Below the pieces are notes generated by a model. The model had not been told where the DNA came from. It did not search any database and saw nothing but the letters and a program-made list of their open reading frames with translations. Below are positions 1-64,000 of a stretch of DNA of 64,000 nucleotides, one piece after another; position 1 is the first letter of the stretch, and each line of letters opens with the position of its first letter. Where the stretch lies: assembly GCF_004005845.1 (NCBI RefSeq), contig NZ_SADE01000001.1, forward strand, positions 1,736,001-1,800,000. Direction: 5' to 3'. Made by a program: the position numbers and the translations under genes. Source of the DNA: Hwanghaeella grinnelliae. GTDB taxonomy: Bacteria > Pseudomonadota > Alphaproteobacteria > UBA8366 > Aestuariispiraceae.

Positions 1-780
1 GTGGTTCTGGTCCATGGGCTCAGCGGCTGCGCCGCTTCCGCTTATATGAAATCCTCCGCCGCGGCTTTCGACGCGGCGGGTTATTCCACGCTACGCCTGA
101 ACCTGCGGGGGGCGGGGCCGTCGGCGGGGCTTTGCGGCGATTGCTATCACAGCGGTCGGACCGAAGACTTGGCAAACGGCCTTCGGGCGCTGGACGCAAG
201 GGGGGAGGGGATTTTCCGGCGCGGTCTGTACTTCATCGGCTTTTCCCTCGGCGGGAACATGCTGCTGAAATTCCTGGCTGAGTATCGCGATGCGTTTCCC
301 ATCACCGCCGCGGCAACGGTTTGCGCCCCGATTGATTTGGCGGCGGCTTCGCGCTGGTTCGACCGACGCCGGAACCGGATCTATCAACGGCGTTTGCTCG
401 ATTGGATGCGGCGCGACACGGTGCGGCTGCCGCTGACCGCCGGGATGCACGACGCGGTGCTCGCGGCCAGAACAGTTTATGAGTTTGACGAGGTTTTCAC
501 CGCGCCACGGTTCGGGTTCGAGGACGCGGCGGATTACTACGACAATTGCAGCGCTCGACGCTTTCTGGATCGGATCGAAACGCCTAGTTTGCTGGTCGAG
601 GCGAAGGACGATCCTTGGGTACCAAGCGCCAGCTACGACGCGGTCGATTGGCACGCTCTGCCGCATCTTCACCGTTTGTCCGCCGAGGGCGGAGGGCATG
701 TCGGCTTCCACGGTCAAAGATCTAAAATTCCTTGGCATGATAGGAAGATTATTGAGTTTTTTAAATGGGTTAATGGATGA
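1..780 (+). CDS. YheT-family alpha/beta hydrolase, 5'-truncated by the window edge
   Basis: The visible 259 residues are an alpha/beta-hydrolase core. An oxyanion-hole segment VHGLSG lies at residues 4-9, NLRGAG at about 34-39, the nucleophile elbow GFSLGG has Ser at about 82, an acid in AKDDPWVP lies near 204, and the catalytic His is in GGGHVGFHG near 233. The order and the LRGAG motif fit the YheT/UPF0017 family rather than esterases in general. Family members are usually about 320 residues, with some 60 residues before the HG motif. The GTG at base 1 is therefore probably internal and the true start lies outside the window. The stop overlaps the next start (ATGA), so the two genes are likely translationally coupled. 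The substrate is unknown; the family has carboxylesterase-like members. Confidence 0.75.
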   Translation: MVLVHGLSGCAASAYMKSSAAAFDAAGYSTLRLNLRGAGPSAGLCGDCYHSGRTEDLANGLRALDARGEGIFRRGLYFIGFSLGGNMLLKFLAEYRDAFPITAAATVCAPIDLAAASRWFDRRRNRIYQRRLLDWMRRDTVRLPLTAGMHDAVLAARTVYEFDEVFTAPRFGFEDAADYYDNCSARRFLDRIETPSLLVEAKDDPWVPSASYDAVDWHALPHLHRLSAEGGGHVGFHGQRSKIPWHDRKIIEFFKWVNG

Positions 781-1334
781 GGCTGAAGAACAAAATTAAA
801 TCAAGAGACTGGTCAAATACGACGCGCCGGCGGTTCCTTTTGCTGTCCGGGGCGGCGTGCCTGGCGCTGCCGTCGCACCTGCGCGCGGAAATCCTGACCA
901 AGGGCAGTTTCGGCGGCCGAGAGGCATACCTGAAACGTGTCCAAGGCCTGTCCGGCGCGCTTGGCGCGGTCCCCAGGACTGATCCGTCGAAGCGGGCCGA
1001 GTTGCGCGCGATTGCGACAACCTTGTCGGCAGCCGTCCAGGACCTGTTGTTCAACGAAGCCCAGGCCCGTGGCGGCAAGGTCGCCCCGCCGGCTTCCGCC
1101 TTGCGCGCGCCGGACAGTACCGGGTCGGTCGCGGTGGGGAATGGCGATGCCGTGCCGCTGAGTGAGGTGCCGAACGATTGGCTGTTGCTGCAAGGGGGGG
1201 CGGTTCAGGACGATGTGGCCGACCTCGTCGCCTTGCTGGAGGATGAGGGTGAAGCTTTGTCGTCCCCCGCAATCCAGGCGCTTGTCGGGTCCATCACCTC
1301 GGCTGTGGCCGCTATCGACCGGCCGGGGAGCTGA
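777..1334 (+). CDS. Small Tat-exported protein of unknown function
   Basis: This 185-residue protein starts inside the stop of the hydrolase gene (ATGA). Its N-terminus is a textbook twin-arginine signal: three arginines at residues 17-19, then F and LLL, a hydrophobic stretch to about residue 31, and a plausible cleavage site after LRA (about 37). The mature part is alanine-rich and mostly helical, with no motif I recognise. Export in folded form through the TatABC system encoded at 46733-48441 is an inference from the signal. Co-transcription with the hydrolase suggests a linked envelope role, but nothing identifies a substrate or cofactor. Confidence 0.65.
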   Translation: MRLKNKIKSRDWSNTTRRRFLLLSGAACLALPSHLRAEILTKGSFGGREAYLKRVQGLSGALGAVPRTDPSKRAELRAIATTLSAAVQDLLFNEAQARGGKVAPPASALRAPDSTGSVAVGNGDAVPLSEVPNDWLLLQGGAVQDDVADLVALLEDEGEALSSPAIQALVGSITSAVAAIDRPGS

Positions 1335-1339
1335 CGGAA

Positions 1340-1370
1340 AAGAAAACGCCGGGGCCTTTCGGCGCCCGGC
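1340..1370 (-). terminator. Intrinsic terminator of metY
   Basis: Read on the minus strand, GCCGGG pairs with CCCGGC around an inner GCC/GGC stem and a GAAA loop, followed by GTTTTCTTTT. It begins about 25 bases after the metY stop, as expected for a Rho-independent terminator. It also lies just after the stop of the plus-strand Tat-protein gene. Confidence 0.8.
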
Positions 1371-1394
1371 ATCTGCTTCAGTGAAGTGGAGCCG

Positions 1395-2693
1395 CTATTT
1401 CTGTGACGCTTCCAAAGCCTGTTTGAGGTCGGCGATGATGTCGTCGATATGCTCGATACCGATGGATAGGCGGACATAGGAATCCGTCACCCCGGTCGAC
1501 TGCTGCTCTTCCGCGCTCAATTGCGAATGGGTGGTTGTGGCCGGATGAATGGCAAGCGACCTTGCATCCCCGATATTGGCGACGTGATAGAATAGCTTCA
1601 GCGCATCGATAAACTTCGCGCCGGCTTCCTTGCCGCCCTTGATGTTGAACCCGACCAAAGCGCCCAGGCCCTTTTTCAGATAGGTTTCCGCTCGGCGCTT
1701 GTCCTCGCCCGTCTGGACGCTGGGATGAATGACGCCATCGACGGCGGCATGGGATTTCAAAAAATCGACCACGCCCAATGCGTTGGCGTTGTGTTCCCGC
1801 ATCCGCAGCGGCAGCGTTTCGAGCCCCTGGATGAACTGGAAGGCGTTGAAGGGACTCATCGCGCTGCCCAGGTCGCGCAGCAAGGTTACGCGGGCCTTGA
1901 TGATATAGGCGACCGGGCCGATCGGCTTGACCGCTTCGGTCCAGACCGCGCCGTGATAGCTGGGATCTGGTTCGTTCAGATAAGGCTGACGCTCCTTGAA
2001 ATCTTCCCAGGGGAAGGCGCCGCTGTCGACGATCAACCCGCCGATCGAGGTGCCGTGCCCGCCGATATATTTGGTCGATGAATAGACGATGATGGCCGCG
2101 CCATGGTCGAAGGGTCGGCAGCTGACCGGCGCGGCGGTGTTGTCGACGATCAGCGGGATGCCTAATTCACGGCCGATGGCGGCGACTTCCGCGATCGGGA
2201 AGACCCGCAGCTTCGGGTTTGGAAGGGTTTCCGCATAATATGCACGGGTTTTGCTGTCCGTGGCGCGGCGGAAGGCTTCCGGGTCGGACGGGTCGACGAA
2301 GCGGACTTCGATGCCCTGGTCCTTCAGCGTATTGGCGAACAGGTTCCAGGTGCCGCCATACAGGTCGGTGGAACTGACGATATTGTCCCCGGCACGGGCA
2401 ATATTCTGGATGGAAAAAGCGCTTGCTGATTGCCCGGACGCCACGGCGAGTGAGGCGACGCCGCCTTCAAGTGCCGCGATGCGCTGTTCCAGCACGTCGA
2501 CGGTCGGGTTCATGATCCGGGAATAGATGTTCCCGAGCTCTTCCAGCGAAAACAGCTTGCGGGCGTGTTCCGCGCTTTCGAATTGATACGATGTGGTCTG
2601 ATAAATCGGAACCGCGACTGCGTTTGTGGTTGGGTCGGCGCGATAGCCCGCATGCAGGGCGATGGTTTCGGGGTTTTGGCTGTTGGTGGTCAT
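1395..2693 (-). CDS. metY: O-acetylhomoserine sulfhydrylase (homocysteine synthase)
   Basis: A 432-residue PLP enzyme of the Cys/Met metabolism family. The lysine that forms the Schiff base is K208 in [10 protein letters not shown]. The phosphate-binding YSRIMNP is at 57-63 and the ASGQSA loop at about 85-90. The long form (about 430 residues) and the [11 protein letters not shown] segment are typical of MetY, which makes homocysteine from O-acetylhomoserine and sulfide, rather than of MetB/MetC/MetZ (about 390). The start is preceded by GGAGGG seven bases upstream. The gene lies behind a leader carrying two SAM-II aptamers, which fits a methionine-synthesis enzyme, and ends at an intrinsic terminator. 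O-succinylhomoserine sulfhydrylase is a less likely alternative. Confidence 0.93.
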
Positions 2694-2700
2694 TGCGACA

Positions 2701-2757
2701 CCCTCCGTTTGTAACCGTTTTTGATACGCTTTTTCACTACGAGGGCACGTTTCCGTG
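2701..2757 (-). promoter_or_regulatory. metY ribosome-binding site with a possible sequestering segment
   Basis: On the minus strand the Shine-Dalgarno GGAGGG (2706-2701) can pair with CCCUC at 2745-2741. That same CCCUC is complementary to GAGGG inside the P1 loop of the second SAM-II aptamer (2796-2792). A small hairpin, CACG-GAAA-CGUG, sits at 2757-2746 between them. The pairings are seen directly; that they form a ligand-controlled translational switch is inference, and the direction of switching cannot be settled by eye. Confidence 0.5.
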
Positions 2758-2808
2758 TCGCTTTAGCTGTTGTTCACGCGGAGCAAGCTGTCCCTCAAAT
2801 CACCGCGG
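2758..2808 (-). ncRNA. SAM-II riboswitch aptamer, proximal copy
   Basis: Read on the minus strand, the conserved SAM-II (SAM_alpha) core is present in order: P1 5' arm CGCGG, UGAUUUGAG (2802-2794), AGCUUGC (2789-2783), P1 3' arm CCGCG (2781-2777), UGAACAA, then GCUAAAG (2767-2761). P1 has 5 base pairs. The P2a pseudoknot AGC:GCU is possible. The usual short P2b partner right after AAAG is not obvious. The best partner for the loop GAGGG is CCCUC beyond a small inserted hairpin. It ends about 65 bases before the metY start, close enough to affect translation. Confidence 0.8.
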
Positions 2809-2875
2809 ACCCGGCCTCGATTTTCGAGGATGGATCGTTGCGCTGGTTTTCGTCTGTTGCGATGCGGGGAGGGCA

Positions 2876-2904
2876 ATAAAAAACCGGCCCAAAAAACGGC
2901 CGGT
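2876..2904 (-). terminator. Intrinsic terminator inside the metY leader
   Basis: On the minus strand ACCGGCC (2904-2898) pairs with GGCCGGT (2889-2883) around a T-rich loop and is followed by a run of T (2883-2878). There is no upstream minus-strand gene for it to end. It lies between the two SAM-II aptamers and so reads as the expression platform of the distal one. Confidence 0.8.
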
Positions 2905-2940
2905 GAGAGGGGGAGTGATCCCCGAAACCCTCTTTAGCCG
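2897..2940 (-). promoter_or_regulatory. Candidate antiterminator of the distal SAM-II riboswitch
   Basis: On the minus strand CGGC (2940-2937) and AGAGGG (2933-2928) can pair with GCCG (2900-2897) and CCCUCU (2911-2906). The left arm overlaps the GCUAAAGAGG needed for the aptamer pseudoknot, and the right arm overlaps the 5' side of the terminator. The structure is therefore exclusive with both. This is the standard logic for a SAM-off transcription switch; the pairings are visible and the mechanism is inferred. Confidence 0.55.
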
Positions 2941-2984
2941 TTTTTATAAAGCGCCCGCAAGCTAGGACTCAAATCAGCGCTGAG
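2928..2984 (-). ncRNA. SAM-II riboswitch aptamer, distal copy
   Basis: On the minus strand, P1 is AGCGC (2981-2977) paired with GCGCU (2954-2950). The loop contains UGAUUUGAG (2976-2968), CCUAGC (2966-2961) and UUGC (2960-2957). The 3' part is UUAUAAAAAC then GCUAAAGAGG (2938-2929). The pseudoknot is complete: AGC pairs with GCU and CCU with AGG, separated by AAAG, as in SAM-II structures. The terminator follows about 25 bases downstream. Confidence 0.88.
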
Positions 2985-2988
2985 GCGA

Positions 2989-3016
2989 AAATTAGTCGAA
3001 ACGGCCGGTGGGTCAA
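2989..3016 (-). promoter_or_regulatory. Sigma70-type promoter of the metY leader
   Basis: On the minus strand TTGACC (3016-3011) and TAATTT (2994-2989) are separated by 16 bases. The predicted start falls at about 2982, directly before P1 of the distal SAM-II aptamer, which supports both calls. Confidence 0.55.
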
Positions 3017-3166
3017 GGGCCTATAATCAGACATGAGATTTTTCATATCCGATTGAAGCGCAGGCAACAGATTGATCAAGCCGGCGGGGACTACTATTCA
3101 CAAAACAGCGATAACGGGCCGCGCGTTTGCCGCGGGAAAGCCGAAGAGCAGAGTGAAGGGGTGGAA

Positions 3167-4306
3167 ATGGATTTTTCCTGGTCTGAGGAACAAACGGCGT
3201 TCCGGGACATGGCGCGCAATTTCGCACAGAACGAAATGCTGCCCCATGCCGCTGAATGGGACGAGAAGTCGATCTTTCCGGAAGAAACCTTGCGGCAGGC
3301 GGCCGCGCTCGGTTTCGGGGGGATCTATTGCGCGGAAGAGCATGGCGGATCGGCGCTGACCCGGCTGGACGCGGCGATCATTTTTGAGGAATTGGCCGCG
3401 GCCTGTCCCTCGACGGCAGCCTATATATCCATCCACAACATGGCGGCCTGGATGATCGACCGTTTCGGCGGGGACGAACAGCGTGCCCGCTTTCTGCCCA
3501 AGTTGATGACCATGGCGCATTTCGCCTCCTACTGCCTGACGGAACCGGGGGCGGGGTCCGATGCGGCCAGCCTGCGCACCCGTGCTGTGCGCGACGGCGA
3601 TGACTATGTCATTAACGGCAGTAAGGCATTCATTTCAGGCGGCGGGCGCAGCGACCTTTATGTCACGATGGTCCGGACCGGCGAGGACGGCCCGGGCGGC
3701 ATCACCTGCATCGCGATTCCCTCAGATACGCCGGGCATCAGTTTCGGCGCGCAGGAAAAGAAGCTCGGCTGGCATTCGCAGCCGACCTCTATGGTGATGT
3801 TCGAGGATGCGCGCGTTCCGGTTTCCTGTCGGATCGGGGAGGAGGGCGAGGGGTTCAAGATCGCCATGCAGGGGCTGGACGGCGGGCGGATCAATATCGG
3901 CGCCTGTTCGCTGGGCGGTGCGCGGGCGGCGCTGGAAGCGACCAGGACCTATATGTCGGAACGCAAGCAGTTCGGCAAAGCGCTCGCCCAGTTCCAGGCA
4001 TTGCAATTCCGCATCGCCGACATGGCGACCGAATTGGAAGCGGCCCGCCTGATGCTGCACCGGGCGGCGGCGCTGGTCGACAAGAAGGACCCGGACGCGA
4101 CGATGCATGCGGCGATGGCGAAACGCTTCGCGACCGATGCCGGGTTTGAGATCTGCAACCAGGCGCTTCAGCTGCACGGGGGATACGGTTATCTGCGTGA
4201 CTACCCGATCGAACGGTATCTGCGCGACCTGCGTGTCCATCAAATCCTGGAAGGCACAAACGAAGTGATGCGTTTGATCATCGCCCGACGCCAGTTGGCG
4301 GGTTAA
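3167..4306 (+). CDS. Acyl-CoA dehydrogenase, probably isobutyryl-CoA dehydrogenase
   Basis: The protein from ATG 3167 has 379 residues. The frame stays open upstream, but this ATG follows AAGGGG and begins the usual acyl-CoA dehydrogenase N-terminus (DFSWSEEQ). FAD-binding TEPGAGSDA and the catalytic base, Glu at about 362 in LEGTNEVM, are present, as is the QLHGGYGY motif. The two genes that follow encode 3-hydroxyisobutyryl-CoA hydrolase and 3-hydroxyisobutyrate dehydrogenase, so the likely step is isobutyryl-CoA to methacrylyl-CoA in valine breakdown. Assignment to the isobutyryl substrate rests on context; a short-branched or butyryl-CoA dehydrogenase cannot be excluded from motifs alone. 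Confidence 0.85.
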   Translation: MDFSWSEEQTAFRDMARNFAQNEMLPHAAEWDEKSIFPEETLRQAAALGFGGIYCAEEHGGSALTRLDAAIIFEELAAACPSTAAYISIHNMAAWMIDRFGGDEQRARFLPKLMTMAHFASYCLTEPGAGSDAASLRTRAVRDGDDYVINGSKAFISGGGRSDLYVTMVRTGEDGPGGITCIAIPSDTPGISFGAQEKKLGWHSQPTSMVMFEDARVPVSCRIGEEGEGFKIAMQGLDGGRINIGACSLGGARAALEATRTYMSERKQFGKALAQFQALQFRIADMATELEAARLMLHRAAALVDKKDPDATMHAAMAKRFATDAGFEICNQALQLHGGYGYLRDYPIERYLRDLRVHQILEGTNEVMRLIIARRQLAG

Positions 4307-4383
4307 TCTGCCGCCAAATCCAAACCTGTGCGGCGGTTCGTTCCCGCCGCTTGTCTTATCAATCGAGTGAGTAAGGAAATCCG

Positions 4384-5445
4384 ATGACAGAAGAGGCGGA
4401 AGCCCTTTTTGAAACACGCGGGCCATTGGGCCTCGTCACCCTCAACCGTCCCAAGGCGTTGAATTCGCTGACCCTGAACATGATCAGGCTGATCGACACG
4501 CAATTGCGTGCTTGGGCCGATGACGACGCGGTCAAGGCGATCGTCCTTCTGGGCGCGGGTGAGAAGGCTTTTTGCGCCGGTGGCGATGTCGTCAGCCTGG
4601 CCAAGGAATGGGACGGGGTCGAACAGCTGCGGAAGGATTTCTTCCGGGAGGAATATATCCTCAACACGCTCATCCATACCTATCCGAAGCCGTATATCCC
4701 GCTGGTCGATGGCATATCCATGGGCGGCGGCGTCGGCATGTCGGTACACGGATCCCACCGTGTGGTGAGTGAGAAAGTGCTGTTCGCCATGCCGGAAACG
4801 ACCATCGGCCTGTTCCCGGATGTCGGCGGCACCTGGTTCCTACCCAAGTTGCGGGGGGAAGTCGGGGCCTATCTGGCGCTGACCAATGCACGGTTGAAGG
4901 CCCCGGATGTGGTCTATGCGGGCGTATACGATTCCTTCGTGCCCAGCGCGGACCTGCCGGCGTTGCTGGACGCGCTGGCGGCCGCGGATTGGCAGTCAGA
5001 TGACGGCCATGCGACGGCAGGTCAGGTGATCGACGGGTTCCACAAACATGCGGGCGAACCGACCCTGGCTGCCCATCAGGCAGTCATCGACCGGTGCTTC
5101 GGCTATGACAGTCTGCCGGAGATCCTCGCCGCCTTGGACGCGGACGGATCGGATTTCGCGGCCCAAGCGGCGCTGGCGATTAGGGAAAAGTCGCCTTTGA
5201 TGTCGTCGGTCACCTTGCGGCAGCTTCGCAAGGGCGCGCCGCTCAGCTTCGAGGATTGCATGATCCTGGAATACCGGATGACCCAGGCCTGTATGGCGGG
5301 GACGGAATTCTTCGAAGGCGTCCGGGCATTGTTGATCGACAAGGATAAGAACCCGAAATGGTCGCCTGCCGATTTGCAGGACGTGACGGAGGAAATGATA
5401 GAGCGTCACTTTGCCCCCTTGGGTGCGCAGGATTTGACGCTCTAA
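4384..5445 (+). CDS. 3-hydroxyisobutyryl-CoA hydrolase
   Basis: A 353-residue member of the crotonase superfamily. The oxyanion-hole segment CAGGD is at about 64-68 and SMGGG at about 112-116. PETTIGLFPDVGG carries Glu at 138 and Asp at 146, the arrangement of 3-hydroxyisobutyryl-CoA hydrolases; plain enoyl-CoA hydratases have two glutamates and are about 260 residues. The C-terminal extension of about 100 residues is also typical of the hydrolase. The enzyme releases 3-hydroxyisobutyrate from its CoA ester, so that the toxic methacrylyl-CoA branch is drained. It lies 77 bases after the dehydrogenase gene and 54 before mmsB, consistent with one operon. Confidence 0.88.
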   Translation: MTEEAEALFETRGPLGLVTLNRPKALNSLTLNMIRLIDTQLRAWADDDAVKAIVLLGAGEKAFCAGGDVVSLAKEWDGVEQLRKDFFREEYILNTLIHTYPKPYIPLVDGISMGGGVGMSVHGSHRVVSEKVLFAMPETTIGLFPDVGGTWFLPKLRGEVGAYLALTNARLKAPDVVYAGVYDSFVPSADLPALLDALAAADWQSDDGHATAGQVIDGFHKHAGEPTLAAHQAVIDRCFGYDSLPEILAALDADGSDFAAQAALAIREKSPLMSSVTLRQLRKGAPLSFEDCMILEYRMTQACMAGTEFFEGVRALLIDKDKNPKWSPADLQDVTEEMIERHFAPLGAQDLTL

Positions 5446-5499
5446 TTTAGTGAAACGAATGGAAATGAGGCCGGTCGAACCGGCCTTCCTGGGAGGAAA

Positions 5500-6381
5500 A
5501 TGATGTCTGTGGTCGGATTTATCGGTGTCGGAAACATGGGCGGGCCGATGGCCGCCAATTTGATAAAGGCCGGTATGACGGTTAAGGCCTTCGATCTGTC
5601 GCAAGAGGCAGTCGACAAAGCCGTCGAGGATGGGGCGACCGCTGTCGGCAGCGCGGCGGAAGCGGTTCTCGACGCGGATGTGGTCATCACGATGCTGCCG
5701 GCCGGCAAGCATGTCCGCGCCGTTTACGAGGGCGAGGTGATTGGCCATGCCAAGGAAGGGGCGCTGTTCATTGACTGTTCCACGATCGACGTGGAAACGA
5801 CGCGCGATGTGAACAAGGCGGCCGCGGAAAAAGGCTTCGACATGGTGGATGCCCCGGTTTCCGGCGGGATCATGGGGGCGGCTGCAGGAACGCTGACCTT
5901 CATGTGCGGGGGAACCGACGCGGCCTTCGCGCGGGCCAAACCGTTTCTTGAAGTCATGGGCAAGACCATCGTTCATGCAGGTGGGGCCGGGAACGGCCAG
6001 GCGGCCAAGATCTGCAACAACATGATGCTCGGCATCCAGATGGTTTCGGTGTGTGAGGCCTTTAACCTTGCCGAGAAGCTCGGCCTGGATGCGCAGAAAC
6101 TGTTCGACGTGTCATCGACCGCCAGCGGGCAGTGCTGGTCCATGACCACTTATTGCCCCGTGCCCGGTCCGGTTCCGACATCGCCGGCCAACCGGGATTA
6201 TGCCCCTGGTTTCACGGCGGCGATGATGCTGAAGGATATGAACCTGTCGCAGGATGCAGCGACTGCTTTCGGCGCGGAGACACCTTTGGGCGCGCGGGCC
6301 GCTGCCTTGTACGATCAGTTTTGCGCGGAGGGGTCAGCGGATGTCGACTTCTCAGGCATTATCAAAATGCTGAAAGGGTAA
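5500..6381 (+). CDS. mmsB: 3-hydroxyisobutyrate dehydrogenase
   Basis: A 293-residue beta-hydroxyacid dehydrogenase. The NAD-binding GVGNMGGPMAANL lies at 9-21, the substrate-binding DCSTID at about 92-97, DAPVSGG at about 117-123, and the catalytic lysine is K170 in GNGQAAKICNN. It oxidises 3-hydroxyisobutyrate to methylmalonate semialdehyde. A strong GGGAGG stands before tandem ATG codons at 5500 and 5503; either may be used. It is the last gene of the valine-catabolism cluster. No methylmalonate semialdehyde dehydrogenase (mmsA) follows, so the final step must be encoded elsewhere. Confidence 0.9.
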   Translation: MMSVVGFIGVGNMGGPMAANLIKAGMTVKAFDLSQEAVDKAVEDGATAVGSAAEAVLDADVVITMLPAGKHVRAVYEGEVIGHAKEGALFIDCSTIDVETTRDVNKAAAEKGFDMVDAPVSGGIMGAAAGTLTFMCGGTDAAFARAKPFLEVMGKTIVHAGGAGNGQAAKICNNMMLGIQMVSVCEAFNLAEKLGLDAQKLFDVSSTASGQCWSMTTYCPVPGPVPTSPANRDYAPGFTAAMMLKDMNLSQDAATAFGAETPLGARAAALYDQFCAEGSADVDFSGIIKMLKG

Positions 6382-6692
6382 AGCCCGGCGAGGCGGCCTT
6401 GATGTGTGCTTCACGTGCGCCAAAGGCAGGCCCTCATCCAGTTTTGAGGTCTCCGATTCGGATTGGCTAGCGGTTCAAGCCCACGAAACTACTGATTCTT
6501 GGCACTAAATGTGTATGTTTGACGCGGTATCGTAAGAGATTTCCGCACGGCGCTTGTGTAATTGTGTAAGTAACGGCAAATTTGGATTTGGGTTACAGAT
6601 AAGCACCTGTAATCCTGTTGTGGTAGGGGGAGAGCGGTTCGCTCGTAAGCGTCCTGCACTTTGGTCAACATAAGAATGTAAGAGGGCTTCCC
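6382..6692 (+). other. Promoter region of the MarR-family gene, no gene seen
   Basis: No open frame here has convincing coding features. The stretch holds an inverted repeat at 6593-6612 and a small GAGCG/CGCTC hairpin near 6631. It reads as the regulatory region of the following regulator gene. Confidence 0.5.
6593..6612. promoter_or_regulatory. Inverted repeat, candidate regulator-binding site
   Basis: TTACAG, eight bases, CTGTAA. It lies 80 bases before the start of the MarR-type gene. MarR proteins often bind such palindromes in their own promoters, so autoregulation is plausible but not shown. Confidence 0.35.
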
Positions 6693-7151
6693 GTGAAGGA
6701 GCGTTATCTAGATGTCATCCGATTGATTGAGCGATTGCATCGGCAATTTCTTGAAGTGATCAAAGGCGAGCTCGACAGGGCGGGCATCCGGGACATCAAC
6801 AACATCCAAGCCCTGATCCTTTACAATATTGGGACCGATGAGTTGACCGTGGGTGAACTGACCCACCGGGGCTACTATTTGGGCTCCAACGTTTCCTACA
6901 ACGTCCGGAAGATGGTCGAGAACGGTTATCTGGTGCAGGAACGGTCCTCGCACGACCGTCGCTCCGTTCGTGTCCGTTTGTCGGATAAGGGGTTGGAGGT
7001 TCATAAGGCGGTGAACAACATCATCGACTCGCAGGCCGAGCGCCTCGGCGAAACGGGGATCACCGACAGCCACTTGGATGGCACGGGACAAGTGCTTACG
7101 CGGCTTGAGCGGTTCCTGCTGCACACATTCGGCTACGCGTCGCCACGCTGA
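6693..7151 (+). CDS. MarR-family winged-helix regulator, LdtR-like
   Basis: This 152-residue protein starts at a GTG. It has a long N-terminal helix (residues 1-25), a winged helix covering about 35-105 with SNVSYNVRKMVENGYL as the recognition-helix segment and the wing SSHDRRSVRVRLS, then a C-terminal dimerisation helix. The sequence resembles the alphaproteobacterial LdtR subgroup, in which the founding member controls an L,D-transpeptidase gene. That target is knowledge about the subgroup, not visible here. It stands alone, convergent with the MlaC-like gene. A palindrome upstream (6593-6612) is a candidate operator. Confidence 0.8.
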   Translation: MKERYLDVIRLIERLHRQFLEVIKGELDRAGIRDINNIQALILYNIGTDELTVGELTHRGYYLGSNVSYNVRKMVENGYLVQERSSHDRRSVRVRLSDKGLEVHKAVNNIIDSQAERLGETGITDSHLDGTGQVLTRLERFLLHTFGYASPR

Positions 7152-7212
7152 GGCGGTGGCGTCGGATCGGACCAACGCACAACCACATGTTTCGACTTGC
7201 GTGGACGGCCCC

Positions 7213-7881
7213 TTAGCCTGACGTTTTGGGAAGGTTATCCAGCTTTTCCTGTAGCAATGACATCAGGCCTTCCAGGCCCGACCGCCGGACGACGGAATCG
7301 AATTCCGAACGCTGGGTTTGCAGCATGCTGACCCCCTCGACGATGACATCCACGATCTTCAGTTTCTCGTTGGCCGCAGTCTTGACGCGCCAGCCGGCTT
7401 TAATGGGCGGCGAACCGTCGTTGGAGGTGATGGCGGTGATCACCAGGGCGTCTGTCTTGCCGGCCTGTGAAGTGCCCGTGACTTCGAATTGTTGTCCGCC
7501 ATAACCGCCCAACCGGCGGGAATAGGTGCGGACCACGAATTCCGAGAAAAGGTCCACATAGGCTTTCCGCTGATCATCCGAGGCTTTCCGCCATTCCGGG
7601 CCCAACACGAAGCGGCCCATTGTCTCTAGCTCCAGATGTTCCCGGAGCAATCCCTCGACTGTTTCTTCCCGTTCATGCAGGGGCTTTTCCTTGTCGGCGA
7701 GGACCGCAATTGCTTCCTCACCCAATTCCTGCAGGAAGGCGGCGGCTTCCTTTTGGTCCGTTTTTTCCGCGGCTTCTACGATGCCGGGCGCTGCAAATGC
7801 CAGAATGGCGGTAAAAAAGCAGAGCGCCATGCCGTCGCGGAGAGGGTGGAGAAGTGCGGGAATGTTCAGTGAAACGTTCAT
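7213..7881 (-). CDS. MlaC/Ttg2D-family periplasmic phospholipid-binding protein
   Basis: A 222-residue protein with an N-terminal hydrophobic signal ending near IVEAA (about residue 37). The mature part shows the MlaC fold signatures: FVLGPEWRKASDDQRKAY and the FSEFVVRTYSRRL segment at about 90-125, then the beta-rich half ending KIVDVIVEGVSML. In the Mla pathway this protein shuttles phospholipids between outer and inner membrane. The ABC partners (mlaFED) are not next to it. It is a single gene, divergent from nothing and convergent with the MarR gene. Confidence 0.85.
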   Translation of the reverse strand: MNVSLNIPALLHPLRDGMALCFFTAILAFAAPGIVEAAEKTDQKEAAAFLQELGEEAIAVLADKEKPLHEREETVEGLLREHLELETMGRFVLGPEWRKASDDQRKAYVDLFSEFVVRTYSRRLGGYGGQQFEVTGTSQAGKTDALVITAITSNDGSPPIKAGWRVKTAANEKLKIVDVIVEGVSMLQTQRSEFDSVVRRSGLEGLMSLLQEKLDNLPKTSG

Positions 7882-8056
7882 TTATAAAGCCAGTCCAGGG
7901 TTTTGTTGCTTGGGGGAATAAGCGCGATCGGTTGTGTTCCGATCATCTATATCGTCGTCCTGTACGGGGACTTCTATAGGGAGGCCTCCGGTTCCGCCAG
8001 TTACAATCCTGAAATCGTGATCGTCAAACACGGACCAGGGGGCTGGCGGGTTGCTG

Positions 8057-9025
8057 TCAGGCGGCGCGCCGACGACGGATCGTCGTCCCGATTGCGGCGG
8101 TGATCAGAACCAACCCGATGATGTCCGTCGCGGTCAGCGTCTCGCCGAGCAATACGGCGCTGAGGCTGATCGCCGCGAATGGCACGACAAGCGAACCGAG
8201 TGCCGCAAAGGTCATCGTCGTCTTGGAGAGGATCGTATACCAGGAGACCACTCCAACGCAGATGCTGAAAACGGCAACGGAGAAAGAGGCCAGAACGGCT
8301 TCCAGGCTAACGGTCCCCATCCATTCCGTACCATCGATGATGGGCGCGGCGATCAGAATTGGAATGCCGCCCAACACCATCTGCCATGGGATCAGCGTGT
8401 AGACGGGGGATTCGAACCCGGCGCGCTGCTGCAGGATCGATCCGAACGTCTGACAGAAGGAGGCGGCCAGGATCGCGGCGATCCCGATGAAAGAAGGCTC
8501 GACGGCAAAAAGATCCTCAAAGGTCAGGAAACCGATCGCAGCCAATGCCAGGACGATCCCGAAGGCACGCCGGACCGTGACCGGCGCCTTGTAGAGCAGC
8601 ATTTCGATGATCATCGCCCAAAGCGGGGTGGTGAAGGCCAGCAATGCCGCGCGCCCGGCGGGCAGGGTCGTCACCGCCAGGGCCGAAAGGGAATACCACA
8701 AGGCGACGTTCAGCAAGCCGATCCGGATGATCGCAGACCATTCCCAGCGCTTGGGCAGGATATTTCGGTTCTTGATCCAGCCGACCATGAACAGCGTCAT
8801 CGAGCCGGCGACCACCGAAATGAACCGGAAACTCAGGACCGGGATTTCCGCGACCGCCAGTTTCATCATCGGCCATGTCGATCCCCAGGCCAGCGCCAAG
8901 ACAAGCAGCAACAGCCAAGCCGAGGCCGGAATGCCTTGGTCCTGCGAAGCCTGCATTGTCTGGGCGCCTGAGACGGGCCTGCCGGGCGGCGGGGGCCCGG
9001 CGGACACGCCGTCTTGGGGTTTCAT
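8057..9025 (-). CDS. EamA/DMT-family membrane transporter
   Basis: A 322-residue hydrophobic protein with about ten predicted membrane segments in two five-helix halves, each an EamA repeat. The first half begins at LLLVLALAWGSTWPMMK (about 37) and the second near residue 175. The start-proximal 30 residues are proline-rich and cytoplasmic. The family exports amino acids, nucleosides or drugs in most studied cases. The substrate cannot be read from sequence. It follows the glutaryl-CoA dehydrogenase gene on the same strand with a gap of about 58 bases, so co-transcription is possible. Confidence 0.85.
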   Translation of the reverse strand: MKPQDGVSAGPPPPGRPVSGAQTMQASQDQGIPASAWLLLLVLALAWGSTWPMMKLAVAEIPVLSFRFISVVAGSMTLFMVGWIKNRNILPKRWEWSAIIRIGLLNVALWYSLSALAVTTLPAGRAALLAFTTPLWAMIIEMLLYKAPVTVRRAFGIVLALAAIGFLTFEDLFAVEPSFIGIAAILAASFCQTFGSILQQRAGFESPVYTLIPWQMVLGGIPILIAAPIIDGTEWMGTVSLEAVLASFSVAVFSICVGVVSWYTILSKTTMTFAALGSLVVPFAAISLSAVLLGETLTATDIIGLVLITAAIGTTIRRRRAA

Positions 9026-9083
9026 GACTGGTTGGCCTGTTCTTGCGGGCGTTGCGCCCGCAGCGGGTCTTTAACTCATATCC

Positions 9084-10268
9084 TTACATGAAGGCTTGAA
9101 GACCGGTCTGCGCCCGGCCGAGGATCAGCGCGTGTACATCGTGCGTGCCCTCGTAGGTGTTGACCGCTTCCAAGTTCATGACATGGCGGATGACGTGATA
9201 TTCATCGGAAACGCCGTTGCCGCCATGCATGTCGCGCGCGGTGCGGGCGATATCGAGGGACTTGCCGCAGGAATTGCGCTTCAGCAGCGAAATCAGTTCC
9301 GGCGGGCATCGGCCCTCGTCCTTCATCTGCGCGGCACGCAAGCATCCCTGCAGACCCAGTGAGATTTCCGTCTGCATGTCGGCCAGTTTCTTCTGAATCA
9401 ACTGCGTGGCTGCCAGCGGACGGCCGAACTGTTTGCGGTCCATCGTATAGTCGCGCGCGGCGAACCAGCAGAATTCAGCAGCGCCAAGGGCGCCGAAGGC
9501 AATGCCGAAGCGCGCATTGTTCAGGCAGCCGAAGGGGCCCTTCAGGCCTTCCACGTTGGGCAGTAGATTTTCTTCGGGAACGAAGACATCGTCCATCATG
9601 ATCATGCCGGTGACCGATGCCCGCAGCGAGAATTTGCCCTCGATCTTTGGGGTTTCGAACCCGTCCATGCCGCGTTCCAGAACGAAGCCACGGATCACGC
9701 CGTCTTCGGTCTTGGCCCAAACGACGGCCACGTCGGCGATCGGGGAATTGGTGATCCAGTTCTTGGCGCCGCTGATGCGGTAGCCGCCGTCCACCTTCTT
9801 GGCGCGGGTCACCATGGAACCGGGATCCGACCCATGGTCGGGCTCGGTCAGGCCAAAACAGCCTACCCATTCGCCGGACGCCAGTTTGGGCAAGTATTTC
9901 TTGCGTTGTTCTTCACTGCCATAGGCATAGATCGGATGCATGACCAACGAGGATTGAACGGAAAAGGCCGAACGATAGCCGCTATCGACACGTTCGACTT
10001 CCCGCGCGGCCAAGCCGTAGGCGGTATAGGATACGCCGGAGCAGCCATATTCTTCGGGCAAGGTCATGCCCAGGAAGCCCATATCGCCCATTTCCTTGAA
10101 GATCGACCGGTCGAATGTCTCATTCCGGTTCGCTTCCAGCACACGCGGCATCAGTTTTTCCTGACAGTACTGGGCGGCACTGTCGCGGATCATGCGATCC
10201 TCTTCGCTCAGTTGCTCATCAATCTGGAAGGGGTCTTCCCACTGAAAGCGCGCGCGCATCTCGGTCAT
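9084..10268 (-). CDS. gcdH: Glutaryl-CoA dehydrogenase
   Basis: The 394-residue protein matches glutaryl-CoA dehydrogenase closely. [18 protein letters not shown] carries the arginine that binds the substrate carboxylate, [12 protein letters not shown] the FAD contact, and Glu at about 373 in [10 protein letters not shown] is the catalytic base. The enzyme dehydrogenates and decarboxylates glutaryl-CoA to crotonyl-CoA in lysine and tryptophan breakdown. It is followed by a DMT transporter gene. No dedicated CoA-transferase for glutarate is adjacent, although such transferases belong to the CaiB/BaiF family and one is found at 15672. Confidence 0.93.
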
Positions 10269-10468
10269 GTTTTAAATCTCCTGACGGGTACTGGATGTCT
10301 TACCGTTTCAGCTGCGTTTTAAGGCCTGTCGTCCCTGGCGCGTGCCGAAACGGTTTCGTGTCTGTATGATTGCGGATGTCTTATGACTCAGGGCCCAATA
10401 AGTCGAGCCTGTATTAAGAAAGAGTGCTTCCACGATATGGCTGACTTCAGGCCAAGGGCGCTGCGCCG

Positions 10469-10756
10469 ATGACCGAAAAATTCCAATCGAAACTGCTGCC
10501 GCAAGGCGCCTTGATCGAATATATCCCTCGCGGGGCCTATGTGAAGGTCTGCGCCGTGGATCCGGTCACGCGGGAGGAGGTTTCCATCGTCGGCGATGCC
10601 CGGTCGGGGTCGAAACGCCTGTCGCAGGAAGCGGTCAAAAAACTGGAATACGTTTTGCGTCGGAAACTGGAACAGAAAGCAGCCGGGCAGTCTGGCGCTT
10701 CCGGCCCTGCTAACCGCAGCAAACGGTCCGAAACGCCAAGTGGCTGGGACCTCTGA
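10469..10756 (+). CDS. Small conserved cytosolic protein, function unknown
   Basis: Ninety-five residues with no signal or membrane segment. The first 65 residues form a compact basic domain (GALIEYIPRGAYVKVCAVDP, then EAVKKLEYVLRRKLEQ), followed by a disordered serine-rich tail. I recall short proteins of this shape in other alphaproteobacteria but cannot assign a function. It is divergent from the glutaryl-CoA dehydrogenase gene and convergent with mucR. Confidence 0.6.
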   Translation: MTEKFQSKLLPQGALIEYIPRGAYVKVCAVDPVTREEVSIVGDARSGSKRLSQEAVKKLEYVLRRKLEQKAAGQSGASGPANRSKRSETPSGWDL

Positions 10757-10828
10757 CGTCCCGAACCGTTCCGTCCGTTATCTCGAGAAGGGAAAGGCAT
10801 TTTCTGACCTAAAGGGCATCCCTCAAAT

Positions 10829-10861
10829 GGAAGGGGCCGTCCTTCTGGACAGCCCCTTTCC
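10829..10861. terminator. Strong hairpin between convergent genes
   Basis: GGAAGGGGC pairs with GCCCCTTTCC with an inner GTCC/GGAC stem and a TTCT loop. There is no run of T on either side, so it may block read-through without being a classical intrinsic terminator. It lies between the small protein gene and mucR, which face each other. Confidence 0.5.
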
Positions 10862-10925
10862 CGGCACGTGCTCCTCTCGCGCCTGGCCGTGATCTCTTCT
10901 GGACCCGGCCTTATTCGTTAATGCG

Positions 10926-11381
10926 CTACATCATTGCGCGGCCGTCACCCTTGCGGGGAGATGGGCCTTTGCCCAGACCAATCTTCTTCGCGAAGGCCGA
11001 ACGCTGAGCTGCGTAATTCGGCGCCACCATCGGATAGTCGGGCGGCAGCCCCCATTTCGCGCGGTATTCTTCGGGCGTCATGTCGTAGTTGGTACGCAAA
11101 TGCCGCTTCAACATCTTCAACTTCTTGCCGTCTTCCAGGCAGACCAGATAATCCGGCGTTACCGACCGTTTCACCGGCACCGCGGCCTTCGTCGCCTGCT
11201 GCTTGGGCTGGCGCGCTTCCGCCGGGCCCAACTCGCACAAAGCCTTGTGAATCGTATTGATCACGGAGGGGACCTCCTTCGCGGAAACGCTATGGTTTCC
11301 AAGATAGGCCGCCGCAATATTCGACGTCATCCGCAGTATGTCCCCTCGGCCGTCGGCCGCAGACCGCTTCTGATCACTCAT
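10926..11381 (-). CDS. MucR/Ros-family zinc-finger-type transcriptional regulator
   Basis: A 151-residue protein of the Ros/MucR family, global regulators that bind AT-rich targets in alphaproteobacteria. The DNA-binding domain begins near residue 72 with PDYLVCLEDGKKLKMLKRHL and continues into MTPEEYRAKWGLP. The prokaryotic zinc-finger ligands align as C81, D84 and H94, but the fourth position (98), usually His, is Asn. Some Ros homologues are known to fold with altered or missing zinc ligands, so function is still likely. The N-terminal half is the family's oligomerisation region. A 544-base gene-free region separates it from rpiB. Confidence 0.88.
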   Translation of the reverse strand: MSDQKRSAADGRGDILRMTSNIAAAYLGNHSVSAKEVPSVINTIHKALCELGPAEARQPKQQATKAAVPVKRSVTPDYLVCLEDGKKLKMLKRHLRTNYDMTPEEYRAKWGLPPDYPMVAPNYAAQRSAFAKKIGLGKGPSPRKGDGRAMM

Positions 11382-11925
11382 GCAAGAAGTCCTTTCAATC
11401 GCAAAAACTTGCTTCAGAAAACCGCCGGCTAGACAGTCAGGAACCGATGGAGACGATCCTGTATGCCGCGCTGCGAATCGGCTGAGAGCAAATACATCCT
11501 TCCCCTAAACCAGTCAGGCGAACCCAATCGGTTTTTTATGTCCTGAAGCCTAACGAAGACTTAACACTGCGATCAGCTCGGTGCGAATACCTGCCCCAAT
11601 GAGATGATTCTTAAGATCGTCAATACTAAAGCACCGGGGGAAGTGGAATTCAATATTGAAATTGCTTGGATACTAATAGAATTCGTCTTTTTACTTCCAA
11701 ATAGTCAATTCGAACTAGTCTTTTGTTGTCCGGACCGAAGGGCTGGCTTCGCTACGCTTCCTGTGATATCGACCGCCGCAGGTAAACCCGACAAATGGCG
11801 GTGACGCGTGGTTGGCCGGTTTCCCCTCGGAAAACGGCGGCTGTTTGTATCCTGTCATCCGGTGCCCTTGCGCGGCGCCTTTTGGGTTAAAGAAGGGGGC
11901 CGGCCTGCAAGGGGTCGGGATATCG
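11382..11925. other. Long divergent regulatory region between mucR and rpiB
   Basis: No convincing gene. The first 200 bases hold the mucR promoter side. The part from about 11590 to 11720 is clearly AT-rich for this genome and contains a perfect 12-base palindrome at 11649-11660. AT-rich tracts with T-A steps are the kind of site MucR proteins bind. A 66-codon open frame here lacks a ribosome-binding site and was not accepted. Confidence 0.45.
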
Positions 11926-12360
11926 ATGACGGACGAGACTATCGCGATTGCCGGCGACCATGCGGGCCTGGAATTGAAGAACGCGCTTGCTGAACAGCTG
12001 CGAGGGATGGGCTTTTCGGTCCTCGACCTTGGCACCAATACCGGGGACTCGGTCGACTATCCTGACTTCGCGGACAAGTTGGCCGATGCTTTGAAGACCG
12101 GACCGGCGCGGCGCGGCGTTCTTGTCTGCGGCACCGGGATCGGGATTTCGATCGCGGCGAACCGGCATCGCCATCTTCGTGCCGCCCTGTGCCACAACGC
12201 GACCGATGCGCGGCTGTCGCGGCAGCACAACGACGCGAATGTCCTCGTTCTCGGCGCCCGGACATTGGGCGCGGAAGTGGCGGCGGACTGCCTGAAGACT
12301 TTCTTAGCGACCGAATTTGAAGGCGGCCGGCATCAGCCGCGCGTCTCCAAGATGTCGTAA
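11926..12360 (+). CDS. rpiB: Ribose-5-phosphate isomerase B
   Basis: From ATG 11926 (after AAGGGGTCGGG) the protein has 144 residues, the normal RpiB length. GDHAG lies at 10-14, the catalytic Cys at 68 in CGTGIGIS, His at about 90, and RQHNDANVLVLGAR closes the sugar-phosphate site. It interconverts ribose-5-phosphate and ribulose-5-phosphate. The same frame extends 38 codons upstream, but that part has no family similarity. The gene precedes glyA, an arrangement common in alphaproteobacteria. Confidence 0.92.
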   Translation: MTDETIAIAGDHAGLELKNALAEQLRGMGFSVLDLGTNTGDSVDYPDFADKLADALKTGPARRGVLVCGTGIGISIAANRHRHLRAALCHNATDARLSRQHNDANVLVLGARTLGAEVAADCLKTFLATEFEGGRHQPRVSKMS

Positions 12361-12486
12361 ATCGCCGCTGCGCCGATATTTCCCGCCCCAGGCGGGGCGT
12401 ATCAGCATGGCTTCGCTTAATCGATGCTTTTCAACGGGCATAGGACGACCAGGACCCGCCATGCGGGCGCCAAGAGGGGATAGAAG

Positions 12487-13791
12487 ATGAGCAGTGCAGG
12501 ACCCACCATGGATCTCGACCAGTTTTTCGGCCGTGACTTGAGCGAAGCCGACCCGGCTGTCTTCAAGTCCATCAAGAACGAATTGGGCCGGCAGCAGGAA
12601 GGGCTGGAGCTTATCGCTTCCGAAAACATCGTCAGCCGGGCGGTGATGCAGGCCATGGGCTCGGTCATGACCAACAAATACGCCGAAGGCTATCCCGGGC
12701 GGCGCTATTACGGTGGCTGCGTCTATGTCGATGACGCGGAACAGCTCGCCATCGAACGTGCCTGCCAACTCTTCGATTGCTCCTTCGCCAACGTTCAGCC
12801 GCATTCCGGCGCCCAGGCCAACCAGGCGGTCTTCATGGCCCTACTGCAGCCGGGCGATACCTTCATGGGGCTTTCCCTGGCCAGCGGCGGGCATTTGACC
12901 CACGGCGCGGGGCCGAACCAATCGGGTAAATGGTTCAATGCGGTTCAATACGATGTGCGTAAGGAAGACGCGCTGATCGACTTCGATCAGGTTGAGCGCC
13001 TGGCGCAGGAACACAAGCCCAAGCTGATCGTCGCGGGCGGCTCGGCCTATCCGAGGATCATCGATTTCAAGCGCTTCCGCGAAATCGCGGATTCTGTCGG
13101 TGCTTATTTCATGGTCGATATGGCCCATTTCGCGGGGCTGGTCGCCGCCGGCGTCCACCCGAACCCGCTGGACTATGCCCATGTCGCGACGACGACGACG
13201 CACAAGACCCTGCGCGGCCCGCGCGGCGGCATGGTGCTCAGCCGCGACGAAGCGCTGGGCAAGAAAATCAACTCAGCTGTCTTCCCCGGCTTGCAGGGCG
13301 GCCCGCTGATGCATGTGATTGCCGCCAAGGCCGTCGCCTTCGGTGAGGCGCTGACACCGGAATTCAAGGCCTATAGCCAACAAGTCGTCGACAATGCCAA
13401 GGCGCTTGCCCAGACGCTGGTCGATGGCGGCCTGGATATCGTCTCCGGCGGCACGGATACCCATGTCATGCTGGTCGATCTGCGTCCCAAGGGCGTGACG
13501 GGCAACATCGCGGAAAAGAGCCTGGAGCGGGCAGGGATCACCTGTAACAAGAACGGCATTCCCTTCGATCCGGAAAAGCCGGCTATCACGTCCGGCGTGC
13601 GCTTGGGAAGCCCGGCGGCGACGACGCGCGGCCTGGGAACGACTGAATTCGTGGAGCTGGGCAAAATGATCGTCGAAGTTCTGGACGGCCTTGCCGCCAA
13701 TCCGGAAGACAACACGGCGGTCGAGAACAGCGTGCGTCAGCGCGTTGAAGCGATCTGCGACAAGTTCCCGATCTACAAAGAACTGTACTAA
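12487..13791 (+). CDS. glyA: Serine hydroxymethyltransferase
   Basis: A 434-residue PLP enzyme. The Schiff-base lysine is K240 in [23 protein letters not shown] (42-50), [14 protein letters not shown] (64-77) and the HSGAQAN segment are standard GlyA motifs. It converts serine and tetrahydrofolate to glycine and 5,10-methylene-tetrahydrofolate. GAGGGG stands before the ATG. The gene ends at a strong terminator, so it is uncoupled from nrdR-ribD although these are neighbours in many relatives. Confidence 0.96.
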
Positions 13792-13812
13792 GTCCATATC
13801 CAGCTCATTTGC

Positions 13813-13851
13813 GGGGCCGGCGGAGAATTTTGCGCCGGCCCCATTTTTTTT
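13813..13851 (+). terminator. Intrinsic terminator of glyA
   Basis: A perfect 10-base stem (GGGGCCGGCG with CGCCGGCCCC), a 10-base loop and a run of eight T. It lies 21 bases after the glyA stop. Confidence 0.93.
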
Positions 13852-14036
13852 CTGCCGAGTAAGGCACTTTTCATGGGCTAGATGTTGTAAGAACAGGGGT
13901 GCCTGTCGCAATATAGGCCGGTCATCGGAAAACGCCGGTTCGGGACAGTTACGGGGACTTCAAGCCGTCCCGCGACCCTGAAAATCGGTCGAACATTTGG
14001 ATAAGGTATCGTTTTGGGGTACCGGGGAGTGAAAGC

Positions 14037-14501
14037 ATGCGCTGTCCGTTTTGCGGCAATGACGACTCGCAGGTGAAGGATTCTCGTCCGACCGAGGACC
14101 ATGCGGCGATCCGCCGTCGGCGCTTGTGCACGAATTGCGGCGCGCGTTTCACCACCTTCGAACGGGTCCAACTCCGTGAACTGACGGTGATGAAGAAGAA
14201 CGGGCAGCGCGAAGCCTTCGATCGGGAAAAGCTGCTCGGCTCCATGCGGACATCCCTGCGCAAGCGGAATGTAGATCCCGAACGGATCGAACGGGTGGTG
14301 AATTCCATCGTCCGCCGCCTCGAAAGCAGCGGGGAGAGCGAAATTCGCGCCGAGACCATCGGTGAGATGGTCATGGAGGCGCTGCATCAATTGGATCAAG
14401 TCGCCTATGTCCGGTTCGCGTCTGTCTACCGGAACTTCCGCGAAGTAAGTGACTTCGGTGCCTTCATCGATAATGAAGTGCGGCCGGATGGCGACGACTG
14501 A
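14037..14501 (+). CDS. nrdR: Transcriptional repressor of ribonucleotide reductase genes
   Basis: A 154-residue NrdR. The N-terminal zinc ribbon has Cys at 3, 6, 31 and 34, followed by the basic DNA-contact region RRRRL. The ATP-cone domain runs from about 49 to 139 ([16 protein letters not shown] at its start). NrdR senses nucleotide state and represses nrd operons through NrdR boxes. The stop lies inside the start of ribD, so translation is coupled. Confidence 0.95.
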
Positions 14502-15573
14502 ACAGGCTGCACCCGCCAAAGACGGCGGGTCGCGTTTTTCCGAAATTGATAAACGGCATATGCGGACCGCGTTGGGCTTGTCCCGACGGGGGCTGGGCAA
14601 TGTCTGGCCCAATCCTGCCGTCGGCAGCGTGGTGGTGAGTGCTGACGGCATGGTCGTCGGGCGCGGCTGGACCCAGCCGGGCGGACGGCCCCATTCCGAA
14701 GCAATCGCCCTGGAACGCGCCGGCGCGGCGGCCATGGGCGGCACGCTCTATGTCACGCTGGAGCCATGCAATCATTACGGAAAAACACCCCCGTGTACGG
14801 AGGCGATCATCGCGGCCGGCGTCGCCCGGGTCGTCGGCACGTTGCAGGACCCGGACCCGCGCGTGTCGGGCAGCGGGTATGACCGTTTGCGGCAAGCGGG
14901 CGTGCAGGTCGACCTGGGCCTGATGGCCGATGCGGCGCGCCACGCCAATGCAGGTTTCTTCAGCCGCCTTGCCAAGGGGCGACCCTGGGTGACCTTGAAA
15001 ATGGCGATTTCCATGGATGGGCGCATCGCGCTCGCCAGTGGGGAAAGTCAGTGGATCACCTGTCCCGAAGCACGCCAGATTGCCCATAAGTTGAGGGCCG
15101 AGAACGATGCGATCCTGGTCGGGATCGGCACCGTCATGGCCGATGACCCGCAACTGACTTGTCGCCTGCCGGGCTATGCGGGGCGGCAGCCTGTCCGCGT
15201 CGTTCTGGACGGCAAGGACCGTATTCCGCCCGGCGCTGCGATATTGAGCAACGATGCGCCGACATGGACGGACCGTGATTTGGGGAACGGCGCGGGTGAG
15301 CGTCCGGACCCGGCATCCATGCTGGCGGCGATGGGTGATCGGGGCATTACCCGCCTGTTGATCGAAGGCGGGGGAAATGTCGCCGCGGCCTTCATTGCCG
15401 CCGATCTGGTGGACGAGATCATTTGCGTCTCCGCCCCGATGGTGATCGGGGGTAACGGCATTCCGGTCGTCGGGCCGACAGCGGCAACCGAACTTGCCGG
15501 TCTGCACCGGTTCCACCGGGTATCCGTCGAACCGGTCGGCAGCGACACGATGGTGCGCTATATCCGCAATTGA
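14488..15573 (+). CDS. ribD: Bifunctional diaminohydroxyphosphoribosylaminopyrimidine deaminase / reductase
   Basis: From ATG 14488 the protein has 361 residues. An upstream ATG at 14449 in the same frame lies deeper in nrdR and is less likely. The deaminase half has the zinc site HSEAIALE and [11 protein letters not shown]. The reductase half begins near [14 protein letters not shown] and includes LIEGGGNVA. It carries out the second and third steps of riboflavin synthesis. In related genomes ribE usually follows directly. Here a CoA-transferase gene follows, and the other rib genes resume only at 20926. Confidence 0.93.
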
Positions 15574-15671
15574 GCGGGCGCGCGATCCGCCGATTTCGTC
15601 ATTTCACCTTTTATGGGACGCGGCGGTTGGGCCATCTACCGCCTTCCGGGGTGTCATGGTAGAGCAATGGC

Positions 15672-16862
15672 ATGACGGAACAGCATATACCCAAAGCCAG
15701 CGCCATCCTCGCCGACATGCGGATCATCGATTTGTCGCGGGTTGTGGCTGGCAACATCACGACGCAGGTCTTCAGCGATCTGGGCGCGGATGTCATCAAG
15801 GTCGAAAACCCGACGACCGGCGACAACCTGCGCAACTGGACCTGTCAGGGGCTTGAGACCTGGTGGAAAGTCTATGGGCGGGGCAAGCGGTCCCTCGGCC
15901 TGGACCTGCGCGCGCCGGAAGCGAATGACATTCTGAGAGGTTTGCTGGCGAGCGCCGATGTGCTGGTCGAGAATTTCCGGCCCGGCACCTTGGAAAAGAT
16001 GGGCCTGGCGCCGGAAGAGATTTGGAAGATCAACCCGCGCGTCGTCATTCTGCGGATTTCCGGCTGGGGACAGAGCGGCCCGTTTTCCCATAAGGGCGGG
16101 TTCGGATCGTTGATCGAGGCCTATTCCGGCTTTGCCGCCATGAACGGTTTCGCGGATCGCGAACCGGTCCTGCCGCCGTTTGCCATGGCGGATGCCTATG
16201 CGGGCGTTTTCGGCGCGGTGGCGATCCTGGCCGCGCATCGCCAGGCCCAGGCGACGGGGCAGGGCGATGTCGTCGACATGTCGCTGCTGGAGCCTTTGTT
16301 TTCCGTACTCGGTCCCTTGACGCTGGAAGCCAAGCTGACGGGCAGATCAACACCGCGCCAGGGATCCAGTTCGCCAACCCATGCGCCGCGCAATGTCTAT
16401 GAATGCGGGGACGGAAAATTCGTCGCGCTTTCCGCCGCGACCGAGGCGATGGTGCGGCGTCTGTTCGAAGCCATGGGCAAGCCTGAACTGGGCGAGGATC
16501 CGCGTTTCGCGAACCATGCCGCGCGCATCACCCATCGCCACGAATTGGATGATGAAATCGAGGCTTTCCTGAAGACCCGCGACCGGGCGGCCAGCCTCGA
16601 CCTGTTCGACAAGGCGGGCGTCACGGTCGGCCCGGTGATGGATGCCGGCGATTTGCTGGAAGACGATTTCATGCGGGTGCGCGGCGCGCTGGTCGATCAG
16701 CCGGACACGGAATTGGGGACCATTCCCGCGCCGGGCGCGCCGATCCGTTTCGGCAACGCGCCCACCCGTGACATGCGCTCCGCACCCAGGATCGGCGAAC
16801 ATACACAAGAAATTTTAAAAGAGCTGGGGTTCGAAGCGCCGGCGCAAGGGGAGGCTGAATGA
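15672..16862 (+). CDS. CaiB/BaiF-type (family III) CoA-transferase
   Basis: A 396-residue family III CoA-transferase. The nucleophilic aspartate is D174 in MADAYAG; the DLGADVIKVE segment (36-45) and the ENFRPGTLEKMGL segment (100-112) are family hallmarks. These enzymes move CoA between carboxylic acids through an aspartyl-CoA intermediate. The stop overlaps the start of the CitE-like gene (ATGA), so the two act together. The pair resembles systems that activate a C4-C5 dicarboxylate or hydroxyacid and then cleave the CoA ester. Candidates are malate, citramalate or itaconate derivatives, but the sequence alone does not choose. Confidence 0.88.
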   Translation: MTEQHIPKASAILADMRIIDLSRVVAGNITTQVFSDLGADVIKVENPTTGDNLRNWTCQGLETWWKVYGRGKRSLGLDLRAPEANDILRGLLASADVLVENFRPGTLEKMGLAPEEIWKINPRVVILRISGWGQSGPFSHKGGFGSLIEAYSGFAAMNGFADREPVLPPFAMADAYAGVFGAVAILAAHRQAQATGQGDVVDMSLLEPLFSVLGPLTLEAKLTGRSTPRQGSSSPTHAPRNVYECGDGKFVALSAATEAMVRRLFEAMGKPELGEDPRFANHAARITHRHELDDEIEAFLKTRDRAASLDLFDKAGVTVGPVMDAGDLLEDDFMRVRGALVDQPDTELGTIPAPGAPIRFGNAPTRDMRSAPRIGEHTQEILKELGFEAPAQGEAE

Positions 16863-17743
16863 GCCAAGACGGAAATAGTTATGGCGCAAAGACGTTCCTG
16901 GCCGATGCGCGGTCGATCATGTTCCTGTCGCCCTTGTCGGAGAAGCATCTGAACAAGGCGCCTGAGACGGGGGCTGATGCCGTGATCCTGGACCTGGAAG
17001 ACGCCATTGCGCCGGACCAGAAACCGGCCGCACGCGCCGCCCTGAAAGGCGCGGTCGCGACCCTGCGCGGGCTTGGCCTGAAAAAGATCCTGGTGCGGGT
17101 CAACGCGCCCTGGCTGCTTGCCATAGAGGACATTGCCGCCGCGGTGGAAGCGGGAGTCGATTGCCTCACCGTGCCGAAGGTGGAGGGCGCGGACAGGGTT
17201 TCCGTGATTGCCCAATATCTCGAAGAACTTGAGGAACAGCGCGGGGGCGGGAACCGCACGCTGATGTTCCTGCAAATTGAAACCGCGTTGGGGGTGGAGA
17301 ACCTGTCCACCATCCTGCGCGCCTCCGACCGTGTTTGCGGCACCATGCTGGGGCCGGAGGATTTCGCGAAGGACATGGGCCACAGCCCGACTATTGCCGC
17401 GAACGACTGGGCCAATATCGCCGTACTGAACGCCGCGCGCGCGGCGGGCGTGACGCCCATCGGCTTCCCGGGGTCGATCACCATCATCCGCGACATGGAC
17501 CTGTTTCGCGCCCAAGTGGAACGCGCCAACGAATTGGGGTTCCGGGGCGCGGCCGTCGTGCATCCGGCGCAGGCCGCCATGGCGAACGAGGTGTTCTCCC
17601 CCAGCGAGGCGGAAATCGAGGAAGCCAAGAAGATCGTCGCCGCCGCCGACGCCACGACGGCGGGCGCCTATATGGTCGACGGCAAGATGATCGACGCCCC
17701 CATCGTAGATCGCGCGCGGGCAACGCTGGCGCGGGTGCGCTGA
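16859..17743 (+). CDS. CitE-like HpcH/HpaI-family lyase (malyl-CoA or citramalyl-CoA type)
   Basis: A 294-residue TIM-barrel lyase. DLEDAIAP (45-52) supplies the Asp and Glu of the magnesium site, RVN near 80 binds the substrate, LQIETALGVEN gives the second metal glutamate, and LGPEDFAKDMG lies beyond. This group cleaves malyl-CoA, methylmalyl-CoA or citramalyl-CoA to an oxoacid and acetyl- or propionyl-CoA; some members act as malyl-CoA thioesterases. Coupling to the CoA-transferase supports a two-step route: activation, then cleavage. The exact substrate is open. Confidence 0.83.
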   Translation: MSQDGNSYGAKTFLADARSIMFLSPLSEKHLNKAPETGADAVILDLEDAIAPDQKPAARAALKGAVATLRGLGLKKILVRVNAPWLLAIEDIAAAVEAGVDCLTVPKVEGADRVSVIAQYLEELEEQRGGGNRTLMFLQIETALGVENLSTILRASDRVCGTMLGPEDFAKDMGHSPTIAANDWANIAVLNAARAAGVTPIGFPGSITIIRDMDLFRAQVERANELGFRGAAVVHPAQAAMANEVFSPSEAEIEEAKKIVAAADATTAGAYMVDGKMIDAPIVDRARATLARVR

Positions 17744-17763
17744 GATAGCCCGGATATGAGCTA

Positions 17764-18012
17764 ATGACAGCTGAGTTCAAAGGACAGGTTTACACCTACC
17801 TTGTCGGTAGCGATGTTAGCCGCGATGGCATGTACCTCGAGCTCGGTTCCGGATCTGACGGTGCCAATACAATCGCCGAGATTTTCTACTCGGATATCAC
17901 TCACGAGATGACCGTTACACTCTACAAGCCGGATCTACCGCTCGAGGTCCTCGAATGGGCAATATCGGAGGCGAGAGATCGTCTTTCGGTATCTAAAGAG
18001 CTGAACAAATAG
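17764..18012 (+). CDS. Unassigned small protein within the CoA-transferase operon
   Basis: Eighty-two residues, no signal or membrane segment, and no family I recognise. The pattern of short beta strands (QVYTYLVGSDVSRDGMYLEL, then TIAEIFYSD and EMTVTLYK) and a C-terminal helix suggests a compact alpha/beta domain. Its codon usage is visibly less GC-rich at third positions than its neighbours. It fits the gap between the lyase and the dehydrogenase genes (20 and 23 bases), consistent with one transcript. The weak point is the poor ribosome-binding site. Confidence 0.5.
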   Translation: MTAEFKGQVYTYLVGSDVSRDGMYLELGSGSDGANTIAEIFYSDITHEMTVTLYKPDLPLEVLEWAISEARDRLSVSKELNK

Positions 18013-18035
18013 CCTCTGATAGCCAGGAGACTCGC

Positions 18036-19391
18036 ATGAACCTTTTCCCCAAACTCCAGAAGCGTGCAGAGGAAGGCAATCCGATCCGGGTCGGGCTGAT
18101 CGGGGCGGGCAAGTTCGGCTCCATGTTCCTGGCCCAGGCGTCGCGCCTGCCGGGCATTCATGTGGTCGGGGTCGCCGATCTGTCGCCGGACAACGCGAAA
18201 TCCAACCTTGATTTCGTGGGTTGGCCCACCGAGCGCTATGCGGCGGCCAATCTGGACGATGCCTTCGCCAAGGGCACGACGCATGTGGGCGAGGATGCCG
18301 CCGCGCTGATCGCCCATCCGGGAATTGAGATCGTGATCGAAGCGACCGGCCATCCACCCGCCGCTGTCGAGCATTGCCTCTACGCTTTCGGGCATGGCAA
18401 GCATGTCATCAATGTGACGGTGGAAGCGGATGCCTTTTGCGGTTTCGGTTTGGCCCAGGCGGCGGAAAAAGCGGGCGTGATCTATAGCATGGCCTATGGC
18501 GACCAACCGGCGCTGACCTGCGATCTGGTCGATTGGGCGCGGACCTGCGGCTTCATCGTCACGGCGGCGGGGCGCGGGCATAAATGGTTGCCGAAATACC
18601 GTGCCTCCACGCCGGAAACGGTCTGGGACCATTGGGGTCTGACCAAGGAACAGGCGGAACGCGGACGGCTGAACCCGAAGATGTTCAACGCCTTTCTGGA
18701 CGGGTCGAAGCCGGCCATCGAATCCGCGGCCATCGCCAATGCGACCGGCCTTGCGGTGCCCGCCGAAGGCTTGCTGTTTCCGCCGGGCTCCGTCGACGAC
18801 ATCCCGACCCTGATGCGCCCGGAATCCGAAGGGGGCGTCCTGGCGCATGAAGGCATTGTGGAAGTCGTCTCCTGCCTGACGCGGGACGGCGAGCAGATTC
18901 AGAACGATATCCGCAAGGGCGTCTGGGTCTGTTTCCGGGGCGATACGGATTACATCAAAAACTGTTTTGAGGAATACAAGGTCACCACCGATCCCAGTGG
19001 ACGTTACATGTCGCTGTTCAAGAAATGGCACATGATCGGTCTGGAGCTGGGCGTTTCCATCGCCGCCGTGGGCTTGCGCAAGGAAGCGACCGGTTTCGCC
19101 ACCTGCCACAATGCGGATGCGGTGGCCGTCGCCAAGCGTGACCTGGCCGCCGGCGAAATGCTCGACGGGGAAGGGGGCTATACCGTCAGCGGCGGCTTGC
19201 GCCCGTCCTCCATTTCCGTCCCGCAAGGGCATTTGCCGCTCGGCCTTGCTCATAACGTGAAGCTGCTGACCCCCATCAAGGAAGGCGCAGTCGTCACCTG
19301 GGCGGACGTAGAGGCTGACACGACATCGGCCGCCTATGAGCTGCGCAAGGAAATGGAAGTGGCGACGCTCGCGAAGCAGAAGGCGGCTTAG
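18036..19391 (+). CDS. Homoserine-dehydrogenase-like NAD(P) oxidoreductase with C-terminal SAF domain
   Basis: A 451-residue protein. The N-terminal Rossmann fold has GLIGAGKFGSMF at 20-31, then VGVADLS and EATGHPPAAVEHC. A central catalytic region follows, and the last 90 residues form a SAF-type domain (AVAKRDLAAGEML, then GHLPLGLAHNVKLLTPIKEG). This architecture occurs in uncharacterised sugar- and hydroxyacid-catabolism enzymes related to homoserine dehydrogenase; it is not a biosynthetic Hom, which would carry an ACT domain. AGGAG stands before the ATG. Its placement after the CoA-transferase and lyase genes suggests that it oxidises an intermediate of the same route. Confidence 0.75.
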   Translation: MNLFPKLQKRAEEGNPIRVGLIGAGKFGSMFLAQASRLPGIHVVGVADLSPDNAKSNLDFVGWPTERYAAANLDDAFAKGTTHVGEDAAALIAHPGIEIVIEATGHPPAAVEHCLYAFGHGKHVINVTVEADAFCGFGLAQAAEKAGVIYSMAYGDQPALTCDLVDWARTCGFIVTAAGRGHKWLPKYRASTPETVWDHWGLTKEQAERGRLNPKMFNAFLDGSKPAIESAAIANATGLAVPAEGLLFPPGSVDDIPTLMRPESEGGVLAHEGIVEVVSCLTRDGEQIQNDIRKGVWVCFRGDTDYIKNCFEEYKVTTDPSGRYMSLFKKWHMIGLELGVSIAAVGLRKEATGFATCHNADAVAVAKRDLAAGEMLDGEGGYTVSGGLRPSSISVPQGHLPLGLAHNVKLLTPIKEGAVVTWADVEADTTSAAYELRKEMEVATLAKQKAA

Positions 19392-19642
19392 CCCAATTCA
19401 AACCTTATTGTGAACGCAGCTCCGTCACCCTTCTGAGGTTCGTAGATAATGCGACATGTCGAATGTTCTGCCTCTTGGCGCATAACGCGGCAACAGTTCG
19501 GCATTTGGTGAGTCCTACCAGGATAACCCCCAATAATTCGATGCAGTTCTCCAGCATTAATCTCGACATGGGGTCGCTTCTGACGCTTTGCTCGCGCAAT
19601 CTGAGCGCGGATCTCATTTCTAAAATCTTCCGAATTTACCAT
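19388..19642 (-). CDS. Small conserved protein with paired cysteines, function unknown
   Basis: Eighty-four residues, start supported by GAGGTGA six bases upstream. The N-terminus is a basic helix (EDFRNEIRAQIARAKRQKR), then VEINAGELHRIIGGYPGRTHQMPNCCRVM and a short beta-rich end. I recall similar short proteins in many proteobacteria without a secure role. It overlaps the 3' end of the SAF dehydrogenase gene by four bases on the opposite strand. Its base composition is lower in GC than the surroundings, as in the small gene at 17764. Confidence 0.6.
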   Translation of the reverse strand: MVNSEDFRNEIRAQIARAKRQKRPHVEINAGELHRIIGGYPGRTHQMPNCCRVMRQEAEHSTCRIIYEPQKGDGAAFTIRFELG

Positions 19643-19719
19643 TACTTGTCACCTCAAACGTAAGTCAACATATGAGGGTATTTACACCGCTGGCTTGGGA
19701 TGATCGAATCTTCCTCCCT

Positions 19720-20499
19720 CTACTGGTTTAGGTCGCGAGGATGCTGCGTTTCCGTATTGCCGTCGATGGCGATGATCTGGCCGGAGATGCGCTTGCCGCG
19801 GTCTGAGCAGAGATAGACGATCATATCGGCGACTTCCTCAGCATCCACGAAACACGCCATCGATGTGCCAAGCGTGTACATGGCGCGGACATGATCTTCC
19901 GTCACGCCTTCGGCCTTGGCATGGGCGGCGACGACGCGGTCCATCCGGTCGCCGTTGACCGATCCGGGCGCGATGGCGTTGACGCGAATATTGTCGCGAC
20001 CCAGTTCCATGGCCCAGGTCTTGGTCAGACCGACGACCGCGTATTTCACCGCGGTATAGGGGCTGCGGTTTGGAAAACCCATGATGCCGGCGGTGGAGGT
20101 CAGGTTCACGATGGCGCCGGAATGCTGCTTCTTCATCACGGGCACCACGCGGCGCACGCAATAGAATTGGGAATCCAGACCGACGGCGAGGCAGGAACGC
20201 CAGCCCTCGTCATCGATCTCTTCCACTGCGGCGGTGGGCCCGGCGGTTCCGGCATTATTGATCAGGAAATCGACACCGTCGCCCAAGATGGGGGAGAGCC
20301 AGGCATCCACCTCGGCTGATTTCGACACATCGACCTTCGCGCCGGTCAGGCCTTCCGGCAGGGCGGCCAGCGCCGCTTCGTCAACGTCGCAGACGAAGAC
20401 CTTAGCCCCTTCGCCCTGTAACGCCTTTGCCGTCGCCAGTCCGATGCCCGACGCGCCCGCCGTGATAACCGCCCGTTTGCCTGTAAGATCCGTGTCCAT
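19720..20499 (-). CDS. Short-chain dehydrogenase/reductase
   Basis: A 259-residue classical SDR from the ATG at 20499; a start six codons upstream is possible. The cofactor loop is TAGASGIG (13-20, Ala in place of the usual Gly at the second position), NNAG at 81-84, and the catalytic Ser135, Tyr148 and Lys152 have exact SDR spacing. Asp38 and Asp40 (VCDVD) at the end of the second strand suggest NAD preference. It resembles sugar or 3-hydroxyacyl oxidoreductases. It faces the CoA-transferase block and is divergent from the riboflavin cluster. The substrate is unknown. Confidence 0.85.
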   Translation of the reverse strand: MDTDLTGKRAVITAGASGIGLATAKALQGEGAKVFVCDVDEAALAALPEGLTGAKVDVSKSAEVDAWLSPILGDGVDFLINNAGTAGPTAAVEEIDDEGWRSCLAVGLDSQFYCVRRVVPVMKKQHSGAIVNLTSTAGIMGFPNRSPYTAVKYAVVGLTKTWAMELGRDNIRVNAIAPGSVNGDRMDRVVAAHAKAEGVTEDHVRAMYTLGTSMACFVDAEEVADMIVYLCSDRGKRISGQIIAIDGNTETQHPRDLNQ

Positions 20500-20690
20500 T
20501 CCAGTAAGCCCCCACACAAAAAATCTATTTGGCGCGCAAGCTACACCATGCGGAGCCCATTCTTCGATCCAAATTCTTTCGTCCTAGGCCGTGATGCTTT
20601 TGGGGCTGTTGCGCATGAATGGCGAAAAAGTGCGTTTCCACTGCCCGGGCGTCATTGATTTTCGGGATTTTAGCTGCCACTTCTCTTTTC

Positions 20691-20850
20691 GTTCTCAGGG
20701 CGGGGCGAAATTCCCCACCGGCGGTAAGCGGCCCAGTTGCCATGATTGGCCCGTAAGCCCGCGAGCGCCTTCTTCATTGTCAGGGGGAAGGGTCAGCAGA
20801 CCAGGTGAGATTCCTGGGCCGACGGTCATAGTCCGGATGGAAGAGAACAT
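20691..20850 (+). ncRNA. FMN riboswitch (RFN element)
   Basis: The conserved RFN blocks appear in order: CAGGGCGGGGCGAAATTCCC, CACCGGCGGTAA, GCCCGCGAGCG, GGTCAGCAGA, a GGTGAGATTCC segment, CGACGGTCATAGTCCGGATG and GAAGAGAA. A GC-rich hairpin follows (CGGC..GCCG, about 20857-20880) but no run of T, so control may be at translation of the next gene. It stands 76 bases before the ribH2 start. FMN binding is known to shut off such genes. Confidence 0.96.
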
Positions 20851-20925
20851 GCGACCGGCCCGCATCCGCGGGACGTGCCGTGTGTGATCGCCTTGGGTGA
20901 CGTGTCACTAGGAAAGGGGATCACC

Positions 20926-21360
20926 GTGGGGCAAACCCGATACGCCTTCGTTAAAGCCGCCTGGCATGCGGATATCGTCGACCAGGCGCTTGCCGGTTTT
21001 CAACAGATCATTCCCGCTGATCAGGTGGATGTTTTCACCGTGCCGGGGGCGTTCGAACTTCCCCTGTTTTCCCGCGACCTTGCGCGTACCGGAAAATACG
21101 CGGCGGTGGCCGCGGCCGCTTTCGTCGTCGATGGCGGTATCTATCGTCATGACTTCGTGGCGCAGGCCGTGGTCCATGGGTTGATGCAGGCCGGGCTGGA
21201 TACCGGCGTGCCCATCCTTTCCGTGTCGCTGACGCCGCATCACTATCAGGAAACGGATCACCATACCGGCATCTTCAAGGACCATTTCGTCCAAAAGGGT
21301 TGGGAAGCCGCGCAGGCCGCGTTGTCGATTGTCGAGGCACGGGCCGGCATTGCCGCTTAA
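20926..21360 (+). CDS. ribH2: Lumazine synthase, type II
   Basis: From GTG 20926, preceded by GGAAAGGGG, the protein has 144 residues. The frame is open upstream, but family similarity begins with TRYAFVKAAWHADIVDQA. DVFTVPGAFELPL, AAFVVDGGIYRHDFVAQAV and SLTPHHYQE match the decameric type II enzyme known from Brucella and Mesorhizobium, rather than the icosahedral or pentameric type I. It condenses the pyrimidinedione and dihydroxybutanone phosphate to lumazine. It is the first gene after the FMN riboswitch. A second, type I enzyme is encoded at 23183. Confidence 0.9.
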   Translation: MGQTRYAFVKAAWHADIVDQALAGFQQIIPADQVDVFTVPGAFELPLFSRDLARTGKYAAVAAAAFVVDGGIYRHDFVAQAVVHGLMQAGLDTGVPILSVSLTPHHYQETDHHTGIFKDHFVQKGWEAAQAALSIVEARAGIAA

Positions 21361-21388
21361 ACGACGTTTGGATTGGGACGGATAAACC

Positions 21389-21991
21389 ATGTTTACAGGC
21401 ATCATCACCGATATCGGCAGCGTCAAGTCCATCGAGCAACGGGGCGATACGCGCTTCGTGATCCGAACACGATACGATATGGATGGGGTCGATATCGGCG
21501 CGTCGATCTGTTGTTCCGGCGCCTGCCTGACGGTGATCGAAAAGGGTAAGGACGGAACTGCGGATTGGTTTGCCGTGGATGTCAGCGCCGAGACGCTGTC
21601 CAAGACGACGCTGGGCGATTGGCGGGCGGAAACGCCGATCAACCTGGAACGCGCGTTGAAGGTCGGCGACGAATTGGGCGGCCATATCGTCAGCGGCCAT
21701 GTTGACGGCGTCGGCACGGTCGTGGACAGCACGCCGGAAGGCGACAGCGTGCGGTGGGTGTTCGACGTGCCCGATGAAATCGCGCCGTTCGTCGCGCCGA
21801 AAGGCTCGGTGGCCATCAATGGCGTGTCGCTGACGGTGAATGAGGTTGAAGGCAATCGCTTCGGGGTCAATATCATCCCGCATACGGCGGAACACACGAC
21901 ATTCGGCACGCTCGCGGTCGGCGACAAGGTTAACCTTGAGGTGGACCCGCTCGCCCGATATGTTGCGCGCCTTCTTGAGATGAAAGGTTAA
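21389..21991 (+). CDS. ribE: Riboflavin synthase, alpha subunit
   Basis: A 200-residue protein with two lumazine-binding repeats. The first begins MFTGIITDIGSV, with CCSGACLTV near 46-54. The second begins near HIVSGHVDGVGTV, with SVAINGVSLTVNEV. It converts two lumazine molecules to riboflavin and the pyrimidine. It lies 28 bases after ribH2 and four before the next start, within one operon. Confidence 0.95.
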   Translation: MFTGIITDIGSVKSIEQRGDTRFVIRTRYDMDGVDIGASICCSGACLTVIEKGKDGTADWFAVDVSAETLSKTTLGDWRAETPINLERALKVGDELGGHIVSGHVDGVGTVVDSTPEGDSVRWVFDVPDEIAPFVAPKGSVAINGVSLTVNEVEGNRFGVNIIPHTAEHTTFGTLAVGDKVNLEVDPLARYVARLLEMKG

Positions 21992-21995
21992 GGCT

Positions 21996-23180
21996 TTGGC
22001 CGATACGCGCCCTCTCGCAACGGTGTCTAAGCAGGATGTCCGCCGTGCGGCGGAAGACCTGCATTTTATGTCGTCGATTGACGAGATCATCGATGACGCC
22101 CGCAACGGCCGGATGTTCATCCTGGTCGATGACGAGGACCGGGAAAATGAAGGCGACCTGATCATCCCGGCGCAAATGGCGACACCGGAGGCGATCAACT
22201 TCATGGCCAAGTTCGGCCGTGGCCTGATCTGTCTGGCGCTGACGCCGCAGCGCGTCGAACAACTGGGCCTGGAACTGATGTCGCGGTCCAATGCCAGCCG
22301 GTTCGAAACCGCCTTTACTGTATCCATTGAGGCGAAGGAAGGTATAACCACCGGCATTTCAGCGCCCGACCGGGCCCGAACGGTCGCTGTCGCGATCGAT
22401 CCCATGAAAGACGCGGCGGATATCGTGACGCCGGGCCATATCTTCCCGCTCAGTGCGCGGGAAGGGGGCGTGCTGGTCCGCACCGGGCATACCGAAGCGG
22501 CTGTCGACATTTCCCGTCTGGCGGGGCTGAACCCGTCGGGCGTGATCTGTGAGATCATGAACGATGACGGCACCATGGCGCGGCTGCCGGAACTGATCGC
22601 TTTTGCCCAGTTGCACGGTTTGAAGATCGGCGCGATCAACGACCTGATCGCCTATCGCCGCCGCAACGACACGCTGGTCGAACGCGTCGGGTCGCACAGC
22701 TTCCCGTCGGCTTTCGGCGGCGAATTCACATCCCACGTCTATCGCAACATCATCACGGGCGGTGAGCATGTCGCCCTGGTAAAGGGAACCATAACCGGCA
22801 AAGAGCCGGTCTTGGTTCGCATGCATGCGGTGAATGTTTTCGAAGATATGCTGGGCGATACCGAACAAGGGCGGAACGGCCAATTGCAGCGCGCCATGGC
22901 GCAGATCGGCGAAGCGGGCAGCGGTGTCGTCGTTTTGATCCGAGAACCCGCGGCGACGGCTGTTTCCGACCTGGTCAAACGCCTTTCGGGCGATGAAAGC
23001 CATACGGGCGAAAGCGGCGCCACAAACGAATTGCGCGACTACGGGGTCGGCGCACAGATATTGCTCGACCTTGGCATCCGCGAAATGCGATTGCTGTCGA
23101 ATACTGAACGAACCGTTATTGGGCTGGACGGATACGGCCTGAGCATCGTCGAACGGGTCCCCATATCCGAGGAAAATTAA
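21996..23180 (+). CDS. ribB: DHBP synthase fused to a degenerate RibA-like domain (RibBX type)
   Basis: A 394-residue protein starting at TTG (AAGG upstream); an ATG at 22068 is an alternative. The RibB half is intact: DDEDRENEGDLI at about 46-57, the TGISAPDRARTV loop and the HTEAAVDISRLAG site that makes dihydroxybutanone phosphate. The C-terminal half aligns with GTP cyclohydrolase II but has lost the three zinc cysteines: the SEC and RCDCG motifs are replaced by AVN and EQGRNG. The REGRNIG loop is replaced by REPAATA. GTP cyclohydrolase activity is therefore unlikely. RibB-RibX hybrids of this kind are known in proteobacteria. Confidence 0.88.
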   Translation: MADTRPLATVSKQDVRRAAEDLHFMSSIDEIIDDARNGRMFILVDDEDRENEGDLIIPAQMATPEAINFMAKFGRGLICLALTPQRVEQLGLELMSRSNASRFETAFTVSIEAKEGITTGISAPDRARTVAVAIDPMKDAADIVTPGHIFPLSAREGGVLVRTGHTEAAVDISRLAGLNPSGVICEIMNDDGTMARLPELIAFAQLHGLKIGAINDLIAYRRRNDTLVERVGSHSFPSAFGGEFTSHVYRNIITGGEHVALVKGTITGKEPVLVRMHAVNVFEDMLGDTEQGRNGQLQRAMAQIGEAGSGVVVLIREPAATAVSDLVKRLSGDESHTGESGATNELRDYGVGAQILLDLGIREMRLLSNTERTVIGLDGYGLSIVERVPISEEN

Positions 23181-23182
23181 GT

Positions 23183-23689
23183 ATGAACAAGTCAGACGAT
23201 GTTAAGCCCCCGCATATTATGATCGTGGAGGCCCGTTTCTATGATGAGATCGCGGATGCGGCGATGGACGGCGTGACCAGCGCCTTGGACGCGGTCGGCG
23301 CGACCTATGAGCGCTTCCAGGTGGCGGGCGCCTTCGAAATACCGGCGGCGATTTCCCATGCCCTGATTCAGCAGGACCTGTACGATACGCACCGTTTCGA
23401 CGGCTATATCGCCTTGGGCTGCGTGATCCGTGGTGAGACGACGCATTACGACATCATTTCGGAAGAAAGCGCGCGCGGTTTGATGGATCTTTCCCTGGAA
23501 TACGGTCTGGCGCTGGGCAATGGCATTTTGACTGTCGAGAACCAGGAACAAGCCATGGACCGCGCGATGAAGAGCCGGAAGGACAAGGGCGGTGAAGCCG
23601 CGCGGGCGTGCCTGGGCATGATTGAACACAAGCGCGCGTTCAACCTGTATCCCCGGGAAGAGATCGACGGCGGGGCGGGGCGTTCCTGA
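23183..23689 (+). CDS. ribH: Lumazine synthase, type I
   Basis: A 168-residue lumazine synthase. IMIVEARFYDEIADA, QVAGAFEIPAAI, GCVIRGETTHYDII (His in the active site) and NGILTVENQEQA are standard. It is the second lumazine synthase in this cluster. This copy is the usual neighbour of nusB in alphaproteobacteria. It starts two bases after the ribB stop and its stop overlaps the nusB start, so the three are coupled. Confidence 0.94.
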   Translation: MNKSDDVKPPHIMIVEARFYDEIADAAMDGVTSALDAVGATYERFQVAGAFEIPAAISHALIQQDLYDTHRFDGYIALGCVIRGETTHYDIISEESARGLMDLSLEYGLALGNGILTVENQEQAMDRAMKSRKDKGGEAARACLGMIEHKRAFNLYPREEIDGGAGRS

Positions 23690-24306
23690 TGACTGACGAA
23701 ACCGAGCAATCGGAAAGCCGGGAAACAACGGGCCGCGTGCCGGCGGGGCGTCGTAAACGCAGCGCTGCGCGCCTGGCCGCCGTGCAGGCGCTTTACGAGA
23801 TGGAATTGTCGGGCCGTTCGGCGGAAGTCGTCATCGCGGCGATGAAGGAACGCGGTGTGACGGACCTTCAGGACGAAGAGGACATCCCGGTCGACGTGAA
23901 GTATTTCGAGGGCGTCGTCGAAGGTGTCAGCCTGAATACCGACAAACTGGACCGCATGGTGGACGAATGCCTGGGCACCGGGCGAAATGTGGCGCGCATG
24001 GAAGCGGTCCTGCGCGCAATCGTCCGGGCCGGCGCGCTGGAATTGATCTCCCGCGGGGATCTCGACCCGCCGATCCTGATTTCCGAATACGTGCATATCG
24101 GACACGCCTTCTTCGGCGGCGGGGAACCGGGCATCGTCAACGGCTGCTTGGATAAGCTTTCCAAGACCTATCGGGAAGGCGAACTTGCGGAAGCGGCTGA
24201 AGAAGCGCGCGTCGCCTTGCTGCGGGAAACAGGCGCCGATGCACTGATGGCGGATACCGAAGCCGACGTGGTCGACGATGTAGATGACGATGACGGTGAG
24301 CGGTGA
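23689..24306 (+). CDS. nusB: Transcription antitermination factor NusB
   Basis: A 205-residue all-helical NusB. The RNA-binding arginine-rich start (RRKRSAARLAAVQALYEMELSG, about 21-42) and the EYVHIGHAFFGGGEPGIVNG segment (about 146-165) define the family. It joins NusE and BoxA RNA in rRNA antitermination. An acidic tail, ADVVDDVDDDDGER, extends it beyond the usual length. The start overlaps the ribH stop (TGATG) and the end overlaps thiL by 23 bases. Confidence 0.93.
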   Translation: MTDETEQSESRETTGRVPAGRRKRSAARLAAVQALYEMELSGRSAEVVIAAMKERGVTDLQDEEDIPVDVKYFEGVVEGVSLNTDKLDRMVDECLGTGRNVARMEAVLRAIVRAGALELISRGDLDPPILISEYVHIGHAFFGGGEPGIVNGCLDKLSKTYREGELAEAAEEARVALLRETGADALMADTEADVVDDVDDDDGER

Positions 24307-25270
24307 GTTCGAACGCATAGCCCGGTTTTTCGCGCCGCTGGCTAAGGGCTTCGACGGCGCGGACGGCCTCAATGACGACGCCGCCGCCTTGCCGGTGCCC
24401 AATGATCAGGATTTGATCGTCAGCACCGATACAATCGTCGAGAAGATCCATTATCTCGGCCCGGAAAAACCGGCTTCCATTGCATCCAAACTGTTGCGCG
24501 TGACCTTGTCCGACTTGGCGTCGAAAGGGGCAGTGCCGGTCTGGTACACAATGAATTTGGCTTTGCCTGCAAAGATCGACGACGCATGGCTCGAAGGTTT
24601 CTGCGATGGATTGGCCCGGGATCAGGAGCGCTATGGCGTTACGCTCGCTGGCGGGGATACGGTGAAGACCGAGGGACCAGTCGTCCTGACCCTGACCGGT
24701 TACGGTTTGGCGCCCGCTGGGAAAATACTTCGGCGCGGCGGGGCGAGGCCGGGCGATCTGATCTATGTGACTGGGACGATCGGCGACGGTGCGCTTGGCC
24801 TGGAATGCGCACGCGGTGCTTTTCCCGAACTGAACTGGAATGCGCGGTACTATCTGGTCCAGCGGTACGAATTGCCGGACCCGCCGGTTGCCCTTGGCGC
24901 GGCGCTGATCGGGATCGCCCATGCGGCGATGGATATTTCCGACGGTTTGGTCGCGGATTTGGCGCATATGGCGGATGCGTCCGACCTTCGGGCCATGATC
25001 CACGCGATATCGGTTCCTGTCTCAGACGCCGCCGCTGAAATTCTGTCCGACTGCCCAGACCGTCTGCCGTCGGTGTTGAGCGGCGGGGACGATTACCAAA
25101 TTCTAGCTGCCGTCCCGGTCGCGGCGGAGGATGCATTCCTGTCCGCCGCGCGGAAACACAGTGTCGCCGCAACGCGGATCGGGGAATTCAAGAAAGGGTC
25201 GGGCGTGTCCGTTCTGGATGCGGATGGTGCAGAGCTCGCACTCGCTCAAACCGGATACAGCCACAGCTAG
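24284..25270 (+). CDS. thiL: Thiamine-monophosphate kinase
   Basis: A 328-residue ThiL. GEFERIARFFAPL opens the family domain, DDAAALP and STDTIVEKIHYL bind nucleotide and magnesium, SDLASKGAVP and AGGDTVKT are present, and DISDGLVADLAHMA lies near 220. It makes thiamine diphosphate from the monophosphate. Start codons at 24284 and 24296 are both possible; all lie within nusB. Co-occurrence with nusB and ribH is typical. Confidence 0.93.
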   Translation: MTMTVSGEFERIARFFAPLAKGFDGADGLNDDAAALPVPNDQDLIVSTDTIVEKIHYLGPEKPASIASKLLRVTLSDLASKGAVPVWYTMNLALPAKIDDAWLEGFCDGLARDQERYGVTLAGGDTVKTEGPVVLTLTGYGLAPAGKILRRGGARPGDLIYVTGTIGDGALGLECARGAFPELNWNARYYLVQRYELPDPPVALGAALIGIAHAAMDISDGLVADLAHMADASDLRAMIHAISVPVSDAAAEILSDCPDRLPSVLSGGDDYQILAAVPVAAEDAFLSAARKHSVAATRIGEFKKGSGVSVLDADGAELALAQTGYSHS

Positions 25271-25297
25271 GTTGGCGCGTCCAAGGCTGGCGCCAAC
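25271..25297. terminator. Hairpin between convergent thiL and response-regulator genes
   Basis: GTTGGCGC pairs with GCGCCAAC around an 11-base loop. It starts at the base after the thiL stop and lies 11 bases before the end of the opposing gene. No T run is seen on either strand, so the terminator call is tentative. Confidence 0.5.
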
Positions 25298-25308
25298 ACG
25301 GCCCAGTG

Positions 25309-26298
25309 TCAGTGAATTCGAACGATATCGGCCGATGGTGGCAGGTTCGCCTTTTCCATTGTATCGAACGCCATGACACTATTGCGCATGAGCATATCGA
25401 GCAGGCGCTTATCCATATCACGCAATTCGCCCACCCCTTCGATACATATCAGGTAGTTGCGATTTTCCGAAGCCTGCATACGAACCACAAGCCTGCCTTC
25501 GCTGTGATAGAGCCTGTCTTGCGCCAAACTTACCTGGATGTCTTCAGACAAGTCGTCCGGTAGATCGTCAATCGTTGTGTCGGATTCAAGCGAACCGAAA
25601 CTGCCGGATGCGGCGAGGATGCTGATCCGTTGATCTTCCCCGACGATCGCCATAAAGGCGTTTTCGGTGCTTTTTTCTTGCTGTTCACCTTGCCGCGACG
25701 CGGGGTCGAGCAGGGTACAGGCCTGCGCAATCGCATAGGCTGCAAGCTCTCCAGGGGTCCGTTTTGTAAACAGATTGGCCGTCGTATCGACGAGCTTTTC
25801 GAGCTTTTCCTTGTCTTTCTCGGTCGCCAGGATATCCCGATAAGACCTTAGCGCGGTGTACATCACCGTGTTCAGTTTTTGCGTCGTCAGTTCCGACTTT
25901 TCCCGGTAATCGTTGATGTCGTATTCCGCGATGACACGACGTTCCGGTGCGTGGCCGGGATTACCGGTGCGCAAGACGATCCGCATTGTCGTGTTGCCGA
26001 TAACGTTTCGGATATAGTGCACGAGGTCCAGTCCGGCCCCATCCGATTCCATCACGACATCCAGCAGCAGCATGGCGATATCGGGGTTTTCCTCCAGAAT
26101 ACTCCGCGCTTCCTTGGCGGAATATGCGTGGAGTTGGGAGATCCTTCGGTCGTCCAATTCGAAATCCGAGAGGGCGATCTTCGTGATGGCGTGGATATCC
26201 GGTTCATCGTCGACGACCAGGATTTTCCACGGGTCCGATGCCGGTTTCTCGGGGCCGGTCCGCATTATGGGGGAGGCGAAAATCAGCGTATCTGTCAT
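25309..26298 (-). CDS. Response regulator: REC domain plus DUF3369, no output domain
   Basis: A 329-residue protein. The receiver domain has the acid pair VVDDEPD (Asp30, 31), phosphoacceptor Asp80 in LLLDVVME, LRTGNPG as the Thr region and YREKSELT with the conserved Lys. From about 165 to the end is a GAF-like DUF3369 region. Homologues often continue into a GGDEF, HD-GYP or kinase domain; this one ends after DUF3369. No histidine kinase is next to it. It may act by protein contact or as a sink. Expression from a single promoter region is likely. Confidence 0.82.
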   Translation of the reverse strand: MTDTLIFASPIMRTGPEKPASDPWKILVVDDEPDIHAITKIALSDFELDDRRISQLHAYSAKEARSILEENPDIAMLLLDVVMESDGAGLDLVHYIRNVIGNTTMRIVLRTGNPGHAPERRVIAEYDINDYREKSELTTQKLNTVMYTALRSYRDILATEKDKEKLEKLVDTTANLFTKRTPGELAAYAIAQACTLLDPASRQGEQQEKSTENAFMAIVGEDQRISILAASGSFGSLESDTTIDDLPDDLSEDIQVSLAQDRLYHSEGRLVVRMQASENRNYLICIEGVGELRDMDKRLLDMLMRNSVMAFDTMEKANLPPSADIVRIH

Positions 26299-26727
26299 AA
26301 CGACGACTATATCCTGAACGGTTTGGCTGAACGCAGCAAAGGCAGTGCCAATTTTCTACGACCTAAACCGTTAATAAAACCACAATGTTCTTATATAGGA
26401 TGGTGTCAAATTCACAAAACGGCACCGTTTCCGTCAAATACCGTTGCACTATGCGACTTGTTCTGCGTTGCCGCTTTTAGAACTGGGGTTCCCAGCGATC
26501 GCTCAGTCATCACACGCCGGAAGTGCCGGAAGGCGGCCCGATCGGTCCGATGGATGAAGGCTTATGCTGCGCAGCCGCCATTTTCTGGCCTGAACGCGCG
26601 TGGCCGTCGGTATTAATTCCGGGCGTGCGTCGGACGGGGGGACAGCGGAGCAAGCGGTAAGACGCAGGATGTTCGAAACCGAACCGGGGCGAAACATGGC
26701 GCCCCGGTTCACGTGTTTCGGCCGACT
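26299..26727. other. Intergenic region upstream of the REC-DUF3369 gene
   Basis: No gene accepted. The part next to 26298 is AT-rich (26340-26400) and probably holds the promoter of the regulator gene. A perfect hairpin at 26681-26710 lies near the end of the next minus-strand gene. Confidence 0.45.
26681..26710 (-). terminator. Terminator-like hairpin after the small exported protein gene
   Basis: A perfect 11-base stem (GAACCGGGGCG with CGCCCCGGTTC) with an eight-base loop, 18 bases beyond the stop on the minus strand. Only GGTTTCG follows, so the T run is weak. Confidence 0.6.
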
Positions 26728-27087
26728 TCAGCTGGCGTGAGGGCGGTTGACGGGAAGATCGGTGACCGTGACCCGGTTTCCTTCACGCGCGATGACATAG
26801 AGGCTGCCTCGTTTGGCGGGGAGGCCGAATTGAGCCTTTTCGCCGTCGGCCAGTTCCATGACGAAGCGGCTGGGAACGTCTTGGCTCGTCTTGCCCAAAT
26901 AGGTTCCAACAACAATGTACTTGCCGTTTTCGCTTTCCGTGAAATAGACGGACATATCGACTTCGTTGCCATGCAATGTTGCGCCGGCTTCCGGCTTGTC
27001 GAGTTGGACTTCGTCTGCCAATGCCGACGAAAAGGGAATCGCGGCGAGCAATGCCGCGGCGACTGTGGTTCTCAAAAATAAGTTCAT
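26728..27087 (-). CDS. Small periplasmic protein, function unknown
   Basis: From the ATG at 27087 (GGAGC upstream) this is a 119-residue protein. A Sec signal peptide covers residues 1-24 (cleavage after ALA), giving a mature protein of about 95 residues rich in beta strands: GATLHGNEVDMSVYFTESE, KYIVVGTYLG, RFVMELADGEKAQFGLP. I recognise no family. It stands alone between the response regulator and the aldo/keto reductase genes and has its own terminator-like hairpin. Confidence 0.65.
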   Translation of the reverse strand: MNLFLRTTVAAALLAAIPFSSALADEVQLDKPEAGATLHGNEVDMSVYFTESENGKYIVVGTYLGKTSQDVPSRFVMELADGEKAQFGLPAKRGSLYVIAREGNRVTVTDLPVNRPHAS

Positions 27088-27258
27088 TTCATGCTCCAAA
27101 TAGCTTTTTAGACCCGTAATTGCGGGAATTGTTTCCGCTATTCGGTGTTTTAGAACATGAAAATGGTGCGGTGCAACAAAATTGCGCCAAAACTTGTGCG
27201 CCGCAGCATCTCGGTATGTTGCAGAAGACCTGTCTCGGCTGGAATGCGTTCCGCCGGC

Positions 27259-28083
27259 TTATTCCGTATCCCAAACCGGGGCGAAGGCGGGATTTACGAG
27301 ACGCTTGTTTTTCGGAAGGGCGCCAATGGCGGCGCGGTCTTCGTCGTCCAGCCGGACATTGAGCGCGCTGAAATTGGCTTGCTGGTTCTTGGGGCTCGCC
27401 GCCTTCGGAATGGCGACCACACCTTTCTGGTCCAGCAGCCAGGCCAAGGCGATCTGCGCACCGCCGACACCATGTTTCTGGCCGATAGCGACAAGCGTGG
27501 CATCTTCCGATGACGTCCCCTTGGCCACCGGGCAATAGGCGGTCATCGCCATGCCCTTTTTCTGCACGTAATCCAACAACGTCGCCTGGGACAGGAAGGG
27601 GTGGTATTCCACCTGAAGCGCAGCCAGCGGGGCGCCGATCTCGTCCATCGCCTTGCGCATCAGGGCGAGGGGAAAGTTGCAGACACCCATGGCGCGGATC
27701 AACCCGCGCTCTTTCAACCTGATTATCGCTTCCAGAGTTGCGGCGAGGTCCATATCCGGCGTCGGCCAATGGACCATGTACAAATCGACATAGTCGGTGC
27801 CCAGTTTTTCCAAGCTCTGTTCGAAGACGCCTTGCATCAGGTTCGGGGCAAGATGGGTATGCCAGACCTTCGTGGTGATGAAGACGTCCTCACGCGGCAA
27901 GCCCGTCGCGGCGATGCCCGCGCCGACAGCGTCCTCATTCTCATACATGGTCGCGGTGTCGAAATGGCGGTAGCCGAGAGACGCCGCGTTCTCCACCGCA
28001 GCCTGCGCTTCGGCGCCCGTCATCCCAAAAGTGCCGAGGCCCAGGCGTGGGATGTCGATGCCCTGTGTGGCGATTGTTTCCAT
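27259..28083 (-). CDS. Aldo/keto reductase
   Basis: A 274-residue AKR from the ATG at 28083, with AGGAGG five bases upstream. The catalytic tetrad is visible: Asp42 and Tyr47 in YRHFDTATMYENE, Lys72 in FITTKVWH, and His in YMVHWPTPD (about 105). GLGTFG lies at 15-20. The cofactor segment AIPKAASPKNQQANF binds NADPH in this family. It resembles 2,5-diketogluconate reductase-like enzymes; the real substrate is unknown. Confidence 0.88.
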   Translation of the reverse strand: METIATQGIDIPRLGLGTFGMTGAEAQAAVENAASLGYRHFDTATMYENEDAVGAGIAATGLPREDVFITTKVWHTHLAPNLMQGVFEQSLEKLGTDYVDLYMVHWPTPDMDLAATLEAIIRLKERGLIRAMGVCNFPLALMRKAMDEIGAPLAALQVEYHPFLSQATLLDYVQKKGMAMTAYCPVAKGTSSEDATLVAIGQKHGVGGAQIALAWLLDQKGVVAIPKAASPKNQQANFSALNVRLDDEDRAAIGALPKNKRLVNPAFAPVWDTE

Positions 28084-28323
28084 GGTCTTCCTCCTGGCCG
28101 ACGATTTTTTTGGGATGTCACGGTGTGTAGATCTGTCCAGGCAGTGTGCCACAGGGACCAAGGCTGTGGAAACCACCCGGTAAGCTTCATTTGGCCGCCG
28201 CCGATCCGGATACCGGTTGATGGCGTAAGAAAGACACGCGATACGCGTCGCACAAGTGTTTAAGTGTTCGCGTAAACGGTGTTAGGGTATTGGCATGTAT
28301 TATGGATATGGATGTTAGTCGCC

Positions 28324-29175
28324 ATGGCGGACCTGAAACTTGGCAGCAAGGGGGACGCAGTTGCTCGGTTGCAGGCCTTGCTCTGCCTTGCCGGGCTTGA
28401 TGCCAAACCGGTTGACGGCGATTTTGGACGCGGAACAAAGGCGGCCGTGGTTGCCTGCCAGGCGGCGAACGGCCTGACGCCCACGGGTATCGCGGATGAA
28501 ATCACCCAAGCCACTATCGGCATGGATGGGGAAGACAAGACCCTCACGCCCGATCCGGTCATCGCCAATGTCGATGAAGTTGTTGTGCGGAACATATTCC
28601 CGAACGCGACCTCGGCCTGGAATATCCACACCCATCTTCCGCATGTTCTTGCGGCGCTGAAAGGTGCCGATATGGACGACCGCGACCTGGTGCTGATGGC
28701 ATTGGGCACGATCCGAGCCGAATCCGAAGGCTTCGAACCGATCGATGAAGGGAAGTCCAAGTACAACACCTCACCCGACGGTCCGCCGTTCGGTCTGTAC
28801 GATCCGGGGACAAATATTGGAAAGAATCTGGGCAATCTCTACCCCGGCGACGGGGAGAAATTCAAAGGGCGCGGCTTCATCCAATTGACCGGACGTTCGA
28901 ACTATCGGCGCATCGGAGAAGCGCTTGGGATCGGAAACACCCTGGAAGAAGACCCCGACCGCGCCAACGAACCGGAACTGGCGGCCAAGATCCTGGCAGC
29001 TTTTCTGGACAATAAGCGCCGCATGATCAAATACGCGATCCTTGGGCGCGACCTTGCCCAGGCGCGAAAACTGGTCAACGGCGGCAGCCACGGTTTGGAC
29101 CGGTTCGAGGAAACCTTCCGCAAAGGCGAGGTTTTGCTGGCGAAGAAAGACGATGACGATTGGCTGACAGGATGA
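28324..29175 (+). CDS. Peptidoglycan-binding protein with GH19-like lytic domain
   Basis: From ATG 28324 it has 283 residues; a GTG at 28279 would add 15. Residues 4-62 form a PG_binding_1 repeat (LGSKGDAVARLQALLCLAGL, then DFGRGTKAAVVACQ). From about 85 the sequence is chitinase/endolysin-like, with IRAESEGFEPIDEG supplying a candidate catalytic Glu and FKGRGFIQLTGRSNYR being the GH19 signature. There is no signal peptide, as in phage endolysins, and no holin or other phage gene nearby. It may be a domesticated phage lysin or a wall-remodelling enzyme exported by an unseen route. Confidence 0.78.
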   Translation: MADLKLGSKGDAVARLQALLCLAGLDAKPVDGDFGRGTKAAVVACQAANGLTPTGIADEITQATIGMDGEDKTLTPDPVIANVDEVVVRNIFPNATSAWNIHTHLPHVLAALKGADMDDRDLVLMALGTIRAESEGFEPIDEGKSKYNTSPDGPPFGLYDPGTNIGKNLGNLYPGDGEKFKGRGFIQLTGRSNYRRIGEALGIGNTLEEDPDRANEPELAAKILAAFLDNKRRMIKYAILGRDLAQARKLVNGGSHGLDRFEETFRKGEVLLAKKDDDDWLTG

Positions 29176-29203
29176 ACGCTGTCGCGTTGCCTGCGCGACG
29201 TTC
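29174..29203. terminator. Hairpin between convergent stop codons
   Basis: GTCGCG pairs with CGCGAC, with outer GAAC/GTTC. It fills the gap between the lysin stop and the stop of the opposing PLP-enzyme gene, so it may serve both. No T run. Confidence 0.5.
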
Positions 29204-30227
29204 AGTTCGACAATTGGCTTTCGTAACCCCATAGGGCGGGCGTGCCGCCGGTATGGATGAAACAGACCGACTGGCCTTTCTTGTACACACCCTTGCGGAT
29301 CGCGTGGATGAGGCCCGCCAGGGTCTTGCCGCTATAGACCGGATCGACCAGCAGGCCTTCCAGACGCGCGGCCATATGGATCGCTTCCTTAACGTCTTTC
29401 CCGAATTTGCCGTAACCGGGCGCCAGGACCGCGTCGGTCACGTTGACATCCGATTTCGCGACCCTTTGACGGCAATACAACATGTCGAAGACTTCCTGGG
29501 TACGCGTCGCGACTCGTTCGGCCTGTTGCTTTGCGTCCCGGCGGACACAGACGCCCAACACCGGCATCGAACTGCCGATCAGGCGTAGTCCCGCCAGTAG
29601 GCCCGCATGGGTTGCGGCGCTGCCGGACGGCACGACGATGGCGTCGAGTTGAACCTTCGCATCGCGTGCGTTGTCGAGTATTTCCTGCGCGCAATCGATA
29701 TAGCCCAGCGCGCCGAGCGGCGGGTGATCCGGCCCCAGATGAATGACATACGGGGTCTTTCCTTCCTTGCGCAGCTTGGCGGCGCGTTTCTCCAGCGCCG
29801 CATCGGCGCCGGCTTCGTCCTCGCCCTTCGGATAGGTGTGAATCTTCGCGCCAAGGATCTTGTCCAACAGAACATTACCAGATTTCTGGTAATGCTCGTC
29901 CATGCCTTTGACGCGGTCTTCGTGCTGTATTTCGCAAGCCATGCCCAGCTTCGCGGCGGCAGCGGCGGTCATGCGCAGGAAGTTTGACTGGACCGCGCCG
30001 GTGATCAGAACCGTGTCGCAATCCTTCTGGCGCGCTTCTCCGAAATAGTACTCCAACTGCCGCGCCTTGTTGCCGCCCATCGCCAATCCCGTGCAGTCGT
30101 CCCGCTTCACATAAACCTTCGGCCCATCAAGGTGGCGGGTCAGGTTCGGCAGGTATTCGAAGGGGGTCGGACCGTGCATGAGCTTTACGCACGGAAAGTC
30201 TGTCACGAAGGACGAACGGTTCGGCAT
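29202..30227 (-). CDS. D-cysteine desulfhydrase / ACC deaminase-family PLP enzyme
   Basis: A 341-residue fold-type II PLP enzyme from ATG 30227 (GGAG upstream). The PLP lysine is K54 in GGNKARQLEYYFG and AVQSNFLRMTAAAA follows. IVVPSGSAATHAGLLAGL binds the phosphate. VDPVYSGKTLAGL and IHTGGTPALWGY are shared by D-cysteine desulfhydrase and 1-aminocyclopropane-1-carboxylate deaminase. D-cysteine or another D-amino acid is the more common substrate. It stands alone behind a divergent promoter region. Confidence 0.85.
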   Translation of the reverse strand: MPNRSSFVTDFPCVKLMHGPTPFEYLPNLTRHLDGPKVYVKRDDCTGLAMGGNKARQLEYYFGEARQKDCDTVLITGAVQSNFLRMTAAAAAKLGMACEIQHEDRVKGMDEHYQKSGNVLLDKILGAKIHTYPKGEDEAGADAALEKRAAKLRKEGKTPYVIHLGPDHPPLGALGYIDCAQEILDNARDAKVQLDAIVVPSGSAATHAGLLAGLRLIGSSMPVLGVCVRRDAKQQAERVATRTQEVFDMLYCRQRVAKSDVNVTDAVLAPGYGKFGKDVKEAIHMAARLEGLLVDPVYSGKTLAGLIHAIRKGVYKKGQSVCFIHTGGTPALWGYESQLSN

Positions 30228-30482
30228 TTTAATACTCCGGTCCTGCCGCGTTGGTCGGCGGCGGGGATGGTCAATCATCTCGATTAATCAGCGGGGAGGG
30301 GGCCTGTCAGTGCGGCGCGTCACAATAGAACGCCGGGTGGCCGGTCGCGATCCCCTTATGGGGCGCTCGTTTAGGACATATCCCGCAATGGGGCAACTGG
30401 GTAAGTGATGGAAACCGTCACGGCAGGCTTGCATCGTGGACATGCCCTTGGCGAGGCCGAAAGCCCTGAACCGTGATCGGGG

Positions 30483-31364
30483 TCATCGTGAGCTGCGTTT
30501 GAACGCTGCAATGACGGCGCTGGTTTGTGCCTTGGATAACGGCATGCCTGACCGGATCATCAAGGTGAAAGCCGCAGACCCCGGCAAGGGCAAGGCGAAC
30601 TCCTCGGTCACGTCGCGGCTGTCATCCGGTCGGTTCTGTTCGCCCAGGCAGGTCACGCCGAGGCCCGCAGTCACCGCCGCGCGCAGGGTGCCGATCCCGC
30701 CGCCGGTGAACGCATCGCGCCAAGTTATTCCCGCTTTGTCCAAGGCGTTCAGGCTGGCGGCGCGGATCAGGCAGCGGGGGGAATGCGTGGCGACGGGGAG
30801 GGCGGTGGCATTTGGCCAAACGAAATCCTTTTGGGCGAACCACCGCAGGCGCTCAGCCTCCAACCTGTGCACGATCCCCGCAGCTTTTCCTTTTGGCGGG
30901 CTTTCTCCAACGAGTTCGCGCAGGATGACGGCGTCGTATGCGCCGTCCTCAAAAGCCGAAAACAGAGACGCGGTTTCCGCGATTTCGACGTCAAGACGCA
31001 GATCCGGCACGGCCCGGTTTAGATGCGCAAGTATGCTGGGCAGGCTGTTTCCGGCGAAGTGATCGCTGATGCCCAGTTTCAGTTCCGTCGGCGCGTTGGA
31101 GGAGCCGGTGCGTCGGAGGAGGGCATCGTGCTGATCCAGCAGACGTCGCGCCTCTGAAAGGAAGTCCGCGCCGTCCGGTGTCAAGGCGACACCGCGGGGC
31201 GTGCGGGCGAGCAGCCTTCGGTCGACCTGCTTTTCCAGGCGTTGAATACGAAGGCTGACCGCAGACTGGGTCGCGCCCAATGTGTCGCCGGTCCGCGTGA
31301 AACTCAGCGTGTCGGCAACCGACGAGAAGGTCCTTAGATCCAGGATGCGCAATTCATCATTCAT
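30483..31364 (-). CDS. LysR-family transcriptional regulator
   Basis: A 293-residue LysR protein. The winged helix-turn-helix covers residues 5-65 (LRTFSSVADTLSFTRTGDTLGATQSAVSLRI). The effector domain starts near 92 (ELKLGISDHFAGNSL). It is divergent from a tautomerase-family gene, the usual layout for a LysR regulator and its target. A GTTA-N7-TAAC palindrome sits at 31381-31395 between them. Confidence 0.9.
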   Translation of the reverse strand: MNDELRILDLRTFSSVADTLSFTRTGDTLGATQSAVSLRIQRLEKQVDRRLLARTPRGVALTPDGADFLSEARRLLDQHDALLRRTGSSNAPTELKLGISDHFAGNSLPSILAHLNRAVPDLRLDVEIAETASLFSAFEDGAYDAVILRELVGESPPKGKAAGIVHRLEAERLRWFAQKDFVWPNATALPVATHSPRCLIRAASLNALDKAGITWRDAFTGGGIGTLRAAVTAGLGVTCLGEQNRPDDSRDVTEEFALPLPGSAAFTLMIRSGMPLSKAQTSAVIAAFKRSSR

Positions 31365-31380
31365 GATTGCTAAATATAAT

Positions 31381-31395
31381 GTTAGATATATTAAC
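31381..31395. promoter_or_regulatory. LysR-box-like palindrome
   Basis: GTTAGATATATTAAC is a T-N11-A palindrome with four-base arms, 16 bases upstream of the LysR start and in the AT-rich divergent region. It is a candidate operator for both the regulator and the tautomerase gene. Confidence 0.5.
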
Positions 31396-31488
31396 TATCA
31401 ATTTCTATTATCATGCGTCCACCCATACCTTCTCGATAAAGGAACGCCAGTTGGCTGTCCGTCGATCATCTTGAGAAGGAGTTCAGAA

Positions 31489-31929
31489 ATGCCGTTCGTC
31501 AGAATCTCAATGCGCGCCGGTAAGGATGCCGCCTACAAACATGCGATCATGGATGCGATCTATCACGCCTTGCGCGAGACCTTCGATGTGCCGGAGGACG
31601 ACCGTTTCATCGTGATCGACGAGCATGGCGCGGATGCGTTTTCCTACGGTAAAAGCTATATGGATATCCAACGCAGCGACGACCTTGTGTTGATCCAGAT
31701 CACCGCCAGTAACACACGGCCCCTGGAAACCAAGAAAGCCCTATTCCAGCGCATCTGTGACCTCCTGGTGGAGGGCCCGGGTCTGCGGGCGGAGGACGTC
31801 TTTATCAACCTTGTCGAGACCGACCGGGTCAACTGGTCCTTCGGCCTAGGCGGCGCGCAATACGCTGCGGCGGCTCAAAACGACGACGATAGCGGCCCTC
31901 TTCCAAAACACTTTCGACTTGCGCGGTGA
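31489..31929 (+). CDS. Tautomerase superfamily protein (4-OT-like)
   Basis: From ATG 31489, with GAGAAGGAG upstream, it has 146 residues. After removal of Met the N-terminus is Pro, the catalytic base of this superfamily (MPFVRISMRAGK). The frame is open further upstream, but similarity starts here. Its length is about twice that of the short 4-oxalocrotonate tautomerases; RFIVIDEHGADAF and QITASNTRPLETKKALFQRI resemble the malonate-semialdehyde decarboxylase/cis-CaaD-like group. The reaction is unknown. It is likely controlled by the divergent LysR protein. Confidence 0.8.
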   Translation: MPFVRISMRAGKDAAYKHAIMDAIYHALRETFDVPEDDRFIVIDEHGADAFSYGKSYMDIQRSDDLVLIQITASNTRPLETKKALFQRICDLLVEGPGLRAEDVFINLVETDRVNWSFGLGGAQYAAAAQNDDDSGPLPKHFRLAR

Positions 31930-31998
31930 TTTCACGGGGGATCGCATAGAGAGGTCCCATTGGGATGGGACGGTGGTGCTTTCAATATGCCTGAAAGA

Positions 31999-32817
31999 CT
32001 ACGAAGCGAGGAGCCATTCGGTTGGACTGTTCAGGGCCGGTCGGAAATAGGCAATCATCCGTCCGTCCGGCCCGGCTTCCGCATTCTCGCCCCAAGGGGT
32101 CATGCCATGCAGGATGTGGCGGTGCGCCAGATAGGCCTCGCCAGGCTTGGCGTGGATTGTGATCCGTTCGCAGGTTTCAAAAACCTGTTTACGAATGCGT
32201 TGGTAGCCTTCGGTGATGTCGACCTCGCCCCATCGCTCCGGTGGCACGTCCAAAAAAGTGTCGCGGAACCAGTTCCCGAAGATGATGTGAGACCCTTCCC
32301 AGAGCGAGAAGGGGGCGGCATTCTCGGAATACTTCACAACGGGAATACCGAGGATGAAGGCGTGAAATTCCTTCAGCCGCCGTCGCCTTTCCGTGCCCTC
32401 GCGCAGTAATCCATCGACATGGGCGGCGTCCCGGTTCCGGCGGAAATCGAAGACCGCTTTCGACTCACCGTCCATCGGTTTTGGGTAACCGGGATAGCAG
32501 ACAGATATCTGCGCCCGGTCCCAAGGCATGTCTGCCCCTAGATTGGCCATCCCCAATGCGTCACGGATGAAATCGACGGCTTGTCCCGAGATCGGCGGTC
32601 CGCCGGGCACCGCGCCAGTCGCATCGTTCGGCAAGGCGTTGACGCCTGCGAACCAGGTCCCGCCATAGCGGTACCACTCTGCAAAGGCGGGGTCGGTCAC
32701 AGTCGCCCGCGCATGGGGGAGGGCGAAGTCGATCCAGTCCGCAAGGTGCTTGTCGTACGGGAACTTGCACCATCCTTTTTGACGAAAAGAGATCATGAAT
32801 TCGGAAGGCGCCGTCAC
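31999..32817 (-). CDS. PhyH-type Fe(II)/2-oxoglutarate dioxygenase
   Basis: A 272-residue protein of the phytanoyl-CoA dioxygenase group. The iron site is His133 and Asp135 in HVDGLLREG, with the distal His237 in HRHILHGMTPWGE; Arg in GRMIAYFRP binds the cosubstrate. There is no signal peptide. Its start overlaps the stop of a LysR gene, so the regulator and enzyme are translated together. Substrates in this family range from fatty acyl-CoA to small metabolites; none can be assigned here. Confidence 0.85.
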   Translation of the reverse strand: MTAPSEFMISFRQKGWCKFPYDKHLADWIDFALPHARATVTDPAFAEWYRYGGTWFAGVNALPNDATGAVPGGPPISGQAVDFIRDALGMANLGADMPWDRAQISVCYPGYPKPMDGESKAVFDFRRNRDAAHVDGLLREGTERRRRLKEFHAFILGIPVVKYSENAAPFSLWEGSHIIFGNWFRDTFLDVPPERWGEVDITEGYQRIRKQVFETCERITIHAKPGEAYLAHRHILHGMTPWGENAEAGPDGRMIAYFRPALNSPTEWLLAS

Positions 32818-33734
32818 GGTTGGATCACCTGTAACCGGTCTGTGGTGTTTGCCTGCGCGGGCTGGGTCAGGCCGTGCTCAAGCCATTCTATAAAACGCGC
32901 AATCTTTCGGACGCGGCGGCGTTCCGGCAGGCACAGGATTTTGTAGGAGCGACCGGGCACGGTCACATCAGGCCGGAACGGGGCCAACAGGTCGCGCGCG
33001 ACGAGATCGTCGGCGAGAACGTTGCTGAGAAGCGCAAGGCCCTGTCCGGCCACCGCGCATTGGACCACGTGATGCTCCTGTGCAAATTTTCGGATTGTGG
33101 TTCGCCCTTTGAACTGTGCCGCTTGCAACCATTCGTCGAGACGCACGGGCGCCAAATCCGGCTGTTCCCATTCGGTGCAAAGGATGGTGGCGTCGTCAAT
33201 TCGTCCGTCCATCTCTGAAACCAGTTTTTCTGACCCAAACAGGCCGATGCGCTCATGCGGCAGCGTTTGTGCCAAAAGCGGTCCATCCCCGCCGCCATAT
33301 CGGATGGCAAGGTCAATGCGCCTATCCCGCATCAAGTCGACCGGCGCGGTGCCGGTTTCAAGGCGAACTGTTATTTCCGGATGGGCCTTTTGAAAGTCTT
33401 CCAGTCTGGGGGCCAGCCACAATGCGCCGAAGGCCGGTGTGGTCGTCATCGTCAGGACGTTTTCCGAAACCCGGACATCCGCCAATGCATCGGAAATCTC
33501 CGTGAAGGCGATCGTCAAGCGTCCGGCCAATTGCTTGCCTGTGTCCGTCAATCGCACGGCGCGGGTTTCCCGCACGAAGAGTTGCAGATCCAGCGCTTCT
33601 TCCAAGCTGCGGATATGATGCGAAACGGCAGTCGGTGTGACCGAAAGTTCTTCGGCCGCTTGTTTGAAGCTTCCAAGGCGCGCGGCGGCCTCGAAGGCGC
33701 GCAGCGATATCAAGGATGGCATGGCGTGGATCAT
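32814..33734 (-). CDS. LysR-family regulator, GcvA-like
   Basis: A 306-residue LysR protein. The HTH region (PSLISLRAFEAAARLGSFKQ through TPTAVSHHIRSLE) and the effector domain from about 90 (TPAFGALWLAPRL) fit the GcvA/AmpR-like subgroup. Its stop overlaps the PhyH-type dioxygenase start by four bases, an uncommon order in which the regulator is first and cotranscribed with its likely target. It is divergent from the azoreductase gene; the intergenic region holds two palindromes. Confidence 0.9.
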   Translation of the reverse strand: MIHAMPSLISLRAFEAAARLGSFKQAAEELSVTPTAVSHHIRSLEEALDLQLFVRETRAVRLTDTGKQLAGRLTIAFTEISDALADVRVSENVLTMTTTPAFGALWLAPRLEDFQKAHPEITVRLETGTAPVDLMRDRRIDLAIRYGGGDGPLLAQTLPHERIGLFGSEKLVSEMDGRIDDATILCTEWEQPDLAPVRLDEWLQAAQFKGRTTIRKFAQEHHVVQCAVAGQGLALLSNVLADDLVARDLLAPFRPDVTVPGRSYKILCLPERRRVRKIARFIEWLEHGLTQPAQANTTDRLQVIQP

Positions 33735-33799
33735 GTCGATTTATACATTCATAGAGATTGGCCTGGAAAGCCAAATATCCCCGATCATGGGCACTTTAT

Positions 33800-33834
33800 G
33801 TTATCAATAAATAACAATGACTCATCTATAGATG
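33800..33834. promoter_or_regulatory. Two palindromes between divergent LysR and azoreductase genes
   Basis: GTTAT-N6-ATAAC at 33800-33815 and the perfect palindrome CATCTATAGATG at 33823-33834, in an AT-rich 187-base divergent region. They are candidate binding sites for the LysR protein; nothing proves it. Confidence 0.4.
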
Positions 33835-33921
33835 ATGAGGATGATTTTGTATTCCGACCCGTTTCGCCCCTAGTTCGACCCGCCATAACGCAACTAGCAA
33901 TCCCGGATCGGAGACCCTTTC

Positions 33922-34602
33922 ATGCCCACACTACTGCACATTGACGCAAGCGCCCGACCCGGGCGGTCGGATGAGACACCGCATGGTTCCCACAGCCGCC
34001 GGTTAAGCGCCGTCTTCGCGGATGCCTGGCGCGCCGCACGCCCGTCGGACACGGTCGTCTACCGCGATGTTGGTCAAAACCCGCCGGCCCCGGTAACGGG
34101 AAGATGGATCCACGCGGCCTTTACACCTGAAGGGGACCGTGAACCTTGGATGCGGGAAGAACTGGCCGAGAGCGATACGCTTGTCGACGAGTTGCTTGCC
34201 GCGGACGTGATCGTGGCGGCTGTGCCGATGTACAACTTCGGTGTTCCGGCCCAGTTCAAGGCCTATATCGACAACATCGTGCGTGTCGGGCGCACATTCG
34301 GTTTCGACAGGGGGCGCCCCGGCGTACCGTATTGGCCAATGGTTCCGGGCGGGAAGACCCTGATCACCCTGTCGTCACGCGGGGATTACGGTTATGGCCA
34401 AGGTCAGCCGCTGGAACACATGAACCACGTGGAACCCGGCATTCGAACTCCAATGGCGTATATCGGAATCACGGAAATGCACTCGATTGCCGTTGAATAC
34501 GACGAATTCGCGGACGACCGTCTCAAGGCGTCACTTGAAGCCGCTGAAATCGAGATTTCCGATCTTGTCAGCAAACTTACCGGTAGGGCTGAAGCGGCCT
34601 GA
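33922..34602 (+). CDS. FMN-dependent NADH-azoreductase family protein
   Basis: A 226-residue flavodoxin-like quinone reductase. LHIDASARPGRS binds the FMN phosphate, AVPMYNFGVPAQFKAYID is the AzoR signature near the isoalloxazine, and LSSRGDYGYGQG lies beyond. The family reduces quinones and azo compounds. It is slightly longer than E. coli AzoR. It is divergent from the LysR gene of the dioxygenase pair, which could control it as well. Confidence 0.87.
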   Translation: MPTLLHIDASARPGRSDETPHGSHSRRLSAVFADAWRAARPSDTVVYRDVGQNPPAPVTGRWIHAAFTPEGDREPWMREELAESDTLVDELLAADVIVAAVPMYNFGVPAQFKAYIDNIVRVGRTFGFDRGRPGVPYWPMVPGGKTLITLSSRGDYGYGQGQPLEHMNHVEPGIRTPMAYIGITEMHSIAVEYDEFADDRLKASLEAAEIEISDLVSKLTGRAEAA

Positions 34603-34749
34603 CCGTGATATCGGTGGCGTCCATTCCGGAGGGGGCTGATCACCGGGACGGCTATTTATTTGACGATCAATGCAACTGTTTCGGATTGCGTCTTGGCGGC
34701 GATGGCCTAACCTCGCTGCGTTTCGAAACGTTGCACAAGGGATTTTTCC

Positions 34750-36225
34750 ATGCGTATCGCCGTCGGTGGATTTCAGCACGAGACCAATACATTCGCGCCG
34801 GTGAAGGCGGACTTTCAGGCATTCGAACGCGCTGACGCCTGGCCGCGCCTGATCGTCGGTGAGGAGATATGGGATGAGATCGAGGGTGTTCATATACCGA
34901 TTGCCGGTGCTTGCGACGTTCTGAAAGCGGCTGGCGTGGATCTCGTGCCGCTGGCTTGGGCGTCTGCAACCCCAAGCGCGCATGTGACCGAAGATGCTTA
35001 TGAGCGAATTGCCGGTTTGATGCTGGAACGCCTGCGGAGTGCGATGCCGGTCGACGCGGTCTATCTGGACCTGCATGGCGCTATGGTCTGCGAGCATCAC
35101 GAAGACGGGGAGGGGGAATTACTGCGCCGGGTGCGTGAGGTTGTCGGCCCGGACAAGCCAATTACCATAAGCATGGACCTGCACGCCAATGTGACGCCTG
35201 AAATGGTCGAGCATGCCGACCTGATCGAGATCTACCGGAATTACCCTCACACGGACATGGCGGAAACCGGCGCGCGCGCCGCGCGGCACTTGCTGACGAT
35301 TCTGGCGATGGGGACGAAACCCGCCAAGGCTTTCCGGCAAGCGGACTTCCTGATTCCGCTGCAATGGGGATGCACGTTTCACGACCCCGCCCAAACGCTC
35401 TATGAAAAGAACCTTCAGGACGGTCTGGAGAGTGGCGTTATGTCCCTGTCCTTCGCCTGTGGTTTTCCCTTGGCCGATATCCATCATTGCGGCCCATCCG
35501 TCGTGGCCTATGCGAACAACCAGAAGGACGCGGACGAAGCGGCGGATGTCATGATGGCCGCCGTTCAGGCAGCGGAACCGGACTTCGCGGGCAAGATCTA
35601 TCTGCCGGATGAAGCGGTACGCCTCGGCCATAATGTGGGGAACGGGAAACCTTTGGTCGTGGCTGACAGCCAGGACAATCCGGGCGGCGGCGGTCCCGGT
35701 GATACGACCGGCATGCTGCGGGCGCTTTTGGAGGCGGGTCGGCAGGATGCGTTGATCGGCGTTTTCACCGATCCGGAAACAGCCGACAAAGCCCATGATA
35801 CCGGAATTGGCGGGACCTTCACCGCGAAGATCGGTGGAAAATTGTTCCCCGGCGACGAGCCGGTGGAGGTGGAGGCAACGGTTCTTGCCCTGGGTGATGG
35901 TGTCTTCAAGGGCACCGGTCCGATGTGGGGCGGTGCGAAATTCCAGATGGGCAGAATGGCGTTGCTCGACTGCAAAGGCGTCCATGTCGCGATCATGTCC
36001 AATTCCATGCAGGCTGGTGACCAGTCGATGTTCCGGCATCTGGGTGCTGAGCCTTCGGACTACGACTTGGTGATCGTCAAAAGCTCCGTCCATTTCAGGG
36101 CGGACTTTCAACCCATTGCCCGGGATGTCTGGGTCGCCGCTGCGCCGGGCCCTGTCTATGCGGACCCCGGCGGTCTGGAGTTCAACAACCTTCGGGCCGG
36201 TGTCGCGACACGGCCGCGCATTTAA
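34750..36225 (+). CDS. M81-family metallopeptidase, MlrC-like
   Basis: A 491-residue protein. The N-terminus RIAVGGFQHETNTF, VYLDLHGAMVCEHHEDGEGELL and ISMDLHANVTPEM supply the metal-binding His and Asp residues of the M81/MlrC family. The later DSQDNPGGGGPGDTTGMLRA is the second conserved block. Microcystinase C cleaves the last peptide bond in microcystin breakdown, but most family members occur in bacteria that do not degrade microcystin. There are no mlrA or mlrB genes nearby, so a role with another amide is more likely. Confidence 0.85.
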   Translation: MRIAVGGFQHETNTFAPVKADFQAFERADAWPRLIVGEEIWDEIEGVHIPIAGACDVLKAAGVDLVPLAWASATPSAHVTEDAYERIAGLMLERLRSAMPVDAVYLDLHGAMVCEHHEDGEGELLRRVREVVGPDKPITISMDLHANVTPEMVEHADLIEIYRNYPHTDMAETGARAARHLLTILAMGTKPAKAFRQADFLIPLQWGCTFHDPAQTLYEKNLQDGLESGVMSLSFACGFPLADIHHCGPSVVAYANNQKDADEAADVMMAAVQAAEPDFAGKIYLPDEAVRLGHNVGNGKPLVVADSQDNPGGGGPGDTTGMLRALLEAGRQDALIGVFTDPETADKAHDTGIGGTFTAKIGGKLFPGDEPVEVEATVLALGDGVFKGTGPMWGGAKFQMGRMALLDCKGVHVAIMSNSMQAGDQSMFRHLGAEPSDYDLVIVKSSVHFRADFQPIARDVWVAAAPGPVYADPGGLEFNNLRAGVATRPRI

Positions 36226-36589
36226 CGGGGTGCAGGTGCGGCTGCGGTCCCTCGCGGGCCCTCAAACAGGGACGAATCCCTTTCCCTCATCTCCGCATTT
36301 CGGGCGGCGAAATCGCCCTTGCCACGCTCGATTGGTGAAAAATGGAAAAGGTGAAAAATCAAATTGCAGCGTCGCGGTAATGAGGGATGGAAAAACGCTG
36401 AATCTGACACGAACGGTTAACATTAATGATGAATATGCAAATTAATGCATATTTCGTGCATGGACTTTTGCGAGCCGTTCGCACTAGTTTGAGCCAACCG
36501 TACCGGGGGGTACGGGAGCATGGGCGGCACTCAAAGGCTCGACTTGGACTTCGTTATTCCGAATCGCCGTGCCGCCCATGCGCCTTGCT
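36226..36589. other. Gene-free convergent region with palindromes
   Basis: It lies between two genes that end toward each other. It contains ATATGCA-N6-TGCATAT at 36433-36452 in an AT-rich patch, a CCGTACC/GGTACGG hairpin at 36498-36515, and a long inverted repeat at 36518-36581. No gene was accepted. Confidence 0.5.
36518..36581. repeat. Perfect 13-base inverted repeat with 38-base spacer
   Basis: GCATGGGCGGCAC at 36518-36530 and its exact complement GTGCCGCCCATGC at 36569-36581. It lies just past the end of the minus-strand LD-carboxypeptidase gene. It may be a terminator-type structure or a remnant of a mobile repeat. Confidence 0.6.
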
Positions 36590-37522
36590 TCATTGAAAAT
36601 CGAATCCGGCGGGGTCCTCGCCGCGTACCGACACTGTGCCGGCATCGGCGTCGAGGATTGCCATTTCTCCAAGCGGGACACTCAAGGCGTGCGGCCCGTG
36701 GCCACAGGGAAGTCCGCCCAAGATCGGCACGCCTAGCGCCATGAAGTGCTGGCGCAGCATTTCGATTTGGCTGCCCTCCCGTCCCGGGGGGCAATCGGTG
36801 AAACGGCCGATGGCCAATCCGGCAACGCCCTTCAGATGTCCTGCCTGGCGCAGCATTGTCAGAGGACGGTCCATCTGACCGGGATGCAGGCCGACGGCCT
36901 CGATCAATAAGATTGCACCGTTCAGAGGGGGCAGTGCCCAGCCGGCGGTTGTCGCGATCATATCCAGGTTTCCACCGATCAATGGCCCGCATGCCTTGCC
37001 GGAAGTCGTCAGCGCAGCTGTCGGGTCGTCGGCGGCGCTATGCAGGATAACCGGATCGCGGGACATTAGAATTCGCCGGAGAGACTCCGCGGCAGAGGGG
37101 CTAAGGCGCCCCGTCTCGTCCTCGGTAAGAGCACCATGGACACAGGGAACACCGGCATTCTTCCAAATACTGAGATGAAGTGCCGTGATGTCGCTGAAAC
37201 CGATCAATGGCTTCGGATCACGACGGATGGCATCGAAATCGAGCAGGTGGGCTATCCTGTAGGAGCCCTTTCCGCCGCGTGTGGTAATGACGGCGCGCAC
37301 CTTGGGGTCGCGAAAGGCGTCGTTCAGATCTGACAGTCTGTCGCCGTCGGTTCCAGCCAAGAAACCTTGCCGGTCGAAGGCGTGCGGCGCAATTTCGACA
37401 GACAGGCCCCAGCTCTGAAATGTTTGCCCTTGAACCGTCACGGCGTTCCTGTCCGGCGTGCTGGCAGGGGAAACGAAACGAACCGTATCGCCCTGTCGCA
37501 AGGGCGTGGTTTCGGCGATCAA
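36590..37522 (-). CDS. ldcA: LD-carboxypeptidase (S66 family)
   Basis: A 310-residue serine peptidase. The nucleophile is Ser110 in IGFSDITALHL, GGKGSYRI precedes it, and the catalytic Glu and His lie in ILLIEAVGLHPGQMDR and in LPCGHGPHALSVPLG. It releases the terminal D-Ala from murein tetrapeptides in the cytoplasm during recycling. Its start overlaps the stop of the GFA-family gene (ATGA). Confidence 0.88.
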   Translation of the reverse strand: MIAETTPLRQGDTVRFVSPASTPDRNAVTVQGQTFQSWGLSVEIAPHAFDRQGFLAGTDGDRLSDLNDAFRDPKVRAVITTRGGKGSYRIAHLLDFDAIRRDPKPLIGFSDITALHLSIWKNAGVPCVHGALTEDETGRLSPSAAESLRRILMSRDPVILHSAADDPTAALTTSGKACGPLIGGNLDMIATTAGWALPPLNGAILLIEAVGLHPGQMDRPLTMLRQAGHLKGVAGLAIGRFTDCPPGREGSQIEMLRQHFMALGVPILGGLPCGHGPHALSVPLGEMAILDADAGTVSVRGEDPAGFDFQ

Positions 37523-37950
37523 TGCAGGTCGTCTTCATCCGGATCGCCTAAGCGGTCCGGCAGATGGGTGTCGAGTTTAAGCCAGGGTAGACGGCTTTCG
37601 GTCCAGATATGCATCTGGGCGGCAAATTCCTCGGGATGGTCCAATGTCGCCAATGTGACGTCTATCGTGTCGGGATACTTTGAGGACCAGAAGCTGATCG
37701 GCGTGTGACAGGTGGGGCAGAAGCCGCGCTCCACCTCGGCTGACGATTTGTAGATCTCCAGCGGCGTGCCCAGCATCTCCAAGCCTTCCGTCGGCACGGT
37801 GAACCAGGTGACGGCGACGGCGCCGGCCGCACGGCGGCACATGCTGCAATGGCAATGGGCGATCTCGCCCTCTGAGGGCGTGGGGACGCGATAGCGCACG
37901 GCGCCGCAGAGGCAATGGCCGGTGCGATGGTTGTTTGTTTCTCCGCTCAT
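37519..37950 (-). CDS. GFA-family (CENP-V/GFA domain) zinc protein
   Basis: A 143-residue protein from the ATG at 37950; the frame is open upstream but without family similarity. The zinc ligands appear as GHCLCGAVRY, CHCSMCRRAAGA and CPTCHTPI, the three cysteine pairs of the GFA fold. The group is named for glutathione-dependent formaldehyde activation, yet most members have no proven activity. It is co-translated with the LD-carboxypeptidase gene and lies 20 bases after xth. Confidence 0.85.
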   Translation of the reverse strand: MSGETNNHRTGHCLCGAVRYRVPTPSEGEIAHCHCSMCRRAAGAVAVTWFTVPTEGLEMLGTPLEIYKSSAEVERGFCPTCHTPISFWSSKYPDTIDVTLATLDHPEEFAAQMHIWTESRLPWLKLDTHLPDRLGDPDEDDLH

Positions 37951-37969
37951 CGATTGCCGCTCCGGACGG

Positions 37970-38743
37970 TCAAGAGAGCCGGCACCAGACCGGGGTGTGG
38001 TCGCTGGGCTTTTCCTTACCGCGCGGGGTCTTGTCGATCTCGCATTCCTCCAGCCGGTCGGCCGCCTGGGGCGACAGCAGGAAATGATCGATCCGAAGGC
38101 CTTCATCCTTCTGCCAGCGGCCCTGGACATAGTCCCAATAGGAATATTGATGCGCGGCGTTCGGGTGCAGCGCCTTCCAGGCTTCTGTCAGGCCCAGATT
38201 CAAAAGGGTGCGGAATTTGGCCCGGCTTTCCGGTTTGCACAAAGCGTCATCGACCCATTTATCGGGGTCGTAGACGTCATCGTCGGTCGGCACGATGTTG
38301 TAATCGCCGCCCAGCACGATGGGCTGTTCCGTCGGCAGCAGCGTATCGCGAACATGCGCGGCCAACCGGTCCATCCAGGCTAGTTTGTAAGGGTATTTCG
38401 GGCCGTCGACCGGGTTGCCGTTGGGCAAGTAGATTGACGCGACGCGGATGCCCTGCACCGTGCCTTCGATATAGCGGGCGTGATCGTCGTCATCGTCGCC
38501 GGGAAGACCGCGCTTCACGTCCTCGATCGGATGTTTCGAGAGGATCGCGACCCCGTTGTAAGTCTTCTGTCCCTCGACCGCCGCCTCATACCCAAGGCTC
38601 TTGAACTCCATGGCAGGGAAGTTCGCTTCCTCGCATTTCAACTCCTGCAGCAGGGCGACGTCTGGCTTGGCGTCCTCCAACCATTCCAGCACGCGGTCCA
38701 GCCGCGCCTTGACCGAGTTGACGTTGAAAGTCGCAATTTTCAT
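37970..38743 (-). CDS. xth: Exodeoxyribonuclease III
   Basis: A 257-residue AP endonuclease of the ExoIII group. KIATFNVNSVKARL, LLQELKCEE (metal Glu), YLPNGNPVDGPKYPYK, GGDYNIVPTDDDV and SDHTPVW (catalytic Asp-His) are all in place. It repairs abasic sites. It is first in the minus-strand run xth-GFA-ldcA. Confidence 0.93.
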   Translation of the reverse strand: MKIATFNVNSVKARLDRVLEWLEDAKPDVALLQELKCEEANFPAMEFKSLGYEAAVEGQKTYNGVAILSKHPIEDVKRGLPGDDDDDHARYIEGTVQGIRVASIYLPNGNPVDGPKYPYKLAWMDRLAAHVRDTLLPTEQPIVLGGDYNIVPTDDDVYDPDKWVDDALCKPESRAKFRTLLNLGLTEAWKALHPNAAHQYSYWDYVQGRWQKDEGLRIDHFLLSPQAADRLEECEIDKTPRGKEKPSDHTPVWCRLS

Positions 38744-38812
38744 GGGGCGTGCTCCGAAAATACAAAGGCCTGCCGGAAGGCAGGCCCAAGCATAAAGATA
38801 GGACGCGGAAAT

Positions 38813-39211
38813 CTAAACCGCGAAAGACGTGCCGCAGCCGCAGGAGGAAGAAGCGTTGGGGTTGTTGATGGCGAAATAGGCGCCGACCAACTCGTCCTTG
38901 AAATCGACTTCCGACCCGGCCAGCAGGTTCATCGACATTTCGTCGGTCACCACACGCACGCCGTCCTTCTCGAAGGTCAGGTCATCCGGTGTCGTCTTGT
39001 CGTCGAATGAAAACCCGTATTGGAAACCGGAGCAGCCGCCGCCGGATACCGTGACACGCAGCATCAGGTCCTTGCCGCCTTCGGCTTCGATCATCGCGTT
39101 CAGTCGTTTTGCCGCGGCATCGGAGATATGCAGCACGCGGTCGGCGGCGGTCATGTCGAGGGCAAAGGGATCGGTACTCATGGTATTTTGCGTTGAATCC
39201 TGTTGGGTCAT
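38813..39211 (-). CDS. erpA: Iron-sulfur cluster insertion protein ErpA (A-type carrier)
   Basis: From the ATG at 39211, with GAAGGA five bases upstream, the protein has 132 residues; a TTG four codons earlier is possible. The three cluster-binding cysteines are in GGGCSGFQYGF and CGCGTSF near the end. The core is about 108 residues; the first 25 residues are a poorly conserved extension. It delivers Fe-S clusters to target proteins. It is divergent from dgt, a common alphaproteobacterial neighbourhood. Confidence 0.9.
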   Translation of the reverse strand: MTQQDSTQNTMSTDPFALDMTAADRVLHISDAAAKRLNAMIEAEGGKDLMLRVTVSGGGCSGFQYGFSFDDKTTPDDLTFEKDGVRVVTDEMSMNLLAGSEVDFKDELVGAYFAINNPNASSSCGCGTSFAV

Positions 39212-39371
39212 TGCGTCCTTCAAACTAGGACCTTAGCGGTCCTCTATCCAGGTTAATATGTAGGGTGCCGGGATTTCCTGTCAATTGCCGCCATAATAAT
39301 GAGGGCGTTCCGGGCTTTCGTTGAATGCCTCTCGGTTGCGCCTGAACGCGCAAAGCGGTACCTAGCCGACC

Positions 39372-40610
39372 ATGACACAGAAGAACGCACATGACCTGAA
39401 TGCCCCCGAACTGAATGCCCCTGAACTGAATGCTCATCCAAGGGCGCCTTACGCCACTTTGTGGGAGGAGAGCAGGGGGCGTCTTTATCCCGAAGACCCA
39501 TCCGCGACGCGGACGCCGTTTCAGCGCGACCGGGACCGGATCATCCATTGCGCGGCTTTTCGGCGTCTGATGCACAAGACGCAGGTTTTCGTCGCGCCGG
39601 AAATCGACCATGTGCGTACCCGGCTGACCCATTCCCTGGAAGTCTCACAGATCGCACGGTCCTTGGCGCGCACTTTCCATTTGGATGAGGACCTTGCCGA
39701 GGTTCTGGCGCTGTCCCACGATCTGGGCCATCCGCCCTTCGGACATTCGGGAGAGGATGCGCTGGACGATGTCATGGCGCCCTATGGCGGCTATGACCAT
39801 AACGACCAATCGCTGCGCGTCGTCACCCTGCTGGAAAAGCGCTACCCGGATTTCGACGGGTTGAACCTGACTTGGGAAACCCTGGAAGGCCTCGTCAAAC
39901 ATAACGGTCCGTTGCTGGGCGGCGGGCCGCGCGCCGTGGCGTCGGAACAGGATCTGCCGCCGACGATCCGCGCCTATAACAAACGCCACGACCTGGCGCT
40001 GTCCGCCCATGCGGGTCTGGAGGCGCAAATGGCCGCCATTGCCGACGATGTGGCCTATAACCATCACGACATGGACGATGGGCTGCGGTCCGGCCTGTTC
40101 AGCATTGAGGAAGTGTCGGAGGCCGTCCCGCATGTCGGCGAAGCCTTTGTTCAGGTCAGGCGCGATTATGGAGATCTGGACCGCCGTGTTGCCATTTCCG
40201 AAGCGGTTCGCCGCCTGATCGGGGAAATGATCGGCGATATCGGCCGGGAAACGCGGTCCCGTCTGAACGATCTGGCCCCCAAGACGGTCCAGGATGTGCG
40301 CGATGCCGGATACACCATGGTTGCCTTTTCCGAGGCGATGGGGAAGAAGGAGGCCACCCTGAAGTCCTTCCTTTTCGAGCGTATGTATCGCAACGAGCGG
40401 GTCAACGCGGCGCGCGCCGCGGGCAAGGCCACCGTGCGCGGGTTGTTCGCGATTTTCATGAACGACCCGGAACAGATGCCGAAGGAATGGGGCGTTGGGG
40501 TCGAGGATATGGATGCGCCGCAACGGGCGCGGGTCATCGCCGATTACATCGCCGGAATGACCGACCGCTATGCGCGGCGGGAATGGAAGCGGATCGGCGG
40601 CGTCCTTTAG
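39372..40610 (+). CDS. dgt: Deoxyguanosinetriphosphate triphosphohydrolase-like protein
   Basis: A 412-residue HD-domain protein. [21 protein letters not shown] and [13 protein letters not shown] give the first His, and [16 protein letters not shown] the HD pair. It hydrolyses dNTPs to deoxynucleosides and triphosphate. The N-terminus carries a short tandem repeat (LNAPE twice, then LNAH) encoded by a 15-base DNA repeat. This is the type 2 form of about 400 residues. It is followed by argS after 22 bases. Confidence 0.92.
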
Positions 40611-40632
40611 CAGGTTTTGGAACGAGGAATTT

Positions 40633-42387
40633 ATGAGCGTATTCAAGGAACTGCTCGACGACCTTTCGGGCGCGTTGAGTGGATTGGTTGCCGATGGCGT
40701 CCTGCCGGCTGAGGCGGATCTGACGCGGGCCGGGATCGAACCGCCGCGCGATCCGTCCCATGGCGACGCCGCGACCAACGCGGCCATGGTGCTGTCCAAG
40801 CCTGCTGGCATGAAACCACGTGACCTGGCCGAGAAGATCGCCGACAAACTGCTCGCCTCGCCGCGGATCGCCTCCGTCGACATCGCCGGCCCCGGCTTCA
40901 TCAATCTGCGCCTGAAGGACAGCGTCTGGCAGGACGAGATGCGGACCATCCTGAAAGCTGGCACCGCCTATGGCGGGACCGATATCGGCAAGGGGCAGAA
41001 GGTGAATGTCGAATACGTCTCGGCCAACCCGACCGGGCCGCTTCATATTGGACATGCCCGCGGCACGGTCATTGGCGACGCGCTCGCCTCTCTGCTTGCC
41101 AAAGCCGGCTTCGACGTCGCGCGGGAATATTACATCAACGATGCCGGCACCCAGGTCGATACGCTCGGCCGGTCCAGCTATCTGCGCTACCGCGAAGCGC
41201 TGGGCGAAGATATCGGCGAGATTCCGGAAGGCCTGTATCCGGGCGAATACCTGAAAGCGGTCGGCGAGGCGCTGAAACAGGAACACGGCGACAAATTGCT
41301 GGCGCTGTCAGAAGAGGAATGGCTGCCGATAACGCGCAAGGCCGCGATCGACGGCATGATGGACCTGATCAAGGCGGACCTCGCCGCGCTCGGCGTGCAT
41401 CATGATGTCTTCACCTCAGAACGCGCGCTTGTCGAAGCGGGTAAAGTGGACGAGGTCCTGACGGTCCTGGAAGGTCGGGAGCTGATCTATACCGGTGTGC
41501 TGGAGCCGCCCAAGGGCAAGAAGCCGGAAGACTGGGAACCGCGGCCGCAGCGGCTGTTCAAGGCGACCCAATATGGTGACGACGTGGATCGTCCCTTGAA
41601 GAAATCGGACGGTAGCTGGACTTATTTCGCGTCCGACATCGCCAATCATCTGGATAAGTATCAGCGCGGGTTTACCCAGCAGATTGATATCTGGGGCGCG
41701 GACCACGGCGGCTATGTGAAGCGGATGAAGGCGGCAGTGAAGGCGGTCACGGCGGAAAAGGCCGATTTGGACGTAAAGCTGTGCCAGATCGTGCGTTTGA
41801 TGGACAAGGGTGAGCCGGTTAAGATGTCCAAGCGGTCCGGATCGTTCGTCACCCTGCGCGATCTGGTCGATGCGGTCGGTAAGGATGTGGTTCGCTTCTT
41901 CCTGTTGACCCGCAAGAACGACGCGCAGATGGACTTCGACCTGACGGCGGTAACAGAACAATCCCGCGACAATCCGGTCTTCTATGTCCACTACGCCCAT
42001 GCCCGCTGCCATTCGGTGATGAAAATGGCTGTTGAGGCCTTCCCAGGCGTCGATTTTTCCGACCAGGCGGTTGCAGGTGCGGACCTGTCCGTTCTGTCGG
42101 AAGAGGGCGAGCTTGCCCTGATGCGCCTGCTGGCCGAATGGCCGCGCACGGTGGAGGCGGCCGCGCTGTCGCATGAACCGCATCGGCTGGCTTATTACCT
42201 CTACGATCTGGCCGCTTCCTTCCATGCACTGTGGACAAAAGGTCGCGAAGATACACTGCTGCGCTTCGTTGTGCCGGGGGACGAATCACGTACCATGGCG
42301 AGGATGGCGTTGGTGGGCGCCGTGCGGACGGTGATCGCGTCCGGCCTGGATGTGTTCGGCGTGGAGCCGAGGGCGGAACTGCACTAA
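40633..42387 (+). CDS. argS: Arginyl-tRNA synthetase
   Basis: From ATG 40633 (ACGAGGA upstream) the enzyme has 584 residues. The class I signature is [15 protein letters not shown] (HIGH) and the second is VKMSKRSG (KMSK variant). The N-terminal tRNA D-loop-binding domain and the C-terminal DALR anticodon domain (about 470-584) are both present. The argS-SPOR-scpA-scpB-tat order is typical of alphaproteobacteria. Confidence 0.96.
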
Positions 42388-42500
42388 CAAAGGCAGACGC
42401 ACGCACGGGACGGATCTTTTCACGGATTTTCAGCACGTAGCCTGACCGCCACGAGCAGCCCCATATATGGGGTTACCCTGGATAGTGGTGGAGTGAGCCG

Positions 42501-43487
42501 GTGACTTCGGAACTGGATGCATTGGAAAAAGAACTTGCCGACCTGGAAGACGGCGGCAAAGACGGTGGAACGCCGAAGCGGAAGCTCGGAACGGCGCCGC
42601 TGGTCGTGGCGGTATTGGCCGTGTCCGCCTTAGGCGGGTTGATCTACTACGCCTATGACCAAGGCATCCGGGAAGGGACCGAGGTTGCGGCCCCGCTTTT
42701 GTCTCCGGAAGGTCCGGCCAAGGTGAAGCCGGAGGATCCGGGCGGCCTGGCCGTTCCCCATCGCGACAAGACGGTCTATGACGTTGTTCAGGGCGGGGCA
42801 TCGGAATCCTCGCATGAAAAGGTCGAAACCCTGCTGCCCCCGCCGGAAGAACCCATGGTGCCGCCCGTGTCGCAGCCTGCGGCTGGCAACGGCGCGCCCG
42901 CGGGCGAACCTTTGGTGACCGCCACCAACAAGTTGAACGAAGCTGAAAAGCCGGCGGTGCCGAAGATTTCCCCACCGCCTTTGCCGGCGGAAGAGTTAGC
43001 CGCGCCTGAAGCCCCCGTGACGCTGAGCGAGCAGAGCGAAGAGAAAATCGAAGAGGCTCAAGAAGAGGTGAGTGAGGCAGCGCCGGCGGCACAGGAAACT
43101 GTTGCAGCGATCACACCGCCGCCTGCTGAGCCAAAGGCCGAGGCAGCCGCAAAACCAGTTGCCGAACCGACCAAAGTTGAAACCGCAGCCAAGACCGATA
43201 CGGCTGCCGCCGGGACGGATGCGGCCATTTCCAAGAAATGGCGGGTCCAGGTTGGTGCTGTGCGAACGCAAGAAGCTGCGGTGCAGGAATGGTCCCGCCT
43301 TTCCCGTACAAACAAAGACTTGCTTGGCTCTCTTACCTTGCAGGTTCAAAAGGTGGAAGTGACGGGCAAAGGGACTTTCTTCCGAATTCGCGGCGGTCCG
43401 ATGGCTGATCGATCCGCGGCGGAAAGGCTGTGCGGGAAACTCAAGGCGCAAAAGATTCCGTGTATCCCCGTTAGGCCCGATGCCTAA
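42501..43487 (+). CDS. SPOR-domain membrane protein
   Basis: A 328-residue protein that starts at GTG. Residues 31-52 form one membrane segment (TAPLVVAVLAVSALGGLIYY). A long proline- and alanine-rich periplasmic linker follows, and the SPOR domain begins at about 246 (KKWRVQVGAVRTQEAA) and ends with the protein. SPOR domains bind septal peptidoglycan lacking stem peptides, so the protein probably localises at the division site, like FtsN. In many relatives nagZ lies between this gene and scpA; here it is absent. Confidence 0.85.
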   Translation: MTSELDALEKELADLEDGGKDGGTPKRKLGTAPLVVAVLAVSALGGLIYYAYDQGIREGTEVAAPLLSPEGPAKVKPEDPGGLAVPHRDKTVYDVVQGGASESSHEKVETLLPPPEEPMVPPVSQPAAGNGAPAGEPLVTATNKLNEAEKPAVPKISPPPLPAEELAAPEAPVTLSEQSEEKIEEAQEEVSEAAPAAQETVAAITPPPAEPKAEAAAKPVAEPTKVETAAKTDTAAAGTDAAISKKWRVQVGAVRTQEAAVQEWSRLSRTNKDLLGSLTLQVQKVEVTGKGTFFRIRGGPMADRSAAERLCGKLKAQKIPCIPVRPDA

Positions 43488-43630
43488 GGCGGGAATCGAG
43501 AGTGAGGGCTGATCGGAGAGTTTCCGCGGACTAGGCCCTTGTTCTGTTTCGCCCGATCGCAGGAAATCCAACCGGCTGGGACCTGGGCAGGCTTGCTAGG
43601 GCCGCGCCGGGAAGGTAAGTCGGGCTGACC

Positions 43631-44677
43631 ATGAGCGACGAACTGACCAGCCCAGAAACCGGCCCCGAAACGCCTGAGGGAGAGACGCCTGAAGCGGCGT
43701 TGGAGCCTGTGCCCGAAACGGCGCCGAAATCCGATGACGGGTTCGAGAACGCGTCGCCGGACTACGTGATGACGGACGATGCGCTGGTTTTGGCCTTGGA
43801 CGGGTTCGAGGGCCCGATTGACCTTTTGTTGACCTTGAGCCGCGAGCACAAGATCGACATCACCAAAATCTCCATTTTGGCCCTGGCCGAGCAATATCTG
43901 ACCTTCATCAACCGGGCGCGGGAACTGAAGCTGGAGATCGCGGCCGACTACCTCGTAATGGCCGCTTGGCTCGCCTATTTAAAGTCGCGGCTGCTGCTGC
44001 CTGTTCAGGGCGATGACGAAGACGGTGAAGACCCGGCCGAACTGGCTGCCCGCCTTGCCTTTCAGTTGCAGCGGCTAGAGGCGATGCAGAATTCCGCCCA
44101 GGTTCTTCTGGACCGACCGCGTCTGGGACAGGATTTCTTTCCGCGCGGGATGCCGGAAAAGGTTAAGATAAATACGATAACAACTTGGAACGCCACGCTT
44201 TTCGACCTTCTCAAGGCTTATGGTAATGTGAAGCAGCGGGCGGATATCTCGACCCTTCGTATCACGCCGACAGCGCTGTATTCGATGGATCAGGCGGTTC
44301 AGCGCCTGCGCTCTATTTTAGGCAACATCCCTGAATGGTCGACATTGGAACAATATCTTCCCCCGGATCTGGGCGACCCGTTGGTGCGCCGGTCAGCCAT
44401 GGCGGCGACGTTCGCGGCGACGCTGGAATTGGTGCGGGAAGGGCTGCTGGATGTTCAGCAAAGTGCCGTTTTCGCCCCAATCATGATCCGCAAAGCACCG
44501 TTGCAGCGCTTGCCGGAAGGCGGTTATGCCCCAGCTGCGGCCAATGATGCCGCTGGGGACGGGGCAATCATCGATATCGACGATGATCTGGATGATTTGG
44601 ATGACTTGGACGGCCCAGATGAACTGGACGATCCAGACAAATTGGACGATGAGCCATTGCTCAAGGATGAGGACTGA
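43631..44677 (+). CDS. scpA: Segregation and condensation protein A
   Basis: A 348-residue ScpA kleisin. The SMC-head-binding N-domain starts near 55 (LDGFEGPIDLLLTLSREHKIDI), and SRLLLPV closes it. The C-terminal winged helix ends near residue 295. It has extensions at both ends: a Glu/Pro-rich N-terminus of about 50 residues and an acidic tail at 315-348 (repeated DDLD and DEL). It joins SMC and ScpB in the condensin complex. scpB follows after eight bases. Confidence 0.92.
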   Translation: MSDELTSPETGPETPEGETPEAALEPVPETAPKSDDGFENASPDYVMTDDALVLALDGFEGPIDLLLTLSREHKIDITKISILALAEQYLTFINRARELKLEIAADYLVMAAWLAYLKSRLLLPVQGDDEDGEDPAELAARLAFQLQRLEAMQNSAQVLLDRPRLGQDFFPRGMPEKVKINTITTWNATLFDLLKAYGNVKQRADISTLRITPTALYSMDQAVQRLRSILGNIPEWSTLEQYLPPDLGDPLVRRSAMAATFAATLELVREGLLDVQQSAVFAPIMIRKAPLQRLPEGGYAPAAANDAAGDGAIIDIDDDLDDLDDLDGPDELDDPDKLDDEPLLKDED

Positions 44678-44685
44678 GGACCCGG

Positions 44686-45357
44686 ATGGACCGTTTTCAA
44701 CAACTCCGCCTGCTGGAAGCCATACTGTTCGCCAGCACTGAGCCCGTAACCGTCAAACATCTGACGGGACGGATGCCGGAAGATGCCGACCTGAACGGCC
44801 TGCTGGAGGAGTTGCAGGGCATGTATGCGAACCGCGGCGTCACCTTGAACAAGGTTGGCGACGCCTATGCTTTCCGCACCGCCGCGGATATGGCCGAATT
44901 CATGACGGTAGAACGCGAAACCCCCAAAAAGCTCTCGCGTGCGGCGATCGAAACCATGGCGATCATTGCCTATAACCAACCGGTCACCCGGGCCGAGATT
45001 GAAGAAATTCGTGGTGTCGCCGTCAGCCGGGGGACGATCGACCTGCTTCTCGAAGCGGGATGGATCAAGCCCCGTGGGCGCAAGCAGGTGCCGGGACGCC
45101 CGGTAACCTGGGGAACGACGCCGTCTTTCCTGGATCAGTTCGGGCTGGAAGACCTTAAATCCTTGCCGGGCGTGCAGGAATTGAAGGCCGCCGGATTGCT
45201 GGACAGCCGACCCGGCGTCGGGGCGATTTCCATGCGTGAGAGCGATGCCGACCTGACGGATTCCGAAACCCTCGAGGAGGAGGAAATGGACCTCTTCGAC
45301 GAGGAGACGGATTACGAGGCGGTGGAGACGGAAGACGCCATCGCTATCGACGAATAG
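44686..45357 (+). CDS. scpB: Segregation and condensation protein B
   Basis: A 223-residue ScpB with two winged helices. RLLEAILFASTEPVTVKHL opens the first; LSRAAIETMAIIAYNQPVTRAEIEEIRGV opens the second. GRPVTWGTTPSFLDQFGLEDL ends the domain. The tail after residue 190 is very acidic. The stop codon lies within a 14-base tandem repeat that continues into the spacer. Confidence 0.94.
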   Translation: MDRFQQLRLLEAILFASTEPVTVKHLTGRMPEDADLNGLLEELQGMYANRGVTLNKVGDAYAFRTAADMAEFMTVERETPKKLSRAAIETMAIIAYNQPVTRAEIEEIRGVAVSRGTIDLLLEAGWIKPRGRKQVPGRPVTWGTTPSFLDQFGLEDLKSLPGVQELKAAGLLDSRPGVGAISMRESDADLTDSETLEEEEMDLFDEETDYEAVETEDAIAIDE

Positions 45358-45415
45358 GGGCCGACGAATAGGGGCCGACGAATAGGGCCAGACAAATAAG
45401 GGCCTAAGAATAGCA
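45348..45415 (+). repeat. Degenerate 14-base tandem repeat across the scpB stop
   Basis: The unit CGACGAATAGGGGC occurs exactly twice (45348-45375), then as CGACGAATAGGGCC and further decayed copies (GACAAATAAGGGCC, TAAGAATAGC). The first copy contains the end of scpB, its Asp-Glu and stop codon. It looks like replication slippage. Confidence 0.8.
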
Positions 45416-45514
45416 AGAACCGTACGCCGGCTTTCTTTGATCTTGTGATTGATTTTCAGCCGCAATAGACAAGATTGGTAGCGGCTCAACACCTTACCGG
45501 GCCGGGGATCGTGA

Positions 45515-46639
45515 ATGACGGATATGTCGAACGTGATGGAAACCGGAAACGATCCGGAAGAAAGCGCCGAAAAACCGGCGCTGGAATTCCGGAATATCGT
45601 GCATGCCTACGGTTCCGTTGTGGCCGTAAAAGATCTGTCCCTTTCCATTGCGCCGTCTGAGACGGTGTGCCTGCTCGGCCCATCCGGCTGCGGTAAGACA
45701 ACCGCCTTGCGGGTCGCGGCCGGATTGGAAACTCCTTCGACCGGCGAAGTCTGGATGGGGGACCGCCAATTGAATGGCGGCGCCCGTGACGTGCCGCCGG
45801 AAAACCGCCATATCGGCTTGGTTTTTCAGGACTATGCCCTGTTTCCGCATATGGACGTTTTCCAGAACGTGATGTTCGGCTTGGAGCGCATGGCGGAACG
45901 CGAACGGCGTGAGCGCGCCTTGGACGCGCTTTCCCTGGTCGGCATGGCTGATTATGCGGAAACCTATCCTCACACGCTGTCAGGCGGCCAGCAGCAGCGC
46001 GTCGCCCTGGCGCGGGCCCTGGCGCCGAAGCCGGCCGTTGTTTTGTTGGATGAGCCTTTTTCCGGCTTGGACGCACGGCTTCGCGATTCCGTTCGCGACA
46101 AGACCTTCCACGCGCTGCGGCAAAGCGGCGCGGCTGCACTGATGGTGACGCATGATGCAGAGGAAGCCATGTATATGGCCGACCGGATTGCGGTGATGAA
46201 AGAGGGACGTTTGGTTCAGGTCGGCGCGCCGCGAGAGCTGTATCAGCAACCAAACACGCCCTTCGTCGCTTCCTTCTTCGGCGAAGTGAACAGAATTCTG
46301 GGCGTGGTGCAGGGCGGTTCGGTCGAAACGGCGGTCGGGGTGTTGCCCGCGCCGGGCCTGAGCAATGGCGCGCCGGTGGAAGTATTGGTTCGTCCAGAGG
46401 CGTTGCGCCTGACGCCCGCGACCGTAGATTCAATCGGCCCCGGTTATGCAAAAGTGCTGAGCGCCCGGCTTCTGGGGCGGACCAGCCTGGTTCATCTGTG
46501 CACCTGCAAGACCACGGGCGAAGAGCTGCATTTGCATGCCCGCGTACCTGGATCCTACCTGCCGGTGGAGGAAACCATCCAAGCCATCGAACTTGATCAA
46601 AGTCAGGCCTTTGTTTTTCCGGGCGGAGCCGCTAAATAG
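45515..46639 (+). CDS. ABC transporter ATP-binding protein, FbpC/PotA-like, orphan
   Basis: A 374-residue ATPase. Walker A GPSGCGKTT (55-63), signature LSGGQQQR (155-162), Walker B with D179 and E180, and the switch His213 are intact. Residues 265-374 form a TOBE-type regulatory domain. The sequence is closest to iron(III) or spermidine/putrescine importer ATPases. No permease or binding protein is adjacent; it stands between scpB and tatA. It may serve a transporter encoded elsewhere. Confidence 0.88.
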   Translation: MTDMSNVMETGNDPEESAEKPALEFRNIVHAYGSVVAVKDLSLSIAPSETVCLLGPSGCGKTTALRVAAGLETPSTGEVWMGDRQLNGGARDVPPENRHIGLVFQDYALFPHMDVFQNVMFGLERMAERERRERALDALSLVGMADYAETYPHTLSGGQQQRVALARALAPKPAVVLLDEPFSGLDARLRDSVRDKTFHALRQSGAAALMVTHDAEEAMYMADRIAVMKEGRLVQVGAPRELYQQPNTPFVASFFGEVNRILGVVQGGSVETAVGVLPAPGLSNGAPVEVLVRPEALRLTPATVDSIGPGYAKVLSARLLGRTSLVHLCTCKTTGEELHLHARVPGSYLPVEETIQAIELDQSQAFVFPGGAAK

Positions 46640-46732
46640 GGCTTAAATCAAGAACGCGCCGATTTGTTAGCGGCGGGACACCTCCGACACGGGGCGCATC
46701 TGACATGGTGCGTGGATTTTGAGGACAAGGGA

Positions 46733-46975
46733 ATGGGTGCATTTAGTATTTGGCATTGGCTGATCGTTCTGGCGGTTGTGCTGCTGTTGTTCGGCGGCCG
46801 AGGCAAGATTTCGCAGCTGATGGGGGATTTCGGTAAGGGGCTCAACGCGTTCAAAAAGAACGTGAAGGACCAGGCCGACGACGACACGGCAGAAGGTGAG
46901 TCCAAGCAGTTGAAGTCCGATGCCAACGCGGAGTCCTCGGACGAAAAAGTTAAGGACAAGGCCGCTAACGGCTGA
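46733..46975 (+). CDS. tatA: Sec-independent translocase protein TatA
   Basis: From ATG 46733 (GAGGACAAGG upstream) it has 80 residues. A single membrane helix ([17 protein letters not shown]) is followed by the hinge [20 protein letters not shown] and an acidic, soluble tail. TatA forms the pore-like assembly for folded proteins. It is first in tatABC. Confidence 0.94.
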
Positions 46976-47047
46976 TCGGCCGTTTCGGCGCCGCCGCGGC
47001 GGTCGCGGCCGGCATTCGCTTAATCGCCCGCGGGCGGGGATCCCTCG

Positions 47048-47614
47048 ATGTTCGACCTTGGCTGGAGTGAACTGCTGATGATCGCGGTGATAACCGTGAT
47101 CGTCGTTGGTCCGCGGGAACTCCCGCGCGTCCTGCGCACCGTTATGCAGGGGATGAAGAAGCTGCGCAGTATTGCCGGCGAGTTTCAGTCCAGCATCGAC
47201 GAGATGGCGCGGGATGCCGATCTCCACGACCTCAAGAAGAAACTCGAAGACACGTCCAAGAGCGATTGGGAAAAGGAAATCACTGATACGGTCGACCCGA
47301 CCGGCGAAGTGGGGTCCATCCTGAAAGATACGAAATCCGACCTGGATAAGGAAAAGCAGGGATTGGATGACGCGGGAAAGCAGGCGCAGTTCTCCGCAAA
47401 GGACGCTCTGTCATCCCATAAAAAGTCCGACGAACCCGCCCCCAAGTCAGCCGAAAAAACTGTGGATAAACCCGCAGAGAAAACCGCTGAAACAGTTGCC
47501 GAGACGGTTTCGAAGGCGCCTGCGAAGTCCGCTTCCTCCAAGTCCGCGAAAACGGCATCGGCTAAAAAGTCCGGTACCGCTGCGAAGTCGAATTCCACCG
47601 GGGGCGACGCATGA
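47048..47614 (+). CDS. tatB: Sec-independent translocase protein TatB
   Basis: A 188-residue Tat[31 protein letters not shown] is the membrane helix with the TatB-type GPRELP motif. The amphipathic helix runs to about 70 and is followed by a long charged Lys/Ala/Ser-rich tail. TatB with TatC receives twin-arginine signals. Its end overlaps the tatC start. Confidence 0.94.
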
Positions 47615-48441
47615 GTAGCGCGGCTGAAAACGAAAAGGACGATCTGGACCAGTCCAAAGCGCCGCTGATGGATCATTTGATCGAGCTGCGGCAGCGCCTG
47701 ATGTATTCGGTCGGCGGTTTATTGATCGGCTTTTTCGTCTGTTTCGCTTTTGCCGATAATATCTTCAACTTCCTGGTCGCGCCCCTGGCGGAAATCTGGA
47801 AGGAAGAAACCGGCCGTCGGTTCATCTATACCGCCCTGCACGAGAAATTCTTCACCGACATCAAGATCGGGTTCTTTGCCGCGTTCTGTCTGGCCTTCCC
47901 GGTGATCGCCGGGCAGATCTACATGTTCGTCGCGCCCGGGCTTTATAAGCACGAGAAGAAAGCTTTTCTGCCGTTCCTGTTCGCGACACCGATCCTGTTC
48001 TTCATCGGCGCCGCCTTCGTCTATTACCTAGTCCTTCCGGTTGCCTGGCAGTTCTTTATCGGCTTCGAACAACAGGCCGGTGAGGGGACGGTGGCGATTA
48101 CCCTGGAGCCCAAGGTCAACGAATATCTGTCGCTTGTGATGCGCCTGATTTTTGCCTTTGGCATCAGCTTCGAATTGCCGGTCATCCTGTCATTGTTGTC
48201 GCGTGCGGGCATCGTCACGGCGAAAACATTGCGGGAAAAGCGCCGGTATTCGATTGTCATAGCCTTTGTTGCCGCCGCGGTTTTGACGCCGCCCGATCCG
48301 CTGAGCCAACTTGGCCTCGCGATTCCGATCATCCTGCTTTACGAGATTTCGATCTGGTGTTCCGTCTTTATCGAAAAGCAAAAGGCTGAGCGTGAAGCGA
48401 TCCTGAATAAGGAAGCGGGCGTCGACGGAGACGATGATTAG
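47611..48441 (+). CDS. tatC: Sec-independent translocase protein TatC
   Basis: A 276-residue protein with six membrane segments. The cytosolic N-terminus [16 protein letters not shown] is the TatC signature that docks the twin-arginine signal, and [16 protein letters not shown] lies in helix 4. Its start overlaps the tatB stop (ATGA). A clear substrate in this window is the Tat-signal protein at 777. Confidence 0.95.
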
Positions 48442-48664
48442 GGTCGGCATATTGCTCTTGCCGTATCATTGGACTGCCTGACATTCTTTCTTCGACAGAT
48501 TTTCTCAGCGCACCGAATGTCTTTTCGGATCGGTTTCCACGCGTATCGGTATTTTTTTTCGGATAATTTAGTTGCGTTTTTCCCACGTTGTGGGCGTGTT
48601 ACCGGAATATTACTTGTCGGTGACAACTGTTAATGATAAGTGTTTATCCCAGGGAGATGTTCGA

Positions 48665-49219
48665 ATGAATGCAGATGGTGTCAAAGGAGAGGGCGAGGAG
48701 AAAAGCGCGGACGATCCGGACATTTTCGAAGAAGACGGCCTGGAATCACTGGCCGATCTGATGAGTTTTCATATCCGGATCATGAATATGTGGATCAGCC
48801 GGTTTTTGGAGAAGCATTTCCAAGGCACCCCATTGGCCGGGGGAACCGGCAAGGTGACAGCCTTGATGATGACTCAAGGGCAGCCTGGGATAACAGCCTC
48901 GGAATTGGCGATCTTCACAGGCAAGGACGCCCCCGCAATGGCCCGATTGGTCGACCGTTTGATTGCGGATGGATTGATCGAACGCAGGCCGGATCCCGCA
49001 TCCAAGCGCAGACAACTTCTCTTCACGACACCCAAGGGGGATGAAATGGTCGTCTTGATCAAGGACACCATTGCCAAGGAGCGGTCGGAAGTTTTTTGGA
49101 TGCTGTCGGACGAGGAGCATGACCTTGCGGTCAAGGTGCTGCGCAAGTCGGCTGCGGCCTATGCCGCTCGCCGGGCCGGCAGCTCCAGCGACTGGGTTGC
49201 GCCCTGGGCGCGTTATTGA
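48665..49219 (+). CDS. MarR-family transcriptional regulator
   Basis: From ATG 48665, with GGGAG upstream, it has 184 residues. The winged helix covers about 65-140: GITASELAIFTGKDAPAMAR is the HTH and LIERRPDPASKRRQLLFTTP the wing. An acidic N-terminus of about 30 residues precedes it. It lies 93 bases upstream of, and in the same direction as, the FAD-oxidoreductase and TRAP genes, which it may regulate. Confidence 0.85.
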   Translation: MNADGVKGEGEEKSADDPDIFEEDGLESLADLMSFHIRIMNMWISRFLEKHFQGTPLAGGTGKVTALMMTQGQPGITASELAIFTGKDAPAMARLVDRLIADGLIERRPDPASKRRQLLFTTPKGDEMVVLIKDTIAKERSEVFWMLSDEEHDLAVKVLRKSAAAYAARRAGSSSDWVAPWARY

Positions 49220-49312
49220 TGCCTGCTTTTCATCCCCGCCAACATGTCTTCGGGAAAGTATTTCGGTTTCCGGAATTCCCACGTCGCAATTCGTAGCAAA
49301 AGGTGTTTTTGA

Positions 49313-50644
49313 ATGCCCGGTCCCACAGTCGTACCCGTTCAGGGGGATCCTAAACTTCCAGACAGAGTCGATGTCGTTGTCATCGGCGGCGGTATCATCG
49401 GCACGTCCACCGCGTTGGAACTGCAAGAACGCGGTTTGAGAGTCGCCCTTTGTGAAAAAGGCGGGATTGGCCAAGAACAGAGCTCCCGCAATTGGGGGTG
49501 GGTGCGTATTTCGCGCCGGGATGTGCGCGAAATTCCCTTGATGGTCGAAGCGCTTCGTATCTGGCCGGGGCTGAATGACCGGACCCAGCGGGATACCGGG
49601 TATAAACGCGCAGGCATCGCCTTTGCCTGCAAGTCCGACGAGGAAGTCGAACAATACGCCGACTGGGCCGAGAACCTGAAGCCGTACCAGATCCAAAGCG
49701 GAGTCGTCGCACCCAGTAAGGTGGCCGAATTGATCCCCGGACTGAATTATCCGGTGAAGGGAGCACTCTATACCCCGATGGACGGCCGGGCCGAACCGCA
49801 GAAGGCAGCCCCTGCCATTGCTGAAGGGGCGCGGGCAAAAGGGGCGGCGGTGCTGACCGAATGTGCCGTTCGCGCGGTAGAGACCACCGCCGGGCGGGTG
49901 TCCGGCGTCGTTACAGAGCGTGGGACGATCGCCTGCAGTGCAGTGGTGCTGGCCGGAGGTGCCTGGTCGCGCTTGTTCAGTGGCAATTTGGGGATTGAAC
50001 TGCCCCAGTTGAAGGTCATGAACACGGTTCTTAGGACAGAGCCGCTGGAGGGCGGACCCGAGGTTGCCTACTGGACCGAAAAGGTTGCTTTCCGGAAACG
50101 GCAGGACGGCGGCTACACGATTGCCGACGGCACCCGAAACATTGTCGATATCGTGCCGGATAGTTTCCGCTTGGCGATGAAGTTTTTCCCAGCGCTTTTG
50201 CACCAGTGGCGGGACTTGAGGCTGCGTGTCGGCCCGCGTTTCGGGGTTGAGGCCGGATATGCGCGGCAATGGCGGCCAGATGAGGTCACGCCTTTTGAGC
50301 AGACCCGTGTGCTTGACCCGGTGCCGCATCAAGGAACGGTTAAAAAGACGCTGGCCAGCGCCGCGGAGGTCGCGCCGATCTTCGCAAAGGCCAAAGTTGC
50401 GCAGACATGGGCCGGCCTGATCGACGTGACGCCCGATGCCGTGCCGGTGATTTCGGCTGTGGACGAGGTTCCTGGTTTTCACATCGCCACGGGCTTTTCC
50501 GGTCATGGTTTTGGGATCGGGCCGGGGGCCGGCCGATTGATGGCCGATATCGTTTCCGGCGCTACGCCTTGCGTGGATCCGCATGACTTCAGGCTGACGC
50601 GGTTCTTCGATGGATCGAAAATCGTGATCGATTCGGGGTTTTAG
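49313..50644 (+). CDS. DadA-type FAD-dependent oxidoreductase
   Basis: A 443-residue flavoprotein of the glycine-oxidase/D-amino acid dehydrogenase family. The FAD ADP-binding motif GGGIIG is at 25-30 and SSRNWGWVRISRRD follows at about 57. The C-terminal GFSGHGFGIGPGAGRL binds the flavin ribityl chain. It likely oxidises the C-N bond of an amine or amino acid. The nearby TRAP genes probably import its substrate. It does not have the features of a membrane-linked DadA such as a long linker, but membrane association cannot be judged. Confidence 0.83.
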   Translation: MPGPTVVPVQGDPKLPDRVDVVVIGGGIIGTSTALELQERGLRVALCEKGGIGQEQSSRNWGWVRISRRDVREIPLMVEALRIWPGLNDRTQRDTGYKRAGIAFACKSDEEVEQYADWAENLKPYQIQSGVVAPSKVAELIPGLNYPVKGALYTPMDGRAEPQKAAPAIAEGARAKGAAVLTECAVRAVETTAGRVSGVVTERGTIACSAVVLAGGAWSRLFSGNLGIELPQLKVMNTVLRTEPLEGGPEVAYWTEKVAFRKRQDGGYTIADGTRNIVDIVPDSFRLAMKFFPALLHQWRDLRLRVGPRFGVEAGYARQWRPDEVTPFEQTRVLDPVPHQGTVKKTLASAAEVAPIFAKAKVAQTWAGLIDVTPDAVPVISAVDEVPGFHIATGFSGHGFGIGPGAGRLMADIVSGATPCVDPHDFRLTRFFDGSKIVIDSGF

Positions 50645-50670
50645 CCCGCCGCTTTTTTACGGGAGACAAG

Positions 50671-51993
50671 ATGACCACCTTTTCGCCTTTCAATGAAACC
50701 TTGTGGCACGCCACGGCCATTCCGGCCCCGGCAATGACGCCCTTGGAGGGCGAAGTCTCAACCGATGTCTGCATTGTCGGCGGTGGGTATACCGGCATGA
50801 CGACGGCGATCGAACTGCGCCGTCGCGGGGTTGAGGTCACGTTGCTGGAGGCTCAGGAAGCGGGTTTCGGCGGGTCCGGACGGAATGCCGGGCATTGTAC
50901 GCCGACCTTCGTGTTGGCCTCCCTTGACGGGTTGCGACAGGCATTGGGACGGGAGCGGGGCGACAGGCTGATCGCGCGCCAGACCAAGGGCGCGGACATG
51001 GCCGCGGAATTCATCCGGGATTACCAGATCGACTGCGAATGGAAACAGAACGGTTTCTTTCAGGGCGCGCTGATGCCGTCCACCATGGAGGCGCTTGAAC
51101 AAAAGGCCGAGAGTTATGCGGCCGCCGGTTGCCCGTCGAGCTTGATCGACGCGGCTGAGGCGGAGCGTTTGACCGGATCCACCCGCTTCTATGGAGGCTG
51201 GCTGTTGAAGTCCGGCGGACATTTGAACCCACTCAGCTATTCCCGGGGCCTGGCCCGGGCCTGCATTCAGGAGGGGGTACGGCTCTACACGGAATCTCGG
51301 ATGATCGACGCGGTTCGGGAAGGGGCGAAATGGCGCCTGAAAACCGCCGAGGGCTCGGTCCTGTGCGATAAGTTCGTCATGGCCACCGGCGCCTATACAG
51401 ATGGCGGCGGCATGCAGGTGGAAAAGACCTATAAGATTTGGCGCCCCTTGTTGGCGGCGACCAATCCGCTGCCGGCAGATGTCCGCAAACAGGTCGTTCC
51501 CTTCGACGGCACCATGCATGACGGCCGTGGGGACATCTTTGTCTACAAGTACAATCGAGAAGGCCGGCTGGTGGTCTCTATGTTCCCGCGCGGGAAGCGG
51601 GGGCACGACATGCCATTTACCCGTCAGATGTTGCTCGACAGGTTGCGCTGGCTGCACCCGCAAGTGCCGGAACACACCGTCTGGGATTATTACTGGATGG
51701 GCGAGTTGGACATGCAGAAGACGACCATTCCACGGCTCTACGCGTTGGGGCCTGGCGCGGTCGCTTGCACGGGGCTTTCCGGTCGGGGGGTGCCGACCGG
51801 CACCATGTTGGGCGGGATTCTGGCGGATTGGGCCCAAGACGTACCCGAGACAGAGCTGGCCCTCCCTGTGGAGAAACTCTCCAAGGCACCGCCTTATATG
51901 GCGATTGGGCCGCAGCTGATGCTGCACTGGTACGCGATCAAGGACAATTTGGCGGCCAAGCGACAAGGGGTAGAGCTGCCGCCGCATCCGTAA
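50671..51993 (+). CDS. PuuB/OrdL-type FAD-dependent oxidoreductase
   Basis: A 440-residue flavoprotein. The dinucleotide motif GGGYTG is at 37-42, GGSGRNAGH at about 69-77, and GLSGRGVPTGTMLG near the C-terminus completes the FAD site. This pattern fits gamma-glutamylputrescine oxidase and related amine oxidases. It lies 26 bases after the DadA-type gene. Two flavin amine oxidases followed by a transporter argue for a stepwise pathway on one substrate, identity unknown. Confidence 0.84.
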   Translation: MTTFSPFNETLWHATAIPAPAMTPLEGEVSTDVCIVGGGYTGMTTAIELRRRGVEVTLLEAQEAGFGGSGRNAGHCTPTFVLASLDGLRQALGRERGDRLIARQTKGADMAAEFIRDYQIDCEWKQNGFFQGALMPSTMEALEQKAESYAAAGCPSSLIDAAEAERLTGSTRFYGGWLLKSGGHLNPLSYSRGLARACIQEGVRLYTESRMIDAVREGAKWRLKTAEGSVLCDKFVMATGAYTDGGGMQVEKTYKIWRPLLAATNPLPADVRKQVVPFDGTMHDGRGDIFVYKYNREGRLVVSMFPRGKRGHDMPFTRQMLLDRLRWLHPQVPEHTVWDYYWMGELDMQKTTIPRLYALGPGAVACTGLSGRGVPTGTMLGGILADWAQDVPETELALPVEKLSKAPPYMAIGPQLMLHWYAIKDNLAAKRQGVELPPHP

Positions 51994-52064
51994 ATCGAGC
52001 AATAAAAAATTTGAGTAAATTGCCAGAAAGGCAATGCGTTAACGGCTAATTAGCAAGGAGGCAC

Positions 52065-53066
52065 ATGATGTCCATTAAGTCTGTAATGAAGAAAACCGTG
52101 TTTGGGGCGGCGCTGCTTGCCGCGTCAGCGGTTGCCGCGCATGCGGAAGACGTAACTTTGAAGCTGGCTACCACGCTGTTGGAAAAGCAGCCGGCCTATC
52201 CGTATGTCACCCAGATGATCGAAGAGATCGAAGGGGCTGGCGTGGGGATCAAGGTTCAGTTTTTCCCGGCCGGTCAGCTCGGTTCCGGTGAAGAACTGCT
52301 TGAGGATGCCAAATTCGGCAACGTAGACATGGTTCATGCTGCGATCTACGCCCAGGCCGATCCGCGCTTGGAATTCACGGATCTGCCCTTCCTGATCACA
52401 TCGCTGGACGATATCCAGACCGTCATCGGCAATCCGAATTCCGAATACAACAAAATCTTGGCGGAAATATTCCTTGATCACGGGTTGAAATATCTCGCAA
52501 CGGTGGGCGAAGGATTGATCGGTGTCGTCGCGGCAAAGCAGCCAGCCAATCCGCATGGCATCGGTAACCAGGAAATGAACATCCGCGTTTGGAGTTCCAA
52601 CATGGTCAAGTCCACCATGGAACTGCTGGGCTACAACACGACGACCATGAACTGGGCGGAGGTCTTCCCCGCGGTGCAGGCCGGCACGATTGACGGCGCG
52701 ATCTGCTGCACGTCCGAATTGGCTTACACCTTGTTCGCGGAAAGCGATGTCGGGAATACCTTCATTCCTTACAACGCCTTCATCGAACGCAACGTCATCT
52801 ACATGAACGGCGCGAAGTTTGCCCGGATGACCGCGGAGCAGCAGGAAGTCGTTCAGAAGGCGGCTCTGAAGGCAGCGACCGGGATCAACAACAATTCCTG
52901 GAACCTGAACGAAACCTACATCGCGAAGCTCAAGGAAAAGGGCTGGACCGTTGTTGAGTTCACGCCGGAACAGCGCGCCATGATCAAGGATAAGATCGTA
53001 GCGGAAGTCTGGCCGACAGTCGGCGAGTTGGTGGGTGAAGATATCCTCAACCGAATAACCAAATAA
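52065..53066 (+). CDS. TRAP transporter substrate-binding protein (DctP type)
   Basis: A 333-residue periplasmic protein behind a strong AAGGAGG. The signal peptide ends after AHA (about 27). The mature DctP fold shows FFPAGQLGSGEELLEDAKFGNVDM and MNIRVWSSNMVKSTMELLGYN, the arginine in the latter being the carboxylate-binding residue of the family (Arg in IRV). The ligand is therefore an organic acid or amino-acid-type molecule. The Q and M membrane genes follow. Confidence 0.92.
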   Translation: MMSIKSVMKKTVFGAALLAASAVAAHAEDVTLKLATTLLEKQPAYPYVTQMIEEIEGAGVGIKVQFFPAGQLGSGEELLEDAKFGNVDMVHAAIYAQADPRLEFTDLPFLITSLDDIQTVIGNPNSEYNKILAEIFLDHGLKYLATVGEGLIGVVAAKQPANPHGIGNQEMNIRVWSSNMVKSTMELLGYNTTTMNWAEVFPAVQAGTIDGAICCTSELAYTLFAESDVGNTFIPYNAFIERNVIYMNGAKFARMTAEQQEVVQKAALKAATGINNNSWNLNETYIAKLKEKGWTVVEFTPEQRAMIKDKIVAEVWPTVGELVGEDILNRITK

Positions 53067-53161
53067 AAGGTCTATGTTGCCGGGGCGAGGCATTGGTCTT
53101 GTCCCGGCGATGCTTCGGCCGGTCAAGGCGGTTTCCTTGAACTTGCATGGGGGAGAAGACA

Positions 53162-53731
53162 GTGACTGAATTGGCAGACCGACTGCCACCCAGATTGGGT
53201 GCGATCGTGAAGGCGATGGTTGCGATAAAGCTGAATATTTCTGCAGCAGCGACCCTGGTTCTTCCCGCAACGTTTCTTTTGGTCGTTATCTTTCGATACA
53301 TTTTACATTCTGATCTGTTCGCATACGAGGAATGGCTGCTGCCGGTTTCTTTCTGGCTTTATTTTCTGGCCAGCGGCGTAGGCAGTTATGAAGACAGTCA
53401 GATCCGCGCCGATATCCTGGAATCCTTTTTCAAGAGTCCGAGAGCCATATGGTGGCGGAAGGTCATCCTTTATTCTGTGGAATGCAGCATATCCTTGGTC
53501 ATGGTCTATTGGGGATATCTGATGATCGAGAACGATGTCCTCTCCTATCCGTTCTGGCAAAAAACAATCGCGATGAAGATACCGTTCTTCGTTCCGCATC
53601 TCGGAATCTTCGTCGGACTTGTCTTCATGGCGTTCTATGGATTGCTTCACCTTTATGTCCTGCTGCGGTTCGGGCCGAAGGTGATCGAGGAAGACCTGTT
53701 GGCGAAAGCCCGGGATATGGAGGCAGTCTGA
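53162..53731 (+). CDS. TRAP transporter small membrane protein (DctQ type)
   Basis: The GTG at 53162 has GGGGGAG seven bases upstream; an in-frame ATG at 53147 overlaps that site and is less likely. The protein of about 189 residues has four membrane segments (for example ATLVLPATFLLVVIFRYIL) and the linker GSYEDSQIRADILESFF typical of DctQ. Its stop overlaps the next start by one base. Confidence 0.88.
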   Translation: MTELADRLPPRLGAIVKAMVAIKLNISAAATLVLPATFLLVVIFRYILHSDLFAYEEWLLPVSFWLYFLASGVGSYEDSQIRADILESFFKSPRAIWWRKVILYSVECSISLVMVYWGYLMIENDVLSYPFWQKTIAMKIPFFVPHLGIFVGLVFMAFYGLLHLYVLLRFGPKVIEEDLLAKARDMEAV

Positions 53732-55020
53732 TGTTGTTGGCTCTTGCTGTCGCGGTCATCGTCGTCCTTCTGCTTGCGGGCGTCGCCGTGCCCATGGCGT
53801 TCGGTGGCGTGTTGCTGCTTATCGCGCTAATGGGCGATCACAATATCGCAGCCTTCATGGCCACCGGTCATTGGAAAATGAACACGGTGATCATTCTGGT
53901 GATCCCGCTTTTCATCGTGGCCGGGGACCTGATGCAAAAGGGACGGATCGCTGCGCCGATCGTCGCTATTGCCGAATTACTCCTGGGCGGAATCAAGGGC
54001 GGTATGAGCGGCGCCTGTGTCCTGGCGAGTGCCATGTTCGGGGCGATTTCCGGTAGCGGTGCGGCGACCTTGACCTGCATCGGCTCCATCATGATGCCGC
54101 ATCTTCGCAAGACGAAATACCCGGAAGGGTTTTCGGCGGCGCTGTTGGTCAGTGCCAGTCCCTTGGGGCTGTTGATCCCGCCGAGCGGCACACAGCTCGT
54201 TTATGCCTGGCTGACGCAGCAATCGGTGCTTAAGTGTTTCCTATCCGCCTTGGCCGCGGGCCTTGTCCTCACCGTGTTCCTGCTGATCGTAAACTTCGTG
54301 ATGCTTCGCAAGGTTGACGGCGTCGGGTTGAAGAAGATCGAGGGCAACCCGATCGAGATTTTCGGCAAGACCAGTTTCAACGCACTTCCGGCGATTCTGA
54401 TGCCGGTTATCATTCTGGGTGGCATTTATGGCGGTATTATGACGCCGACAGAAGCCGCCGGTGTGGCCGCGATGTATGCCATTCCTGTCGGGTTCTGGAT
54501 CTACAAAGGGCTGACCTGGAAGGTGTTCTGGGAAACCCTGAAAGAATCCAGTGTCACCATCGGCGTGGTGATGGTCATGGTCTTCATGGTGCTGATCGTC
54601 AGCAAGTATCTGATCTTCGAAGACATCCCCCAACTGGCGAAGGACACGATCTACGCGGTCTCGGACAACCCGATTGTCATCCTGTTGATGATCAACGTGG
54701 TCATGATCGTGATCGGGATGCTCATGGACGATTTCAGCGGTCTGGTGTTGAGTGCCTCGTTGCTGACACCCATCGCCGAAAGTGCAGGGATGGACCCGAT
54801 CCATTTTGCTGCCGTCCTGGGGGTGAATTTGGGCATGGGCAACATCACCCCACCGACTGCGCCGCTGCTGTTTCTTGGGTCCAGGGTCACAGGCGTTTCG
54901 GTTCAGGCGATGATGAAGCCGACCTTCATGTTCATCCTGTTCGCTTGGCTGCCAACATTGATCCTGATCACCTATATCCCGGAAATAGCGATGTTCCTGC
55001 CGAACCTCTTCCTTGGTTAG
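53731..55020 (+). CDS. TRAP transporter large membrane protein (DctM type)
   Basis: A 429-residue protein from ATG 53731 (TGATG overlap). It has about 12 membrane segments; GAISGSGAATLTCIGSIMMP and PPSGTQLVYAWLTQQS are the first conserved half, and NLGMGNITPPTAPLLFLGSRV mirrors them. It is the sodium-coupled transport subunit. It ends the operon at a strong terminator. Confidence 0.93.
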   Translation: MLLALAVAVIVVLLLAGVAVPMAFGGVLLLIALMGDHNIAAFMATGHWKMNTVIILVIPLFIVAGDLMQKGRIAAPIVAIAELLLGGIKGGMSGACVLASAMFGAISGSGAATLTCIGSIMMPHLRKTKYPEGFSAALLVSASPLGLLIPPSGTQLVYAWLTQQSVLKCFLSALAAGLVLTVFLLIVNFVMLRKVDGVGLKKIEGNPIEIFGKTSFNALPAILMPVIILGGIYGGIMTPTEAAGVAAMYAIPVGFWIYKGLTWKVFWETLKESSVTIGVVMVMVFMVLIVSKYLIFEDIPQLAKDTIYAVSDNPIVILLMINVVMIVIGMLMDDFSGLVLSASLLTPIAESAGMDPIHFAAVLGVNLGMGNITPPTAPLLFLGSRVTGVSVQAMMKPTFMFILFAWLPTLILITYIPEIAMFLPNLFLG

Positions 55021-55055
55021 GATGGGCGAGGACAATGCCAGGCAAACAGGTAGTC

Positions 55056-55090
55056 GAAGGCCCCGCGTCGTGCGGGGTCTTCTTTTTTTT
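55056..55090 (+). terminator. Intrinsic terminator of the TRAP operon
   Basis: An 11-pair stem (GAAGGCCCCGC with GCGGGGTCTTC, one G-T pair) around GTCGT, then eight T. It lies 35 bases after the DctM stop. Confidence 0.93.
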
Positions 55091-55210
55091 GGATGATATC
55101 GCTGTGGCTTTGCCAACGGTCCCGGTGGACCGCGCCGGAATCCTCGCTTATAAACGCGGCGTCTCGTTTAGGGCTTCTCACACAAACCGAAAAATTGGAA
55201 CGGTTCGGCT

Positions 55211-56494
55211 ATGCACGACCTGAAATTCATCCGCGATAACCCCAAGGATTTCGACAAGGCCATGGAAACGCGGGGCATGGGACCCATGTCCGCCGGCATT
55301 CTGGCCATGGATGAAGCGCGGCGGTCCGCCCAAACACGTCTTCAGGAATTGCTGGCGCGACGGAACGAAGCATCCAAGGCCGTCGGCATGAAGAAAAAGG
55401 CCGGCGAGGACGCTGACGATCTGATCGCGGAAGTCGCTGAGCTGAAATCGACCATCGCCGCCCTGGAAGCCGAGGAACGCCAAGCGGCGGAAGACCTGAC
55501 CGGCATTCTGGAATCCCTGCCGAATATTCCGGCGGCCGACGTGCCGGTCGGCCCGGACGAGGACGCGAATGTCGAAATCCGCAAATGGGGCGAGCCAAAG
55601 GCGTTTTCCTTCGAACCAAAACAGCATTTCGATATCGGCGAAGAAAACGGTTTGATGGATTTTGAAACCGCCGCCCGGCTTTCCGGCGCTCGGTTTGTGG
55701 TGTTGAAAGGGCCATTGGCCCGGTTGGAGCGCGCCTTGGCGAACTTCATGCTGGACCGGCACACCTTGCAGAATGGCTATACCGAGATCGTACCCCCGGT
55801 GCTGGTCCGTGATGAAGCCATGTACGGAACCGGGCAGCTTCCGAAGTTCGCTGAGGATTTGTTCCGCACGGAAGAGGGGTTCTGGTTAATCCCAACCGCG
55901 GAAGTGCCGTTGACCAATCTGGCCAGCGATAGGATCGCAGAGGAAGCGGACCTGCCGCTGCGGTTCACCGCTTGGACACCTTGTTTCCGGTCCGAGGCCG
56001 GCGCCGCCGGTCGTGACACGCGCGGGATGATCCGTCAGCACCAGTTTTCAAAGGTTGAGATGGTCAGCATCACCCATCCGGACAAATCGGAAGAAGAATT
56101 GGAACGGATGACGGGCTGCGCCGAAGGCATCCTTCAGGCGCTTGACCTGCCGTACCGTGTCCTGGCGCTCTGCACCGGCGATATGGGCTTCGGTGCGCGC
56201 AAGACCTACGACCTGGAGGTCTGGCTGCCGGGGCAGGGACGGTACCGGGAAATCTCCAGCTGCTCCAATTGTTGGGATTTCCAGGCACGACGCATGAAAG
56301 GGCGTTTCCGCACCCCGGGCGAGAAGGGCACCAAATTTGTCCACACGCTGAACGGATCCGGGTTGGCAGTCGGCCGGACCTTGATAGCGGTTCTGGAAAA
56401 CTACCAGAACGAAGACGGCAGCGTCACGGTTCCGGAAGCCCTGCGGCCCTACATGGGCGGTATTGATCGGATCGAGGTGGAGAGCGTGGCGTGA
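55211..56494 (+). CDS. serS: Seryl-tRNA synthetase
   Basis: A 427-residue class II synthetase. The N-terminal coiled-coil arm covers about 30-105. Motif 2 is [20 protein letters not shown], and motif 3 is in [16 protein letters not shown]. It charges serine and selenocysteine tRNAs. The stop overlaps the surE start (GTGA). This begins the serS-surE-pcm-nlpD run. Confidence 0.96.
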
Positions 56495-57300
56495 CCGCGC
56501 CGCGTAAGACCGTCGATCTGGCGGATGCGCGGGTCCTGATTTCCAACGACGACGGCATCCGCGCCAAGGGGCTGGCGGTGTTGGAGCAGGTGGCGCGTCC
56601 CCTGGTGAAGGAAGTGCGGGTCGTGGCGCCCGAAGGCGGGCGCAGCGGCGCGTCACATATGATCACCTTTGCCGGCCATGTCCGCCTGAAGCGCGTCGGC
56701 GCAGCGGAACGCTATGTGACCGACGGCTCGCCCGCCGATGCGGCGATCCTGGGTTTGCAGAAGGTTTTCGGCGCGGATTTGCCCGATCTGGTATTGAGCG
56801 GCGTGAATCATGGCCTGAACATGGGCGATGATTTCTTCTCGTCTGGCACCATGGGGGTGGCGATTGAGGCTTGCTTGCAGAACATCCCGGCTATTTCCGT
56901 CAGCGCGTATCGCGGCGAGGTCGGGATCAACTGGGACACCGTAGAGAAGGTCCTGCCCGGCGTGCTGGAAAAACTGGCAGCATTCGGGTGGGTTCGGGAT
57001 GTCTTCTACAACGTCAATATTCCGAATCGACCCTATTCTGATATCAAAGGGATAATGCCTGTCGGCCAAGGTCGGATGGACGATGCGTCGAGCTTCGTCG
57101 TCGCCCCAGGGGACGACCCCCGGCGGGTGGGAACTTATCGGTTGCGCCACAATGGGGGCGTCGGACTGCGTCCCATGAGTCAGGACGAGGGGGATTGCGA
57201 TTACACGGCGATTCGGGACGGATATGTTACGGTGACGCCGGTCCGTGTTGAAATAACGGACAGAGACGTTTTGGAGCAGATGAGGGATGCGTTGACGTGA
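56491..57300 (+). CDS. surE: 5'/3'-nucleotidase SurE
   Basis: A 269-residue SurE that starts at GTG inside the serS stop. The metal site is [12 protein letters not shown], with [17 protein letters not shown] and [12 protein letters not shown] completing the pocket. It removes phosphate from nucleoside monophosphates in stress survival. It is coupled to both neighbours. Confidence 0.94.
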
Positions 57301-57974
57301 TGCCTTCCACGATGACGGAAGACGACAATCTGTCACTGGACCCGCTTGTCCAGGACCGGGCAAAGCTGGCGCTGGGCCTGCGCCGGTCCGGCGTGCGCGA
57401 CGCGCGTGTCCTGGATGCGATGGAGCGCGTCCCGCGTGAAATGTTCGTGCCGGACGGATTTCGGCGCCATGCCTATGATGATACGGCGCTTCCGATTGAT
57501 CTGGGGCAGACGATCAGCCAGCCCTTGATCGTCGCCATGATGACCGAAGCCCTGGAACTTCACGACCGCGCCAAGGTTTTGGAGGTTGGCACCGGGTCCG
57601 GTTACCAAGCCATGGTGCTTAGTCTGCTGTGCCGCCGTGTTTATACGGTGGAACGGATTCGCGACCTGCTGAAACAGGCGGAGGAACGCTTCAAGGCGCT
57701 CGATCGGCACAATATCACAACCCGCCATGGCGACGGCTACAAGGGTTGGCCGGAACAAGCACCCTTCGAATGCATCATGGTGACCGCCGCCGCACCGGAA
57801 ATTCCCCAGGCGCTGATAGATCAGTTGGCACCGGGCGGCAGGCTCGTCATTCCGGTTGGCGTGGACCCGGTTTCTCAACGGCTGGTCAAATTGCTGAAAC
57901 ACGAAGACGGCACGATCACGACGTCGGAACTGGCCGGCGTGCGTTTCGTGCCGCTGCTTGAAGGGACGCAATAA
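57300..57974 (+). CDS. pcm: Protein-L-isoaspartate O-methyltransferase
   Basis: A 224-residue methyltransferase from ATG 57300 (TGATG overlap with surE). MFVPDGFRRHAYDDTALPI and GQTISQPLIVAMMTEAL precede the SAM-binding VLEVGTGSGYQAMV at about 95-108; ERIRDLLKQAEERF and TAAAPEIPQAL follow. It repairs isoaspartyl residues in aged proteins. The surE-pcm-nlpD order is widespread in proteobacteria. Confidence 0.94.
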   Translation: MPSTMTEDDNLSLDPLVQDRAKLALGLRRSGVRDARVLDAMERVPREMFVPDGFRRHAYDDTALPIDLGQTISQPLIVAMMTEALELHDRAKVLEVGTGSGYQAMVLSLLCRRVYTVERIRDLLKQAEERFKALDRHNITTRHGDGYKGWPEQAPFECIMVTAAAPEIPQALIDQLAPGGRLVIPVGVDPVSQRLVKLLKHEDGTITTSELAGVRFVPLLEGTQ

Positions 57975-57979
57975 GGAAC

Positions 57980-59239
57980 GTGGCCGGCCAGACCAGCAGG
58001 AATGCTTCGAATGCCAATGCGCCGGTTTTGACTGCGCTTCTTTTGCTGGTTTGTCTGTCAGTCCTGGCAGGCTGTTCGGACAGGGGCGCGCCGCGCATCC
58101 GTGTGTTTGACGGTCAAACGCCGCCTTCCAGAAATGCGGGCCCCGCTGCACAAGGCCCTGTCGCCGAGATCCAGGATGGGTCTTCCCACGTGGTCCGGGA
58201 CGCCGAAACCCTCTATTCCATTGCGCGCGCCTATGGCGTCAGTACCCGCGATCTGATTTCCGCAAACGGTTTGAAACCGCCATACCTTTTGCTCAAGGGC
58301 CAGCGCCTGACCATTCCCGCGAGCCGTGTTCACCGCGTTCGGCCCGGTGAGACAGTTTATGGCATTTCACGGCAATATGGCGTCGATATGAGTCAACTGG
58401 TCCAACGCAACAATATCAGTCCTCCCTTTACCATCCGCGTCGGGCAGCGCTTGATCATTCCGGGCCGGGTCGTAGAAGCCCAAAGTGTTGCCGCTATACC
58501 AAGGCAATCGACGCCGGAACCGGAGCCGGTCGTGCGTTTTGAAACAAAATTGACGGATGAGGAACGCCGGAAGTTGGCGGAGGAGCCACTGGATGCGCCC
58601 TTGGCTGTCCAACCCAAGCGCCAGGCCCAAACGCCCCAACCTCAATCCCAACCGGCCCTGGCGCCGCTTGCTGGAGGGCCTCGGGCGCCCAGACAGGCCG
58701 GCGACCGACCCGCGGCGCCACAGGTCGCCGCCGAGCCGGTGCCACAACGTGGCTTCGCGGTATCGGCGGATGGTTTTCCACGACCGCGGATGAAACCCGA
58801 GGGGCTGTCGCAAGTAACCATCGCCGGGCCGAAAATCGTGCCGCGTCCGGAAGCGCGCAGTAAGGACACCTTCCTGTGGCCTGTGCAGGGCAGGGTCATT
58901 TCCAGATTCGGGCCCAAGGCGGGTGGGCTACACAACGACGGGGTCAATATCGCTGCCCCGCGGGGGACTTCTGTTCGTGCGGCTGAGAACGGTGTCGTTG
59001 TCTATGCAGGCTCCGAACTGAAAGGGTTCGGCAACATGGTATTGGTGAAACATGCGGACGGGTATGTGACCGCCTACGCCCATACGGCGGATGTGCTGGT
59101 AAAGCGTGGGGACCGCGTGCGGCGGGGGCAGGCCATTGCGCGGGTCGGCAGCACCGGCAATGTGGACCGGCCGCAACTTCATTTTGAAATCAGAAAAGGC
59201 CGCAAGGCCATTAATCCGCAGGGTCGCCTTGGCGCGTGA
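57980..59239 (+). CDS. nlpD: NlpD-like LysM/M23 lipoprotein
   Basis: A 419-residue lipoprotein starting at GTG. The lipobox LSVLAGC places Cys32. Two LysM repeats lie at about 69-112 and 116-160, a proline-rich linker follows, and the LytM/M23 fold lies at about 305-415. The M23 metal motifs are degenerate: the HxGxD-type site reads NDGVNI, and the final HxH has Gln in place of the first His (PQLHFEI). It is therefore probably an activator of amidases at the septum or envelope, as NlpD is in E. coli, and not itself a peptidase. Confidence 0.9.
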   Translation: MAGQTSRNASNANAPVLTALLLLVCLSVLAGCSDRGAPRIRVFDGQTPPSRNAGPAAQGPVAEIQDGSSHVVRDAETLYSIARAYGVSTRDLISANGLKPPYLLLKGQRLTIPASRVHRVRPGETVYGISRQYGVDMSQLVQRNNISPPFTIRVGQRLIIPGRVVEAQSVAAIPRQSTPEPEPVVRFETKLTDEERRKLAEEPLDAPLAVQPKRQAQTPQPQSQPALAPLAGGPRAPRQAGDRPAAPQVAAEPVPQRGFAVSADGFPRPRMKPEGLSQVTIAGPKIVPRPEARSKDTFLWPVQGRVISRFGPKAGGLHNDGVNIAAPRGTSVRAAENGVVVYAGSELKGFGNMVLVKHADGYVTAYAHTADVLVKRGDRVRRGQAIARVGSTGNVDRPQLHFEIRKGRKAINPQGRLGA

Positions 59240-59259
59240 TCGGGTAACTAAGAAATATG

Positions 59260-59299
59260 ATCATTCTACTATACTATTTATCTAATTGTTTAGAATGAT
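59260..59299. terminator. AT-rich inverted repeat after nlpD
   Basis: ATCATTCTA and TAGAATGAT, nine exact pairs separated by 22 bases, followed by AAAATTTT. It lies 21 bases after the nlpD stop and 120 before the chemoreceptor gene. Terminator or operator; the AT-rich sequence allows either. Confidence 0.45.
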
Positions 59300-59423
59300 A
59301 AAATTTTATGAAAAGGCGTGCTGTTGAGATTTCATTAACTGGCTGAACCTAACATCGGGTGTCGTTTCTTTTGGAGTAAATCCAATCCTCTCCGGCCTTG
59401 CCGGGTCCATCCAGGAGCCCCCG

Positions 59424-61436
59424 ATGTCCATTCTTAAGAAGGTCAATATTTCGACCAAGATTTATGGCGGTTTCGGCGCCATACTCCTCTTCCTATTGAT
59501 CATCAGCGCAACCTCTTGGTGGAGTTTGGGGCAGTCTGGTTCGAAGGGCGAAAGTTACCGGGCTCTGGCGACCCAGACGGCGGAAATCAGCCGTGTCCAG
59601 GCCGACCTGATGAGAGCCCAATTGTTGGTCGAGCATTTCCTGAGCAATCCTTCCATGTCCGTCGTCATTAAGGTCGCTGCTGCCCGAAAACGGGTCGAAG
59701 AGCGAATGGAGGCTTTGGCCGCGATGGATTTACCCGATGAAAGTCGCGCGCAACTGGAATCGGTATCGGAAAATCTGAAGGCCTATTTCGATGCCTTCGT
59801 CGAAGTGACGAAACTGGACAAACAGCGGGTCAGCATCGTCGAGAAGGAGCTTTCCGTTCAGGACGGCAAAATGGAAACGCATATGGGGAAATTGGTTCGC
59901 ACCGCGACCGATGAATACCTCGCCGACATCGCGGCCATGGGGGGAGAAGTCATGCGTCATGTCCTGCGCATGCGGAACTTCGTCGACCAGTTCCAGTTCC
60001 GTCCTGACAGCAAAGCGCTGCAGGCGCTGAAGGCGGAAAGCGCCTTGATGGACGAGAAACATGACGTCTTGGCGGAGAATATTTATGACGAGGGCCGGGT
60101 GGCCCTGTCGGACAAAGTGCTCACGCTTCATAAAGCCTATATGGGCGCGGCAGAACGTCTGTTTAAAACGGTCGAAATGCGTACGCGCCTGGTCGAAAAA
60201 ACACTCAGCAAGCACGGTTCGAAGGCTCTGGCAGATATGGATGCCGTGGTGCAAACCAACGGCGACATTCAGGATAACCTGGGCGAGACCGCCCAATTGT
60301 CGAATTCAATCGGCATGACAATTTCCATCGTTGTTTCCGGGGTCAGCGTCGTTCTGGGAAGCGTTCTTGCCTGGTTGATCGGAGGCAGCATCTCCAAGCC
60401 GATCCGGGCCATCACGAGGGCGATGACGGGCCTGGCGGGCGGCGACCGCACGGTGGAAATCCCCGGTCAGGACCATCAGGACGAAATCGGGGACATGGCC
60501 GATGCTGTTCAGGTCTTCAAGGAGAACTTGATACGCAATGACGAATTGCAGGCTCAGCAGGAACAAGAGGCCCGCGGGCGGGAAGAACGGGCCAAGCGGA
60601 TCGAAGAACTGACCCTGGGCTTCGACCGGAAGGTCGGTGAGGTGTTGGACGCCTTTTCCGGTTCCGCGGCGGAAACGGAAAAAACCTCTAACTCCATGAG
60701 TTCCATTGCAGACGATACAAATCGCAGGGCGACGACCGTTGCTGCGGCGGCGGGCCAGACATCGACCAATGTGCAGAGCGTGGCCGCCGCGACGGAACAG
60801 TTGTCCCACTCATCTTCTGAAATCGGCAGGCAGGTTTCGCAATCTGCTGAGATTGCGGGACGCGCGGTCGATCAGGCCCGGAAGACCGACCAAACGGTGC
60901 AGGGACTGTCGGAGGCCGCGAAGGAAATCGGCCAAGTGGTGCAATTGATCCAGGATATCGCCGAACAGACGAACCTGCTGGCGCTGAACGCGACGATTGA
61001 GGCGGCCCGGGCGGGTGAAGCCGGGAAAGGGTTTGCCGTGGTCGCCAACGAGGTCAAAAGCCTTGCAACGCAGACGGCAAAAGCGACCGGCGATATAGGG
61101 CGACATATCACTTCGATCCAAGGGGAGACGGAAGCCGCCGTTCTGGCGATCCAGGCGATTGCGAAAACGGTGGATGACATAAACCACACCACCTCCGCGA
61201 TCGCGGCGGCGGTTGAGCAACAGGTCGCCGCAACCGGTGAAATTACCCGCAGTGTCGATCAAGCGGCTGCAGGCGCGCAGGAAGTCTCAACGAATATCAG
61301 CGAGGTGACGCGCGGCGCTGGGGAAACCGGTTCTGCGGCGGGTCAGATGACGGAAGTCGCCAGCCGAATGAAAACCAAAGCGGACGAGTTGCGGCACGAG
61401 GTTGAGAATTTCCTTAATGGTGTCCGGGCGGCTTAG
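59424..61436 (+). CDS. Methyl-accepting chemotaxis protein
   Basis: A 670-residue chemoreceptor. Membrane helices lie at about 14-33 and 295-320. The 260-residue sensor region between them is all-helical, like HBM or TarH-type sensors. A HAMP domain follows (about 321-375). The signalling hairpin has its conserved tip [20 protein letters not shown] at about 511-530. No CheA or CheW gene is adjacent. The ligand is unknown. Confidence 0.93.
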
Positions 61437-61446
61437 CGCCCGGACA
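61421..61446. terminator. Hairpin spanning the chemoreceptor stop codon
   Basis: TGTCCGGGCG pairs with CGCCCGGACA around GCTTAG, ten exact pairs, with the stop codon in the loop. No T run follows, so it may be a transcript-end stabiliser or terminator between convergent genes. Confidence 0.5.
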
Positions 61447-61500
61447 CTGCCCGCCTCAACCCAACACAGTTCAGCCTAACCCGGTTTGGCGCAGGTTCGC

Positions 61501-62370
61501 TTAGGTAAGGGGCTTACCGAGACTGCCGGCGAGTTCCTGAATGAACTGCCATGCGACACGGCCCGAACGCGCGCCGCGCGTCACGGTCCATTCCACCGCG
61601 CGCGGTTTCCAATAGTCTTCCTCAACACCCAGGTCGTAGGCTTCCACATAGCCTGCGATCATGTCGAAATAGGTCTGCTGGTCACAGTTATGGAAGCCGA
61701 GCCATAGACCGAAGCGATCGCTAAGGGAGACTTTCTCTTCAACGGCTTCCGACGGGTTGATCGCGGTCGAGCGTTCATTCTCGATCATGTCGCGGGCCAT
61801 CAGATGCCGGCGGTTGGACGTCGCGTAGAAGACGACGTTTTCCGGCCGCCCTTCAACCCCGCCTTCCAGAACCGCTTTAAGGGATTTATAGGCGGCGTCT
61901 TCTCCGTCGAAGGACAGGTCGTCGCAGAACAGGATCCAGCGGCGGTCGGTTCCGCGCAGAAGATCGAGCAGGATGGGCAGCGTAGGGATGTCTTCGCGAT
62001 GGATTTCGACCAATCCCAGGCTGCCGGGCTTTTCATTGTTCACCGCCGCGTGGACCGCCTTTACCAGTGAGCTTTTTCCGCCCCCGCGCGCGCCCCAAAG
62101 CAGGGCATTGTTCGCCGGCAGACCGCGCGCGAAACGAGATGTGTTCTCCAGCAATTGGCCGCGCTGCAGTTCTATCCCCTTCAACAGGTAGATATCGACG
62201 CGGTTTACCTTCTTCACCGGCGACAGGCGGCTGCCATCTGCGTGCCAGACATAGGCGTCTGCACCGGCCAAGTCATCCTGCGTCGGCGCAGGCGGGCTCA
62301 GCCGTTCCAAGGCGGTTGCAATGCGCTCTATGAGCGGGAGGAGATCGGTGTTTTGCATCATATTTGTCAT
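61501..62370 (-). CDS. DUF815-family AAA+ ATPase
   Basis: A 289-residue P-loop protein. Walker A is WGARGGGKSSL (Lys at about 99), Walker B ILFCDDLSF (about 146-154), and YATSNRRHLM is a sensor-1-like segment. The N-terminal helices and the LLKGIELQRGQLLENTSRFA region are the DUF815 signature. The function is unknown. Homologues often sit beside yajC-secDF in alphaproteobacteria, as here, though on the opposite strand. Confidence 0.88.
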   Translation of the reverse strand: MTNMMQNTDLLPLIERIATALERLSPPAPTQDDLAGADAYVWHADGSRLSPVKKVNRVDIYLLKGIELQRGQLLENTSRFARGLPANNALLWGARGGGKSSLVKAVHAAVNNEKPGSLGLVEIHREDIPTLPILLDLLRGTDRRWILFCDDLSFDGEDAAYKSLKAVLEGGVEGRPENVVFYATSNRRHLMARDMIENERSTAINPSEAVEEKVSLSDRFGLWLGFHNCDQQTYFDMIAGYVEAYDLGVEEDYWKPRAVEWTVTRGARSGRVAWQFIQELAGSLGKPLT

Positions 62371-62908
62371 GGCGCGGGACGGTATTGCCTGGTCGTTCTA
62401 GCGTCAATGCAGATTGGAGGATGGCTCCTATGCGTTATGGGAAACGCTGGCTCCTTTACTCAGACCAATTTGTGGTACTGCCGAACACTCAGAGATTTAA
62501 CGCAGCAATCGGTTTTGCATTGTGTGTTTTTCAAGCTTGCCGTTGAGATCGGTGCGGCCGGTTCGGGTCGATAAACCGGACCGGCGCCCGGGAAAGGGGG
62601 GAAGGATTGTGGGGGTGCTAATGCAGCGATAGAACAGACCAAAGCGAACCAAAATGCCCCACCCCCTAAAATAACTGTTGAAAAGCCCCTATATTGCACC
62701 GAAACGGGGGGTGAACCGGCGCAGGCTACGGGCGTTGCAAAAGCGGTCACCCTCGGTATAGTCCGGCGGTTCTCAATCGAGGCGGTGCAGCCGCGTCGGA
62801 TTTCCATTTGATCGGGCGTCGCACCGGCCGTGGACCAGGGTATCCCCAGTAACACCCATGGGATTTCCAGGACCACGCATAGCATCGACGTCCTTGTAGG
62901 GAGGTTTT
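62371..62908 (+). other. Divergent leader region upstream of yajC
   Basis: No gene accepted. The half next to 62371 should hold the promoter of the DUF815 gene. Toward yajC there is a long imperfect hairpin at 62829-62877. GTAGGGAGG at the end is the yajC ribosome-binding site. Confidence 0.5.
62829..62877 (+). promoter_or_regulatory. Imperfect hairpin in the yajC leader
   Basis: The arms CGTGGACCAGGGTATCCC and GGGATTTCCAGGACCACG pair over 18 positions with three mismatches and one G-T pair, around a 13-base loop. It ends 31 bases before the yajC start. It may be a structured 5' leader; no known family fits. Confidence 0.45.
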
Positions 62909-63295
62909 ATGTACTTCATATCGACGGCATTCGCCCAGGACGGCGGCGCCATGGGCGGAATGGGCGGACTGGTTCAGTTCGTGCCGCTGATCGCCATCGT
63001 CGCGATCTTCTATTTCCTGCTCATCCGGCCGCAGCAAAAGCGGCAGAAAGAACACCAGGCCAAGATCAATTCCGCGCGCCGCGGTGATCAGGTCATGACC
63101 GGTGGCGGGATTTTCGGCAAGGTCACAAAAGTCATGGATGACGGTAAGCTGCAGGTCGAAATCGCCGAAGGCGTTCGCATCCGCGTTGCAGCCAGCACGT
63201 TGATGGATGTCATCAGCAAGACGGAACCGGCCAAGACGGGTAAGTCCGACAAGGCTGAAAAGTCCGACGACTCCAAGGGCGAAAAGTCCGAGTAA
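62909..63295 (+). CDS. yajC: Preprotein translocase subunit YajC
   Basis: A 128-residue protein with GGGAGG upstream. One membrane helix (FVPLIAIVAIFYFLLIRP) is followed by QQKRQKEHQAKINSARRGDQVMTGGGIFGKV, the YajC signature, and a lysine/serine-rich tail. It associates with SecDF in the inner membrane. secD follows after 76 bases. Confidence 0.95.
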   Translation: MYFISTAFAQDGGAMGGMGGLVQFVPLIAIVAIFYFLLIRPQQKRQKEHQAKINSARRGDQVMTGGGIFGKVTKVMDDGKLQVEIAEGVRIRVAASTLMDVISKTEPAKTGKSDKAEKSDDSKGEKSE

Positions 63296-63371
63296 TCTTT
63301 AACGGCGGTGGTCCGGTCGGTCGAAACAGGCCGGCGGCGGCCGCCGACTAAAGCGAAAGAGCTGCCGCAGC

Positions 63372-64000
63372 ATGCTCCAGTTCCCACTATGGAAAAAGGC
63401 TCTCATCGGCATCATTTGTGCCATGGGTGTCCTGTACGCCGCCCCGAATTTCTTCCCCGAAGGCACGTTTGACGGCTTGCCGGCCTTTGCGCCCGGCAAA
63501 ACGTTGAGCCTCGGCCTCGACCTGCAGGGCGGGTCGCATCTTCTTATGGAAGTCGAGACGGATGCTGTCGTAAAGGAGCGTCTGGAATCGACCGTCGATG
63601 GCATTCGCCGGATGCTGCGGGCCGAGCGTATCGGATATACCGGTCTCGGCGTTGAGGGTAGCTCGGTGGTCTTTGCCCTTCGTGACCAGACCCAGGCAGA
63701 TCTCGCGGAAACGAAAACCCGCGATATCGACCGGACGCTCCGCGTTTCGCGCCTGGAAGACGGCCGTTTTTCCGTCACGTTTGACGAAGCGACGATGGCC
63801 GCGGCAAGGGTCCACGCGGTCGAACAATCGGTTGAGATCATTCGGCGGCGTATTGACGAGATGGGAACGAGGGAACCGATCATCCAGCGCCAGGGTGAAG
63901 ATCGGATTCTGGTGCAGGTTCCGGGGTTCGATGACCCGGGTGCATTGATCGACATCATCGGTCAGACGGCCCAGATGACCTTCCATCTGCTGGATGAGCG
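63372..64000 (+). CDS. secD: Protein translocase subunit SecD, 3'-truncated by the window edge
   Basis: The reading frame from ATG 63372 runs open to the last base, about 209 codons. The first membrane helix is near residues 8-25 (KALIGIICAMGVLYAAP). The D1 motif LGLDLQGGSHLLMEV lies at about 49-63, and RRIDEMGTREPIIQRQGEDR and ILVQVPGFDDP belong to the periplasmic P1 domain. SecD with SecF uses the proton gradient to help late protein export. The remaining part, with five further membrane helices, lies outside. Confidence 0.95.
   Translation, partial: MLQFPLWKKALIGIICAMGVLYAAPNFFPEGTFDGLPAFAPGKTLSLGLDLQGGSHLLMEVETDAVVKERLESTVDGIRRMLRAERIGYTGLGVEGSSVVFALRDQTQADLAETKTRDIDRTLRVSRLEDGRFSVTFDEATMAAARVHAVEQSVEIIRRRIDEMGTREPIIQRQGEDRILVQVPGFDDPGALIDIIGQTAQMTFHLLDE

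Follow-up and report, generated by a model that had tools for sequence, protein, structure and literature searches.

Tandem SAM-II-type riboswitches in the metY leader of Hwanghaeella grinnelliae and its relatives

The metY gene of Hwanghaeella grinnelliae lies on the minus strand of the window, the whole stretch of 64,000 nucleotides that was analysed here. Homocysteine is the product of metY, a gene of methionine synthesis. The divergent neighbour of the metY leader resembles an acyl-CoA dehydrogenase, as judged from its own sequence only, and the leader is therefore intergenic. Read along the minus strand, the leader consists of a TTGACC/TAATTT promoter, a SAM-II aptamer (distal copy), a terminator, a second aptamer of SAM-II type (proximal copy), the Shine-Dalgarno sequence and the ATG (Table 1).

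Table 1 Features of the metY leader and gene, as predicted, in window coordinates
Feature	Position	Strand	Details
Promoter of leader	2989..3016	-	-35 TTGACC 3016-3011, 16-nt spacer, -10 TAATTT 2994-2989
Distal SAM-II aptamer	2913..2990	-	P1 2981-2977/2954-2950, GATTTGA 2975-2969, GCTTGC 2962-2957, GCTAAAG 2938-2932
Antiterminator	2892..2945	-	AAAAACGGCT (2945-2936) and GGCCGTTTTT (2901-2892) form a duplex that encloses an inner hairpin
Intrinsic terminator	2878..2904	-	ACCGGCC/GGCCGGT and U tail, stem 2904-2883; mutually exclusive with antiterminator
Proximal SAM-II-type aptamer	2742..2816	-	P1 2807-2803/2781-2777, GATTTGA 2801-2795, GCTTGC 2788-2783, GCTAAAG 2767-2761
Hairpin and CCCTC	2741..2757	-	CACG-GAAA-CGTG (2757-2746), then CCCTC (2745-2741); from sequence and folding
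metY Shine-Dalgarno	2701..2706	-	GGAGGG, from sequence; 7 nt 5' of ATG at 2693
metY	1395..2693	-	O-acetylhomoserine aminocarboxypropyltransferase, 432 aa; TIGR01326 609 bits (cut-off 495); PF01053

A preliminary description of this DNA had placed two SAM-II cores in one leader, and both were recovered where it had put them and on the same strand. GATTTGA, GCTTGC, a five-pair P1 and GCTAAAG are present in each copy, so that all motifs it named are intact. The copies do share a leader, but the proposed spacing of about 120 bases did not hold, as the distance is 174 nt from one GATTTGA motif to the other and 96 nt between the Rfam matches. With the Rfam model RF00521 the distal copy scored 38.3 bits (2990-2913, minus strand), above the curated cut-off of 36, whereas the proximal copy remained under it with 29.6 bits (2816-2742, minus strand; E 2.7e-4 for 1.7 kb scanned). 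A scan of the whole window at the cut-off retained the distal copy alone. Of the two Rfam hits expected, the distal one alone passed the cut-off. In a leave-genus-out covariance model (R2), built from 25 alphaproteobacterial copies from other genera, the proximal copy scored 63.5 bits and the distal copy 62.9 bits, while the next-best place in the 64 kb scored 9.6 bits. The shortfall of the proximal copy probably reflects the Rfam seed. Proximal copies often fall under the Rfam SAM-II cut-off, and counts of tandem SAM-II riboswitches made at that cut-off would therefore be low.

In the family alignment 99.4% of the P1 cells are paired and two of the five pairs vary on both sides; the shuffle statistics for P1 serve as a guide, the aligned sequences being kin. 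The core strands of pseudoknot P2 are conserved in both copies, and a UCCU/AGGG pairing was noted by eye in the distal one. By its core features the proximal copy appears to be of SAM-II type, although it lies under the Rfam cut-off, and it is predicted to bind SAM.

The promoter that had been proposed to fit directly before the distal copy is present as TTGACC-16-TAATTT. TTGAC is found 40-46 nt 5' of GATTTGA in 24 of 26 distal copies, that of the window among them, against a background of 0.06% per position. A generic promoter scan gave no match for the leader promoter. The intrinsic terminator described between the two copies was found as well, with its stem followed by U's. When the distal leader is folded with the pseudoknot left out of the model, the structure of minimum energy is the antiterminator AAAAACGGCU (2945-2936)/GGCCGUUUUU (2901-2892). 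Since this structure uses the GCU of the GCUAAAG strand as well as the 5' arm of the terminator, it excludes the bound aptamer and the terminator alike. The antiterminator also covaries. Among 27 distal copies the matched duplexes, formed between the segment 5' of CUAAA and the terminator region, had a mean energy of -10.2 kcal/mol versus -8.3 (sd 0.3) when partners were swapped between loci; none of 20000 permutations reached the matched value, a figure inflated by the relatedness of the loci. Compensatory types can be read directly (ACGGC/GCCGU, GCAGC/GCUGC and GCGGC/GCCGC). The distal aptamer very probably switches transcription by means of the terminator; the mutually exclusive, covarying pair strongly supports the transcription-control half of the preliminary description, as far as sequence can.

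No terminator was found 3' of the proximal aptamer in the terminator scan. The proximal copy does precede the ribosome-binding site of metY, but it is only moderately near to it and not close, as had been described: the Rfam match ends 35 nt 5' of the Shine-Dalgarno sequence, and GCTAAAG lies 54 nt from it. From this position, the lack of a following terminator and the published pattern (see below), it was inferred that the proximal aptamer probably acts on translation of metY. In the proximal subtype a hairpin sits between the GCUAAAG strand and the P2a strand, within the pseudoknot. Such an inserted hairpin was considered as a novelty of this leader and rejected, because single SAM-II aptamers with this type of P1 commonly carry it in Alphaproteobacteria, among the matches listed. 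The CCCTC that follows it has two alternative partners: GGG within the aptamer (P2a, 2794-2792) and GAGGG in the Shine-Dalgarno sequence. The P2a pairing was better in matched than in permuted combinations in a permutation test with 46 loci of the proximal type (-8.4 vs -7.3, sd 0.24). Folding gave an accessibility of the metY Shine-Dalgarno sequence of 0.11 without SAM and of 0.18 or 0.38 with the proximal aptamer formed. No consistent change was seen over 24 loci when the aptamer was masked or not (mean 0.26 to 0.34), and folding was therefore rejected as a way to assign the sign of the proximal switch.

The tandem arrangement before metY is real and conserved in relatives. A survey of 37 genomes of the order revealed a tandem pair in ten, eight of which belong to the family of the window, itself represented by 14 genomes; the model used (R1) was partly built from these sequences, so that presence and not score is the evidence, and pairs were derived from coordinates. 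Seven family genomes carry the tandem before metY: the window's own (G000), its genus relative (G001), G005, G007, G009, G011 and G012. Two further members, G003 and G008, have the distal copy alone before metY. The genome of the window harbours a second tandem leader, before cysG (locus L033), and a cysG tandem also occurs in G001, G022 and G031. The cysG leader of the window's genome (L033:1480-1860, about 1045.5-1045.9 kb of G000:C1) has an altered distal core, with GAGTTAA for GATTTGA and AACTTGC for AGCTTGC; with these changes its binding of SAM may be weak or absent. Tandems before OsmC-like genes were found in several alphaproteobacterial lineages (G010, locus L038, and loci L059, L077, L101, L134 and L167), the genes being assigned by a family match for G010, L059 and L167 and by sequence similarity for L077, L101 and L134. 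In locus L102 metZ is preceded by a tandem pair. Among the matches listed for the exact proximal-type pattern, the leader contains a further copy upstream of the first at 11 of 98 loci. A small potential GGUCC...GGACC hairpin abuts the proximal P1 on the terminator side in L033, L034, L058, L124, L125, L158 and L167; its counterpart 5' of the proximal aptamer in L101 is GGUUCC/GGAACC.

Copies in the same leader share 62% identity, versus 82% (proximal) and 75% (distal) for copies in the same position across genes and families. These values rule out a recent local duplication. Likeness by position far exceeds likeness within a leader, which indicates two old subtypes, one distal and one proximal. 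Their fixed order on the sulfur-related genes metY, cysG, OsmC-like and metZ suggests that the pair evolves as a unit, and it may have spread or been kept as such.

It is likely that the metY leader carries two serial SAM-II riboswitches and that each of them turns metY expression down at high SAM. For methionine genes, SAM-II is considered an OFF switch (PMC1273637). Binding of SAM to the distal aptamer would lock the GCUAAAG strand in the pseudoknot, no antiterminator would form and transcription would stop near 2880. On transcripts that escape, binding of SAM to the proximal aptamer would hinder initiation at the metY Shine-Dalgarno sequence. The outcome would be a steeper, two-step OFF switch, of which the second step also acts on RNA already made. 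Two SAM-II matches, the conserved distal promoter, the covarying antiterminator and the retention of the tandem in relatives argue for this model. Against its proximal step stand the folding results, in which no block of the Shine-Dalgarno sequence appears, and the RF00521 score under the cut-off.

The same two points would fit a leader in which the response to SAM comes from the distal copy and the proximal SAM-II has little or no translational effect, or acts mainly on mRNA stability: folding yields no convincing proximal expression platform, and G003 and G008 keep the distal copy alone before metY. We regard this as unlikely, however, because the proximal core is preserved equally well in R2, with every core motif intact, and the proximal copy is kept in the seven metY leaders of the family. 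More doubtful still is an arrangement of opposite signs, in which SAM would stop transcription at the distal copy while the proximal P2a captures CCCUC, frees the Shine-Dalgarno sequence and raises translation of transcripts that have escaped termination. The two partners available to CCCUC suit this proposal, and blocking P2a in the fold raises the accessibility from 0.11 to 0.38; the genus relative (L035) behaves likewise (0.06 to 0.56). The effect is nevertheless inconsistent over the 24 loci, induction of homocysteine production by SAM makes little physiological sense, and the same aptamer type occurs singly before metZ genes, as identified by sequence. If true, the leader would form an incoherent switch that responds to one ligand at two levels, with translation raised for transcripts already made. 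A distal SAM-II followed by a proximal SAM-V, as in the two-level pair on sulfur genes of SAR11-type bacteria (PMC9481103, PMC2704228), can practically be dismissed on the evidence of sequence models: the SAM-V model RF01826 gave no match in the whole genome at E<=1 and the proximal copy fits SAM-II over the full model, so that its assignment to the SAM-II type, which the preliminary description had left to this comparison, stands.

In 2022, 44 tandem SAM-II riboswitches were catalogued, some of which have a terminator behind the first aptamer, while the second controls the ribosome-binding site (Sherlock et al. 2022, PMC9481103). The kind of pair found before metY was therefore already known, and its predicted layout shows no fundamental difference from these tandems. 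The earlier interpretation of the leader is right in substance, but its novelty argument fails. What the metY leader adds to the catalogued tandems is the covariation of its antiterminator, the constant order of two old subtypes and the presence of metY and cysG tandems in one genome. Like the SAM-II/SAM-V pair of SAR11 it is associated with sulfur genes and is predicted to act first on transcription and then on translation (PMC9481103, PMC2704228); it differs in that its second aptamer is SAM-II and more distant from the start codon, SAM-V typically being at most ten nt away (PMC2704228). In Sinorhizobium meliloti single SAM-II aptamers control metZ by a terminator and metA at translation (PMC9373788). 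The halves of the metY leader resemble these two modes joined, while S. meliloti has one aptamer per gene. The metY leader thus offers a clean, conserved case of predicted one-ligand, two-level control in an alphaproteobacterium outside SAR11, and its distal switch is simple enough for in vitro testing. A literature search for SAM-II with cysG gave nothing beyond work on the Pelagibacter proteome; a search for SAM-II with OsmC had PMC2704228 among its matches.

Some further riboswitch matches were recorded. The genome of the window contains a weak SAM-II-like match at G000:C1:635154-635209 on the minus strand (L172; 25.7 bits, E 0.006). Two near-identical SAM-II aptamers lie 3.8 kb apart in L090 (3334-3387 and 7172-7225), a MAG contig labelled Actinomycetota that is possibly misbinned. 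The window itself also harbours an FMN riboswitch at 20687-20852 on the plus strand (RF00050, 108 bits).
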